This document shows, piece by piece, positions 1 to 47,206 of a stretch of 47,206 nucleotides of DNA. A program made the translations under genes and the position numbers. Each line of letters starts with the position of its first letter. Position 1 is the first letter of the stretch. The notes under the pieces were generated by a model. It did no database searches, was not told where the DNA came from, and was given only the letters and a program-made list of their open reading frames with translations. The DNA lies in NCBI GenBank assembly GCA_937124585.1, contig CAKZKT010000137.1, positions 1 to 47,206 of the forward strand, written 5' to 3'. Source of the DNA: an uncultured Anaerolineae bacterium. Lineage in GTDB: Bacteria > Chloroflexota > Anaerolineae > CG2-30-64-16.

Positions 1-653
1 ACAAGAAGAGCATCGGCATGGCCGAGTTCCAGGAGGCGATCGAACGCGTCATCGCCGGCCCCGAACGCCGCAGCCGCCTGATCTCAGACATGGAAAAACA
101 GATCGTGGCCTACCATGAGGCCGGCCATGCCCTGGTGATGAAGATGCTGCCGAACGCCGATCCCGTCCACAAGATCACGATCGTCAGCCGGGGCATGGCG
201 CTGGGCTACACCATGCCGTTGCCGTCCGAAGACCATTTGCTGTACAGCAAAAACAAATTCAAGGATGAACTGGCCGGCCTGCTGGGTGGTCGCGTGGCCG
301 AAGAAGAGGTATTCGGCGACATCACCACCGGCGCCAGCAATGATCTGGAGCGCGTGACCAAACTGGCGCGCGCCATGGTCACCCAATACGGGATGAGCGA
401 TGAGCTCGGCCCACAAACCTTCGGAGAGAAGGAGGAACTGGTCTTCCTGGGCCGGGAGATCGGCGAACAGCGCAACTACAGCGAAGAGGTCGCCGAGATC
501 ATTGACCGGGAGGTGCGCGCCCTGGTAGAAGAGGCGTACCGGCGGGCGCGTGACATCATCCGCGCCTATCGGCAGAAGCTGGATGAGATCGCGCACTACC
601 TGCTCGAACACGAAACGATGGATGAGCAGGTATTTCAACAGATGTTTGCGTGA
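1..653 (+). CDS. ftsH: ATP-dependent zinc metalloprotease FtsH, C-terminal part (5' end outside window)
   Basis: Membrane-anchored AAA+ protease that degrades misfolded membrane and regulatory proteins. Only the end of the AAA module and the M41 peptidase domain are inside the window. The frame is open to base 3 without a start, and the residues before the Met at 18 (KKSIG) already match the family, so that Met is internal. The zinc motif HEAGH is about 33 residues after this Met. The stretch TTGASNDLERVT supplies the usual third zinc ligand (Asp). The C-terminus is short and helical, as is normal for FtsH. The next gene begins 87 bases downstream. Identity is firm; only the start is missing. 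Confidence 0.96.
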   Translation, partial: KKSIGMAEFQEAIERVIAGPERRSRLISDMEKQIVAYHEAGHALVMKMLPNADPVHKITIVSRGMALGYTMPLPSEDHLLYSKNKFKDELAGLLGGRVAEEEVFGDITTGASNDLERVTKLARAMVTQYGMSDELGPQTFGEKEELVFLGREIGEQRNYSEEVAEIIDREVRALVEEAYRRARDIIRAYRQKLDEIAHYLLEHETMDEQVFQQMFA

Positions 654-740
654 AGCGCGATGCGTCAGGCATCATACGTCAGGCGTCAAATGCTGGACGT
701 TTCGTGTGGCGCGTTTAACGTTTGACGTTTCACCGCTCCC

Positions 741-1637
741 ATGTCTTCATCGCGACGTTTTACCAGCACCGACCTCATCATGCTCGGCGTGGTGCTGATC
801 TGGGGGCTGAACTTCACGATCGTCAAATTCGCGCTGAGGGGTCTGTCGCCGCTGGCATTTAACACATTACGGTTCGGCGTGGCAACGATCGTGTTGCTGA
901 CCATCATGCGCCTGGCCGGCGAGTCGCTCTGGCTCAAACGGCAGGATGTATTGCCGGTGATCCTCCTCGGCTTCGGCGGCCACACGCTTTATCAGGCGCT
1001 GTTTATCAATGGCATGGCGCTCACCACGCCGGCAGTGGCTGCGCTCCTCATGGCGACTTCGCCTCTATTTGTGGCGATCTATGGCACCCTGCTGGGACTG
1101 GAACGCTCGCGGCCGATCGTGATCATCGGCATCATCCTCTCTTTCATCGGAATGCTGCTGCTGATCGTCGGCGGCCAGAAAGAGATCGGTCTGCGCAGCG
1201 GCGCGCTGCTGGGCGACCTGTTGATCCTGCTGGCGGCCATGATGTGGGCCGGCTACACGGTGGGCGGGAAACCACTGCTCGGCCGCTATTCGCCGCTGAA
1301 GCTCAACGCGTTGACGATGATTCCCGGTACGTTGCTGCTGGCAGCAATCAGCACGCCGCAACTGGCGGCTCAAGACTGGCAGGCCGTATCGGCCGGCGCA
1401 TGGGTTGCTTGGGCCTATTCCACGGCCTTCGCGGTGGTCGTGGCCTACGTCCTGTGGTACACCAGCGTTCAACGCGTGGGTGGCGCCCGCACCGCCATCT
1501 ACTCGAATTTAACGCCGGTCGTGGCAACGCTGGTCAGCTGGCTGCTCACGGGCGAACGGCTCACGCCGCTGCAAATGGTCGGCGCCGCCGTTGTCATCGC
1601 CGGCATCTTGCTGGCCCGACGTGGCCGATCGGCATAG
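741..1637 (+). CDS. EamA/DMT-family permease
   Basis: A 298-residue membrane protein of the drug/metabolite transporter superfamily. It has about ten hydrophobic segments arranged as two EamA repeats (about residues 9-140 and 155-293). Typical signs are an early LIWGLNFTIVK segment, a mid-protein LLALLAAMMWAGYTV-like stretch that opens the second repeat, and a final LTGERLTPLQMVGAAVV segment. Family members export amino acids, nucleosides or other small metabolites; the substrate cannot be read from sequence. No clear Shine-Dalgarno precedes the ATG, and the 87 bases upstream are a degenerate run of TGACGTTT/CGTCAGGC-like words. The next gene starts 11 bases after the stop and is probably co-transcribed. 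Confidence 0.9.
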   Translation: MSSSRRFTSTDLIMLGVVLIWGLNFTIVKFALRGLSPLAFNTLRFGVATIVLLTIMRLAGESLWLKRQDVLPVILLGFGGHTLYQALFINGMALTTPAVAALLMATSPLFVAIYGTLLGLERSRPIVIIGIILSFIGMLLLIVGGQKEIGLRSGALLGDLLILLAAMMWAGYTVGGKPLLGRYSPLKLNALTMIPGTLLLAAISTPQLAAQDWQAVSAGAWVAWAYSTAFAVVVAYVLWYTSVQRVGGARTAIYSNLTPVVATLVSWLLTGERLTPLQMVGAAVVIAGILLARRGRSA

Positions 1638-1648
1638 AGCCAACGCCC

Positions 1649-2377
1649 ATGAAACACACATTGACGCGCTTCCTGCTCAAATTCGCCTATCAGCTCCGTC
1701 ATCACGACCTGGGCGAATGGGCCCTGGAACGATGGGGGGTCGCCGCGGCCGCGGCGACCGTTGTCGTCGTGCTGCTCCAATGGTGCCTGCGCGGCATGCC
1801 CCCGCGGCCGGCCTGGCACTGGGCACTGTTCCTGCTCATCGCCTTGGCCGGCCTCGGCCTGATCCTCCTGCAGCGCTGGGCCGGTCGCCAGATGTACATT
1901 TCCTTCACTCCCGATGCCCAGGCCACGCCGCCGGCGCCCCGGTCACTCGCGCCCACCGATAAAGTCCTGCTGCACGCCACCGCGCAGTTTGAGGTCGAAG
2001 GCAAAATCCGCTTTTTCGCCGATCTGCTGGCCTACTGGCGCACCTTCGCCAGCCGCGAACACGCCGTCATGGCCATCGTCCATCGCTCGCGCTTTCTCGG
2101 GCTGGCCCGCGTAGCCGAGCGCCATCTGGGCATGTGGTATGTCTTTTTCACACCGGAGATGATCGAAGCGATCACCCCAGGCGTCATCACCTTCGGCGCG
2201 CGCCGGCGCTGCGGCCTCTGCGTCGCCTACCGTCACGCGCCGGCAACGCCCGACGGCAGAATAAAAGCCCCGGCCACCCGCCTGGTGTATCTCGGCTTCG
2301 ACGATGAGACCGCACGCGCGCAGGTGTGGGCCGACCTGCTGGCAGACGTCGGCCACTACTCGCGTGTGCCGATGTAG
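1649..2377 (+). CDS. Two-helix membrane protein of unknown function
   Basis: A 242-residue protein I do not recognise. The frame is open far upstream through the exporter gene, but that part is an Arg/Gly/His-rich shadow. The ATG at 1649, 11 bases after the exporter stop, is the sensible start. Two hydrophobic segments (about residues 31-50 and 60-78) form a membrane hairpin. A hydrophilic domain of about 160 residues follows, predicted cytoplasmic if the N-terminus is inside. This domain has several aromatic and Cys residues (for example RRRCGLCVAY) but no motif I can assign. The last 22 bases overlap the convergent methyltransferase gene on the other strand. Confidence 0.7.
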   Translation: MKHTLTRFLLKFAYQLRHHDLGEWALERWGVAAAAATVVVVLLQWCLRGMPPRPAWHWALFLLIALAGLGLILLQRWAGRQMYISFTPDAQATPPAPRSLAPTDKVLLHATAQFEVEGKIRFFADLLAYWRTFASREHAVMAIVHRSRFLGLARVAERHLGMWYVFFTPEMIEAITPGVITFGARRRCGLCVAYRHAPATPDGRIKAPATRLVYLGFDDETARAQVWADLLADVGHYSRVPM

Positions 2378-3237
2378 ACGATCCACTCGGCGGCGTCCTT
2401 CAGCGCCAGCCCATCCCAGGCCGGATAGATCTGCACGGCGCCGAAACCGGCAGCGTGCAACATCGCCGTCATCTGCGCCACCGTGTAGGCCTGATCGGTC
2501 AGCCCATAGGTCTGCATCTCGCCGGTCTGCAAGTTGATGATGAAAAAGCGCTCGACTGCAGCCCGCTGCTCTGCATCCCAGGTGCGTTCACCGAGATGCA
2601 GATAGGGAAAATCGCCCCACAGCCCGCGGTGATCAGTGTACCACCAGGTGCTCTCCTTCTTGTCGAAGTGGTCGTCGTCGAGGATCTCGAGCAGTAGCCC
2701 CGCGCCGGGTTTCAACGCCGCCCAGATCCGACGCAGCACGTCGGACGATTCGGCCGGCCGGAGCACGGTGAACTGGCCGTACAGATAGATGGCCGCGTCG
2801 AAGCCCTGCCCTGCGCAATCCATCTGCCGCACATCGCCGAAGACGAACTCGCAGGACAGGCCCGCGCAGAGCTGACGGGCATATTCGATGGATGCCGGGC
2901 TGAAGTCAATGCCGGTGACGTGCACGCCCTGTCGCGCGAACTCAGCCGCATACAGGCCCGGCCCACATGTCACGTCCAGCAGGCGCATCCCCGGCCGCAG
3001 GTGCAGCCATTCGATCATCCGCTGAACCTGCGCCCGGATTTCGGGCAGCGGCCGGCTGGCCGCACCGTGGCTCTGATCCAGATGTTCGGCCAGCATCCGC
3101 CGGCTAAATGCTGGTTCGTCCCAGGGCAGGTTGGCGCCATCGCGCCAGGGCACCGCCGGCTGCGGCCGGTCGTAGATACGTCGCAGGTTGGCCGCCAGCC
3201 GCGGGCCGATGTGCGCTTCATTAAATTCCCAGACCAC
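2356..3237 (-). CDS. Class I SAM-dependent methyltransferase
   Basis: A 293-residue methyltransferase. Motif I for S-adenosylmethionine (LLDVTCGPGLYAAEFA) is at about residues 86-101, and the acidic end of strand 2 is VTGIDFSP. The later VFGDVRQMD and FDAAIYLYGQFTVL segments fit the Rossmann-like fold. The start is GTG at 3237, supported by AAGGAGG seven bases upstream. The substrate is unknown. The Trp/Arg-rich N-terminal extension of about 70 residues and the late DDHFDKKESTWWYTD segment resemble bacterial small-molecule methyltransferases rather than rRNA or DNA enzymes. The gene is convergent and overlapping with the upstream membrane-protein gene. Confidence 0.88.
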   Translation of the reverse strand: MVWEFNEAHIGPRLAANLRRIYDRPQPAVPWRDGANLPWDEPAFSRRMLAEHLDQSHGAASRPLPEIRAQVQRMIEWLHLRPGMRLLDVTCGPGLYAAEFARQGVHVTGIDFSPASIEYARQLCAGLSCEFVFGDVRQMDCAGQGFDAAIYLYGQFTVLRPAESSDVLRRIWAALKPGAGLLLEILDDDHFDKKESTWWYTDHRGLWGDFPYLHLGERTWDAEQRAAVERFFIINLQTGEMQTYGLTDQAYTVAQMTAMLHAAGFGAVQIYPAWDGLALKDAAEWIVYIGTRE

Positions 3238-3340
3238 GGATCAACCTCCTTACGCTCTGCGGCTTTTTTCCAAACCCGCAGAGCTCCAACCGATTTTTTG
3301 CGCGAGATGGTACGACGAAGTAGTATATGCTAGTTGAACA

Positions 3341-3394
3341 CGTACCGCAATCCTCCGGATTGCCACCGCGTACCGCAATCCTCCGGATTGCCAC
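3341..3394. repeat. Two tandem 26-bp repeats, each a hairpin
   Basis: A 26-base unit occurs twice (3341-3366 and 3369-3394) with a 28-base period. Each unit contains the dyad GCAATCC-TCC-GGATTGC, a 7-bp stem with a 3-base loop. It lies in the 178-base gap between the divergent methyltransferase and flavoprotein genes, 21 bases before the latter's start. The role is unknown: a dispersed repeat or a regulatory dyad. Confidence 0.85.
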
Positions 3395-3415
3395 TTCAAG
3401 TCAAACGGTGCCCAG

Positions 3416-4711
3416 ATGACTTCCAGCACCCGGGATCAGAAAGCCACCAGTGCGATCGCCATCATCGGCGCAGGCGCGGCCGGACTGATGGCCGCCATCC
3501 ACGCCGCGACCGGCTCCCGGCCGGTACTCCTGCTCGAAGGCAGCCGGCGCCCCGGCCAGAAGATCCTGATCAGCGGCGGCGGACGGTGCAACGTGCTGCC
3601 GGCGCACGCGACAGCCGCCGACTTCATCAGCGACAGCTCGCCCCACCTGGTGCGCAAAATCCTGACGGCCTGGCCGCTGGACGCCGTGCGCCGCTTCTTC
3701 GAGGCCGACCTGGGCGTGCCGTTCAAATTGGAAGCGGAAACAGGCAAGCTCTTCCCGGTCAGCGATCGGGCGCGCACCGTGCTGGACGCGTTGCTGGCTG
3801 CGGCTGCGGCGCGCGGCGTTCGCCTGCAGACCGCCGCGCGCGTCACGGCATTGACGCGGGAAGGCGAGCTCTGGCGCGTGCGGCTGGCGAACGATGCCGT
3901 GATCTCGGCCGGCCGCGTGATCCTGGCTACCGGCGGCCTGTCGGTCCCGGCCACGGGCAGCGACGGGGTCGGCCTGTGCCTGGCCCAAGCGCTCGGCCAC
4001 ACGCTGACGCCCACCTATCCGGCGCTCGTGCCGCTGACCGCTGCGCACGCCGGACATCGGGCGCTGGCCGGACTTTCGTTGCCGGTAACCATGTGGACAG
4101 AACGGATCGCGTCTCCCGTGGCTGCCTCTGGCCAGCCTGACGAGCGCCCCCGACACCGCCAACCGACCGACGTACAGACGCGCGGCGGGTTCCTTTTCAC
4201 GCATCGCGGCTACAGCGGGCCGGCCGTGCTCAACATCTCTCACGTGGCGACGCGCGCGCTGCAAGCAGGCACCGCCCGACCGGCCATCTTCGTGCAATGG
4301 ACCGATCTCGATGCGGCGGCCTGGGAAAAACTCCTGTGCGCGAACCGCCGTCCCCTGTTGCCACTGCTGCGCGACTTCCTGCCCGAACGTCTGGCCGCGC
4401 AGCTGCTGGTCGAAGCCGGCCTGAGCGTGGTGGATGCCGCGCACCTTCGTCGCGAGGAACGCCGGCGGCTGGTACAGCTACTGACGCGCTACCCCCTGCC
4501 CTACACCGGCCACGAGGGTTACCGTACCGCCGAGGTGACCGGCGGCGGCATCCCGCTGCACGAGGTTGTTCCGGCCACGCTGGAAAGCCGCCTCGCGCCG
4601 GGCCTCCATCTGTGCGGCGAGATGCTCGACGCGTTCGGCCCGATCGGCGGCTACAACTTCCTCTGGGCATGGGTCACGGGGAGCATCGCAGGCCGGGCCT
4701 GTCGCACCTGA
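3416..4711 (+). CDS. HI0933/BaiN-family FAD-dependent oxidoreductase
   Basis: A 431-residue flavoprotein of the HI0933 (YhiN/BaiN) family. The N-terminal dinucleotide-binding motif IIGAGAAGLMAA is near residues 16-27. The family signature SGGGRCNVL follows, then ATGGLSVPATGSDG in mid-protein. The C-terminal FAD-binding stretch includes TGGGIPLHEV and CGEMLDAFGPIGGYN. Some relatives are reported as flavin reductases acting on bile-acid or other conjugated intermediates; most are uncharacterised, so the substrate is open. The ATG at 3416 has no strong Shine-Dalgarno and lies just after the tandem hairpin repeat. It probably ends a single-gene unit, since a promoter-like sequence precedes the next gene. 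Confidence 0.9.
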   Translation: MTSSTRDQKATSAIAIIGAGAAGLMAAIHAATGSRPVLLLEGSRRPGQKILISGGGRCNVLPAHATAADFISDSSPHLVRKILTAWPLDAVRRFFEADLGVPFKLEAETGKLFPVSDRARTVLDALLAAAAARGVRLQTAARVTALTREGELWRVRLANDAVISAGRVILATGGLSVPATGSDGVGLCLAQALGHTLTPTYPALVPLTAAHAGHRALAGLSLPVTMWTERIASPVAASGQPDERPRHRQPTDVQTRGGFLFTHRGYSGPAVLNISHVATRALQAGTARPAIFVQWTDLDAAAWEKLLCANRRPLLPLLRDFLPERLAAQLLVEAGLSVVDAAHLRREERRRLVQLLTRYPLPYTGHEGYRTAEVTGGGIPLHEVVPATLESRLAPGLHLCGEMLDAFGPIGGYNFLWAWVTGSIAGRACRT

Positions 4712-4822
4712 TGGGCCAGACGGCCGGCTTTCTTGTCGCCAAACGCATCGGATACCGTGCCAGACGCCCGCCGCGGCGACCGGATCGCCGACGGTTGTTG
4801 CGCGATACGCGGCCGGCTTTTT

Positions 4823-4851
4823 TTGCCTTGTCGCCCGCTCTGCGGTACACT
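4823..4851 (+). promoter_or_regulatory. Possible sigma-70 promoter for the PLP enzyme gene
   Basis: TTGCCT (4823-4828) and TACACT (4846-4851) are separated by 17 bases, each matching four of six consensus positions. It lies about 60 bases before the GTG start, just after a T-rich run (4818-4824) that might end upstream transcription. Weak evidence only. Confidence 0.35.
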
Positions 4852-4912
4852 CCTGTTCCAAGAAGGCTTTCCCTGTGTCGGGGTTCCCGATTCAAATCTG
4901 CGAGGAGTTTGC

Positions 4913-6106
4913 GTGGCTTCTTTTCACACCATCGCCGTCCATGCCGGAGAGCGGCTGCCCCGGCCCGACTTCACGCCGGTCGCCACGCCGATCTATCACA
5001 GCGTGGCTTATTTGTACGATGAACTCGCCGATCTGGATGCCATCTTCGCCGGGACGCGGCCGGGGCCGGTGTACACCCGCTACGGCAATCCGACGCTGAC
5101 CGCATTGGAGACGGCAGTGGCCGCGCTCGAAGGGGGCGAAGCTGCCCTCTGCTATGCGTCGGGCATGGCCGCGATTCACGGCGCGCTGCTGGCTGCTGGC
5201 GCGCGCGCCGGCACGACCGTCGTCGCGGCCCGGGATGTCTACGGCGCCACCTACGCGCTGCTCGACCGCCTGCTGGCCACCCAGGGCGTACAGACGCGCT
5301 TCGTAGACGGGACAGATCTGGCCGCAGTCGCCGCCATCGTGGCCGAGACGCGGCCCGTCGCGCTGATCTGCGAGACGATCTCCAACCCGCTGCTGAGGCT
5401 GGCCGACGTGCCGCGCTGGGCCGAGATCGCTCATGCCGTAGGCGCGGCGCTCATCGTGGACAACACCTTCGCCACGCCCTATCTGTTCCGGCCGCTCGAG
5501 CACGGCGCGGATTACGTGGTGCACAGCGCCACCAAATACCTGGCCGGACATGGCGATGTGCTCGGCGGCGTAGTCGTCACCGACGCAGCGCGGCGGACAA
5601 CGCTGAACGAGATCAACAAGCTGGTGGGCGGCAATCTGGGGCCGCAGGAGGCCTGGCTGACCTTGCGCGGGCTGAAGACACTGCCTCTGCGGGTGCAGCG
5701 CCAGTGCGACAACGCCGCTCAGATCGCGACCTGGCTGGCCGATCACCCACGCGTGAGCCATGTCAACTACCCCGGCCTGCCGACGCATCCCCAGCACGCG
5801 CTCGCCGGCCGTCTGCTTGCGCACGCCGCGTTCGGCGCCGTGATCAGCTTCGACCTCCGGGATGCCCGGCGCGAGACCGTATTCCGATTCATGGAAGCGT
5901 TGCGGCTGGTATTGCCGGCCACCACCCTGGGCGATGTCTACAGCCTCGTCCTCTATCCGGCCGGCTCCTCGCATCGAGCGCTCGATGCGGACATGCGCCG
6001 CCGCATCGGCATCGGTGACGGCCTGGTGCGCCTATCGGTCGGCATCGAAGATCCCGCCGATATCGTCGCAGACCTGGATCAGGCCTTGCAAAAAGCTGCC
6101 GGGTGA
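4913..6106 (+). CDS. Cys/Met-metabolism PLP-dependent enzyme (cystathionine gamma-synthase/lyase family)
   Basis: A 397-residue fold-type I PLP enzyme of trans-sulfuration. The start is GTG at 4913 with GAGGAG five bases upstream; the longer open frame before it is not family-like. Family landmarks in order are YTRYGNPT (phosphate-binding Tyr/Arg region), ASGMAAI, ICETISNPLLRLADV, VDNTFATPYLFRPLEHGAD and HSATKYLAGHGDVLGG, with Lys208 as the Schiff-base lysine. A C-terminal RLSVGIEDPADIVADL is typical. It could be cystathionine gamma-synthase, cystathionine gamma-lyase, methionine gamma-lyase or O-acetylhomoserine sulfhydrylase; the sequence alone does not decide. Its stop abuts the next start, implying co-transcription with the peptidase. 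Confidence 0.92.
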   Translation: MASFHTIAVHAGERLPRPDFTPVATPIYHSVAYLYDELADLDAIFAGTRPGPVYTRYGNPTLTALETAVAALEGGEAALCYASGMAAIHGALLAAGARAGTTVVAARDVYGATYALLDRLLATQGVQTRFVDGTDLAAVAAIVAETRPVALICETISNPLLRLADVPRWAEIAHAVGAALIVDNTFATPYLFRPLEHGADYVVHSATKYLAGHGDVLGGVVVTDAARRTTLNEINKLVGGNLGPQEAWLTLRGLKTLPLRVQRQCDNAAQIATWLADHPRVSHVNYPGLPTHPQHALAGRLLAHAAFGAVISFDLRDARRETVFRFMEALRLVLPATTLGDVYSLVLYPAGSSHRALDADMRRRIGIGDGLVRLSVGIEDPADIVADLDQALQKAAG

Positions 6107-7777
6107 ATGATGTCGCCACACCGTCTCGCGCTTCGCCGCGTCATGGTCGTCCTGATCACCTGTCTGGTCGCCGGCTGCATCGTACCGAACAGCTCGTTGG
6201 TGCCTGTGCCGATACTGTTGCCCACCGACGCGCCGACCTCAACGCCGACGCCGTGGCCGACGCCATCTCCGACACGGACGGCGACCCCAACGCTGACGCG
6301 GACAACGCCGGCCTCTGCCTCGCTTTCACCGACGGCCATGCTCACGCCTACGGCCGTCCCGACGCCGCTGCCAGAGCCGGCTGCAGTCAACTGGGAGCTC
6401 TATCAGCTGGCGCTGCGGCCTGCTATCGCGCAACAGCTCGTTCCGCAGATGCAGGGGGAGGGCAGCCTGAGCCGGTTGACACAGTACAGCCTGACTATGA
6501 CGCTCAGCGCCGACTTCAAATGGCTGGATGGCCGCGCGCGCGTGATCTACACCAACACCGAGACAGAGCCGCTGGACTGCATCTACTTTCACCTGTTCCC
6601 CAACGTCTGGAACGGCGGCATGACCGTCGGCAACGTCTCGGTCAACGGCCGGCCCGTGGCAGCGACCCTCGAAGCGGACGATGACCTGTTGCGCGTGCCG
6701 CTCGACCGACCGCTGCTGCCCGGCCAATGGGTACAGGCTGCGCTGGATTTCCGCGTGCCGATTCCGAGCAACACCGACGTGGGCAACTACGCCGATTTCG
6801 CCTACGTGAACGGCATTCTGGCCCTGGCACACGCCTACCCGACCGTCGTCGTCTACGATGGCGGTTGGCGGCTCGAAACCCCGGCGCTGCAGGGCGATGT
6901 ACTCCACCATGACGTCAGCTTGTACGATGTCAGCCTGACCGCGCCGAGGAAAGCGGTCGTTGCGGCGACGGGCGCGACCATCGGTCGTGTCGAGAACGGC
7001 GACGGCACGGCCACATGGCGCCTGGCCGGCGGCCCCCTGCGCGATTTCAACATCGTGGCCAGCGCGCGCTACAAAGTCTCCAGCCGCCAGGTCGGCGACA
7101 TCACGGTCAACAGCTATTACCTGCCCGAGGATACGGTCGGCGGGCAAAAAGCGCTCGAATGGGCGGCGCTGGCGCTGCAGACGTATCAGTCGGAGTTCGG
7201 CGCGTATCCGTATCGGGAGCTCGATGTGGCCGCCACCGAGACGACCGCAGGCGGCATCGAATACCCTGGCCTGATCGTGGTCGCGCGACGGCTTTACAGC
7301 GATCCCAACAACGTCACCGCGTTTGAAGGGGTCACCATTCACGAGGTGGCTCATCAGTGGTGGTACAACGTGGTGGGCAATGACCAGATCAACTCGCCCT
7401 GGCTGGATGAGGCCCTCACCCAGTACAGCACATCCTTTTACTACCGGAAAGCCTACGGGCCGGAAGCCGTCGCCAATCTTCTCGATAGTTTCCGGGCGCG
7501 CTGGTCACGGACAAACTACCAGGAAAAGCCAATCGGCTTGCCGGTGAGCGCTTACCCCGACCATGAATACAGCGCCATCGTCTATGGCCGCGGCCCGCTC
7601 TTCTTCATGGCGCTGCGCGACCGGATCGGCGCCGACCGCATGACCACGCTGCTTCGCCGCTACTACGCCGAATATGCGTGGCGGATCGTTGCGCCCGCCG
7701 ACTTCCGCCGACTGGCGGAAGAGGTCGCCGGGGAAAAGCTGGATGACCTGTGGGCGCGATGGATAGAACCGCAGTAA
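6107..7777 (+). CDS. M1-family metallopeptidase, predicted lipoprotein
   Basis: A 556-residue aminopeptidase N-like zinc peptidase. The N-terminus is Arg-rich, then hydrophobic, and ends in the lipobox LVAGC, so it should be lipidated and surface-anchored. A Thr/Pro-rich linker (about residues 38-90) separates the anchor from the enzyme. The M1 beta-domain follows. The active site has HEVAH at 412-416 and the third ligand Glu435, the correct 18 residues later (WLDEALTQYS). The GAMEN-type exopeptidase loop is replaced by TAGGIEYPGLI. The ATG at 6107 (with a second ATG at 6110) directly follows the upstream TGA. Confidence 0.92.
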   Translation: MMSPHRLALRRVMVVLITCLVAGCIVPNSSLVPVPILLPTDAPTSTPTPWPTPSPTRTATPTLTRTTPASASLSPTAMLTPTAVPTPLPEPAAVNWELYQLALRPAIAQQLVPQMQGEGSLSRLTQYSLTMTLSADFKWLDGRARVIYTNTETEPLDCIYFHLFPNVWNGGMTVGNVSVNGRPVAATLEADDDLLRVPLDRPLLPGQWVQAALDFRVPIPSNTDVGNYADFAYVNGILALAHAYPTVVVYDGGWRLETPALQGDVLHHDVSLYDVSLTAPRKAVVAATGATIGRVENGDGTATWRLAGGPLRDFNIVASARYKVSSRQVGDITVNSYYLPEDTVGGQKALEWAALALQTYQSEFGAYPYRELDVAATETTAGGIEYPGLIVVARRLYSDPNNVTAFEGVTIHEVAHQWWYNVVGNDQINSPWLDEALTQYSTSFYYRKAYGPEAVANLLDSFRARWSRTNYQEKPIGLPVSAYPDHEYSAIVYGRGPLFFMALRDRIGADRMTTLLRRYYAEYAWRIVAPADFRRLAEEVAGEKLDDLWARWIEPQ

Positions 7778-7833
7778 ATGAGCGGTGTGCCGGCAGACAA
7801 TCCCCCATGCCGATGGAAGCGCATGAGCCGATG

Positions 7834-9264
7834 TCAGATCGCCGGCCCGACCGGCAGGGTCACGGTGAAGGTTGCACCCTGTCCCTCGACGCTTTCCACG
7901 GTGATCTCGCCGCCGTGTGCGATCACCAGATGGCGGGCGATGGCCAGTCCCAGGCCTGCGCTGCCCACCCGGCGGCCCCGGCTCTTGCTGCCGCGATAGA
8001 AACGATCGAAAACGTGCGGCAAGTCTGCCGCGCTGATACCGGCGCCTGTGTCGGACACGATCAGCCGCGCCCAGCGTTCATTGCGCTCGACGCGGACGGC
8101 GACCTGGCCGCCAGCCGGCGTATGTCGCAGCGCATTGCTCAGCAGATTGCGTAACACCTGGCCGAGCCGATCCGCATCCCCCATCACCGGCACGATCTCC
8201 CCGTCCGCCTCCGGCGCCAGCAATGCCACGCCGGCCGCTTCGGCCGTCGCCGCGAAGTGCGCAGTCACGTTGCGCGCCAGTTCGACCAGGTCAAGCCGTT
8301 CACGCTCCAACCGCAGCTGACCGGCCTCGGCCAACGCCAGCTCGCGCAGGTCGTCTACCAGCCGCGCCAGCAGACGCGTTTCATCGTACAGGCCCGCCAC
8401 CTGTGCCTGATCCAGCGGATAGATCCCGTCCAGGATTGCCTGCAGATTGCCCTGGATCACGGCCAGCGGCGTGCGCAACTCATGAGCCACATCGGCCATC
8501 AAATTGCGCCGTTGGATCTCGCCCTCCTCCAGGCTGGCAGCCATCTGGTTGAAAGCGCGGCCCAGGTCGGCGACCTCATCGCGGCCGGTTACCGGCACAC
8601 GGCGAGACAGGTCGCCGCTGGCGATCGCGCTGGCCGCCTGAGTGAGCTGACGCAGCGGCGCGGTCAGCCGCCAGCTGATCGCATAACCGAGCAACAACGC
8701 CAGCGCCACGGCGGCCAGGCCCGCCAGAAGCAACGACCAGCGCACGCGGTCGAGGAACGCCTGACCCGGCGCATCCAGTACAACCTCGGCCGACTGCACG
8801 TTGAGCAGCGTGCCCACGCGCGTCTCGCCCACTGTGAGCGGTGTCCCCTGCGCCAGGGTCGCCTCGGGCAACCGCTGTCCGGTCAGCCGTCCGGCGCTGT
8901 CGAAGATGACCCGGCCCGTGGCATCGGCCAAGGTGAGGCCCTGACTGAAGCCCTGACCGGTCCCCTGGCCGAGGCCCCGACTGCCCCGGCCGGCGGTGCC
9001 GCGACCAACCCCCTGGCCGCCCTGGAGATAGGCCGTCAATGCCGCCTCTACACCGGCCCACCCGTTGTGGGCGATATAGTAGGTTGTCAACGCTTCGGCC
9101 AAAAGCGGCTGCGCGGCCGCATTTTTATGCACCACATACTGCCGAAACTGGTCGCCGGTGGTTCGCAACGACGCCAGGGCCACGGCACCGACCGCGACCA
9201 GCGCCACGGCCAGAAAAGCCAGTGTCAATTTGGCGCGCAGGCGATAGATCGTGCAGTCGCCCAT
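7834..9264 (-). CDS. Two-component sensor histidine kinase with HAMP domain
   Basis: A 476-residue membrane histidine kinase. Helix 1 is about residues 12-32. An extracytoplasmic sensor region of about 140 residues contains a Gly/Arg/Gln-rich low-complexity stretch (GQGVGRGTAGRGSRG). Helix 2 is about 176-200, then HAMP to about 250. The HisKA box is VAHELRTPLAV with His261 as the phospho-acceptor. The HATPase domain shows NLLSNALRHTPAG (N box), SDTGAGISAADLPHVFDRFYRG (G1/F) and GSAGLGLAIARHLV (G2). The first 40 bases overlap the end of the response-regulator gene, so the pair is translationally coupled. The signal is unknown. Confidence 0.94.
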   Translation of the reverse strand: MGDCTIYRLRAKLTLAFLAVALVAVGAVALASLRTTGDQFRQYVVHKNAAAQPLLAEALTTYYIAHNGWAGVEAALTAYLQGGQGVGRGTAGRGSRGLGQGTGQGFSQGLTLADATGRVIFDSAGRLTGQRLPEATLAQGTPLTVGETRVGTLLNVQSAEVVLDAPGQAFLDRVRWSLLLAGLAAVALALLLGYAISWRLTAPLRQLTQAASAIASGDLSRRVPVTGRDEVADLGRAFNQMAASLEEGEIQRRNLMADVAHELRTPLAVIQGNLQAILDGIYPLDQAQVAGLYDETRLLARLVDDLRELALAEAGQLRLERERLDLVELARNVTAHFAATAEAAGVALLAPEADGEIVPVMGDADRLGQVLRNLLSNALRHTPAGGQVAVRVERNERWARLIVSDTGAGISAADLPHVFDRFYRGSKSRGRRVGSAGLGLAIARHLVIAHGGEITVESVEGQGATFTVTLPVGPAI

Positions 9265-9950
9265 GTCGGCCGCTCCTCGAATTTATAGCCGACACCGTAA
9301 ACGGTCTGGATATAGCGCGGATGGCGCGGGTCGTCGCCCAGCTTGGCGCGCAGATTTTTGATGTGCGCGTCTATCGTGCGCTCGTAGCCCTCGTATGCAT
9401 CGCCCTGGATGCGATCGAGCAACTCCAGCCGGGTGAAGACGCGGCCGGCGTTCTGCAGCAGCACCAGAAGCAGGTCGAATTCGGTCGGGGTGAGGTCGAG
9501 CGGCTTGCCGGCCAGCACAACCCGATGGCCTGCGATGTCGAGCGTGATCTCGCCGGCCCGCAAGAGCTCAGGCGTGGGCGCAACGCCCGAAGTCCGGCGC
9601 AAAACTGCCCGCACGCGCGCCACCAGCTCGCGCGGGTTGAACGGCTTGGTCACGTAGTCATCGGCGCCCAGCTCGAGCCCGATGATGCGGTCGGTGTCCT
9701 CCACGCGCGCGGTGAGCATAATGATCGGGACATTCCCTTCACGACGCAGCGTGCGCGCCACATCCAGCCCATCTATGCCCGGCAGGCCCAGATCGAGCAC
9801 GACCAGGTCGGGTTTCTCACGCCGCGCCTGGATCAACGCGGTCTGGCCGTCCTCGGCAGCGACGACGCTGTAGCCTGCCTGTTCCAGATATGCTCGCACC
9901 AATTTGACGATTTTGGTCTCGTCATCCACCACCAGGATCTTGGCGCCCAC
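9225..9950 (-). CDS. OmpR/PhoB-family response regulator
   Basis: A 241-residue response regulator. The receiver domain has the acidic pair in VVDDE, phospho-acceptor Asp53 in LVVLDLGLPG, and the conserved Lys in YVTKPFNP. The C-terminal winged-helix domain includes LDLTPTEFDLLLVLLQNAGRV and a late YIQTVYGVGYKFE. I use the GTG at 9950 because AGGAGG lies four bases upstream and the receiver domain starts immediately. The longer frame from 9986 would add an Arg-rich tail. It is probably phosphorylated by the overlapping downstream kinase. Confidence 0.94.
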   Translation of the reverse strand: MGAKILVVDDETKIVKLVRAYLEQAGYSVVAAEDGQTALIQARREKPDLVVLDLGLPGIDGLDVARTLRREGNVPIIMLTARVEDTDRIIGLELGADDYVTKPFNPRELVARVRAVLRRTSGVAPTPELLRAGEITLDIAGHRVVLAGKPLDLTPTEFDLLLVLLQNAGRVFTRLELLDRIQGDAYEGYERTIDAHIKNLRAKLGDDPRHPRYIQTVYGVGYKFEERPTWATARSIACAPN

Positions 9951-9994
9951 CTGACCTCCTGTTGTCGCGCGCCTGCGGCGCAACATATTCGCCG

Positions 9995-10744
9995 TCAGGA
10001 TAGCAGATCATTGTGAAGGCAAAACGAAGAACGTGCGGAGAAACCGTGAAGCAAGCCACGCAGCGGCTGCAGGCCGCTGCGATGAGCCACGATCAACTGG
10101 CCCAGATTGAAGACATAGTGCGCAGCAATCGTCGTCCACAGGCTGCCGCTGGCCAGAAAAAGGAGCGAAAACGCAACGGCGAGCAACGTCGCGCCGAAGA
10201 CGCCCCAGGCGCCCTGCAACCAATGCAACAGTCCGAACAGCAGCGCCAGCGGCCACATCAGCCACCAGGGCGGCATCAGCCAGCTCAAACCGCCCAACGG
10301 CAGCGATCGGAAAAGCAATTCCTCCAACGCGGCCGCCGGCAACATGGCTACACACACGCCGATCCACTCGCAGGCATTCGTCGGCAGGATATAACGCGCC
10401 AGCCGATCATCGGTCAGCTTGCCGCCCCAGCGACGCTCGATGGCGCGGCCGCTGACAGCGATGACCAGGGTCAAAATTAACCCGGCCAGCGCGCCCCAGG
10501 CCAGATCCTGGCCCAAATAGGCCAGCGACCAGCCCAATGCCTGAGCGCCGGGGCCCCACAGCACAGCGACGCCGACGCAGGCTACGATCAGGCCGAGGCG
10601 CACCAGGTTGTCGGGCCAGCTCAACATCAAATTGGTGGATGGCAACCAGCCTGCGCGCAACAGCTGGCCCGAACGGTAGGTGACGAATACCACGAATGCC
10701 ATGAGCCCACCAAGGCTTGTGGCGAACAACCAGGCCGTCAGCAT
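9995..10744 (-). CDS. CPBP-family intramembrane protease (CAAX/Abi type)
   Basis: A multi-pass membrane protein (about 249 residues) with the CPBP glutamic-protease motifs: EELLFR (motif 1), FGLLHW (motif 2 His) and a late HYVFNL (motif 3). Bacterial members process small membrane or bacteriocin-type substrates, or serve in immunity to them; the substrate here is unknown. The frame is open to an ATG at 10795, but those first 11 codons are read from a dispersed palindrome (10764-10797). I therefore prefer the ATG at 10744, or the GTG at 10753 behind GGGGAGAG. The gene sits between the response regulator and the secreted protease, all on the minus strand. Confidence 0.82.
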   Translation of the reverse strand: MLTAWLFATSLGGLMAFVVFVTYRSGQLLRAGWLPSTNLMLSWPDNLVRLGLIVACVGVAVLWGPGAQALGWSLAYLGQDLAWGALAGLILTLVIAVSGRAIERRWGGKLTDDRLARYILPTNACEWIGVCVAMLPAAALEELLFRSLPLGGLSWLMPPWWLMWPLALLFGLLHWLQGAWGVFGATLLAVAFSLLFLASGSLWTTIAAHYVFNLGQLIVAHRSGLQPLRGLLHGFSARSSFCLHNDLLS

Positions 10745-10763
10745 CTCACCCACCGCTCTCCCC

Positions 10764-10797
10764 ACGTGCCAGGCATCTTGCAGAGTGCCTGGCACGT
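10764..10797. repeat. Dispersed GTGCCAGGCA palindrome, copy 1
   Basis: Two perfect 12-base arms (10764-10775 and 10786-10797) around a 10-base loop; core GTGCCAGGCA/TGCCTGGCAC. It lies between two same-strand genes. A smaller dyad, TGCCA-CA-TGGCA, follows at 10807-10818. It shares its core with the copies near 27.1 and 33.7 kb. Confidence 0.9.
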
Positions 10798-10831
10798 AGA
10801 ACGCATTGCCACATGGCAGGCGCCGCGCAAC

Positions 10832-12949
10832 TCACTTCGGGGCGATGGTGTAGCTGTAGGTGGCCCTTTCGGTCGTCGTCGGCGCGATGGCGCTGACAAC
10901 CAGAACCGCCTCGCGCAGCCCGTCCAGCCGGGAAACAGTAACCTGACCACGACCCTCCGGGTTGATCGGCACGCGCTGCAGGCTGACCGTGCCATCGCTT
11001 CCTATCTCCAGAAGCTGCACCAACCAACGCTGGGCTAGCCTGTTATCAGTGCGCACCCAGCCGGCCGCCTCCCAACCGCCTTTGCCTTTCTCCGCGTCGT
11101 CGCTATAGCCGATCTCGGGGATGCTGATGTCATCAATCAACATGCCAGGGCCGTTGACAGCATCGTCGGTGACATACTCGAAACGCAGCAGTATCTTCTT
11201 GCCGGCAAAGGGGGTCAGATCAATCTTCTCTTGCACCCACTGCGGCGTCTTACCGCCGCCACTCACGCCGGTGTAGCCGGGGCCGAACGCGTTGCCGACG
11301 GGGTTCTTGTCGGTGGTCTGCTGGCCACGCAGGATCTGCCACTTCTTGCCGCCGTCGGTCGAGACCACCACGTAGGCGTAATCCCAACCGTCTTCCAGAT
11401 CATACCAGGTCGAGAAGGTGAGGGTCGCGGTCTTGACTCCGGTCAGATCGAACGCGCGGGTCAACGTGGGGTTGCTGTCATCGCCGCGATTCGACCACCA
11501 GGCATAGCTGCCGTTCGGTTTGGCGTTGACCAGGCCGACTACGTTCTGGCCCGTGAAGGTGATGGTCACCTCGCCCGTGCCCCGCAGCCGGATATAGTCC
11601 ACCCCGTATTGGCTCACGTCGGCCTTTTCGGTGATGGGGAACCGGCGATGGGTGGCGCTGACGGCCGGCGGATCCGGCTCGATCTCCGCGTAGCCAAAAC
11701 GGCCGTTCGGATCGGCCGAACGCTTGTTGACGTAATTGGCGATCAGCCAGTCCGCGAAGATATCCTCGAAGCGTTCGGGCCGGCCGGCTTTGGAAAGCGC
11801 ATCGTCGAAACCCGCAATGCTGTTTTCCGGCGAAGCCACCACCGCCTTGGTCAACGTCTCACCGAAACGATCCAGGAAATACTGCATAAACAGATAGGCG
11901 GCGCCGTAGTGCTCGATGTTCCCCAGGCTGGGGTCGCTCCAGGTCGTGAGCTGGGTGTCGGGCTTCGCCATGTAAGCGGCGTCAGCACCGCCCGGATCGA
12001 AGCCGTTGAGATAGCTGGCCAGCTCCGACATGCCTTCGTTGACCCACGAATCCTCGTTGCGGTCGTTGGCCCAGTGGATCATGTGCTGGAATTCATGCGC
12101 CAGCGTGCCGTCGTAGAAAGCCGTGTTGGGCCGGGCACTGTTGGAGTCGGCGGAGATGTAGAAGATCTCCTTCTCGTTGGAATAGGGATTCACCAGCCGG
12201 GAATACTCATCGGCCGAAGAATAGTAACCGGCCACGCGTCTGCCCAGGCCTCGCGCGTGAAGGATGTGCAGCCGCGGATCGTTGTCTATCCCGGGCGTCA
12301 GCTCGCTGCCGAAGAAGGCGCGATTGGTCGGATAGGTCTGCGTCGCAAAGCGATCGGCCGATCTCTTGAGGTCGCTCTCGTTCAGCCGGGCGGTGTCATC
12401 CACCCACATGTACACCACGTCGTTCATGTATTTCAGGGTGGCCGTCACCTGAAAATGTTCGTCGGTATCGCTGTTGGACACCCAGAAGACCTGTTTGTCG
12501 CCGACTTTGTAGGTGGGGGGCTTTGCGTTCACCACGACAGGGATATCAGTGACGCCCGGCTTGAGCCGCAGGGCCAGCTCGCGCTGATCGCGGATCGGCA
12601 GCACCGCCTGCGCCAGCTCGCGTTCCGTCTCGCCCGATGCAGTCGGCTGGGCAGTGGGCGTGGGCGGCGTCGTCGCGGTCGGCCGGGGGGTGACCGTCGC
12701 TGCGCGGGTCGGGCGGGCAGTCGGAGTGAGCTGCACGACCGGCGTGGTCAGTGCTGCGCGCGGGGTCGGTGGCGGCGTCGCGGTCACCAAGCGGGTGATC
12801 ACCGTCACCAAATCCACGGTCTCTACCTGGCGTTCCGCCGTGAACATGCCAACGGTGACGAACACGCCGAGAACCGTGAGACAGCAACAACACAACACCA
12901 ACGCCGCCGCGATCAAAATGGCGAGCAGAGTACGATTTTGAGCTTCCAT
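10832..12949 (-). CDS. Membrane-anchored secreted gluzincin metalloprotease with immune inhibitor A-like C-terminal region
   Basis: A 705-residue exported protein. The start is ATG at 12949, behind AGGGAG. The N-terminal helix (about residues 8-33) carries four consecutive Cys at 20-23. A Thr/Pro-rich linker runs from about residue 48 to 100. The catalytic domain has HEFQH at 285-289 and a further Glu305 in WVNEGMSE, a gluzincin pattern. The C-terminal half contains a beta-rich module (TLTFSTWYDLEDGWDYAYV, then VVSTDGGKKW) like that following the M6 immune inhibitor A peptidases. I cannot settle whether the peptidase domain is M6 or M30-like. It probably degrades extracellular proteins. Confidence 0.82.
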   Translation of the reverse strand: MEAQNRTLLAILIAAALVLCCCCLTVLGVFVTVGMFTAERQVETVDLVTVITRLVTATPPPTPRAALTTPVVQLTPTARPTRAATVTPRPTATTPPTPTAQPTASGETERELAQAVLPIRDQRELALRLKPGVTDIPVVVNAKPPTYKVGDKQVFWVSNSDTDEHFQVTATLKYMNDVVYMWVDDTARLNESDLKRSADRFATQTYPTNRAFFGSELTPGIDNDPRLHILHARGLGRRVAGYYSSADEYSRLVNPYSNEKEIFYISADSNSARPNTAFYDGTLAHEFQHMIHWANDRNEDSWVNEGMSELASYLNGFDPGGADAAYMAKPDTQLTTWSDPSLGNIEHYGAAYLFMQYFLDRFGETLTKAVVASPENSIAGFDDALSKAGRPERFEDIFADWLIANYVNKRSADPNGRFGYAEIEPDPPAVSATHRRFPITEKADVSQYGVDYIRLRGTGEVTITFTGQNVVGLVNAKPNGSYAWWSNRGDDSNPTLTRAFDLTGVKTATLTFSTWYDLEDGWDYAYVVVSTDGGKKWQILRGQQTTDKNPVGNAFGPGYTGVSGGGKTPQWVQEKIDLTPFAGKKILLRFEYVTDDAVNGPGMLIDDISIPEIGYSDDAEKGKGGWEAAGWVRTDNRLAQRWLVQLLEIGSDGTVSLQRVPINPEGRGQVTVSRLDGLREAVLVVSAIAPTTTERATYSYTIAPK

Positions 12950-13136
12950 CGAGTTTCTCCCTGTCCTGAAACCACTCGCGTAACGCACTTCGCCGGATTG
13001 CACCCGGCCAGCACAGGCCGTCGGCTCGTACTGCCGGGCTGGCCATCGCATGAGCAGCCACATAGCGGATATCATTTTACCACAACTCCTTGCGACGAGC
13101 CGTGTGCCGTGTTACAGAGAACTGCCGCGCTCACAC

Positions 13137-13166
13137 AAAAAACCCGGCGAGCATGCCATCGCGCTC
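13137..13166 (-). terminator. Weak intrinsic-terminator candidate after the 13.2-13.9 kb gene
   Basis: On the minus strand a short GAGCG...TGCTC stem (13149-13166, overlapping the stop codon of the upstream gene) and a GC-rich spacer are followed by six Ts (13142-13137). The stem is only about 5 bp, so this is tentative. Confidence 0.3.
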
Positions 13167-13893
13167 ATTGCCAGCACGACGCCTCGAGCGGCAGGACGCC
13201 GCCCGCATTGCTGTGCACACCCTCGGCCGTCATGTCGAGGAACATGTGGCCGATCGGCAAATAAAAATACGTGTACAGGCGCAAACAAACACGCATCCCA
13301 GGCTGGCCATCCTTGCGCGGTCGGACATCCTCCAACCCGACGCGCAGGATGGGACTCGGCGACTGGTTGCTGTACATGTACACTTCGCGCTGCGCGTTGA
13401 TGGCGATGCGCTGCGGATCGCCGCGCACGCGGGCTTCGGGTGGCGGCAAGACCAGCGGCGAGACCGCCAACGGGACGACGACCAGAGCCAGGCCGAGCAC
13501 GAAACGTCGGAACCCACCCCCCCGTGTTCCCCTGGGAAGCGCGCACACCAACGCGCGGATCACCATGCCCCAGCCGAGCAGGATCACCACATAAACCAGC
13601 GTGTTGGCCGTAAACAGAACGGCCACGAACTCGCTGCCCGCGGTTTCCCCACGCCAAAAAGGAATGGGGGCACCGGCATAGCCGGAACACAGCCCATCGC
13701 ATCCCGCCCGATAGTCGGCGACCTGAAAGGTGAGCCCGGACCACCAGCTCGCCGCGGGCGCCAGGGCCAGACAAATGCCCACCACCACGGGCCAGCGGTA
13801 GGTCTGCTGACGCCACCAGATGGCGCTCAACAGCGCCAGGAGCACGAGACCGATGCTCAGCAGGACGGCCTGCCACGAAGCTAAATACCACAT
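13165..13893 (-). CDS. Hypothetical multi-pass membrane protein
   Basis: A 242-residue protein I do not recognise. It has about four hydrophobic segments: two near the N-terminus, one at mid-protein (VLFTANTLVYVVILLGWGMV) and one after it (FVLGLALVVVPLAVSPLVL). A C-terminal domain of about 75 residues, probably extracytoplasmic, follows with a Tyr-rich VYMYSNQSP/LYTYFYLPIG region. The start at 13893 is four bases after the stop of the upstream BNR-repeat gene, so it appears to be the last gene of that operon. The frame extends to 13926, but only as an overlap with the upstream gene. It may serve the secreted BNR protein; that is inference from position only. Confidence 0.68.
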   Translation of the reverse strand: MWYLASWQAVLLSIGLVLLALLSAIWWRQQTYRWPVVVGICLALAPAASWWSGLTFQVADYRAGCDGLCSGYAGAPIPFWRGETAGSEFVAVLFTANTLVYVVILLGWGMVIRALVCALPRGTRGGGFRRFVLGLALVVVPLAVSPLVLPPPEARVRGDPQRIAINAQREVYMYSNQSPSPILRVGLEDVRPRKDGQPGMRVCLRLYTYFYLPIGHMFLDMTAEGVHSNAGGVLPLEASCWQ

Positions 13894-13897
13894 AATC

Positions 13898-16894
13898 CTA
13901 CGGCATACACCCCCGGATCGGCTCATCGGGCACAGGAAAGACGGTACGCGTGTCCGCGCCGTGCGCCCAAATGGTGGAGCGCGCTTCGATGTCGTTGAGT
14001 TGCACCCACAGATAGAGCCGGTTGCCCGGCATCGTGGCGCGCGCCACCGGGATGTTGTGAAACTCCCAGATCGGGTAGGTGATGGCGCCAGACGTGCGCA
14101 AAAGCGGGACGACTTCTCGCGTCAGCGGCCGGCCGACCTCGTGGTTCCAGGCGCCGTAGAGGGTCAATCCAATCGGCTGCCAGCCCACGGGAACAGACAG
14201 ACGCGTGCCACGCTTGAAAAACATGACCGCGACGTTCGCATGGGTCGCCTGGTTAACCGGCAGCTCATGGCCTGCGCCGTCGTGTGGCCACACGATCTGA
14301 ATGCGCGCGTCCACCGCCTCCAGCGGGCCGGTCGCCAGGCCGCTGGGGACATCCTGCTGGGGAAAATAGGTGCGCGGGTCCGCGCCGTGCGCCCACACAC
14401 TGGTCGCCAGATCAACTCCCCGGCTCCGCACCAGGAAATAGATCTTGTTCGCTGGGTCGGCGGCGCGGCTCACATCCACATCGTTGAGCTCCCAAAACGG
14501 GAAGGGCCGCCCATCTACCATGCGCTGTTGAGCCTCGCCCAGCGGCTCGGCCAGGCCGTTGTTCACCGCCTGCCACAGGACGATCTCCGATGTCCATCTG
14601 CAGGACACCGGTTCCACGCTGTCGCGCGCAAAAATCCGCAGGCCGATGTTCGCCCGCCTGGCCTCGGTCACCGCAACGCCGCCATGCGGCCAGACCAGCT
14701 CGATGCGCGCGTCGAGCGGCTGCGTCGGGGCACGCGGGACATCTGCGGCCGGCGACCGCAGCGCCCAGACGCCGACGTTCGCCGTGCCGATCAGCACGCC
14801 GGCCGCACTGTTCTGGTTGGATCGTTTGGTCGCGGCCGGGTCGGCGGCGATGGTAGATGCCAGGTTATCGCCCAGATCCGCGGCGATGTTGACCCAGGCA
14901 GCGCCGCCATCGGTGCTGCGATAGACGCCGCCGCCATCGCGCGTCGCCCACAGTGTCCCCGGCTGCCGCGCGTCTTGCAGCAAGCTGAGGATCGTGCTGC
15001 GCTCCGGCAGCCCCTGCGAGAGCGCCACCCACGTGCCGGTGGCCGGTTCTCGCCGATAGATGCCATCCGCGGCCACGCCGGCGTAAAGCGTCTGTCCTCC
15101 ATCGCTCGGCGGCCCGTTCTGAAGCCAGAGCACCCGTTTGCCCTCCAGCCCGGCCCGGCGCCATGAACGGCCGCCATCGGTGCTCTCCACCACCCCATCG
15201 GCCAGGCCAGCCCACACATGTTCAGCATCGGTCGCATCCACAGCCAGCGCGGTCACCTGGGTCGCTTGCGCCTCCTGATCCGCCGGCGCGATCGGCATCG
15301 GCTGCCAGCTCTGGCCTCCATCCGTACTGCGCAGCGCGGGTTGGCCGGCCAGGTAGATCACGCGCGGATCCGTCGCGGCGACACCGATGGCCGTATGGTT
15401 GCCCGCCGGGATCTCGACGACCCGCCAGTTTAAACCGTTGTCGTTGGTGCGCAGGAAATGCTGCCGCGTGGCGATCAACAAGCCCGTATCGGCCGCCGCA
15501 GGGTCGGCAACCCAGGCAAGCGGCGTCGCTTCGGGCAGCCCGCGGCCGGCCGGCGCCCATGTCCGACCGCCGTCTATGCTGCGCAACACCATCGGCGGCG
15601 CGGCAGTCTCGGCCAGGAAGCGGCTATCGGTCAGCGCCCAGATGGCGCCATTCTGGCCGGGAAGCAACGCGACGATGCGACTGTTGACGGGCAGGCCGGC
15701 GCTGCGCGGCTGCCACAGCGCGCCGCCATCCCAACTGATGAACACGCCGTGGCCGGTAGCCGCCAAAACGATCGGCCCGATCCCCTCGTCGCTGTAACCG
15801 GCAGCCGGAGCTGGACGTTGCGCGTGCACGGGCCAGGGCAAAAATTCGGATACACCGCCACTGCTCAATGCCCCTTCAAGGGGCTGCCAGGTCGCGCCGT
15901 TGTCGGCGCTGCGATATGCGCCGCGCTCGCTGCCCAACAAAAAGAGACCGTTGGCCAGGCCGCTCAACGCCCTAACCTGAATCTGGGCCGGCAAGCCGAC
16001 CGGGCTCAACCGTTGCCAGCTCACACCGCCATCCGTCGAGCGCTCGACGATCACGCCCATCTGCGGAAAGGCCCGCACAAACAGGATCGTCTGCGGCCGG
16101 TCTGGGCTGATGGCCAGGCGACCAGGCGCCGCAGACGCCGCGACCGGAGCAGCGACCGCGGTTTGAACCAGGCGCCAGGTCTCGCCGGCATCTTCGCTGT
16201 GATACAATGAACTATGACGCGTGAGCAAGAAAAGGCGCAGCGCGTCCTGAGGATGCGGGATGAGGTCTTCCACCGCATCATCGGCCGACTCCGTTCCGGC
16301 CAGCGGTTCGATCACGGTCCAGGTGAGGCCGTCATCGCGGCTGCGCAAAACATAGCCGGCCGACGTCGAGCCGGTGCCGATCGCAGCGAGATACAGGTAG
16401 CGGCCATCGGCGCTGCGCACGATGCGTCGGATGTTCAGGTCATCACGGCCCAGGGCCACCGGCATCCAGCCGCTGGATGGCGCCAGCGCCCACAGCCCAC
16501 CGGCCAGGCCCACGTAGAGCCGCTGCGAAATGGGATCGGCGTAGAGGGCCGAAATCGCGCCGGGCGGGAGGTCGTTCGTCAGCGGCTGCCAGCTGGCGCC
16601 GCCATCCCTGCTGCAGTACAGGGCATCGCTGCGCGCCGCGCGGCCCTCGGCCCAGCGCTGGGTCTGGTCATCGTGACGATAGGTCAGCGCGACGCTGACC
16701 GCGTAGAGGGCGGAACCATCGCTGCTGACGGCCAGCCGGCTGACGCGGCCGGCCGGCCCGCCGAGGGGTTGCCAGGCCGGCGCAACCGACTGGCCGTGCG
16801 CCGATCGTGTGAACGCCAGGAGCGCGGCCATCAGGAGAAGGCACGTGGCTAGCCAGGTCACCGGGCCGATTCGATTTGCCTGACTCATTCGCAT
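13898..16894 (-). CDS. Secreted BNR/sortilin-type beta-propeller protein with two C-terminal repeats
   Basis: A 998-residue exported protein with a signal peptide ending in an AHGQS-like site (about residues 14-36). Most of it is a WD40/BNR-type propeller array. At least eight copies of the S-x-D-x-G-x-[TS]-W Asp-box are visible, for example SRDGGASW, SRDDGLTW, SEDAGETW, STDGGVSW, SADNGATW, STDGGQSW and STDGGRSW. Such arrays resemble Vps10/sortilin and photosystem-stability-factor-like proteins and usually bind rather than cleave. Residues about 728-861 and 862-990 form two tandem copies of a domain beginning DARI-x-x-VWPH and ending WAHGAD-x-RT-x-FP. It lies downstream of the phosphoribosyltransferase (33-base gap). 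The ligand is unknown. Confidence 0.86.
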   Translation of the reverse strand: MRMSQANRIGPVTWLATCLLLMAALLAFTRSAHGQSVAPAWQPLGGPAGRVSRLAVSSDGSALYAVSVALTYRHDDQTQRWAEGRAARSDALYCSRDGGASWQPLTNDLPPGAISALYADPISQRLYVGLAGGLWALAPSSGWMPVALGRDDLNIRRIVRSADGRYLYLAAIGTGSTSAGYVLRSRDDGLTWTVIEPLAGTESADDAVEDLIPHPQDALRLFLLTRHSSLYHSEDAGETWRLVQTAVAAPVAASAAPGRLAISPDRPQTILFVRAFPQMGVIVERSTDGGVSWQRLSPVGLPAQIQVRALSGLANGLFLLGSERGAYRSADNGATWQPLEGALSSGGVSEFLPWPVHAQRPAPAAGYSDEGIGPIVLAATGHGVFISWDGGALWQPRSAGLPVNSRIVALLPGQNGAIWALTDSRFLAETAAPPMVLRSIDGGRTWAPAGRGLPEATPLAWVADPAAADTGLLIATRQHFLRTNDNGLNWRVVEIPAGNHTAIGVAATDPRVIYLAGQPALRSTDGGQSWQPMPIAPADQEAQATQVTALAVDATDAEHVWAGLADGVVESTDGGRSWRRAGLEGKRVLWLQNGPPSDGGQTLYAGVAADGIYRREPATGTWVALSQGLPERSTILSLLQDARQPGTLWATRDGGGVYRSTDGGAAWVNIAADLGDNLASTIAADPAATKRSNQNSAAGVLIGTANVGVWALRSPAADVPRAPTQPLDARIELVWPHGGVAVTEARRANIGLRIFARDSVEPVSCRWTSEIVLWQAVNNGLAEPLGEAQQRMVDGRPFPFWELNDVDVSRAADPANKIYFLVRSRGVDLATSVWAHGADPRTYFPQQDVPSGLATGPLEAVDARIQIVWPHDGAGHELPVNQATHANVAVMFFKRGTRLSVPVGWQPIGLTLYGAWNHEVGRPLTREVVPLLRTSGAITYPIWEFHNIPVARATMPGNRLYLWVQLNDIEARSTIWAHGADTRTVFPVPDEPIRGCMP

Positions 16895-16927
16895 GGCAGC
16901 CGCCTCATCTGATGTGCGCTCGTAATG

Positions 16928-17440
16928 TCAGTTGGCGCGCGGCCGGTGATCGGCCTCATCCGGGCCGCGCTGCGTCTCCCATGGATACACGATGATGCGA
17001 TCGGTGATCGCGGCATAGTGGTCGGGGCCACTCTCGCGGAACAGGTTCGCGCCGGGCTTGTAGTGGAGCACAGCCGTTTCCGGCGTGCTGCCGGCCGCCA
17101 GGATGCGCCCCCTGACCGTGGTCATCGTTCTGCCATGCGCCCAGATATCGTCCACGATCAGCACGCGCTTGCCCCGGATCAGCGCGTCATCGGGGAACTG
17201 GAGAAAGTTGGGCCAGGCCAGGCGTCCATGGCCGACCGTCGGGAATGCCACGGCGGCCGTCAAGATGGTGCGGATATCGAGCGCCTCGGCGATCAGGCCG
17301 CCGGGGATGATGCCGCCGCGCGTGATCATCAGCAGCGCGTCGTAGGGGCCGCGCAACTGGAGCAATAGGTGCTCGATCAGGCGAGCAACATCCTGCCAGG
17401 AAAGAAACTCCGGCGCACCGGGCAGAATCTCAATGCTCAT
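16928..17440 (-). CDS. Phosphoribosyltransferase-family protein (xanthine/hypoxanthine PRT-like)
   Basis: A 170-residue type I phosphoribosyltransferase. The PRPP-binding signature RVLIVDDIWAHGRTM is near residues 93-107, and the earlier MITRGGIIPGGLIAEAL segment is typical of xanthine-guanine enzymes. The C-terminal region (DRIIVYPWE) contains the aromatic base-stacking segment seen in Gpt-like proteins. The ATG at 17440 has GAGGAG upstream at good spacing. The gene starts 9 bases after the DapA-family gene and is probably co-transcribed. Purine salvage is likely but the base specificity is not shown. Confidence 0.87.
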   Translation of the reverse strand: MSIEILPGAPEFLSWQDVARLIEHLLLQLRGPYDALLMITRGGIIPGGLIAEALDIRTILTAAVAFPTVGHGRLAWPNFLQFPDDALIRGKRVLIVDDIWAHGRTMTTVRGRILAAGSTPETAVLHYKPGANLFRESGPDHYAAITDRIIVYPWETQRGPDEADHRPRAN

Positions 17441-17449
17441 GGCGACTCC

Positions 17450-18373
17450 TCAGGCCGACCGCATCGCGGCCGGCCGCCAAACCGGCAGGCGCTCTGCCAG
17501 CACGGCGAGCAAAGACGCGCGTTGTTCGGCGGTCAGTTCGATCTGGGGCGGCCGCACAGCAGTCGGCGGCAATCCGGCCACCCAGGCAAGGGCAGTCTTG
17601 GTGGCGGGCTGCAGCGGGCATGACTCCAGCAAACGACGCGCCTCGGAGAGCACTGCTTGCGCCGCCGCCACGTCGCCATCGCCCCAGGCGGCCGCCTGTA
17701 CGGCGGCGACCAAATCGGGGAAGACGTTCGCAGCAGCCGTGATCGAGCCGGCGCCACCGCCCCGGCACGCCGTGCCGACCAGATGATCGTTGCCGACGAA
17801 ATAGGTGAGCCAGGGGAAAGCCGCGCGGAAATGCTCGCCCTGTGCCGGGTCGCCGCTGGAATCCTTGATGCCATACAGCGCCTCGCGATGGCTGGCGTGC
17901 AGGGCCTGTAAGATCCCATCGGTGATCGGCACACCGGTCGTCTGCGGGATGTGATAGAGCAGCACGCGGCCGTCGGACGGCACCGCGGCGTCCATCAGAC
18001 GCTGAAACCAGGCGATGATGCCGGCATCGGCCGGTCGCTTGAAATAGAAAGGCGGCATGACCAGTACGGCCGTCGCGCCACACGCGAAGGCGTGCCGCGT
18101 CAGGGTGATGGCGTCGCTCAACGCGGCTGCGCCCGTGCCCGGGATGACGGTCAGGCCGTCGGCCGCGGCCATAGTCGCCTCGACGACGGCCTGACGTTCG
18201 GCCACGCTGAGCGACGCCGCCTCGCCGTTCGTGCCGCAGGGAATCACGCCGGTGCAGCCATGTCGGCGCAGATAGGCGATGTGCTCACGCAGCCAGGGCA
18301 GGTCCACCTCGCCGTCGGCAGGTCGAAAAGGGGTGACGATGGGGGCGAACACCCCGCGCAGGTCCATATCCAA
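17450..18373 (-). CDS. DapA/N-acetylneuraminate lyase-family aldolase
   Basis: A 307-residue TIM-barrel class I aldolase. Catalytic residues are visible: Lys170 in LYGIKDSSGD (Schiff base) and Tyr140 in LLYHIPQTTG. The substrate-carboxylate motif is GTNGEAASLS (usual form GTTGE). The family includes dihydrodipicolinate synthase, sialic-acid lyase, 2-keto-3-deoxygluconate aldolase and related dehydratases. The neighbours give no lysine-pathway context, so a catabolic keto-acid aldolase is equally possible. The start is TTG at 18373, six bases after AGGAGG; an in-frame ATG at 18367 is the alternative. It is the first gene of a minus-strand unit with the phosphoribosyltransferase. Confidence 0.88.
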   Translation of the reverse strand: MDMDLRGVFAPIVTPFRPADGEVDLPWLREHIAYLRRHGCTGVIPCGTNGEAASLSVAERQAVVEATMAAADGLTVIPGTGAAALSDAITLTRHAFACGATAVLVMPPFYFKRPADAGIIAWFQRLMDAAVPSDGRVLLYHIPQTTGVPITDGILQALHASHREALYGIKDSSGDPAQGEHFRAAFPWLTYFVGNDHLVGTACRGGGAGSITAAANVFPDLVAAVQAAAWGDGDVAAAQAVLSEARRLLESCPLQPATKTALAWVAGLPPTAVRPPQIELTAEQRASLLAVLAERLPVWRPAAMRSA

Positions 18374-18444
18374 CGATGCCCTCCTAGCGGCCGCTTCGGG
18401 CCGGCTTGACGAACGGGCCGAAGCAGCCGATTTGATCGCGGCCT

Positions 18445-18475
18445 ATTCTATCACAGCGTTCTTTGTTTTGCACAA
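18445..18475 (-). promoter_or_regulatory. Extended -10 promoter candidate for the DapA-family gene
   Basis: On the minus strand TAGAAT (18450-18445) is preceded by TGA, giving an extended -10 (TGnTAGAAT). A TTGTGC element (18475-18470) lies 19 bases upstream, a slightly long spacer. It is divergent from the regulator promoter at 18497, so the two could be co-regulated. Confidence 0.45.
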
Positions 18476-18496
18476 CCGGCTTGTAATCTTTCCAAC

Positions 18497-18525
18497 TTGA
18501 CGCGATTGGCGACACGGGTTATAAT
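18497..18525 (+). promoter_or_regulatory. Strong sigma-70-type promoter of the regulator-kor operon
   Basis: TTGACG (18497-18502) and a perfect TATAAT (18520-18525) are separated by the ideal 17 bases. The local sequence is AT-rich compared with its surroundings. The predicted start point is about 18532, giving a leader of about 50 bases before the regulator ATG. Confidence 0.8.
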
Positions 18526-18528
18526 GCA

Positions 18529-18543
18529 ATCAATTCGATTGAT
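18529..18543. promoter_or_regulatory. Dyad operator candidate at the transcription start
   Basis: ATCAAT-TCG-ATTGAT is a perfect 6-3-6 inverted repeat starting four bases after the -10 box, so it covers the predicted start point. Its position suits a repressor site, most simply for the GntR-type regulator encoded immediately downstream (autoregulation, inferred). Confidence 0.55.
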
Positions 18544-18584
18544 CTAATAAATTGAAATAATTCGCACAAGCGGACTGCACGGCC

Positions 18585-19300
18585 ATGATCGTCTCTCAGA
18601 TCGAATCGGACTTCCTGCGCTATCTCCTCACCCATGACTGCCAGCCCGGCACACGTTTGCCCTCGCTCGAGGAGATCAGCGCGGAGGTGGGCATCAGCGT
18701 GGGCAAATTACGCGAGCAGTTCGAAGTGGCGCGCATGTTGGGCCTGGTGGAAGCCAGTCCGCGCAAAGGAATTCGCTGCCTGCCCTACGATTTCCTGCCT
18801 GCGGTGCGACTGAGCCTGATGGTTGCGCTTTCGCTGGATCGCGGGGCCTTCCGCGCGTTCGCCGATCTGCGCATCCACCTGGAGACGTCGTTCTGGGACG
18901 AGGCAGTCAGCCAGCTGACGGCCGCGGACATCGCTCAGCTCAACGAGCTGGTAGCCCAGGCCCAGGCCAAGCTCTCGGAGAATCGCATTCAGATTCCATA
19001 TCCCGAACATCGTCAGTTTCACCTGACGATCTTCAGCCGGCTGCAAAATCCATTTGTGCAGGCGTTGCTGGCAGCCTATTGGGATGCTTATGAGGCGGTC
19101 GAGTTCAACACGTACGCCGACTACAGCTATCTGCAGGAGGTGTGGAGCTATCACGAGCGCATTGTCAGGGCGATTGAGGCCGGCGACCATGTCGGCGGCA
19201 AAGAACTGCTGATCCAGCACATGCGCCTGATTGACAAAATGGGCGTGGCGCACGAAATTTCCATGCCGGCCAATGCGAAACAAACCCAAGGAGTGACGCT

Positions 19301-19304
<4 letters not shown>
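18585..19304 (+). CDS. GntR/FadR-type transcriptional regulator (FCD domain)
   Basis: A 239-residue regulator. A winged helix-turn-helix occupies about residues 5-70 (PGTRLPSLEEISAEVGISVGKLREQF, then a GLVEASPRKGIR wing). An all-helical FCD ligand domain spans about 85-225, with Asp/His residues (FADLRIHLE, HRQFHLTIFSRLQNP, YHERIVRAIEAGD) in positions that bind a metal in many FadR-family proteins. FCD ligands are usually carboxylates or fatty-acid derivatives, which would fit control of a 2-oxoacid oxidoreductase. The stop overlaps the korA start (ATGA), so the regulator and enzyme are translationally coupled. Confidence 0.9.
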
Positions 19305-21154
<1,850 letters not shown>

Positions 21155-21167
21155 CAGGAGGTTTGCT

Positions 21168-22214
21168 ATGACCACTGCTGAAGTCCCTGTGCGGGGCGTC
21201 AAAGTGAACGCGCTGGGCCTGGAGAAAAAAGCCTATCAGGCCGCGCCGTCCACCCTGTGCAAAGGCTGCGGCCACGACAGCATCAGCCAGCGCATCATGA
21301 ATGTCGCCTGGGAGCTGAGCCTCGACCAGACCCAGGTGGTGAAGATGAGCGGTATCGGCTGCAGCAGCAAGTCGCCCGCATATTTCCTGGGCTGGAGCCA
21401 CGCGTTCAACGGCGTGCATGGCCGCATGCCGGCCGTGGCCACCGGCGCGGTCGTCGCCAACCACAACCTGACCGTGATCGGTGTCAGCGGCGACGGCGAC
21501 ACCGCCTCCATCGGCACCGGCCAGTTCAAACACGCCGTGCGCCGCAACGTGCCCATGGTCTATATCGTGGAAAACAACGGCGTCTACGGCCTGACCAAAG
21601 GCCAGTTCAGCGCCACCGCCGACCTGGGTCAGCGGCTGAAATATGCCGGGGTGAACAACCTGCCGCCCCTCGACATCTGCATGGAGGCACTGGCCGCCAA
21701 CGCCACCTTCGTCGCGCGCAGCTTCGCAGGCGATCCCAAGCAGGTGGAAAGCCTGTTGAAAGCTGCGTTCAGCCATCGCGGCATCGCCGTGCTCGACATC
21801 ATCAGCCCGTGTGTGACCTTCAACAACCACGACGACTCGACCAAAAGCTACAGCTGGGGCCGTGCTCAGGAAACCCCCCTCAACGAGCTGAACTTCATCC
21901 CGGACTACGCCGAGATCACGATTGACGGCCGGTACGAGGGGGAGCTTCAGGTCGAAATGCATGATGGCTCGAAGATCGTCCTCAAAAAACTCGACCCGGA
22001 CTACGACCCGACCGACAAACTGAATGCCTTCCGCACGCTGGAAGAGGCGCGGCAGAAGCAACAGTTCATCACCGGTCTGATCTACGTTAACGAGCACGAA
22101 CGACCCGACTTACACGAGCTGCTGCACTTCTCGGACACCCCGCTGGTGTATCTGCCCGACGAGGTGCTGCGGCCAAGCCGTGAGACATTGGAAAAAGTTC
22201 TTGCCTCGCTGTGA
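21168..22214 (+). CDS. korB: 2-oxoacid:ferredoxin oxidoreductase, beta subunit
   Basis: A 348-residue TPP- and iron-sulfur-binding subunit. The ATG at 21168 is preceded by ACAGGAGGT, just after the korA stop; the frame further upstream overlaps korA and is rejected. Cysteines for one [4Fe-4S] cluster are visible: Cys31 and Cys34 (LCKGCGH), Cys65 (SGIGCSSK) and Cys215 (ISPCVTF), the spacing seen in archaeal and aerobic-type enzymes. The TPP/Mg motif is SGDGDTASIG ending in ENNGVYGLTKGQ. No separate delta-ferredoxin subunit is encoded here, so an external ferredoxin is presumed to accept electrons. Confidence 0.94.
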   Translation: MTTAEVPVRGVKVNALGLEKKAYQAAPSTLCKGCGHDSISQRIMNVAWELSLDQTQVVKMSGIGCSSKSPAYFLGWSHAFNGVHGRMPAVATGAVVANHNLTVIGVSGDGDTASIGTGQFKHAVRRNVPMVYIVENNGVYGLTKGQFSATADLGQRLKYAGVNNLPPLDICMEALAANATFVARSFAGDPKQVESLLKAAFSHRGIAVLDIISPCVTFNNHDDSTKSYSWGRAQETPLNELNFIPDYAEITIDGRYEGELQVEMHDGSKIVLKKLDPDYDPTDKLNAFRTLEEARQKQQFITGLIYVNEHERPDLHELLHFSDTPLVYLPDEVLRPSRETLEKVLASL

Positions 22215-22231
22215 TCGAATGAGGAGGCACC

Positions 22232-24787
22232 ATGCCCATCGTCGAAAAACTCGGCAGTTTTTTCCTGGGCCGCGAATATGATCTGAAGACCCGACAGGTG
22301 CTGCCGGACAGGCCGGTCAACTACGACGCGCGCGACCTGACCACCCACGCCCTCGTGGTCGGCATGACCGGCTCCGGCAAAACCGGCCTGTGCATTGACC
22401 TGATCGAGGAGGCCGCACTGGACGGTGTGCCGGCGATCATGATTGATCCGAAAGGCGACATCACCAATCTGCTGCTGACCTTCCCCGAGCTGAGGCCGGA
22501 GGACTTCCTGTCGTGGATCAATCCGGACGACGCCCGGCGCAAAGGGCAGACGCCGGAGGAGTTCGCGGCCGCCACCGCCAAAACCTGGCGCGAAGGCCTG
22601 GCGAGCTGGGAGCAAGGGCCAGAGCGCATCCGCGCCCTGAAAAGCGCGGTGGACTTCGCCATCTACACCCCCGGCTCGGAAGCAGGGTTGCCCGTCAGCA
22701 TCCTCAGCAGCTTCAAGGCGCCCGCGCTGGACTGGGACACCGAGACCGAGACGCTGCGCGATCGCATCCAGGGCACGGTGTCGGGCCTGCTGGGTCTGAT
22801 CGGCATCGCCGCCGATCCGGTGCGCAGCCGCGAACATATCCTGCTCTCGATGATCTTCGAGACAGCATGGCGGGCCGGCCAGGATCTGGACATCGCCCGG
22901 CTCATCATGCAGGTGCAAAACCCGCCGTTCTGTCAGATCGGCGTCTTCGACGTGGAGACCTTCTTCCCGGAAAAAGACCGCTTCGGCCTGGCGATGGCGC
23001 TCAACAACATCATCGCCTCGCCGAGCTTCGCGGCCTGGACGCAGGGCGATCCGCTCGACATCGGCGAGATGCTCTACACGTCCACGGGCAAGCCCCGCCA
23101 CACGATCTTCTACATCGCCCATCTGAGCGACGCCGAGCGCATGTTCTTCGTCACATTGCTCCTCGAACAGATCATCTCCTGGATGCGCAGTCAGCCCGGC
23201 ACCACCAGCCTGCGCGGCATCGTCTACATGGACGAGATCTTCGGCTTCTTCCCGCCCACGGCCAACCCGCCGAGCAAGAAGCCGATGCTGACGCTGCTCA
23301 AACAGGCGCGCGCCTTCGGCATAGGCATGGTGCTGACCACGCAGAACCCGGTGGATCTGGACTACAAAGGGCTGACGAACGCCGGCACCTGGTTCATCGG
23401 CAAGCTGCAGGCCGAGCGAGACAAAGCCCGGCTGATGGACGGCCTGGTGAGCGCCATGGCGGAAGCCGGCGCCGCAGCCGATCGCGCCAGCCTCGACCGC
23501 ACCATCTCCGCGCTCGACAACCGCGTCTTTCTGATGCACAACGTCAACCTGAAGGCGCCGGTCGTCTTCTATACCCGCTGGGCCATGAGCTATCTGCGCG
23601 GCCCATTGACGCGACAGCAGGTCAAGATGCTCATGGCAGACCGCAAAGCGCAAGTCGCGATCCAAAAGGCAGCCAGCGTCGCCGCGCCGGGCACGGCCGT
23701 CGGCCAGCCCACAGAAATCTCGGCCGCCAGGCTGCCGGCCGGCCTGACGACGCAGCCGCCGGTGTTGCCGCCCACCATCAAACAGACCTATCTGCCGGTG
23801 GCGCTCACCGAAAGCCAGGGCCTGCGCCGGGTGGCCGACAAAGTGGGCAGCAGCATCCAGCCGACCGAGCGACGGCTGGTCTACTCGCCCGCGTTGATCG
23901 GCTTCGCCAGCGTCCGCTTCGTGGACCGCAAATACGACCTCGACGAAATCCAGGACCTTGCCCTGCTGCTGCCGCTCGCGGAAAGCAGCAAGGTGGTCTC
24001 CTGGAAGGCGGCACAGCCGATCGGGATCGAGCCGCGCGATCTGGCCGAACGGCCGGAGACCGATGCGTTCTTCGCGCCGAACCTGCCGGCAGCTGTGACG
24101 GATGCGCGGGCTTTCAGCCGGCTGACGAGCGATCTGGCCGATCATCTGTATCAGACTCAGACCTATCCCCTGCTCTACAATCCTGCCCTGAAACTCTACA
24201 GCCGGCCTGGCGAATCGGAACGCGACTTCAAGATCCGCTGTCAGCAGGCCGCGCGCGAGCAGCGCGACGCGATGATTGACAAACTGCGCGACAAATATCA
24301 GGTGCAGTTCGACCGCCTCCAGGACAAACTGGAGCGGGAGCGCCGCGAGCTGGCCGAGAGCGAGGGACAACTGAAGGGGCGCATCGGCGAAGAGGTGCTC
24401 TCTGGCCTGGCGACGGTCGCCGGCGCGCTGGGGATCTTGGGCCGGCGCAGCAGCAGCCTGCGCGGCCTGACCAGTGCGGCCACACGGCGACGCATCACCG
24501 CGCAGGCACAAGCCAACGTTGCCGAGTCGAAGGCCGAGATCGCCCGCCTGGAGGCGCAAATCGCGGCGCTGAAGAGCGCCATGGAAGAAGACGTCAACCA
24601 GGTGACGCAGCAATGGACCACGGCCACCGAAACGCTGCAACAGGTCAAAGTCACGCCGCGCAAGACCGACATTAATGTGCAGACGGTGGCGCTGGCCTGG
24701 GCGCCAGCCTGGGAGGTGACTTACGAGGATGCCCGCGGCCGCAGTCGCACCGAGTCGGTATCGGCATACCTCGTCGAGACCGCATGA
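22232..24787 (+). CDS. HerA-type P-loop ATPase with C-terminal coiled coil
   Basis: An 851-residue ATPase of the HerA/FtsK-like additional-strand class. Walker A is GMTGSGKTG at residues 44-52 (Lys50). Walker B is IVYMDEIFGFFP with Asp334/Glu335, and TTQNPVDLDYKGL forms the sensor-like segment. From about residue 665 it is highly charged and coiled-coil-like, with Glu/Arg/Gln repeats interrupted by an Ala/Gly-rich stretch. The C-terminal 50 residues form a small beta-rich tail. HerA relatives pump DNA with NurA or act in defence, but no NurA, nuclease or methylase is adjacent. It starts 17 bases after korB with a good GAGGAGG, so it is probably in the same operon. Function is open. Confidence 0.85.
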   Translation: MPIVEKLGSFFLGREYDLKTRQVLPDRPVNYDARDLTTHALVVGMTGSGKTGLCIDLIEEAALDGVPAIMIDPKGDITNLLLTFPELRPEDFLSWINPDDARRKGQTPEEFAAATAKTWREGLASWEQGPERIRALKSAVDFAIYTPGSEAGLPVSILSSFKAPALDWDTETETLRDRIQGTVSGLLGLIGIAADPVRSREHILLSMIFETAWRAGQDLDIARLIMQVQNPPFCQIGVFDVETFFPEKDRFGLAMALNNIIASPSFAAWTQGDPLDIGEMLYTSTGKPRHTIFYIAHLSDAERMFFVTLLLEQIISWMRSQPGTTSLRGIVYMDEIFGFFPPTANPPSKKPMLTLLKQARAFGIGMVLTTQNPVDLDYKGLTNAGTWFIGKLQAERDKARLMDGLVSAMAEAGAAADRASLDRTISALDNRVFLMHNVNLKAPVVFYTRWAMSYLRGPLTRQQVKMLMADRKAQVAIQKAASVAAPGTAVGQPTEISAARLPAGLTTQPPVLPPTIKQTYLPVALTESQGLRRVADKVGSSIQPTERRLVYSPALIGFASVRFVDRKYDLDEIQDLALLLPLAESSKVVSWKAAQPIGIEPRDLAERPETDAFFAPNLPAAVTDARAFSRLTSDLADHLYQTQTYPLLYNPALKLYSRPGESERDFKIRCQQAAREQRDAMIDKLRDKYQVQFDRLQDKLERERRELAESEGQLKGRIGEEVLSGLATVAGALGILGRRSSSLRGLTSAATRRRITAQAQANVAESKAEIARLEAQIAALKSAMEEDVNQVTQQWTTATETLQQVKVTPRKTDINVQTVALAWAPAWEVTYEDARGRSRTESVSAYLVETA

Positions 24788-24793
24788 TCGCCA

Positions 24794-24826
24794 CAGGTAG
24801 GACAAGTTGTCAACTTGTCCTACCTG
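24794..24826. repeat. 33-bp near-perfect palindrome between convergent genes
   Basis: Two perfect 16-base arms (24794-24809, 24811-24826) around one central T; the core reads GTAGGACAAGTTG. It lies between the ends of the HerA-type gene (+) and the DUF4097-like gene (-) and includes the latter's stop codon. It can act as a bidirectional transcription stop (inferred) and looks like a dispersed genomic palindrome. Confidence 0.9.
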
Positions 24827-25749
24827 ATCGTAATCGCCCCCACGCGCGAGCGGAGATAGAGGTCGGTCGTCGGGTTTTGACCCACCTCTCCGCGCACCTC
24901 CTTGCCCACCAGCGCCTCACGGCTGCTGCGGCCCACCACCGGGAACGCGACCGAAACGTCGCCGATGTCGCTGCGCGCATCCAGACGGAACGCGCTCGCC
25001 TCGGGCAAGCGCAGCGAGATCTTGCCCACGTCGGTGGTGAATTCGTAGCGCGCGTTCGGCGCCAGCGCGGCGCTGAAATCCACCCCGGCCACGCGCGTCG
25101 CCACCCTCAGCTTCTGGACAGGCGTGACATCGGCCAGGATCACCTCGCCGACCTCCGCGTCCACGGTCACATCGCCCGTGATGCCGGTGATCTGCAAGCG
25201 TCCCACGCCCAACCCGGCGGCCAGGGTCGTCTGCCTGGGCACGGTGATCGTCAGATCGAGCTGCGATGTGCGGCTGCCCGCGTCCCCGACGAAGGGGCCG
25301 CTGACCCGCACCCATATTTTATCGCCGGCCTGATCTACCCGGACCTCGATCTCCTTCAAACGCCGGTCCGCCTCTTCGATCGAAGCACCGTGGCCGCGTT
25401 TCGTTCCCTCGATCCGCACCTGGCCGTCTGGTCCCGGCTGCACGCTGAGCGTGCCGACCGGCGCAGTCACATCCAGCGTCACCGGGCCGCCTACCGTGCG
25501 CACCTCATAGATCGGCGCGCTGGCCAGCGCGCCGGCGCCGCGCCATGGCATGGGCCACGCCGGCCACTCGCCATCCCAGTTGCGCAGCCGGTCACTCCAC
25601 GCCTGCAGCTCCGGGCCGACGCCGGCATCCAGGGCGCGCAACCCGCTCAGGGCCGCGTTGCCCGCTATCCACATCAACGTACAGCAGCAGCAACTGACGA
25701 ACAGCAACACAATGATCAAAGCAATCCAAAGGCCACGATTGTTATCCAT
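24820..25749 (-). CDS. DUF4097-like membrane-anchored beta-helix protein
   Basis: A 309-residue protein with an N-terminal anchor helix (about residues 6-28) carrying four consecutive Cys at 20-23. From about residue 105 it becomes a repetitive beta-strand region (VTLDVTAPVGTLSVQPG, LDLTITVP, LGVGRLQITGITGDVTVDAEVGEVIL, ISLRLPEASAFRLDARSDIGDVSV). This resembles the DUF4097/YvlB adhesin-like parallel beta-helix family. The last codons are read from the 33-bp palindrome. No enzyme motif is visible. Such proteins are often found with envelope-stress regulators, but none is adjacent here. Confidence 0.75.
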   Translation of the reverse strand: MDNNRGLWIALIIVLLFVSCCCCTLMWIAGNAALSGLRALDAGVGPELQAWSDRLRNWDGEWPAWPMPWRGAGALASAPIYEVRTVGGPVTLDVTAPVGTLSVQPGPDGQVRIEGTKRGHGASIEEADRRLKEIEVRVDQAGDKIWVRVSGPFVGDAGSRTSQLDLTITVPRQTTLAAGLGVGRLQITGITGDVTVDAEVGEVILADVTPVQKLRVATRVAGVDFSAALAPNARYEFTTDVGKISLRLPEASAFRLDARSDIGDVSVAFPVVGRSSREALVGKEVRGEVGQNPTTDLYLRSRVGAITIR

Positions 25750-25989
25750 CTTCCACCTCGTCTGCCGTGAATCTGCGGCGCCACCACACGCTCACAGAGA
25801 ATGGTCAGGCATGGGCATTCTGTTTGCAATACGGAGAGGAGCGCGACGAGGTTTCAAAACGGCAATTGCCCGGCCATGAATGGACAAATTGCTGCCGATC
25901 AGGTAACATGATGTCAGGCAGTCCTCTTGCGCGTGGTCATGTCGCGCTTTGGTAGCACGTGCTCCAAACCGTCGAAGGGAGCTTTCTGT

Positions 25990-26997
25990 ATGCAATACCG
26001 CACTCTGGGCCGCACAGGCGTCCAGGTGTCCAGCCTGTGCTTCGGCACGATGTCGTTCGGCGGCGACGCGGACGAGGCGACCGCCGCCGCGCTGTTCAAC
26101 CGCTGTCGCGAAGCCGGCATCAACTTTTTCGACTGTGCGAACGTCTACAATCGGGGCCGTTCCGAGGAGATCCTCGGCCGGCTGATCGCTGAAGCAGGAT
26201 GTCGCGAGGAGGTGATCATCACCTCGAAGGTGGGGTTCCCGATGGGACCGGATGTGAACACGCGCGGCGCATCGCGGCGACACATCATGCGCCAGGTCGA
26301 GGGCAGCCTGAGGCGGCTGCGCACCGATTGGATTGACATCTATTTCCTGCACGGACCGGACCCGAAAACGCCGGTCGAGGAAATCCTGCGCGCCTTCGAC
26401 GACCTCGTGCGTCAGGGCAAAACCCTCTATGCCGGGGTGAGCAACTGGGCGGCCTGGCAGATCGCGCGGGCGCTGGGCATCGCCGACCTGAAAAACCTCA
26501 ACCGGTTCGCATGCATTCAGCCGATGTACAATCTGGTGAAACGCCAGGCCGAGGTCGAGCTGTTGCCCCTGGCGCAGGCGGAACAACTGGGGGTGATCAC
26601 CTACAGCCCGCTGGGCGGCGGCTTGCTGACCGGGAAATTCGGGACGAGTCGGCGGCCAGAATCAGGCCGGCTTACGGTCAACAAGATCTATCAGGCGCGC
26701 TATGGCGATCCGATCAATTTCGAGATAGCAGACCGTCTGACCGCCTATGCCGCGGATCACGGCGTACATCCGGCGACGCTGGCGGTGGCCTGGGTCATGA
26801 CGCATCCGGCGGTCACGGCGCCGATTATCGGCGCGCGCAACCTGGACCAAATCGAGCCATCGCTGCGTGCCGCCGACTTCCCCATGACCCCGGAGATGCG
26901 GGCTGAGCTTTCGGCCCTGTCGCCAGAGCCGCCGCCGGCCACTGATCGCAGCGAAGAGAAGAAGAGAATGGCATATCAGGGTGTCTTGTCGGGATAA
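25990..26997 (+). CDS. Aldo/keto reductase
   Basis: A 335-residue TIM-barrel NADPH-dependent oxidoreductase. All four catalytic residues are visible: Asp48 and Tyr53 (FDCANVYNRG), Lys80 (ITSKVGF) and His121 (YFLHGPD). The cofactor-binding end shows TYSPLGGGLLTGKF and APIIGARNLDQIEPSLRA. I chose the ATG at 25990 because the family begins with MQYRTLGRTG and a GAAGGGA lies upstream; the frame is open to 25927. The 240-base gap before it, divergent from the DUF4097-like gene, shows no promoter I would defend. The physiological substrate is unknown. Confidence 0.92.
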   Translation: MQYRTLGRTGVQVSSLCFGTMSFGGDADEATAAALFNRCREAGINFFDCANVYNRGRSEEILGRLIAEAGCREEVIITSKVGFPMGPDVNTRGASRRHIMRQVEGSLRRLRTDWIDIYFLHGPDPKTPVEEILRAFDDLVRQGKTLYAGVSNWAAWQIARALGIADLKNLNRFACIQPMYNLVKRQAEVELLPLAQAEQLGVITYSPLGGGLLTGKFGTSRRPESGRLTVNKIYQARYGDPINFEIADRLTAYAADHGVHPATLAVAWVMTHPAVTAPIIGARNLDQIEPSLRAADFPMTPEMRAELSALSPEPPPATDRSEEKKRMAYQGVLSG

Positions 26998-27080
26998 ATT
27001 ACGAGTTTAACACAAAACTACACGAATAACCGAAGTTGCAGAATCTGTTTTGTAGTAGAATATAATTGTTTATCGCCCCG

Positions 27081-27112
27081 CGTGCCAGGCACCCTCTCAG
27101 GTGCCTGGCACG
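27081..27112. repeat. Dispersed GTGCCAGGCA palindrome, copy 2
   Basis: Perfect 13-base arms (27081-27093, 27100-27112) around a CTCTCA loop. It lies in the convergent gap between the aldo/keto reductase and the E2 gene, where it may act as a terminator hairpin, though no T-tract follows on either strand. Confidence 0.93.
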
Positions 27113-27128
27113 TCTGGCAACTTTCAGA

Positions 27129-28403
27129 TTACAGCAGCAGCCGCAGCGGTTGCTCCAAGGCCGCCTTGAACGCCTGCATGAAACGCGCCGCCTCTGCGCC
27201 GTCGGTGACGCGGTGATCGGCCGAGATGGTCGCCTTCATGCGCGTGCCCACCGCCAGCTGACCGTCCTTCACCACCGGCATCTGCTTCACGGTGCTGACC
27301 GCCAGGATCGCTGCCTGGCCGGGGCCGATGATGGCGATGAAGTTCTCGACGTCGAACATCCCCAGATTGGAAATGGTGAAGGTGCCCCCCACCATGTCGT
27401 CCGGCTTCATGCGGCCTTCGCGCGCACGGGCGACCAGTTCGCGCGCCTCGACCGCGATCTGCGCCAACGGCTTTTTATCGCAATCCCGCACGACCGTGAC
27501 AACCAGGCCCGCCTCGCGCGCCACCGCGATGCCGATGTTCACCGACTCGTGCACCCGGATCTCGTCTCCCGCAAACGTGGCATTCAGGTTGGGGAACTGG
27601 CGGAGCGCCAGCGCAGCGGCCTTGACGATGAAATCATTGACAGAGATCTTTTCGTTTTCCGGCAACAGGGCGTTAAGCTGGCTGCGCAACGCCATCGCCG
27701 CTTCCATGTCCACATCTACCGTGATGTAGAAATGCGGCGCGGTGGTCTTGCTCTCCACCATGCGCCGGGCGATGGTCTGGCGCATGCCCGTGAGCGGCAC
27801 GGCCCGGTAACCTTCGGGGGTCGGCTCATAGGATGGGATCGGCATGGGCGGCGCAACGACCGGCGCCGGCGCGACCTTCGCCTCCTGGGCGGCCCGATCC
27901 TGCGCGGCCAGGTATGCCTCGATATCGCGCTTGATGATCCGACCGCCGGGGCCGGTGCCGATCACCTGGCGCAGGTCAATTCCCAGCTCGCTCGCCATGC
28001 GCAACGCCACCGGCGACGCGGCCAGCCGGCCGCCCTCCAGTGCCGGTTGCGGCGCCTGTGCCGGCGCGGTCACCGCCGGGGCCTCGGCCCGGACCTCGGC
28101 TTTGGCCGCGACCGACGACGGCGCCGCTGGCCCGACGCCCAGCGCGGCCAGGTTCACCATTTCGCCGGGCTCGCCGATCACCGCGATCGGGGTGCCGATC
28201 GGCACGCTCTCGCCGACCGGCACCAGGATCTTGTGCAAAACGCCGCTGCGAAAGGCGGGAACCTCGACGCTGGCCTTGTCAGTCTCGATGATAGCAATCG
28301 TCTCGCCCTGCCCGACCGACTCGCCTTCTTTCTTAACCCACTCGCCCAGCTTGCCCTCACGCATGTCGAAGCCCAGCTTGGGCATGTTGATGAGTTCAGC
28401 CAT
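27129..28403 (-). CDS. pdhC: 2-oxoacid dehydrogenase complex E2 (dihydrolipoamide acyltransferase)
   Basis: A 424-residue E2 core enzyme that transfers the acyl group from lipoate to CoA. A single N-terminal lipoyl domain carries Lys43 in IETDKASVEV. An Ala/Pro-rich linker follows (about 85-128). The peripheral subunit-binding domain is about 130-165 (ASPVALRMASELGIDL, then GTGPGGRIIKRDIEAYL). The catalytic domain ends with the active-site SADHRVTDGA (His397, Asp401). The ATG has GAGGAG upstream. It is the last gene of the E1-alpha/E1-beta/E2 cluster; E3 is not in the window. Pyruvate, acetoin or branched-chain specificity is not decided by this sequence. Confidence 0.94.
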   Translation of the reverse strand: MAELINMPKLGFDMREGKLGEWVKKEGESVGQGETIAIIETDKASVEVPAFRSGVLHKILVPVGESVPIGTPIAVIGEPGEMVNLAALGVGPAAPSSVAAKAEVRAEAPAVTAPAQAPQPALEGGRLAASPVALRMASELGIDLRQVIGTGPGGRIIKRDIEAYLAAQDRAAQEAKVAPAPVVAPPMPIPSYEPTPEGYRAVPLTGMRQTIARRMVESKTTAPHFYITVDVDMEAAMALRSQLNALLPENEKISVNDFIVKAAALALRQFPNLNATFAGDEIRVHESVNIGIAVAREAGLVVTVVRDCDKKPLAQIAVEARELVARAREGRMKPDDMVGGTFTISNLGMFDVENFIAIIGPGQAAILAVSTVKQMPVVKDGQLAVGTRMKATISADHRVTDGAEAARFMQAFKAALEQPLRLLL

Positions 28404-28500
28404 TCGTGCTCTCCTCTGACAGGGATCAGGCGTCGCAAGCCAGGAGCCGGCGCAGCGCCAGCTTGCCGCAGCCCGGCGCCCGACTCGCGCTCGCCGACAC

Positions 28501-29484
28501 CTAGCGCAGGTACATCACATCCTTCACGGCGTTGACGACATCCTCGACCTGGGGCAGGGCAAGCTGCTCCAGACGACGGTTGTAGGGCAACGGCACCTCG
28601 GCCTGCGCCACACGGCGCACCGGCGCGTCCAGATAATCGAAAGCCTGTTCGGTCACCCGGCTGGAGATCTCTGCGCCGATGCCAAACGAGCGCCAGCCTT
28701 CTTCGACGACCACCAGGCGATTGGTCTTCTTGACCGATGCGATCACCGGCGCCATGTCCAGCGGCCGCAGGGTGCGCAGATCTATGATCTCGACCTCGAT
28801 CCCCTCGGCGGCCAGGCGGTCGGCCGCCTCCAGCGATACCTGCAACATCTTCGAGTAGGACACGATCGTTGCGTCTTTGCCGACGCGCTTGACATCGGAG
28901 ACGCCGATGGGCACCAGGAAGTCCTCATCATCGGGCACTTCGCCCCTCACCTGGTAGAGGGTGGCGTGCTCGATGAAGAACACCGGATCCTCGTCGCGGA
29001 TGGCCGATTTGAGCAGGCCTTTGGCATCGGCGGGCGTGCCGGGCGCCACGACTTTGAGGCCGGGGAAATGGGCAAACACAACATCGGGCGTTTGCGAGTG
29101 GGTGGCGCCGAGCTGACGGCCGCCGCCGCCCACAGTGCGGATCACCAGCGGGACCCGGATCTGGCCGTTGAACATGTAGTGGATCTTGGCCGCGTGATTG
29201 ACGATCTGATCCATGGCCAAAAACGCGAAGTTGATGGTCATCAGCTCGGCGACGGGGCGCAGGCCGGCGATCGCTGCGCCGATGGCGGCACCGACGATCA
29301 CGCCTTCGGCGATCGGAGTGTCGCGCACGCGCTTCTCGCCGAATTCATCCAGAAAGCCGCGCGTGACGGCATAGGTGCCGCCCCATTTGCCGATCTCTTC
29401 GCCCATGATGAATACCCGCTCATCGCGATACATCTCTTCGCGCAGCGCGGCGCTGATCGCCTCTCGAACAGTCATGCGTGCCAT
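28501..29484 (-). CDS. pdhB: 2-oxoacid dehydrogenase E1 component, beta subunit
   Basis: A 327-residue transketolase-like beta subunit. Landmarks are MTVREAISAALREEM at the N-terminus, FIMGEEIGKWGGTYAVTRGF, RVRDTPIAEGVIVGAAIGAA, NHAAKIHYMFNGQI (the K/Q-binding region) and a C-terminal VVEEGWRSFGIGAEI. It starts 5 bases after the E1-alpha stop, so the two subunits are made from one message. Its role is to complete the E1 heterotetramer that decarboxylates the 2-oxoacid and acylates the lipoyl arm of E2. The AcoB type of the acetoin system is the main alternative to PdhB. Confidence 0.94.
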   Translation of the reverse strand: MARMTVREAISAALREEMYRDERVFIMGEEIGKWGGTYAVTRGFLDEFGEKRVRDTPIAEGVIVGAAIGAAIAGLRPVAELMTINFAFLAMDQIVNHAAKIHYMFNGQIRVPLVIRTVGGGGRQLGATHSQTPDVVFAHFPGLKVVAPGTPADAKGLLKSAIRDEDPVFFIEHATLYQVRGEVPDDEDFLVPIGVSDVKRVGKDATIVSYSKMLQVSLEAADRLAAEGIEVEIIDLRTLRPLDMAPVIASVKKTNRLVVVEEGWRSFGIGAEISSRVTEQAFDYLDAPVRRVAQAEVPLPYNRRLEQLALPQVEDVVNAVKDVMYLR

Positions 29485-29489
29485 GGCGC

Positions 29490-30473
29490 TTACTCCCTCT
29501 CACCGATCGGGTTGACAAAAACATGTTCCCACAGCGCGGCGTCGGGCGGCTCAGGGCTCTCCTCGGCAAAGCGGACGATCTCGTCCACCTCGGCCGCGAC
29601 CTCGCGCTGAATGGCCGCGAAGTCATCGAAGCTCGCCGTACCCTCGGCCGTCATGGTGTCCTCGATGCGGCAGAGAGGATCGCGCTCACGCCAAAACTCG
29701 ATCTCTGCCTTCGTGCGATAGCGCTCGGGATCGCCCATCGAGTGGCCGACATAACGATAGGTGATCGCTTCCAGCAGGACCGGCCCCTCCTGCCGCGCAT
29801 ATGCCAGCGCATTCGCCATCACCTCATAGGTCTCGACGACATCCTGGCCGTTGAACTGCTGGTTTTCGACGCCGTAGGCGCAGCCCTTCTCGTAGATGTT
29901 GGTCAGCGCGGAGGCGCGGCCCACCTCGGTGCCCATGCCGTACTGGTTGTTTTCGACCAGGAAGATCACCGGCAGCTTCCAGAGTGCGGCCAGGTTCATA
30001 GATTCGTGGAAATAGCCGATGTTAGTGGTGCCCTCGCCCAAGACGCACAACACCGCGTGTGGCAGCGCTTCGTAGCGGATCTGCAGGCCCACGCCGACCG
30101 CCAGCGGTAGATGGCCGCCGACGATGGCATGACCGCCCCAGTAGCGATGCGCTGCGCTCGCCAGATGCATCGAGCCGCCCTTGCCGCCGCTCACGCCGGT
30201 GGCCTTGCCCAGCAGCTCGGCCATCACCGGGCCAGGCGGCAGCCCGCGCGCGATGGCCCAGCCGTGGTCGCGGTATGCGGTCAGCAGGTGATCGTCGGGG
30301 GCCAGCGCTTTGCATGCGCCGACCGCAATCGCCTCCTCGCCGATGTAGAGGTGCAGGAAGCCACCGATCTTCCCTTCCGCGTACAGCTCCGCCGACTTTT
30401 CCTCGAAGCGACGGATCAACGCCATTTGCCGGTACAACGCCAACAATTCAGCATTGCTCAATTTGGATGTCAC
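29490..30473 (-). CDS. pdhA: 2-oxoacid dehydrogenase E1 component, alpha subunit
   Basis: A 327-residue TPP-binding alpha subunit. The start is GTG at 30473 with AAGGAGG nine bases upstream. Typical motifs are FLHLYIGEEAIAVGA, YRDHGWAIARG, GKGGSMHLAS, IVGGHLPLAVGVGLQ and a C-terminal YRYVGHSMGDPERYR. The TPP/Mg motif reads GEGTTNIGYFHESMN ... VENN, with Glu where most relatives have Asp (GDG). The substitution keeps an acidic ligand and the protein is otherwise intact, so it is probably active. It is the first gene of the E1/E2 cluster, 69 bases after the MFS gene. AcoA (acetoin) is an alternative identity. Confidence 0.93.
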   Translation of the reverse strand: MTSKLSNAELLALYRQMALIRRFEEKSAELYAEGKIGGFLHLYIGEEAIAVGACKALAPDDHLLTAYRDHGWAIARGLPPGPVMAELLGKATGVSGGKGGSMHLASAAHRYWGGHAIVGGHLPLAVGVGLQIRYEALPHAVLCVLGEGTTNIGYFHESMNLAALWKLPVIFLVENNQYGMGTEVGRASALTNIYEKGCAYGVENQQFNGQDVVETYEVMANALAYARQEGPVLLEAITYRYVGHSMGDPERYRTKAEIEFWRERDPLCRIEDTMTAEGTASFDDFAAIQREVAAEVDEIVRFAEESPEPPDAALWEHVFVNPIGERE

Positions 30474-30542
30474 GTCAAATAACCTCCTTGCGCATCAAAA
30501 TACGCCTGAACCGATAACGCCGATATACCCCAGCGCGGCAGG

Positions 30543-31886
30543 CTAGTGATGGGCAATCGCCCTTTCCTGTTCCCGGCTGGGCAACAACAGGAAACCGGCC
30601 GTCGCAATCGCCTGCAAGCCGCCGATCAGCAACAACGCGGCCTGGATGCCCACGAGGCCCGCCAGGGCCGCGCCCAGCAGCGGGCCGACCGCCAGCGCGA
30701 TGTTGTTCAGCACGTTGGCAAGGGCGGCAAAGCTGGGAGCACGACCCACAGGCGCGGCGACCAGCATCATGTCGAACAAGCCGATGTCAATGCCCGAAAT
30801 GGTGATGCCCCACAGAGCAGCCGCCGGCAGCAGCCATGCCACCGAAGGCGCCAGGGCTGTCATCACCGGATAGAGCGCGCCGCCGATGCCGCAGGCCAGA
30901 AGCAATCCGCGATGGCCGATCCGATTCGTCAGGCGTCCCCAAAGCCAATAGCCTAACACCAACGCCGCATATCCGGCTGTACCGCGCAACCCAATCCAGC
31001 TATCGTTTGCCTGCAATTCCTGCACCCAGTAGATGCTATACAATCCGACGGGCATCATCAGGGCCACGCGAAAACTGAAACTGGCGATATTGAAACGCAC
31101 GAACAGGGGATGCGCGACAAAATCGCGCAGGAAGTGATGCAATCGCGCCAGACGCCCATGGGCCTGCCGGGCCGCGTCGGCCGCGGCCTGTTCGCCGCGT
31201 GCGACCGGAGCCACCTCCACCTTGCCGAAGTAGTGCATGTTCATCAGGGCCGCGGCGAAAGAGGCCATGAAGACGAGCTGATAGCCGAGGGGAAAAGCCA
31301 GGCGGTCGAGCATGAAGCCGAACAGGGCGATGCTGCTGCCGGAAACGAGCGACATCAGCCCCCAGCGCGTGCCGTTGAAGCGGGCGCGACGCTCGACCGG
31401 AATCGCCCGCTGCATCATGGCAGCGAAGGCCGGAATGTGGATCGCCGAGGGCAGCGCGGCCAGCGTCCACAGCAGCACGATGACCGACGGCTGGAGCTGG
31501 CCGGGCACGACCAGTGGCACCAGGGCAATCAGAGGATAGAACAGCCGCGACACGAAAACGGCCCGCACCAGGACGCGGACCAGATCGCGCTGGCGCTCGA
31601 CATAGGCACCGCCCGGCAGGTAGGTCAAGATGCCCAGGAATGACGGCGCCGAGGTGAGCAGGCTGATGAGCGACGCTGAAGCGCCCAGGCGGGCCAGGAA
31701 AACCGGCAGGAAGTTGAAGATGCCACCATCCACCGGGCCGAACCACAGGCCGCTCAGCATCAGATTGCGGTAATTGCGATCCTCGACGGTTTGACTGCCG
31801 TGGCCGAGGAGCAACCGACCTGCTGCCGTACTCGCCGTACTCGCCATGCGCCCCATGGGCGCGCTGCGGAATGTTGACAGATTCAT
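30543..31886 (-). CDS. Major facilitator superfamily transporter
   Basis: A 447-residue permease with about twelve hydrophobic segments in two halves, separated by a charged loop near residues 210-235 (KVEVAPVARGEQAAADAARQ). A short soluble N-terminal extension (about 38 residues) precedes the first helix (LMLSGLWFGPVDGGIFNFLP). Conserved MFS loop residues are partly visible (GAYVERQRD after helix 2). The substrate is unknown. No strong Shine-Dalgarno precedes the ATG at 31886; in-frame ATGs follow at codons 11 and 14. It lies 93 bases after selD and upstream of the E1/E2 genes, so it may be co-transcribed with either. Confidence 0.86.
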   Translation of the reverse strand: MNLSTFRSAPMGRMASTASTAAGRLLLGHGSQTVEDRNYRNLMLSGLWFGPVDGGIFNFLPVFLARLGASASLISLLTSAPSFLGILTYLPGGAYVERQRDLVRVLVRAVFVSRLFYPLIALVPLVVPGQLQPSVIVLLWTLAALPSAIHIPAFAAMMQRAIPVERRARFNGTRWGLMSLVSGSSIALFGFMLDRLAFPLGYQLVFMASFAAALMNMHYFGKVEVAPVARGEQAAADAARQAHGRLARLHHFLRDFVAHPLFVRFNIASFSFRVALMMPVGLYSIYWVQELQANDSWIGLRGTAGYAALVLGYWLWGRLTNRIGHRGLLLACGIGGALYPVMTALAPSVAWLLPAAALWGITISGIDIGLFDMMLVAAPVGRAPSFAALANVLNNIALAVGPLLGAALAGLVGIQAALLLIGGLQAIATAGFLLLPSREQERAIAHH

Positions 31887-31979
31887 GGGTGTGATTGTAC
31901 CCTGGGAGCCAGGAAGGGCAAAAACCGGAACGACGCGATTGTGGCGCAGACACCCGGCTGTCTCGCTGCCCGGCCGCGT

Positions 31980-33029
31980 TCAGATGATCTCGATGCCGGC
32001 GCCCGTCGTCACATCGCCGATGGCCCAGGCCGACAGGCCATGCGCCGCGCAGAAGGCCCAGAACAGATCCAGCCCCGCGGCCGGCACCGCCAGCAGCAGG
32101 CCGCCGGAGGTCTGCGGGTCGTGCAACAGGGTCTCCTGCCAATCGCGCACCGGCCGCGTGTAGCGCACCAGAGAATTGTAGAAGGCCTGATTGTTGTGCG
32201 CGCCGCCGGGGAAGACCCAGTTTTCGGCATAGCTCAGCGCGCCCGGAAGCCAGGGCAGCGCGTCGAAACGGATGCGCAGGCAGGCCTGGCTGGCGCCGGC
32301 CATCTCCGACGCATGGCCGATCAGCCCGAAGCCGGTGATATCGGTCGCCGCGCGCACACCGGCCGCCTGACCGGCGCGCGCCGCAGTGCGATTCAGGCGC
32401 ATCATGCTGGCCACCGCGGCGTCCAGGTGGGCGGGCTCGACCACGCCCCGTTTAACCGCGGTGGTGATGGCACCGGTCCCCAGAGGTTTCGTCAGCACCA
32501 GCGTATCGCCGGGCCGCGCGCCGCCTTTGGTGAAGATGCGGGCCGGATGGACGATGCCGGTGACGGCCAGGCCATATTTCGGCTCCTTGTCCTGGATGGT
32601 ATGTCCGCCGGCGATGGCCGCGCCGGCCGAGCGGACGATCTCGGCGCCGCCGCGCAGGATCTCGGCCAGGAGATCGGCCGGCAGGTTCGGGGGAAAAGCC
32701 GCCAGGTTGAGGGCGAAAAGCACCTCGCCGCCCATGGCATAGACATCGCTCAGCGCGTTGGCCGCCGCGATGGCGCCGAACTCGTAGGGCGTGTCCACAA
32801 TCGGGGTGAAAAAATCCACAGTCTGGATCAGGGCCAGCTCGTCGCTCAGCCGATACACGGCGGCATCATCGGGCGCGCCGAGCCCGACCAGCAGATCGGG
32901 ATACATCTCGGCCGGAAACAGATGCTCCAAGCTGCGCAGGACCTGCGCAAGCTGCTCGGGCGGCAGCTTCGATGCTCAGCCTGCACACGAGCTGAGAGAA
33001 GTCAATTTGATGATCTGTTCACGAGTCAT
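31980..33029 (-). CDS. selD: Selenide, water dikinase (SelD), predicted selenoprotein with in-frame TGA
   Basis: Makes selenophosphate from selenide and ATP for selenocysteine synthesis. A naive call would start at 32930, but that lacks the catalytic N-terminus. The real start is the ATG at 33029, seven bases after a perfect AAGGAG. The frame then reads MTREQIIKLTSLSSCAG, one TGA (32978-32976, codon 18), and ASKLPPEQLAQVLRSL into the main body. The TGA falls at the catalytic Cys/Sec position: U18 and Lys21 match Cys17 and Lys20 of E. coli SelD. Later landmarks are TVDFFTPIVDTPYEFG, ANALSDVYAMGG, GGHTIQDKEPKYGL and LHDPQTSGGLLL. With Sec it is 349 residues, close to the usual 347. The genuine stop is also TGA. 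Sec decoding is inferred, not shown. Confidence 0.93.
32928..32954 (-). promoter_or_regulatory. SECIS-like hairpin downstream of the selD UGA
   Basis: On the minus strand TTGCGCA (32950-32944) pairs with TGCGCAG (32938-32932) around loop GGTCC. A further three pairs lie outside one C-C mismatch. The loop begins 32 bases after the UGA, within the spacing usual for bacterial SECIS elements, and has G in the first two positions. The apex strongly recalls the E. coli fdhF element (GCAGGUCUGC). A competing 7-bp hairpin (AAGCTGC/GCAGCTT, 32969-32949) overlaps its base. Confidence 0.65.
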
Positions 33030-33050
33030 TTGCGTTGCTCCTTACTCCCT

Positions 33051-33080
33051 ATTCTACCCTAATCCTGGGAATCCTTTGAA
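33051..33080 (-). promoter_or_regulatory. Candidate selD promoter
   Basis: On the minus strand TTCAAA (33080-33075) and TAGAAT (33056-33051) are 18 bases apart. The predicted start is about 15 bases before the selD ATG, leaving just enough leader for the AAGGAG site. Confidence 0.45.
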
Positions 33081-33144
33081 TCGTGTCCCAAAACCGCGGC
33101 GGTCAATTGTAGGCAAACTGCCATCCACCCATGGACAAAGCCTG

Positions 33145-33150
33145 TATAAT
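33145..33150 (+). promoter_or_regulatory. -10 box candidate of the peroxiredoxin gene
   Basis: A perfect TATAAT preceded by TG lies 57 bases before the start, but I see no good -35 hexamer at 16-18 bases. It would place the peroxiredoxin promoter back to back with that of selD. Confidence 0.4.
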
Positions 33151-33206
33151 CCTTCTGGGATTGGCGAATAAGCGCCTCGAAAACAGCAAAGTACGGAGAG
33201 ATGATC

Positions 33207-33701
33207 ATGGCCAAGAAACAAACCGAGCTGCCGGCACACGTGCCCGTAGTGGGCAGCGCTGCGCCCGATTTCGCCTTGCCGGCCGACGATGGCTCGATCG
33301 TGCGGCTGAGCGACCTGCGCGGCCAGCGCGTGGTACTCTATTTCTATCCGAAAGACGACACGCCGGGCTGCACGACGCAGGCGTGTGGTTTCCGTGATAA
33401 TTACGTCGAGATCACAGAACAGAATGCCGTGGTGTTCGGCATCAGCCCCGATGGCGTGAACAGCCATGTCAAATTCCGCACGAAGTTCAATCTGCCGTTC
33501 CGCCTGCTGGCAGACGAGGATCACAAAGTGGCGGAGATGTACGGCGTGTGGGGCGAGAAGAGCATGTACGGCAAGAAATATTTCGGCATCATCCGCTCGC
33601 ATTTCGTGATAGACGCTGACGGCAAGATCGCCGATGTCCAGTACGGCGTCAGCCCCGAGGACAGCGTGGCGAACGCGCTGGCGGCGCTGCGGCTGCGATA
33701 G
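33207..33701 (+). CDS. bcp: Peroxiredoxin, BCP/PrxQ type
   Basis: A 164-residue thiol peroxidase that reduces hydroperoxides using thioredoxin-type donors. The peroxidatic site is PKDDTPGCTTQACGF with Cys55, and a second Cys60 five residues later, the arrangement of atypical two-Cys BCP enzymes. The frame also has an ATG at 33201, but GGAG is immediately adjacent to it; the ATG at 33207 has correct spacing (eight bases). The residue at the active site is a normal Cys codon, so this neighbour of selD is not itself a selenoprotein. It is divergent from selD across 177 bases and followed by two dispersed palindromes. Confidence 0.94.
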   Translation: MAKKQTELPAHVPVVGSAAPDFALPADDGSIVRLSDLRGQRVVLYFYPKDDTPGCTTQACGFRDNYVEITEQNAVVFGISPDGVNSHVKFRTKFNLPFRLLADEDHKVAEMYGVWGEKSMYGKKYFGIIRSHFVIDADGKIADVQYGVSPEDSVANALAALRLR

Positions 33702-33710
33702 AAATCTCAC

Positions 33711-33746
33711 GACGTGCCAGGCACCCGCGAGGATGCCTTGTGCGTC
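33711..33746. repeat. Dispersed GTGCCAGGCA palindrome, degenerate copy 3
   Basis: The left arm GACGTGCCAGGCACC is intact. The right arm (33731-33746, GGATGCCTTGTGCGTC) has several changes, so the hairpin is imperfect. It begins 10 bases after the peroxiredoxin stop. Confidence 0.7.
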
Positions 33747-33759
33747 AACGGAGCACGCC

Positions 33760-33793
33760 ACGTGCCAGGCACCCTCACAGGTGCCTGGCACGT
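33760..33793. repeat. Dispersed GTGCCAGGCA palindrome, copy 4
   Basis: Perfect 14-base arms (33760-33773, 33780-33793) around loop CTCACA, nearly identical to copy 2. With copy 3 it fills the gap between the peroxiredoxin and the GT-C glycosyltransferase genes. Confidence 0.93.
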
Positions 33794-33804
33794 TAATAGT
33801 GAAT

Positions 33805-33850
33805 TTTTCATCCTGTTGATTCCCCATGTATAATCTCCCGGTTGGGAGAT
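33805..33850 (+). promoter_or_regulatory. Promoter with overlapping dyad before the GT-C gene
   Basis: TTTTCA (33805-33810) and TATAAT (33829-33834) are 18 bases apart. A perfect 7-bp dyad, ATCTCCC-GGTT-GGGAGAT (33833-33850), overlaps the -10 end. Its right arm contains the GGGAG Shine-Dalgarno of the GTG start at 33855. It could be an operator, or, if transcription starts further upstream, an RBS-sequestering hairpin. Confidence 0.5.
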
Positions 33851-33854
33851 CTCT

Positions 33855-36161
33855 GTGAATTTGCTAAAACGTCATTGGCTCGCCGCGTCCATCCTGGCGC
33901 TTTTTCTTGTCTTGGGCGTCACCTATAGCGTCGTCGTGCCGATTTTCGAGGCGCCCGATGAGCTCAGCCATTATCCGTTCGTCGCACATCTAGCACAAGG
34001 CGGCGAACTTCCCGTTCAGCGCGCCGGCCAGAAAAGCCTGTGGCAGCAGGAGGGCAGCCAGCCGCCCCTCTACTACGCCCTCGCCGCGGCCCTGACGAGC
34101 TGGCTGAATGTGGACGACCTGCCCGCGATCCATCGCCTGAATCCCCACGCGCGAGTCGGCATCCCATTGGCCTATGACAACAAAAACATCATCATCCACA
34201 CCGATCGCGAGGCGTTTCCCTGGCGCGGCGCCGTCCTGGGCGTCCATCTGACCCGATTCTTTTCGCTGGCCCTGGCCATCGGCACACTGCTCTGCACCTA
34301 TGCGCTGGCGCGGGCTGTTGTTCCCCGGCACCGCGTCGTCGCGATCGCCGCCCTGGCCATCAACGCGTTCATCCCGATGTTTATCTTCATCAGCGCGTCG
34401 GTCAACAACGACAATCTGGTCATCTTTCTGTCCTCGTTGACCCTGGTCATGTTGGTGCGGCTGATTCAACGCGGGGCCACATGGCGCTATCTGGTGTTGA
34501 TCGGTGTCATCATCGGGCTGGCCTGTCTGTCCAAGCTGAGCGCGCTGGGCCTGATTCCGTTGGCTGGCCTGGCGCTGCTGATTCGCCAGTTCACCGGGAT
34601 GTCCATTGACCGCGCGAGCCCACAGAGCATGCCGCAGTCGTTCACGCGCGTGGCGCTGCATGACATCGGCCCGCGTCTGTGGCGTTGGGCGGCAGATTAT
34701 GCGATCATGCTGGTGCCGGTCGCGCTGATCGCCGGCTGGTGGTATCTGCGCAACTGGCAGCTCTACGGCGATCCCACCGGCCTCAGCGCCATGTTGGACA
34801 TCGTCGGCCGCCGGCCCAACCGGCCGACGCTGTCTGACCTGCTGGCAGAGTTCGAGGGGCTGCGCATCAATTTCTGGGGGCTGTTCGGGGTGGTCAACGT
34901 GCTGCTCCGGCCCCCATGGATCTACCGCGTTTTCGATGCGTTGACGATCATCGCCGTGATCGGCGTTCCGGTTTGGGCCTGGCGTCAATGGCGGGCGGGC
35001 CGGCCGCTCCCCTGGCGCGAATTCGGCCTGCTCACGGCCTGGATGGGCATCGAATTCGTCGCGTTGATCCGCTGGACCACGGAGACCTTCGCCTCGCAGG
35101 GACGTCTCTTCTTTCCCGCGCTGGCGCCGATCAGCCTGTTTCTGGCGCTTGGCCTGCTCATCTGGTTCCCCGCGGCCTGGCGCAGTCGCGCGGCCGTCAT
35201 CCTGGCGCTATTCTTCTTCACGATCTCGGCTACGGCGCCGTTCACCTCGATCCTGCCCGTCTACGCGCGGCCGACCCCGCTGACGCCGGCAGACATCCCG
35301 GCCTCGGCCCGGCCATTCGACGTCACCTATGGCGACGTGGCACGACTGGTCGCATTCGAGGTGGAGCGAAACGCGGCCCGGCCGGGGGAGATGGTGCCGG
35401 TGACCCTCTACTGGCACGCGCTGGCGCCGATCGCCGAAGACCTGAGCATCTTCGTCCAGCTCGTTGCCCCTCAGGATCAGATCCTGGGCCAGGTGGATAG
35501 CTACCCGGGCGGCGGCGCGTATCCGACTAGCATATGGTCGCCGGGGGAGGTGATCCGTGATCGGTTCATGGTGCCGGTGCAGCGCGCGGCCGATGCGCCT
35601 GTGGCGGCCTATCTGATTGCCGGACTGTATCGCTATGAGACGCAGGAGCGCCTGCCGGCGCGCGATCCGGCCGGGCAGGCCGTGTTGATGCCGATCTTGA
35701 CCCGGGTCAAAATCGCCGCGCCGACGCGCAGCCAGACGCCACAACACGCGCTCGACGCCAATTTCGACCATCGCGTGCGCCTTGTGGGCTACGACTTGTC
35801 CGCCGGCCGTGTCCGACCCGGCGCGACGCTCACGCTGACGCTCCACTGGCAAGTCCAGCAAAAACTCGACCGCGACTACACGGTCTTCATTCATCTGCTG
35901 GACACAAACGACAACGCCATCAGTTACGGCGATGGCCCGCCGCTGGAAAATGCCTATCCGACTTCGTTCTGGGAGCCAGGAGAGAGCCTGGCCGACCGCC
36001 ATCTCTTGCCGATTCCGACCGACGCGGCACCCGGCCGCTATCGCATCGCCGTCGGGCTGTACGAGCCGGTCAGCGGGCAAAGGCTGCCGATCGTCGGTCC
36101 TGACGGCCAGCCGACGGCCAACCGCGTCCTGTTGGAGACGCCGGTGATCGAGCCGAAATAG
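33855..36161 (+). CDS. GT-C (ArnT/PMT-like, GT39-type) glycosyltransferase with two C-terminal beta modules
   Basis: A 768-residue membrane glycosyltransferase that would transfer a sugar from a polyprenyl-phosphate donor on the outer face. The start is GTG with GGGAG six bases upstream. The first helix is followed by the acidic catalytic loop FEAPDELSHYP (Asp-Glu), as in GT-C enzymes. About ten more hydrophobic segments extend to about residue 470. The C-terminus holds two tandem beta-rich modules (about 488-620 and 634-765). Both share the pattern VTLYWHAL/LTLHWQVQ, IFVQLV/VFIHLL, YPTS-x-W-x-PGE and Y-L/I-GLY. The same module ends the convergent GT-C gene. Acceptor unknown. Confidence 0.85.
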   Translation: MNLLKRHWLAASILALFLVLGVTYSVVVPIFEAPDELSHYPFVAHLAQGGELPVQRAGQKSLWQQEGSQPPLYYALAAALTSWLNVDDLPAIHRLNPHARVGIPLAYDNKNIIIHTDREAFPWRGAVLGVHLTRFFSLALAIGTLLCTYALARAVVPRHRVVAIAALAINAFIPMFIFISASVNNDNLVIFLSSLTLVMLVRLIQRGATWRYLVLIGVIIGLACLSKLSALGLIPLAGLALLIRQFTGMSIDRASPQSMPQSFTRVALHDIGPRLWRWAADYAIMLVPVALIAGWWYLRNWQLYGDPTGLSAMLDIVGRRPNRPTLSDLLAEFEGLRINFWGLFGVVNVLLRPPWIYRVFDALTIIAVIGVPVWAWRQWRAGRPLPWREFGLLTAWMGIEFVALIRWTTETFASQGRLFFPALAPISLFLALGLLIWFPAAWRSRAAVILALFFFTISATAPFTSILPVYARPTPLTPADIPASARPFDVTYGDVARLVAFEVERNAARPGEMVPVTLYWHALAPIAEDLSIFVQLVAPQDQILGQVDSYPGGGAYPTSIWSPGEVIRDRFMVPVQRAADAPVAAYLIAGLYRYETQERLPARDPAGQAVLMPILTRVKIAAPTRSQTPQHALDANFDHRVRLVGYDLSAGRVRPGATLTLTLHWQVQQKLDRDYTVFIHLLDTNDNAISYGDGPPLENAYPTSFWEPGESLADRHLLPIPTDAAPGRYRIAVGLYEPVSGQRLPIVGPDGQPTANRVLLETPVIEPK

Positions 36162-36172
36162 GGAAAGCGCGC

Positions 36173-38359
36173 TCAGGGGGCGGGGAGCAGGATCACGGTG
36201 AAGGGATCATCGCCTGCCGCTGCGCCGACCAGACGTTGCACCGGCAGCTTCTCCAGCGTCTCGGCGTCATACACTTGCAAAATCAAGCGCGACTGGCGCA
36301 GATCGGCGGCAGCCGGCATGGGAAGGCCGGTCTGTTCGACCACGGTGGCACCTGGCGGCCACAGCGTGGTCGGCAGGAAGCCGTTGTAGGGCTCCGTCTC
36401 GGCGATGCTCAACGGCCGCAGCGCGCCATCGTCGGCCGCGGCGTCCAGGCGCAAGATGTATTTGTAGCGTCGCGACAGCGGATTGACTGCCTGCCAGTAG
36501 AATGTGACGGGCAACGCGCCGCCCGACGGCAGCGGACGGCCGATGTCGGCGCCGATCAGCCGTATCTGGTCGCCGAAGACAATCTCGACCGGTCGGGCGA
36601 TCCCGGCCGGGGGCTGTTCACGCACCGGCAGTTGAGTCAGAAAGAGATCCATCCGCAGCGCAGCCAGAGGGCTGGCAAACTCCCGGCCGTCCGCGTGAAA
36701 CCAGCGTGTCCGCAACCAGTCGCTGACGGCATCATCCGGGTCGGCGCGCACCAGCCAGATGCGACGATAGCGGCCGGCCAGCGCGTCGAGCTCCTGAAGC
36801 AATTCGGCGCGAGACATGGCCAGCAACGGCCGGGGAGCCGGTGTGGCACGACCGGGCACAGGCGGTGCCGGCAATGAACACTCGTACAAGCCCTGCGCGC
36901 CGTAGATGCGCAGCACGATCTGATTGAGCCTGCTCTGGATGGTGCTTGGCGTCGCGCCATGCGGTTGAGGGGTATCCTGGGGGAAAAAATCCGGCAGAAC
37001 GCGCCAGGAAACGGCCTGACCCGCCAGCTCGCCCTGCTCGATCGCCGCCATCGGCGCATAGTAACGAAACAGTCGGCCCCACGAAATCGGCCTGAACAGG
37101 ATCAGATCGCCCTCCTGCACCCGCTCGGCCAGATACCGGCCCATCCCCGCATGGTCGCCCTTGTCGTAGAGCGGCAGCGTGAAATACCTGACCGTGCTGT
37201 AGCCTGCGCCGAAGAGCAGCACAATGGCTGCCAGCGCGGCGGCCCAGCGCCGTGTCTGCCACAGCCAGGCCAGTCCACCCGCCACCAGCGCCAGAAAGAA
37301 GCCGCTGACCAGGCTCATGTGCCGCGCGGTCATGTAGGCCGGCCGGACGGCATTGATCAGGAGCAGCAGGCCCGGCGGCACGATCGCCAGCGCCGGCAAC
37401 AACCAGCCGCGTGCGCCGGCCGTCCGCTGCCGGCGCATCAGCCCATAGCCTGCACCGGCCAGCGCCAACGCGGCGTAAACCACGTCCAACGGCCACACCT
37501 GGGCCAGGTCCACGCTGAGCCCCAAGCTGAAAGCATTGACCAGGTCAGGGATCAGAATGCGGAGAGAGATTTGCGCCCAATTGGTGCCCGCGGCCAGATC
37601 GCGCGCCAGCAGCCAGAGCGCGATGCTGCCCGGCAGCAATGCCAAGATCAGAAGTGCGATCGCAGCCAGCCATGCCCATCGCCAGCTTCTGCGGCGGAAC
37701 TCCTGCAAGATGAGCACCGCGTGAGGAGGCACGATCAGCAGCGAGAAATAGTGCGAAGTGAGCAGCCCGCCGAGCGCAATTCCATAGCCGGCCAGCCAGA
37801 GACGACGCCGACCGGCGGTCCCGGCATCGGCCCAGCGCAACAACAGATAGGTGCTGAAAAGCGCCAGGAGCCCCACCTGCGCGTACATGCGTACTTCCTG
37901 GCCGAACCAGAGATAAAATGGATTGACGGCCATGAGCAGCGCGGCCCAAAGGGGTGCCGTAGCCGGCAGGTCGCGCAGGCGACCGCGCGCCAGACGCCTG
38001 GCCAGAGCCCAAATAACCGGCACGGCCAGGGTCGCCGCCAGCGCCGAAGGAAAACGCAGCGCGAACTCGCTCTGGCCCAGCGTCCTCACCGCCAGGCCCA
38101 GGAGGATGAAATAGGCAAACGGGTGCTGATCAATCGTCTTGACCCAGGTCACGCCGTCGGTGAGCGGCAGACACCCGGCAAGAAGCTCTGGCCAGGACGC
38201 TTCGGCGCGCTGCAAGCTAAACGTCTCATCGAGCCAAAGGGCTTTGGCGCCCAGGCCCCACAGCAGCCGCGCAAAGGCGAACAGAATCAGGGCCAGGAGC
38301 AGAAAACGAACGCCGTGTCGCCGGATGAAGCGGCGCAAATGGGCAGCCATCTCTGTCAT
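36173..38359 (-). CDS. GT39-family GT-C glycosyltransferase
   Basis: A 728-residue polytopic membrane glycosyltransferase. The catalytic acidic pair is in LWLDETFSLQRAEA just after helix 1. The PMT-like segments HPFAYFILLGLAVRTLGQSEFALRFPSA and FYLWFGQEVRMYA follow, the latter typical of GT39/GT83 transferases. About eleven hydrophobic segments extend to about residue 440. A soluble C-terminal part ends with one copy (about 590-728) of the beta module found twice in the convergent neighbour (LPVTFYWQAV, LPTTLWPPG). I prefer the ATG at 38359 (MTEMAAHLRRF); the frame is open to 38470. Stops of the two GT-C genes are 11 bases apart. Confidence 0.86.
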   Translation of the reverse strand: MTEMAAHLRRFIRRHGVRFLLLALILFAFARLLWGLGAKALWLDETFSLQRAEASWPELLAGCLPLTDGVTWVKTIDQHPFAYFILLGLAVRTLGQSEFALRFPSALAATLAVPVIWALARRLARGRLRDLPATAPLWAALLMAVNPFYLWFGQEVRMYAQVGLLALFSTYLLLRWADAGTAGRRRLWLAGYGIALGGLLTSHYFSLLIVPPHAVLILQEFRRRSWRWAWLAAIALLILALLPGSIALWLLARDLAAGTNWAQISLRILIPDLVNAFSLGLSVDLAQVWPLDVVYAALALAGAGYGLMRRQRTAGARGWLLPALAIVPPGLLLLINAVRPAYMTARHMSLVSGFFLALVAGGLAWLWQTRRWAAALAAIVLLFGAGYSTVRYFTLPLYDKGDHAGMGRYLAERVQEGDLILFRPISWGRLFRYYAPMAAIEQGELAGQAVSWRVLPDFFPQDTPQPHGATPSTIQSRLNQIVLRIYGAQGLYECSLPAPPVPGRATPAPRPLLAMSRAELLQELDALAGRYRRIWLVRADPDDAVSDWLRTRWFHADGREFASPLAALRMDLFLTQLPVREQPPAGIARPVEIVFGDQIRLIGADIGRPLPSGGALPVTFYWQAVNPLSRRYKYILRLDAAADDGALRPLSIAETEPYNGFLPTTLWPPGATVVEQTGLPMPAAADLRQSRLILQVYDAETLEKLPVQRLVGAAAGDDPFTVILLPAP

Positions 38360-38424
38360 GCTCGCTGGATTATGCGCCAGGATGCGAAGAAACGCAAATG
38401 TCCGACCGGCCCTCGGCGGCATTC

Positions 38425-38453
38425 TGGACAACGCCCGCCGATCCGAATATACT
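38425..38453 (+). promoter_or_regulatory. Sigma-70-type promoter of the UbiA-family gene
   Basis: TGGACA (38425-38430, five of six consensus) and TATACT (38448-38453) are exactly 17 bases apart. It lies about 40 bases before the ATG at 38495, which has GCGGAGG as Shine-Dalgarno. Confidence 0.7.
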
Positions 38454-38494
38454 GATGCACCATTTACCAATTCACCATTCAGCGGAGGTCATTC

Positions 38495-39499
38495 ATGAAT
38501 CCGACCATGTGGGCGCAGGCGCTGCGCATCATCCCGCGGCTGAACAAAGCCGAGTGGGATCACCTGGACTTCATTGCCAAATGGCTCATTGCCACGCGAG
38601 CCGCCGTTCTCATCATGACCTTCATCTCGGCGGCGATTGCCGGCATCTTCGCGTTGCGCGACGGCATGTTCCATCTGGGTCGCTGGCTGCTGGTGGCGGT
38701 GGGGTTGGTGCTGGCGCATGCCACCAATAACCTGCTCAACGACCTGACCGACTACCGGCGGGGCGTGGACAAGGACAACTACTTCCGCACGCAGTACGGC
38801 GCGCAGCCGCTGGAGCAGGGGCTATGGACCGAGTGCGATCTGTTGATCTACGCCGGGGTGACCGGGCTGATCGCGCTGGCGTGCGGCATCTACTTCGTCG
38901 TCCTGCGCGGGTGGCCAGCCGTGGTGCTGCTGGCAGCCGGCGCGTTCTTCGTCTTGTTCTACACCTGGCCGCTGAAGTACATCGGCCTGGGCGAGCTCGC
39001 GGTGATCCTGGTGTGGGGGCCGCTGATGGTCGGCGGCGGCTACTACGTCATCACGGGCCAGTGGAGCTGGCCGGCGGCACTCGCCAGCCTGGCCTACGCG
39101 CTGGGGCCGACCACGGTGATCTTCGGCAAACACATTGACAAACACGATCCGGACAAGGCGAAGGGCATTCACACTTTGCCGGTCATCATCGGCGAAAAGG
39201 CTGCTCGGGTGGCTGCCCGCGGCATGATGGCGCTGATGTACCTGATCGTGATCGCGTTGGTCGTCACCGGCTTTTTCACGCCTGCCATGCTGGTGGTGCT
39301 GCTGGGGTTGATCAACCTGCCGCGAGTCTGGCAGATGTACGGCCAGCCCTATCCGAAGGAACGGCCGGCCGATTTTCCGCCCGAAGCCTGGCCCACCTAT
39401 TTCGCTGCGGCTGCCTTCTTTCACAATCGCGGCTATGGCATCTGGTTCATGCTCGGTCTGCTGGCCGATGCCGCACTGCGCGGCCTGGGGGTGATGTAG
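38495..39499 (+). CDS. UbiA/MenA-family prenyltransferase
   Basis: A 334-residue integral-membrane prenyltransferase. The first Asp-rich motif is NNLLNDLTDYRRGVDKDN (NDxxD type) and the second is KHIDKHDPDKAKG. Both bind Mg-prenyl diphosphate. About eight hydrophobic helices are visible. Family members attach isoprenoid chains to quinone precursors (MenA, UbiA), haem, chlorophyll or sugar-phosphates. MenA is attractive for menaquinone synthesis, but the first loop is unusual and no other men gene is nearby. It has its own promoter and is followed by two hairpins, so it is probably monocistronic. Confidence 0.87.
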   Translation: MNPTMWAQALRIIPRLNKAEWDHLDFIAKWLIATRAAVLIMTFISAAIAGIFALRDGMFHLGRWLLVAVGLVLAHATNNLLNDLTDYRRGVDKDNYFRTQYGAQPLEQGLWTECDLLIYAGVTGLIALACGIYFVVLRGWPAVVLLAAGAFFVLFYTWPLKYIGLGELAVILVWGPLMVGGGYYVITGQWSWPAALASLAYALGPTTVIFGKHIDKHDPDKAKGIHTLPVIIGEKAARVAARGMMALMYLIVIALVVTGFFTPAMLVVLLGLINLPRVWQMYGQPYPKERPADFPPEAWPTYFAAAAFFHNRGYGIWFMLGLLADAALRGLGVM

Positions 39500-39520
39500 G
39501 CGTTCGATGGCCTGAACGCC
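39499..39520. terminator. Hairpin at the UbiA-family stop codon
   Basis: GGCGTTC (39499-39505) pairs perfectly with GAACGCC (39514-39520) around an 8-base loop and starts at the last base of the stop codon. No T-tract follows, so it may end transcription inefficiently or protect the 3' end. Confidence 0.4.
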
Positions 39521-39590
39521 ATAGCCGGACGGCGACGGCGCACAAACCGCAATCGCTCGGATAGGCTACGGCGCTCAGGCCGCAGTGGTT

Positions 39591-39609
39591 CCCCGCAGCA
39601 ACCGCGGGG
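39591..39609. terminator. Hairpin between convergent genes
   Basis: CCCCGC (39591-39596) pairs with GCGGGG (39604-39609) around a 7-base loop, in the 131-base gap before the end of the Rieske gene. It lacks a T-run on either strand; a bidirectional stop is possible. Confidence 0.4.
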
Positions 39610-39630
39610 GGCAATTCGTTTCCCGTTCCG

Positions 39631-40635
39631 CTAGCCGGCCCCCGGCCCCTGGCGTCTCGCCTGTGGCCCCCCGTTCATCAACTCCTGCCGTCGCCGCCGA
39701 TACGCGATGATCGGCCCATCCCCCTGGATCAGCTTTTCGCCCATGCGCAGCTCCGTGCGTTTCGGCTGCTGGGTCTCCACCACCCGCCGGTCTTGATGCG
39801 CGACGAACACGTTGAACGGCATGGCGAGCGCATTGATGAGCGTGCGCAGCCCCGGCGTGCGCATGAACTTCTGATAAAAACGCAGGTAGAGCACCGTGTG
39901 CTCATCGTCCACCGGCGCGAACGCGGCCACGATCCGCACCTTGTCGGAGATGTAGTTCTGCCACAGGTTGGGGAAGATGAAGTCCAGGTGGAACGGCTTG
40001 TCCGGCGGCGGCGCCTCGTCGGGCTTGACCGGCGGCCGGCCGTCGTCAGCGCGGGTGACCGGGACGATCCAGAAGCGATCGGGGTCCTTCCAGATCACCC
40101 ACGGCCCATCCACCACCGGGCCGGAGCCGCGGCCGATGGTGTTGTGGTGGACAAAGGGCACATGCGGCGTGTCGAGCTGGTTCTCGATCACACGCGAATA
40201 GTGGGTGCGCCACGGATCGCGCGCCGAGCCGTAGGAAAAATTCTCGTCAATGTCGTCGAAGAAGCGGGGCGGCGGCAGCTCGTCCTGCGGCTCGCCCCAC
40301 CAGATGAAGATGAAGCCGTGGGCCTCATGGGTGGGATAGGCCTGCACCTGGAACGCCTTGGGCACGGCTGCGCTCCGGCTGTTGGCCGGGATGGCCGTAC
40401 AACGGCCGCTGGGGTCGTACTCGAAGGCGTGAAAAGGGCACACGATGCGACCGCCCTGCACCCGCCCGACGCTGAGCGCCGCGCCGCGATGCGGGCACAG
40501 ATCGCGCATCACCGTCACCCGGCCCTGGCTGTCGCGCCAGGCCACCAGCTTCTCGCCCATGCGCGTCACGCCCACGGGCCGGTCGCGCCGGACTTCGGAC
40601 GACTCGAGGATGGCGTACCATTGGTTGGGGATCAT
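39631..40635 (-). CDS. Rieske [2Fe-2S] aromatic-ring/PaO-type oxygenase
   Basis: A 334-residue oxygenase subunit. The Rieske cluster ligands are Cys47/His49 (CPHRG) and Cys66/His69 (CPFHAF). The catalytic domain shows ENQLDTPHVPFVHHN (Asn152, Asp155, His158, His163), the mononuclear-iron site of pheophorbide a oxygenase/vanillate demethylase-type enzymes. Such enzymes hydroxylate or demethylate aromatic or cyclic substrates and need a separate reductase, absent here. The ATG overlaps the stop of the upstream glycosyltransferase (ATGA, 40635-40632). That overlap suggests it modifies something made by the same glycosylation pathway; this is inference. Confidence 0.9.
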   Translation of the reverse strand: MIPNQWYAILESSEVRRDRPVGVTRMGEKLVAWRDSQGRVTVMRDLCPHRGAALSVGRVQGGRIVCPFHAFEYDPSGRCTAIPANSRSAAVPKAFQVQAYPTHEAHGFIFIWWGEPQDELPPPRFFDDIDENFSYGSARDPWRTHYSRVIENQLDTPHVPFVHHNTIGRGSGPVVDGPWVIWKDPDRFWIVPVTRADDGRPPVKPDEAPPPDKPFHLDFIFPNLWQNYISDKVRIVAAFAPVDDEHTVLYLRFYQKFMRTPGLRTLINALAMPFNVFVAHQDRRVVETQQPKRTELRMGEKLIQGDGPIIAYRRRRQELMNGGPQARRQGPGAG

Positions 40636-41918
40636 ACAGGCCTCCGGGATGATGGATCTCTCTGCCGATCTCGTCTGCCATGCGAGATCGCCTCCTGATA
40701 GATAGCCGAAAGATGTTCCACGTGATGCGCCAGGCGCAACGGCGGTCGCACACCGTTGCGCAACCGCTCAAGATAAATCGGATCATCCACCAATTGCTGC
40801 AATGCGCTGCGCCACGCGTGTGCATCCCCTGGCGGAAGCAGCAACCCATCCTCACCATGATGCACGCGATCGGCCAGCGGCCCCAACCGCGAAGCGATCA
40901 CCGGAACGCCAGCCGTAAACGCCTCGGAGACGATGAACGAGAAGGTCTCGTACCACAGGGTGGGCACGGCGACGACATCCACCTGCGCCAGCGTCGCCCA
41001 GACTTGATCCCGATCCAAACGGCCCAAGAAACGCACTCCCGGCCCGGCGGCCGCCCGCAGCCGGCCGACATAGGCGGGATCGGCATTCTCATCGCCTGCG
41101 ATCCAGAGCTCGGCGCGGCCGACGAGCCCGCCGAACGCCTCCACCAGGACATGCACGCCCTTTTGCCAGGCCAGCCCGCCGATGTAGGCGATACGCAGCG
41201 GCCTGTCCGACGCCGTGATGGCCGGCATGGCCGGACGTTCCTCCAGTCCTGGCGGCAGGACGATAAGTTTGTCGGCGTCCACGCCGTGCTGCCGATACCA
41301 GCACCGCACGAACTCGGTGGGGGCGATCAGCCGGTGGGCCGCGGCCATGACCCGCCGAAGCAAGTGGTTGCGCCAGGCCAGCAGCCCGGCCAGCGGCAGC
41401 CATGCCGGCCAAAGATGTGCTTGGCCGGCGCGCGCCGCCGCGCAACGGGCACAATTCAGATAGGCGTGTGGACCGTCGCAGATCTGCTGGCTATAGTTCG
41501 TCAGCAGCTGGGCGTTGGCGCAGACCCACCAGAAATCCCAGAAGGTGACGACGAACGGCATCTTGCGCCGGTGCAGTGCGTTCACCAGCGCGATCGGCAG
41601 CCCCATGAGGTGCTCGACGTGGACAAGATCGGGGTGCACCTCGTCGAGGACACGCTCGAAGGCCGCTTCGATGACGCGGTCGCCGAAAGCGGCCAGGAAA
41701 CGCCGGGTTGGATCGGCCAGGCCGTGCCATGCAGCCCAGATTTGCACGCCGGCGGCATCGCGCCGCGCCTCCAGGCCCTTGCCGACCGCGCTGCGGCGAT
41801 AGAAGACGGCAACCTCGTGCCCGCGACGGGCGAACGCCTGGCTCACCCAGTAGGTATAAAGCTCGGTGCCGCCGACATTGTCCGGCAGGTATTGATGAAC
41901 CAGGTGCAGGATACGCAT
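40632..41918 (-). CDS. GT4-family glycosyltransferase (second of a pair)
   Basis: A 428-residue GT-B enzyme. The N-terminal Rossmann half starts MRILHLVHQYLPDNVGGTELY, the usual donor-side Gly-rich loop. The C-terminal half has LRIAYIGGLAWQKGVHVLVEA, RFLGRLDRDQV and a later PTLWYETFSFIVSEAFTAGVPVIAS, the E-x7-E signature. The ATG at 41918 is six bases after the upstream stop. A TTG at 41927 overlapping that stop (TTGA) is the alternative. A Cys-rich stretch, YLNCARCAAARAG, is unusual for GT4 and may bind metal. The last bases overlap the Rieske oxygenase start. Confidence 0.9.
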   Translation of the reverse strand: MRILHLVHQYLPDNVGGTELYTYWVSQAFARRGHEVAVFYRRSAVGKGLEARRDAAGVQIWAAWHGLADPTRRFLAAFGDRVIEAAFERVLDEVHPDLVHVEHLMGLPIALVNALHRRKMPFVVTFWDFWWVCANAQLLTNYSQQICDGPHAYLNCARCAAARAGQAHLWPAWLPLAGLLAWRNHLLRRVMAAAHRLIAPTEFVRCWYRQHGVDADKLIVLPPGLEERPAMPAITASDRPLRIAYIGGLAWQKGVHVLVEAFGGLVGRAELWIAGDENADPAYVGRLRAAAGPGVRFLGRLDRDQVWATLAQVDVVAVPTLWYETFSFIVSEAFTAGVPVIASRLGPLADRVHHGEDGLLLPPGDAHAWRSALQQLVDDPIYLERLRNGVRPPLRLAHHVEHLSAIYQEAISHGRRDRQRDPSSRRPV

Positions 41919-41923
41919 CGGAA

Positions 41924-43201
41924 TCAAACCCGTGCAGCAATGAGCCGATCGTAGAGATCGCGCACCAGCGAATACTTGACATCCCAGGCATGCGCCCGAT
42001 ACACCTTCGCCTCGCCGGCAGCGCCCATCGTGGCCCGGAGCGCGCCATCGGCAAGCAGCCGGCTGATCGCCTCGGCCAGGGCCGAGACATCGCCGAAGGG
42101 GACGAGCAGCCCATCGCGGCCGTCATCAACCACATCCATCACGCCCCAGGTGCGCGCGGCGATCACGGGCTTGCGATAGAGCCAGGCCTCCAGGTAGACG
42201 ATCCCGAAGGAGTCCGTGCGCGAAGGCATGGCAAAAATGTCGGCAGCCGCCAGCAGGTCGCGCTTTTCGTCCTCATCAACCTGACCCAGGACGTGCAACC
42301 GCGGCCGGTCGTGGGCCGGCAGCTGCGCCAGAAACTCGCGGAACTGCGCGGTGAGCGCGCCGGCAAGCGCCAGCTCGACCGGCACGTCGGCCTGCCACAG
42401 CCGGCGCACCGCCTCTACCAGGTGCAGCGTGCCTTTATCGTAGGACATGGATGACAACGAGACAACCAGCGGCCCTGCGATTCTATGCCGCTGTCGGAAA
42501 CGTTCGCCGGAGCCGCCCAGTACATTCGTGGGCGTGACGCCCGGCCCGGCCACCGGCAGGCGATCGGCAGGGACGCCGCGGCCGGCATAAAAAGCTTGCT
42601 CGGCCGGCGTCTGCATGACGGCGGCGCTGCTGGCGCGCACGATGGCGACCTGATGGCGCATGGTGTAGAAACGGCTGAGCGCATCGGCCCCTGGCCGCGG
42701 CCCTGCGCCGAGGTGGGTGAGGGGATAGGCGACGAACGGAATGCCGCGTTGACGGGCGAACCGCAGGCCGGCCTCCAGAAACGACTCGAAACAGATGACC
42801 ATCCCGGCGACCAGATCGAACGACTCGGTGGTGGTCGCCAGCCAGTGCCACAGAGCGGGAGTCCACGGCGTGAGGCGCGCCAGGCGCGCCAACAGACCGA
42901 TCGGCGCGACATGGCTCAGCGACAGCAGCCACAGCAAACGGCGGACGCCTGCATAGGCCAACGGCCCGGCCGGCAAATGATGGATAGGAAACCGACGGAT
43001 GCGCACGCCCGCATGGTCGGATACGGCCTCAGCGATCCGCTGTCGCTGCCGATCCCAGAAGTATTCGAAGTCCAGCGCGTCAGTCGTGGCAACCGTCACC
43101 TGATGGCCTTCGGCGGCCAGGCGTGCAGAGATTTCACCCAAATAGATCTCCGCGCCGCCGACAGCCGGCCAATAGCGGGGAGAGAGATGGAGGATGCGCA
43201 T
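41924..43201 (-). CDS. GT4-family glycosyltransferase (first of a pair)
   Basis: A 425-residue retaining GT-B glycosyltransferase. It opens with MRILHLSPRYWPAVGGAEIYLGE. The C-terminal nucleotide-sugar half shows VVSLSSMSYDKGTLHLVEAV, HVLGQVDEDEKRDLLAAADIFAMPSRTDSFGIVYLEAW (E-x7-E), then GLLVPFGDVSALAEAI. It is followed almost immediately by a second GT4 enzyme, so the two probably act in turn on one glycan. The ATG at 43201 lies 19 bases after the upstream FG-GAP gene. Donor and acceptor are not readable. Confidence 0.92.
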   Translation of the reverse strand: MRILHLSPRYWPAVGGAEIYLGEISARLAAEGHQVTVATTDALDFEYFWDRQRQRIAEAVSDHAGVRIRRFPIHHLPAGPLAYAGVRRLLWLLSLSHVAPIGLLARLARLTPWTPALWHWLATTTESFDLVAGMVICFESFLEAGLRFARQRGIPFVAYPLTHLGAGPRPGADALSRFYTMRHQVAIVRASSAAVMQTPAEQAFYAGRGVPADRLPVAGPGVTPTNVLGGSGERFRQRHRIAGPLVVSLSSMSYDKGTLHLVEAVRRLWQADVPVELALAGALTAQFREFLAQLPAHDRPRLHVLGQVDEDEKRDLLAAADIFAMPSRTDSFGIVYLEAWLYRKPVIAARTWGVMDVVDDGRDGLLVPFGDVSALAEAISRLLADGALRATMGAAGEAKVYRAHAWDVKYSLVRDLYDRLIAARV

Positions 43202-43220
43202 GATGAAAGCGAGTCTGAAG

Positions 43221-44879
43221 TTACCTCAAAGACAAAGGCAAGTAAAGACGTGGCGGAAGTCGCGCTACAGAGTATGCGCCGGTGCGCACCGCATTCCGCC
43301 GAAACATCGGCCAGTCGGCCAGCGTGTTGGTCGAACCGGGCAAATCCCAGACGAACAGTTTACTGTTGCTGGCGACCAGCTCCAGCTTGCCATCGCCATC
43401 AATATCGCCCACGGCCGGATTGTTGCGGAGCGTGCCGTTCGTGATGTAGATAGGTTTTGTGCTGGGCGAACTGGACGCCGTGATCTGTTGCCCGTTGCCA
43501 TCTACTATGGCGACCCCCCATCCTTCGCTCAGAAAGATCTCCATGTCCCGATTGCCATCGTAATCTGCCAGCACGAAGCTGGCAGGGACTTCGAAACTGG
43601 TCAGGGCCTGGCCTTGCTCGGTCACCGGCCTCATGGGAAAACCGGAAACCGGTTGCCCATTGCCGCGCCAGGCGTACAACTTGCGCTCCGGATCGTAGGT
43701 GGCAACGACGACTTCGGGCTGGCCGTCGCCGTTCAGATCACCGATCGCTGGCGAGGAGGGTGTTGTTCCGCCCACCGCCTTGCCGCCTTCCCAGCCCGGC
43801 AGATCGTTGCCGTTGCGATCCCACGCGTACAGCCGAAAGCCCGCTGTCGGGTGATCGGGGCTGTTTGTGTAGTAGAACGTGCCCGTACCCACGATGATAT
43901 CCAGCCAGCCATCGCCGTTGATGTCTGCAACCGCTGGCGAGGAACTGATGATCTCGTGGATATATTTGGGGAATCCAGGTCTGAGCCGGCCATTTCGGTC
44001 GAAGACATACAGCGAGCCGCCGCAGTAACCTGCGGTCCAGCCCGCCGGCAATCTATAAGGACAGGTCCAACCATCCCCCATGTTGCCTTCATCGGAGCCG
44101 ATGATGATCTCGGGATAGCCGTCCCGGTCCAGGTCGGCCAACGCCGGCGATGACCAGATGGTGTCGCCCAGACGGCCTCTGAGGGTCGACCATCCAAGAC
44201 GCGGATAGAGGGCGCTGTCGGGCGGGAAACCGGACACCAATGTGCCGTCGGCATGCCACGCGTACAACCGCATGTCCCACCCGCCGACGACGATCTCCAG
44301 GCGGCCATCGCCATCGAGATCGCCCAGCGCCGGCGTCCCGAAGACCGTGTCGCGGCACCCGACAGGCGGAATGGTATGATCCTCGGCCAGTTTCGGCCAG
44401 CCCGACTTTGCCTGGCCATTACGATCCAGGACGATCACGCCGCCCTGCGTGCACACATTCGAGTAGATCGTGCCCGCCCCGACCACAACCTCTGCCCAAC
44501 CATCACCGTCAATATCAGCCACAGCGGGCGACGAAGCGATTTCTTGCGCGCCGCCGCTCATCCCGAAAAGCGGCCCCAGGTCCACATCCCAAAGGAGGAC
44601 GCCATTGTTACGGACAGCGACTACATGCCCATTGTTGGTCACGGCGACGATATCGAGCAGGCCGTCTTTGTTCAGGTCCGCCAGTACAGGTGAGCCGATG
44701 TGGCAGTCCGTATCGCTGGCGGACCACGGGCACGCCTTCTTGGGCAGGTTGTAGGTCCATTTCGGAGCGACAACGCCAGTCGTTCCCTGCGGATCAACCG
44801 TTGCCTGCTGAGGAGAGAATCCTAACAAAGACAGCGCCAGAACTATCACGGCAAATAGGATCCAAGACAGAAATGTCAT
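43221..44879 (-). CDS. Secreted FG-GAP/VCBS-repeat protein
   Basis: A 552-residue exported beta-propeller protein. The N-terminal helix (about residues 3-22) is a signal or anchor. Calcium-binding FG-GAP loops recur: LADLNKDGLLDIVAV, VADIDGDGWAEVVVG, LGDLDGDGRLEIVVG, LADLDRDGYPEIIIG, VADINGDGWLDIIVG, IGDLNGDGQPEVVVA and VGDIDGDGKLELVAS, giving about seven blades. The C-terminus ends in LYLPLSLR, like its upstream neighbour. It lies 38 bases after the partial FG-GAP gene and 19 before the GT4 pair. It probably binds glycan or protein outside the cell; no catalytic motif is visible. Confidence 0.9.
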   Translation of the reverse strand: MTFLSWILFAVIVLALSLLGFSPQQATVDPQGTTGVVAPKWTYNLPKKACPWSASDTDCHIGSPVLADLNKDGLLDIVAVTNNGHVVAVRNNGVLLWDVDLGPLFGMSGGAQEIASSPAVADIDGDGWAEVVVGAGTIYSNVCTQGGVIVLDRNGQAKSGWPKLAEDHTIPPVGCRDTVFGTPALGDLDGDGRLEIVVGGWDMRLYAWHADGTLVSGFPPDSALYPRLGWSTLRGRLGDTIWSSPALADLDRDGYPEIIIGSDEGNMGDGWTCPYRLPAGWTAGYCGGSLYVFDRNGRLRPGFPKYIHEIISSSPAVADINGDGWLDIIVGTGTFYYTNSPDHPTAGFRLYAWDRNGNDLPGWEGGKAVGGTTPSSPAIGDLNGDGQPEVVVATYDPERKLYAWRGNGQPVSGFPMRPVTEQGQALTSFEVPASFVLADYDGNRDMEIFLSEGWGVAIVDGNGQQITASSSPSTKPIYITNGTLRNNPAVGDIDGDGKLELVASNSKLFVWDLPGSTNTLADWPMFRRNAVRTGAYSVARLPPRLYLPLSLR

Positions 44880-44917
44880 ATCGTCGCCTCAAACACTATT
44901 TCATCGGCGCACCGAGA

Positions 44918-47206
44918 TCACGGCTTTAGCGTCAGCGGCAGGTAGACGGGATAAATCTTCTCGGCAATGACGAGCGTTACTGGGGTATCCGATACCGGAA
45001 CGGGCGCGCCGTGCATGTCAGTTGCGGTGAATCGCAACGTCGAACGATATGTGCCCTGCGCGAGATTAGCCGGCCAGGACAGCACAATCGTCGCCGGCGT
45101 CGTGCCGGCAGCCGGCGTGAGGGTGGCGAAACTCCAGGGCGGGTCGAGCCTCGCGGCCCACTGCAGGGGGTCTTCGGTGCCCAGATTGGTTACAGCGATC
45201 TCCACAGACGTCCGGGGGACATTCGGCGCGGTCATCACCGATACGCCGTCGGTTTGCGGCGCCAGATGCGGCGACATCTTGCTGTCGGCGAACTGCAAAC
45301 GGGATGCCGTCCCATCGGGCCAGTTGAAACCGATGTTGGCCGGCAAAGACGGCGCAATGCCGCCGGTGTGCAGGCCGCCGAACTTGTCCAGGAGGAAATA
45401 GCCGCGCTCATCCTCCGTCAGCACGAAGTCGCGCGCCCAGTCTTCGCCGATATGCGGCGTATAGTTCGGCGCCAAAGGAGGCGCAGCTCCGCCGGCGTGC
45501 ACCCGACCGTAGCGATCCAGCACGTAGTAGCCGTCCCCGCTCCTGGTCAACTTGATGCGCAGCGCCAGATCGCTGCCGAAGACCGGCGTGGCCAGGCTGA
45601 GAGGCACGGCCGTTCCGCCGGTGTGGACGACGCCGAATTTGTCGAGGACGTACACACCCCGATAATCCGGCGTCACGTCAAGGCTGCGCATCCGGCCATC
45701 GCCGAAGGTCGGCGGCAGGGGTGTGATGGGCAGGGCCGCGCCGCTGGCCCAAAGCTGCCCCTTGTCGTTGATGACGTAATACTCCTCGCCATCCGGCCCC
45801 AGGGCCAGGTCAATAGCTGGCGCTGAAGCCGAGACGCTGCCGACATCCGCGGCGGTCCCGGCCCACATGACAAACCCGGTGCGATCCAACAAGAAATAGC
45901 CGCGCCTGTCAGGCGTCAACTTAAACGCGGTCGCGCGCTCCCAATAGATGTAGCCCGGCGGCGGTGCGATCGGCGTCGCAGCTCCGCCGGCGTAGATGCC
46001 GCCGCCCTGCGCCTGCGTGGTCGCGCGCAGCACATAAAAGGCCAGCGCGCTGCCGACCTTGAGCCTGCGACTGATCTTCTGGCCGAATTGCCCGCTGCCG
46101 TCGCGGGCCATCCGCCAACCGGACTCGATGTAGCCCGCTGTATCCGGCGCCGTGATGGTGAAGGTAAACGTCGCCGTCTGCTGCGGCGCGACCGTGGCGC
46201 CGGCCGGCAGATTCACCCGGCTGGGGAAATGGGCGGTCGAGCCGCTGCTGCTGAGATACGTCGAGCTGCCGCTCCAGGCCGTCGTGCCGGTGTTGCGCAC
46301 CACGACGCGCACTTCCTGCCGGCGTCCCAGGAGCAACTGATTGGGAATTGTGTGCGAAACGATCTCGGCATCGTAGGCCTGACTGACCGACAGGTTACCG
46401 CTCCGCTTCGAATCATGTTTGATCATCGGCCAGTCTGTGCGCCTGGCCGAGGCATTGGAGTCGCCAAGCTGCCACATGTAGATCGAGGCATTCCCGCCCT
46501 GTGTATTCGTGCCATCGCCGCCGGCAGCGATCAATTCCAGCTTCCCGTCGCCATCCACGTCGGCGACCGCCGGAGTGGCATTGATCGTCCATTCGGTGAA
46601 ATAGGTGTATTTGTTCTGCGGGTTGTTGCCCGAGCCATCCCAGGTCACCTGCTGCCCCTGGGCATTGACAATGATGATCTCCCAACCACTGTTGATGAAG
46701 ATCTCCAGGTGGCCGTTGGCGTTCGCGGCCGCGTCCATGTCGGCCATGATGCCAGACATGGCGAGCGCCGTGTAGTTGACGCCGGTGTAGACGCGAGGGC
46801 GCATGGGCCAGCCGGAGACGAGCGTGCCGTTGCTGCGCCACGCGTAGAGCTGGCCGCTCCAATCGCCCACGACCACCTCCAACCCGCCATCATTGTTGAT
46901 ATCGGCGATGCCCGGAGAGCCGGTGACATGGCCGGCGGTCGAGACCGGCCACCCCGGCAGGTAGTGGCCGAACCGATCGAAGGCGTGAACCTTGTAGGCC
47001 GCGCTGCCGTGGTTGTAATACGAGCCGCCGCCGATCACGATATCCAGATAGCCGTCTCCGTTCAGGTCGGCCAGGGCAGGATAGGATTCGAAGTTGGCAG
47101 CGACGTAGACGGGGAAGCCCGGGAACAGGGAGCCATCGCCCCGAAAGACATAGAGCGCGCCGCCGTCAATCGAGCCGAAGTAGGAGCTGTAGTGAGCATC
47201 CACACC
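44918..47206 (-). CDS. Large secreted FG-GAP-repeat protein with a five-fold repeat domain (5' end outside window)
   Basis: At least 762 residues. The frame is open to the window edge, so the start is missing; the apparent GTG at 47203 is only an internal Val codon. FG-GAP loops (LADLNGDGYLDIVIGG, IADINNDGGLEVVVG, VADVDGDGKLELIAA) fill the first part. A CARDB-like beta domain comes next (about residues 260-380). Then come five imperfect repeats (about 424-640) built on GY-[FY]-[VL]-LD-x-x-G-x-x-H-x-GG. A BACON-like beta-sandwich (about 650-745) follows, and the end is VYLPLTLKP. It is a probable surface adhesin or scaffold, and a tandem paralogue of the next gene. Confidence 0.85.
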   Translation of the reverse strand, partial: GVDAHYSSYFGSIDGGALYVFRGDGSLFPGFPVYVAANFESYPALADLNGDGYLDIVIGGGSYYNHGSAAYKVHAFDRFGHYLPGWPVSTAGHVTGSPGIADINNDGGLEVVVGDWSGQLYAWRSNGTLVSGWPMRPRVYTGVNYTALAMSGIMADMDAAANANGHLEIFINSGWEIIIVNAQGQQVTWDGSGNNPQNKYTYFTEWTINATPAVADVDGDGKLELIAAGGDGTNTQGGNASIYMWQLGDSNASARRTDWPMIKHDSKRSGNLSVSQAYDAEIVSHTIPNQLLLGRRQEVRVVVRNTGTTAWSGSSTYLSSSGSTAHFPSRVNLPAGATVAPQQTATFTFTITAPDTAGYIESGWRMARDGSGQFGQKISRRLKVGSALAFYVLRATTQAQGGGIYAGGAATPIAPPPGYIYWERATAFKLTPDRRGYFLLDRTGFVMWAGTAADVGSVSASAPAIDLALGPDGEEYYVINDKGQLWASGAALPITPLPPTFGDGRMRSLDVTPDYRGVYVLDKFGVVHTGGTAVPLSLATPVFGSDLALRIKLTRSGDGYYVLDRYGRVHAGGAAPPLAPNYTPHIGEDWARDFVLTEDERGYFLLDKFGGLHTGGIAPSLPANIGFNWPDGTASRLQFADSKMSPHLAPQTDGVSVMTAPNVPRTSVEIAVTNLGTEDPLQWAARLDPPWSFATLTPAAGTTPATIVLSWPANLAQGTYRSTLRFTATDMHGAPVPVSDTPVTLVIAEKIYPVYLPLTLKP

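What the first reader, a model, noticed from the sequence alone, without database searches (positions are those of the whole stretch)
43221..44947. Shared C-terminal tail YLPL[TS]L[KR] on two secreted proteins
The two tandem FG-GAP proteins are otherwise different at the end (a BACON-like domain versus a propeller) yet terminate in VYLPLTLKP and LYLPLSLR. A short, identical-pattern tail at the very end of exported proteins recalls sorting signals such as LPxTG or PEP-CTERM, but without a helix and long basic tail. It may be a lineage-specific export or anchoring signal.
Basis: partly seen in the sequence, partly recalled or inferred. Interest (0 to 1): 0.6.

Follow-up and report, generated by a model that had tools for sequence, protein, structure and literature searches.

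The report
Phylum-wide C-terminal tag on secreted proteins
Dozens of otherwise unrelated exported proteins in this bacterium's lineage (apparently Chloroflexota) end in the same eight or so letters, roughly V-[Y/F]-L-P-L-[V/I]-[V/L]-[R/K], which looks like a short, undescribed address label for the cell surface that does not depend on the known label-reading enzymes.

Summary
Two tandem FG-GAP proteins end in VYLPLTLKP (44921-44947, -) and LYLPLSLR (43224-43247, -). In 1.07 Mb of this genome taken without regard to the motif, 5 of 826 genes end in the motif, against 0.02-0.07 expected. Across stretches of seven genomes of the phylum, 59 of 1236 genes carry it, 54 of them exactly at the stop. 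A slightly wider set of 66 falls into 54 unrelated C-terminal families, so it is not the last strand of one domain. Carriers mostly have Sec-type signal peptides, and none has a lipobox. The tail is patchy across the phylum and shows no excess in 47 genomes from elsewhere. FG-GAP relatives keep it while the flanking linker and domains change. Sortase is absent from the tail-rich genome G168; exosortase, true rhombosortase and myxosortase are missing from the richest tail genomes. No Pfam or NCBIfam model and no paper found describes it. Best reading: a lineage-specific C-terminal sorting or attachment tag, short and without a transmembrane helix, read after Sec export by an unidentified envelope factor. 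That the tag exists is shown; function, cleavage and reader are inferred.

The parts
43224..43247 (-). C-terminal tail LYLPLSLR of P1, directly before the stop (43221-43223)
   Evidence: predicted disordered, outside the propeller (residues 516-552 pLDDT below 50, mostly 22-30); kept in the 63-64% identical relative as SYLPMTIR
44921..44947 (-). C-terminal tail VYLPLTLKP of P2, directly before the stop (44918-44920)
   Evidence: in a low-confidence model of the last 120 aa the last strand ends before the tail
43221..44879 (-). P1: secreted FG-GAP beta-propeller protein, 552 aa, N-terminal signal peptide-like segment
   Evidence: (FG-GAP_3 4e-40)
44918..47206 (-). P2: FG-GAP repeats, N_BRCA1_IG-like domain, further repeats, beta-rich end, tail; 5' end lies off the contig

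Best explanation
The tail is a C-terminal sorting or attachment tag of exported proteins, consensus [R/K/Q/T]-V-[Y/F]-L-P-L-[V/I]-[V/L/M]-[R/K] at or within about four residues of the stop. Proteins leave through Sec with an ordinary signal peptidase I signal (inferred from the N-termini). The tail stays as a flexible hydrophobic peptide outside the folded domains, and a dedicated envelope factor of this lineage, an enzyme or a receptor not yet identified, reads it and retains the protein at the cell surface or in the sheath or matrix. The existence, position, lineage restriction and independence from domain type are shown. Recognition by a dedicated factor and surface retention are inferred. 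Cleavage or covalent linkage is neither shown nor required.
For:: 59 tails in 1236 genes; P and the preceding L in 59/59, Y/F 59/59, R/K 57/59, 54/59 exactly at the stop; only about 5 internal occurrences in about 477,000 aa; 54 unrelated C-terminal families among 66 carriers; synonymous codon variation at every tail position, so the constraint is on protein; called signal peptide in 46/59 tail proteins versus 325/1177 others (P 8e-15); lipobox in 0/52 tail versus 40/319 other signal-peptide proteins (P 0.003), so the tail is not found with the lipoprotein anchor; median length 770 versus 320 aa; patchy by lineage (56 v 1 in G227, 18 v 2 in G070, 12 v 0 in G166; 0 in most of family f2); no excess outside the phylum (35 v 53 control, summed); 7 of 9 relatives of P1 in other genera end in the tail or a recognisable variant although the preceding sequence differs; homologues outside the phylum lack it; carriers match families whose relatives in other phyla bear known C-terminal sorting signals (choice-of-anchor I and Q, myxosortase-, rhombosortase- and T9SS-dependent peptidases, ScyF PEP-CTERM, MtsC MYXO-CTERM).
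Against: No reader protein was found: no gene family is specifically shared by the neighbourhoods of tail genes. No experiment on localisation or processing is known. The association with families that bear known anchors is only suggestive, because the control set of untailed secreted proteins also holds some (choice-of-anchor O). Signal peptides were called with a crude home-made predictor. In the unbiased own-genome sample only 1 of 5 tail genes had a called signal peptide, several of them having mis-called or missing N-termini. The tail is much shorter than known sorting signals and has no membrane helix.
Confidence: 0.58

Rival explanations
1. The tail is a self-sufficient sticky peptide: its hydrophobic strand with a basic end binds membrane, S-layer, sheath or polysaccharide directly, or pairs with other tails, with no dedicated reader.
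For: Short, hydrophobic, terminal and flexible; no partner gene seen near tail genes; known anchoring enzymes absent from rich tail genomes.
Against: Specific invariant LP and an aromatic two residues before the P, where mere hydrophobicity would tolerate many substitutes; strict position at the stop.
Confidence: 0.18
2. The tail serves export, folding or turnover (docking site for a secreted chaperone or a PDZ-type protease, or a protective end) rather than attachment.
For: C-terminal hydrophobic ends are typical ligands of PDZ and tail-specific proteases (general knowledge); carriers are large multidomain exoproteins (median 770 aa).
Against: Only a subset of large secreted proteins carries it (7 against 11 untailed soluble proteins of 400 aa or more in the G168 stretch); HtrA- and CtpA-type proteases occur widely in bacteria (general knowledge), while the tail is patchy.
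Confidence: 0.15
3. The tail is a degenerate sortase signal (LPxT-like: LPLT in P2) processed by the phylum's sortases.
For: L-P-x-[V/I/T] matches the first four positions of LPXTG; sortase occurs in 138 of 201 genomes of the phylum, one in this genome.
Against: G168 (25 pattern matches; 7 strict tails in 400 kb) and genus-mate G200, both 97% complete, have no sortase even at E 0.1; genomes with 5-7 sortases have no tails (G176, G028, G065); canonical LPXTG plus helix plus basic-end signals coexist in G061; no Gly and no helix.
Confidence: 0.05
4. The tail is the last strand of a common domain or a chance resemblance.
For: Beta-strand-like residues; tails often follow Ig-like domains.
Against: 54 unrelated C-terminal families; tails directly after TPT low-complexity linkers (L090, L106, L088); model of P1 leaves the last 37 residues unstructured; 0.02-0.07 expected versus 5 observed.
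Confidence: 0.02

Closest known systems
LPXTG / sortase (PF04203)
   Same: C-terminal signal on Sec-exported surface proteins, L-P core, basic end, many unrelated carriers
   Different: No Thr-Gly, no membrane helix, sits at the very end; present in genomes without sortase
PEP-CTERM / exosortase (PF09721)
   Same: Patchy lineage-wide C-terminal tag on dozens of exported proteins
   Different: No helix; exosortase absent from nine tail genomes including this one
MYXO-CTERM / myxosortase (NF040593) and GlyGly-CTERM / rhombosortase (TIGR03902)
   Same: Phylum-restricted tag; some shared carrier families (M36 peptidases, MtsC). PMC11980579 describes the tripartite MYXO-CTERM
   Different: No Cys or Gly-Gly motif, no helix; no match above either family's cut-off in 18 genomes
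Type IX secretion C-terminal domain (Bacteroidota)
   Same: Helix-less C-terminal signal on Sec-exported proteins
   Different: Folded domain of about 80 aa versus 7-9 residues (general knowledge); no SprA match, though the control did not ring either

Membership tests
LPXTG / sortase | LPXTG-type pentapeptide followed by membrane helix and basic cluster | tested here: not met
   consensus [Y/F]LPL[V/I][V/L][R/K] ends at the stop
LPXTG / sortase | sortase encoded in every genome that uses the signal | tested here: not met
   no PF04203 match in G168 and G200
PEP-CTERM / exosortase | exosortase encoded in the genome | tested here: not met
   PF09721 absent from G000, G168, G227, G070, G166, G061, G012, G024, G088
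GlyGly-CTERM / rhombosortase | rhombosortase above family cut-off | tested here: not met
   0 of 18 genomes over the cut-off; only ordinary rhomboids
MYXO-CTERM / myxosortase | invariant Cys, helix, Arg cluster; MrtX | tested here: not met
   no Cys or helix in tails; no MrtX over the cut-off
Type IX secretion | SprA translocon | tested here: inconclusive
   0 of 18, but no control genome rang
C-terminal sorting tag (general kind) | short conserved C-terminus on many unrelated exported proteins of one lineage | tested here: met
C-terminal sorting tag (general kind) | dedicated processing or recognition factor with matching phyletic profile | tested here: inconclusive
C-terminal sorting tag (general kind) | tag-dependent surface localisation | not testable with these tools
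   needs experiment

The most novel reading that the evidence does not exclude
A phylum-specific protein-sorting system with a seven- to nine-residue, helix-less C-terminal tag, read by an enzyme or receptor unrelated to sortase, exosortase, rhombosortase or myxosortase and not yet described.
Probability: 0.45. Interest if true: 0.85.

Novelty: new variant of a known kind. Interest (0 to 1): 0.68.

Why it matters
If the lineage is Chloroflexota, as inferred, its members are prominent in many filamentous communities (sludge, mats; general knowledge), and how they attach proteins to their surface is hardly known. A tag on dozens of proteins per genome would give an immediate list of surface or matrix proteins, a handle for finding the machinery that reads it, and possibly a short genetic tag for surface display. 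It also shows a sorting-type signal with no membrane helix in genomes without sortase.

Tried and rejected
Sortase, exosortase, rhombosortase, myxosortase and SprA as partners. Shared neighbour genes of tail genes in seven genomes: none beyond common regulators and transporters. Tat export: only 3 of 52 carriers with a loose twin-arginine match. Last strand of a domain: rejected. DNA-level repeat or gene spread: rejected by codon variation and unrelated carriers. A literature search for the motif letters and for a C-terminal signal in Chloroflexi or Chloroflexota found nothing; the library lacks most subscription papers. One search was a mistaken alignment and is not used.

Full report
What was checked. 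The window is contig C137 of a 4.83 Mb genome. P1 (43221-44879, -) is an FG-GAP propeller protein with an N-terminal signal-like segment. P2 (44918-47206, -) runs off the contig end and carries FG-GAP repeats plus further domains. The two share FG-GAP repeats at about 42% identity over 272 aa, so they are paralogues in part, but their C-terminal regions differ.

More than chance. A relaxed codon pattern found other ends in this genome, FLPLILR, YLPLIMR, YLPMVVK, YLPLIMK, YLPLIVH and FLPIVFR, mostly on large unrelated proteins. In 1.07 Mb taken without regard to the motif, 5 of 826 crude gene calls end in it, against 0.02 (shuffled ends) to 0.07 (internal rate) expected. Extrapolated, this genome should hold roughly 20-25. 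Across stretches of seven genomes, many of them centred on hits and so not a fair sample of frequency, 59 of 1236 genes carry it. The consensus is V-[Y/F]-L-P-L-[V/I]-[V/L]-[R/K]-stop; P is invariant and the preceding L nearly so by construction, because the search pattern requires P and limits the residue before it. Codons vary freely.

Not one domain. With the tail removed, the last 150 residues of 66 carriers fall into 54 unrelated families. Domains include CarboxypepD_reg, DUF11, SdrD_B, S8 and M4 peptidases, Kelch, FG-GAP and beta-helix. Some tails directly follow Pro/Thr linkers. AlphaFold2 places P1's last 37 residues outside the propeller with pLDDT below 50, mostly 22-30 (shallow alignment). 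For P2's end the model is weak but the last strand stops before the tail.

Where it occurs. Phylum-wide search of 201 genomes: clear excess over the reversed-pattern control in certain families, including this one, and none in most others such as family f2. The 40 closest relatives plus this genome: 141 matches versus 16 control, with 56 versus 1 in G227. In 47 genomes reached through FG-GAP homologues outside the phylum: 35 versus 53, no excess. The phylum is inferred to be Chloroflexota: the best named relative of P1 is an Anaerolineae MAG, and the named Anaerolineae and Caldilineae genomes hold tails. In relatives of P1 in other genera the end is SYLPMTIR, VFLPLTVQK, AYLPLIKK, SFLPVAIRGR, VYLPVCYESE, LYLPIILRSAR or LYLPIIRK, with two relatives lacking it. 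Homologues outside the phylum lack it.

Who carries it. Signal peptides were called in 46 of 59 carriers versus 325 of 1177 other genes, and several of the rest have visibly mis-called starts. No carrier has a lipobox (0/52 versus 40/319). Carriers often resemble proteins that bear other C-terminal sorting signals in other phyla, a suggestive point only, since untailed secreted proteins include a few too.

How it may work. The pattern of one short C-terminus on many unrelated Sec-exported proteins in one lineage is the hallmark of sorting tags. The known readers were tested. Sortase is widespread in the phylum but absent from G168, a tail-rich genome, and its genus-mate, and abundant in tail-less genomes. 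Canonical LPXTG signals coexist with the tail in G061. Exosortase is absent from nine tail genomes including this one. Rhombosortase and myxosortase do not pass their cut-offs. Neighbouring genes gave no candidate. So I infer an unidentified envelope reader, or direct binding by the tail itself. Cleavage is not shown.

Novelty. No Pfam or NCBIfam family recurs at the tail, and the open-access library yields no description. It works like a C-terminal sorting tag but meets the membership tests of none of the named systems.

Noticed in passing
genomes G005, G018, G028, G046, G072, G120, G160: Sortase domains lie inside very long open frames (mostly 2490-3620 aa) in tail-less family f2 genomes; giant sortase-fused surface proteins or read-through frames.
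   Followed up: no
L066 and L067 (G168:C5 540-580 kb): Several large choice-of-anchor O proteins (three in the control set) lack the tail, next to tailed neighbours; a possible natural control for what the tail adds.
   Followed up: partly
G204:C92, G204:C175, G011:C64: Strong exosortases in two tail-bearing genomes, so PEP-CTERM-like sorting may coexist with the tail there.
   Followed up: no
G000:C19:11322-11804 (L057): This genome's only sortase starts with a lipobox-like segment (LLAGCS) and stands near a two-component system; its substrates are unknown.
   Followed up: partly
G000:C126:2-919: A third FG-GAP paralogue of P1 (46% identity), cut by the contig end.
   Followed up: no
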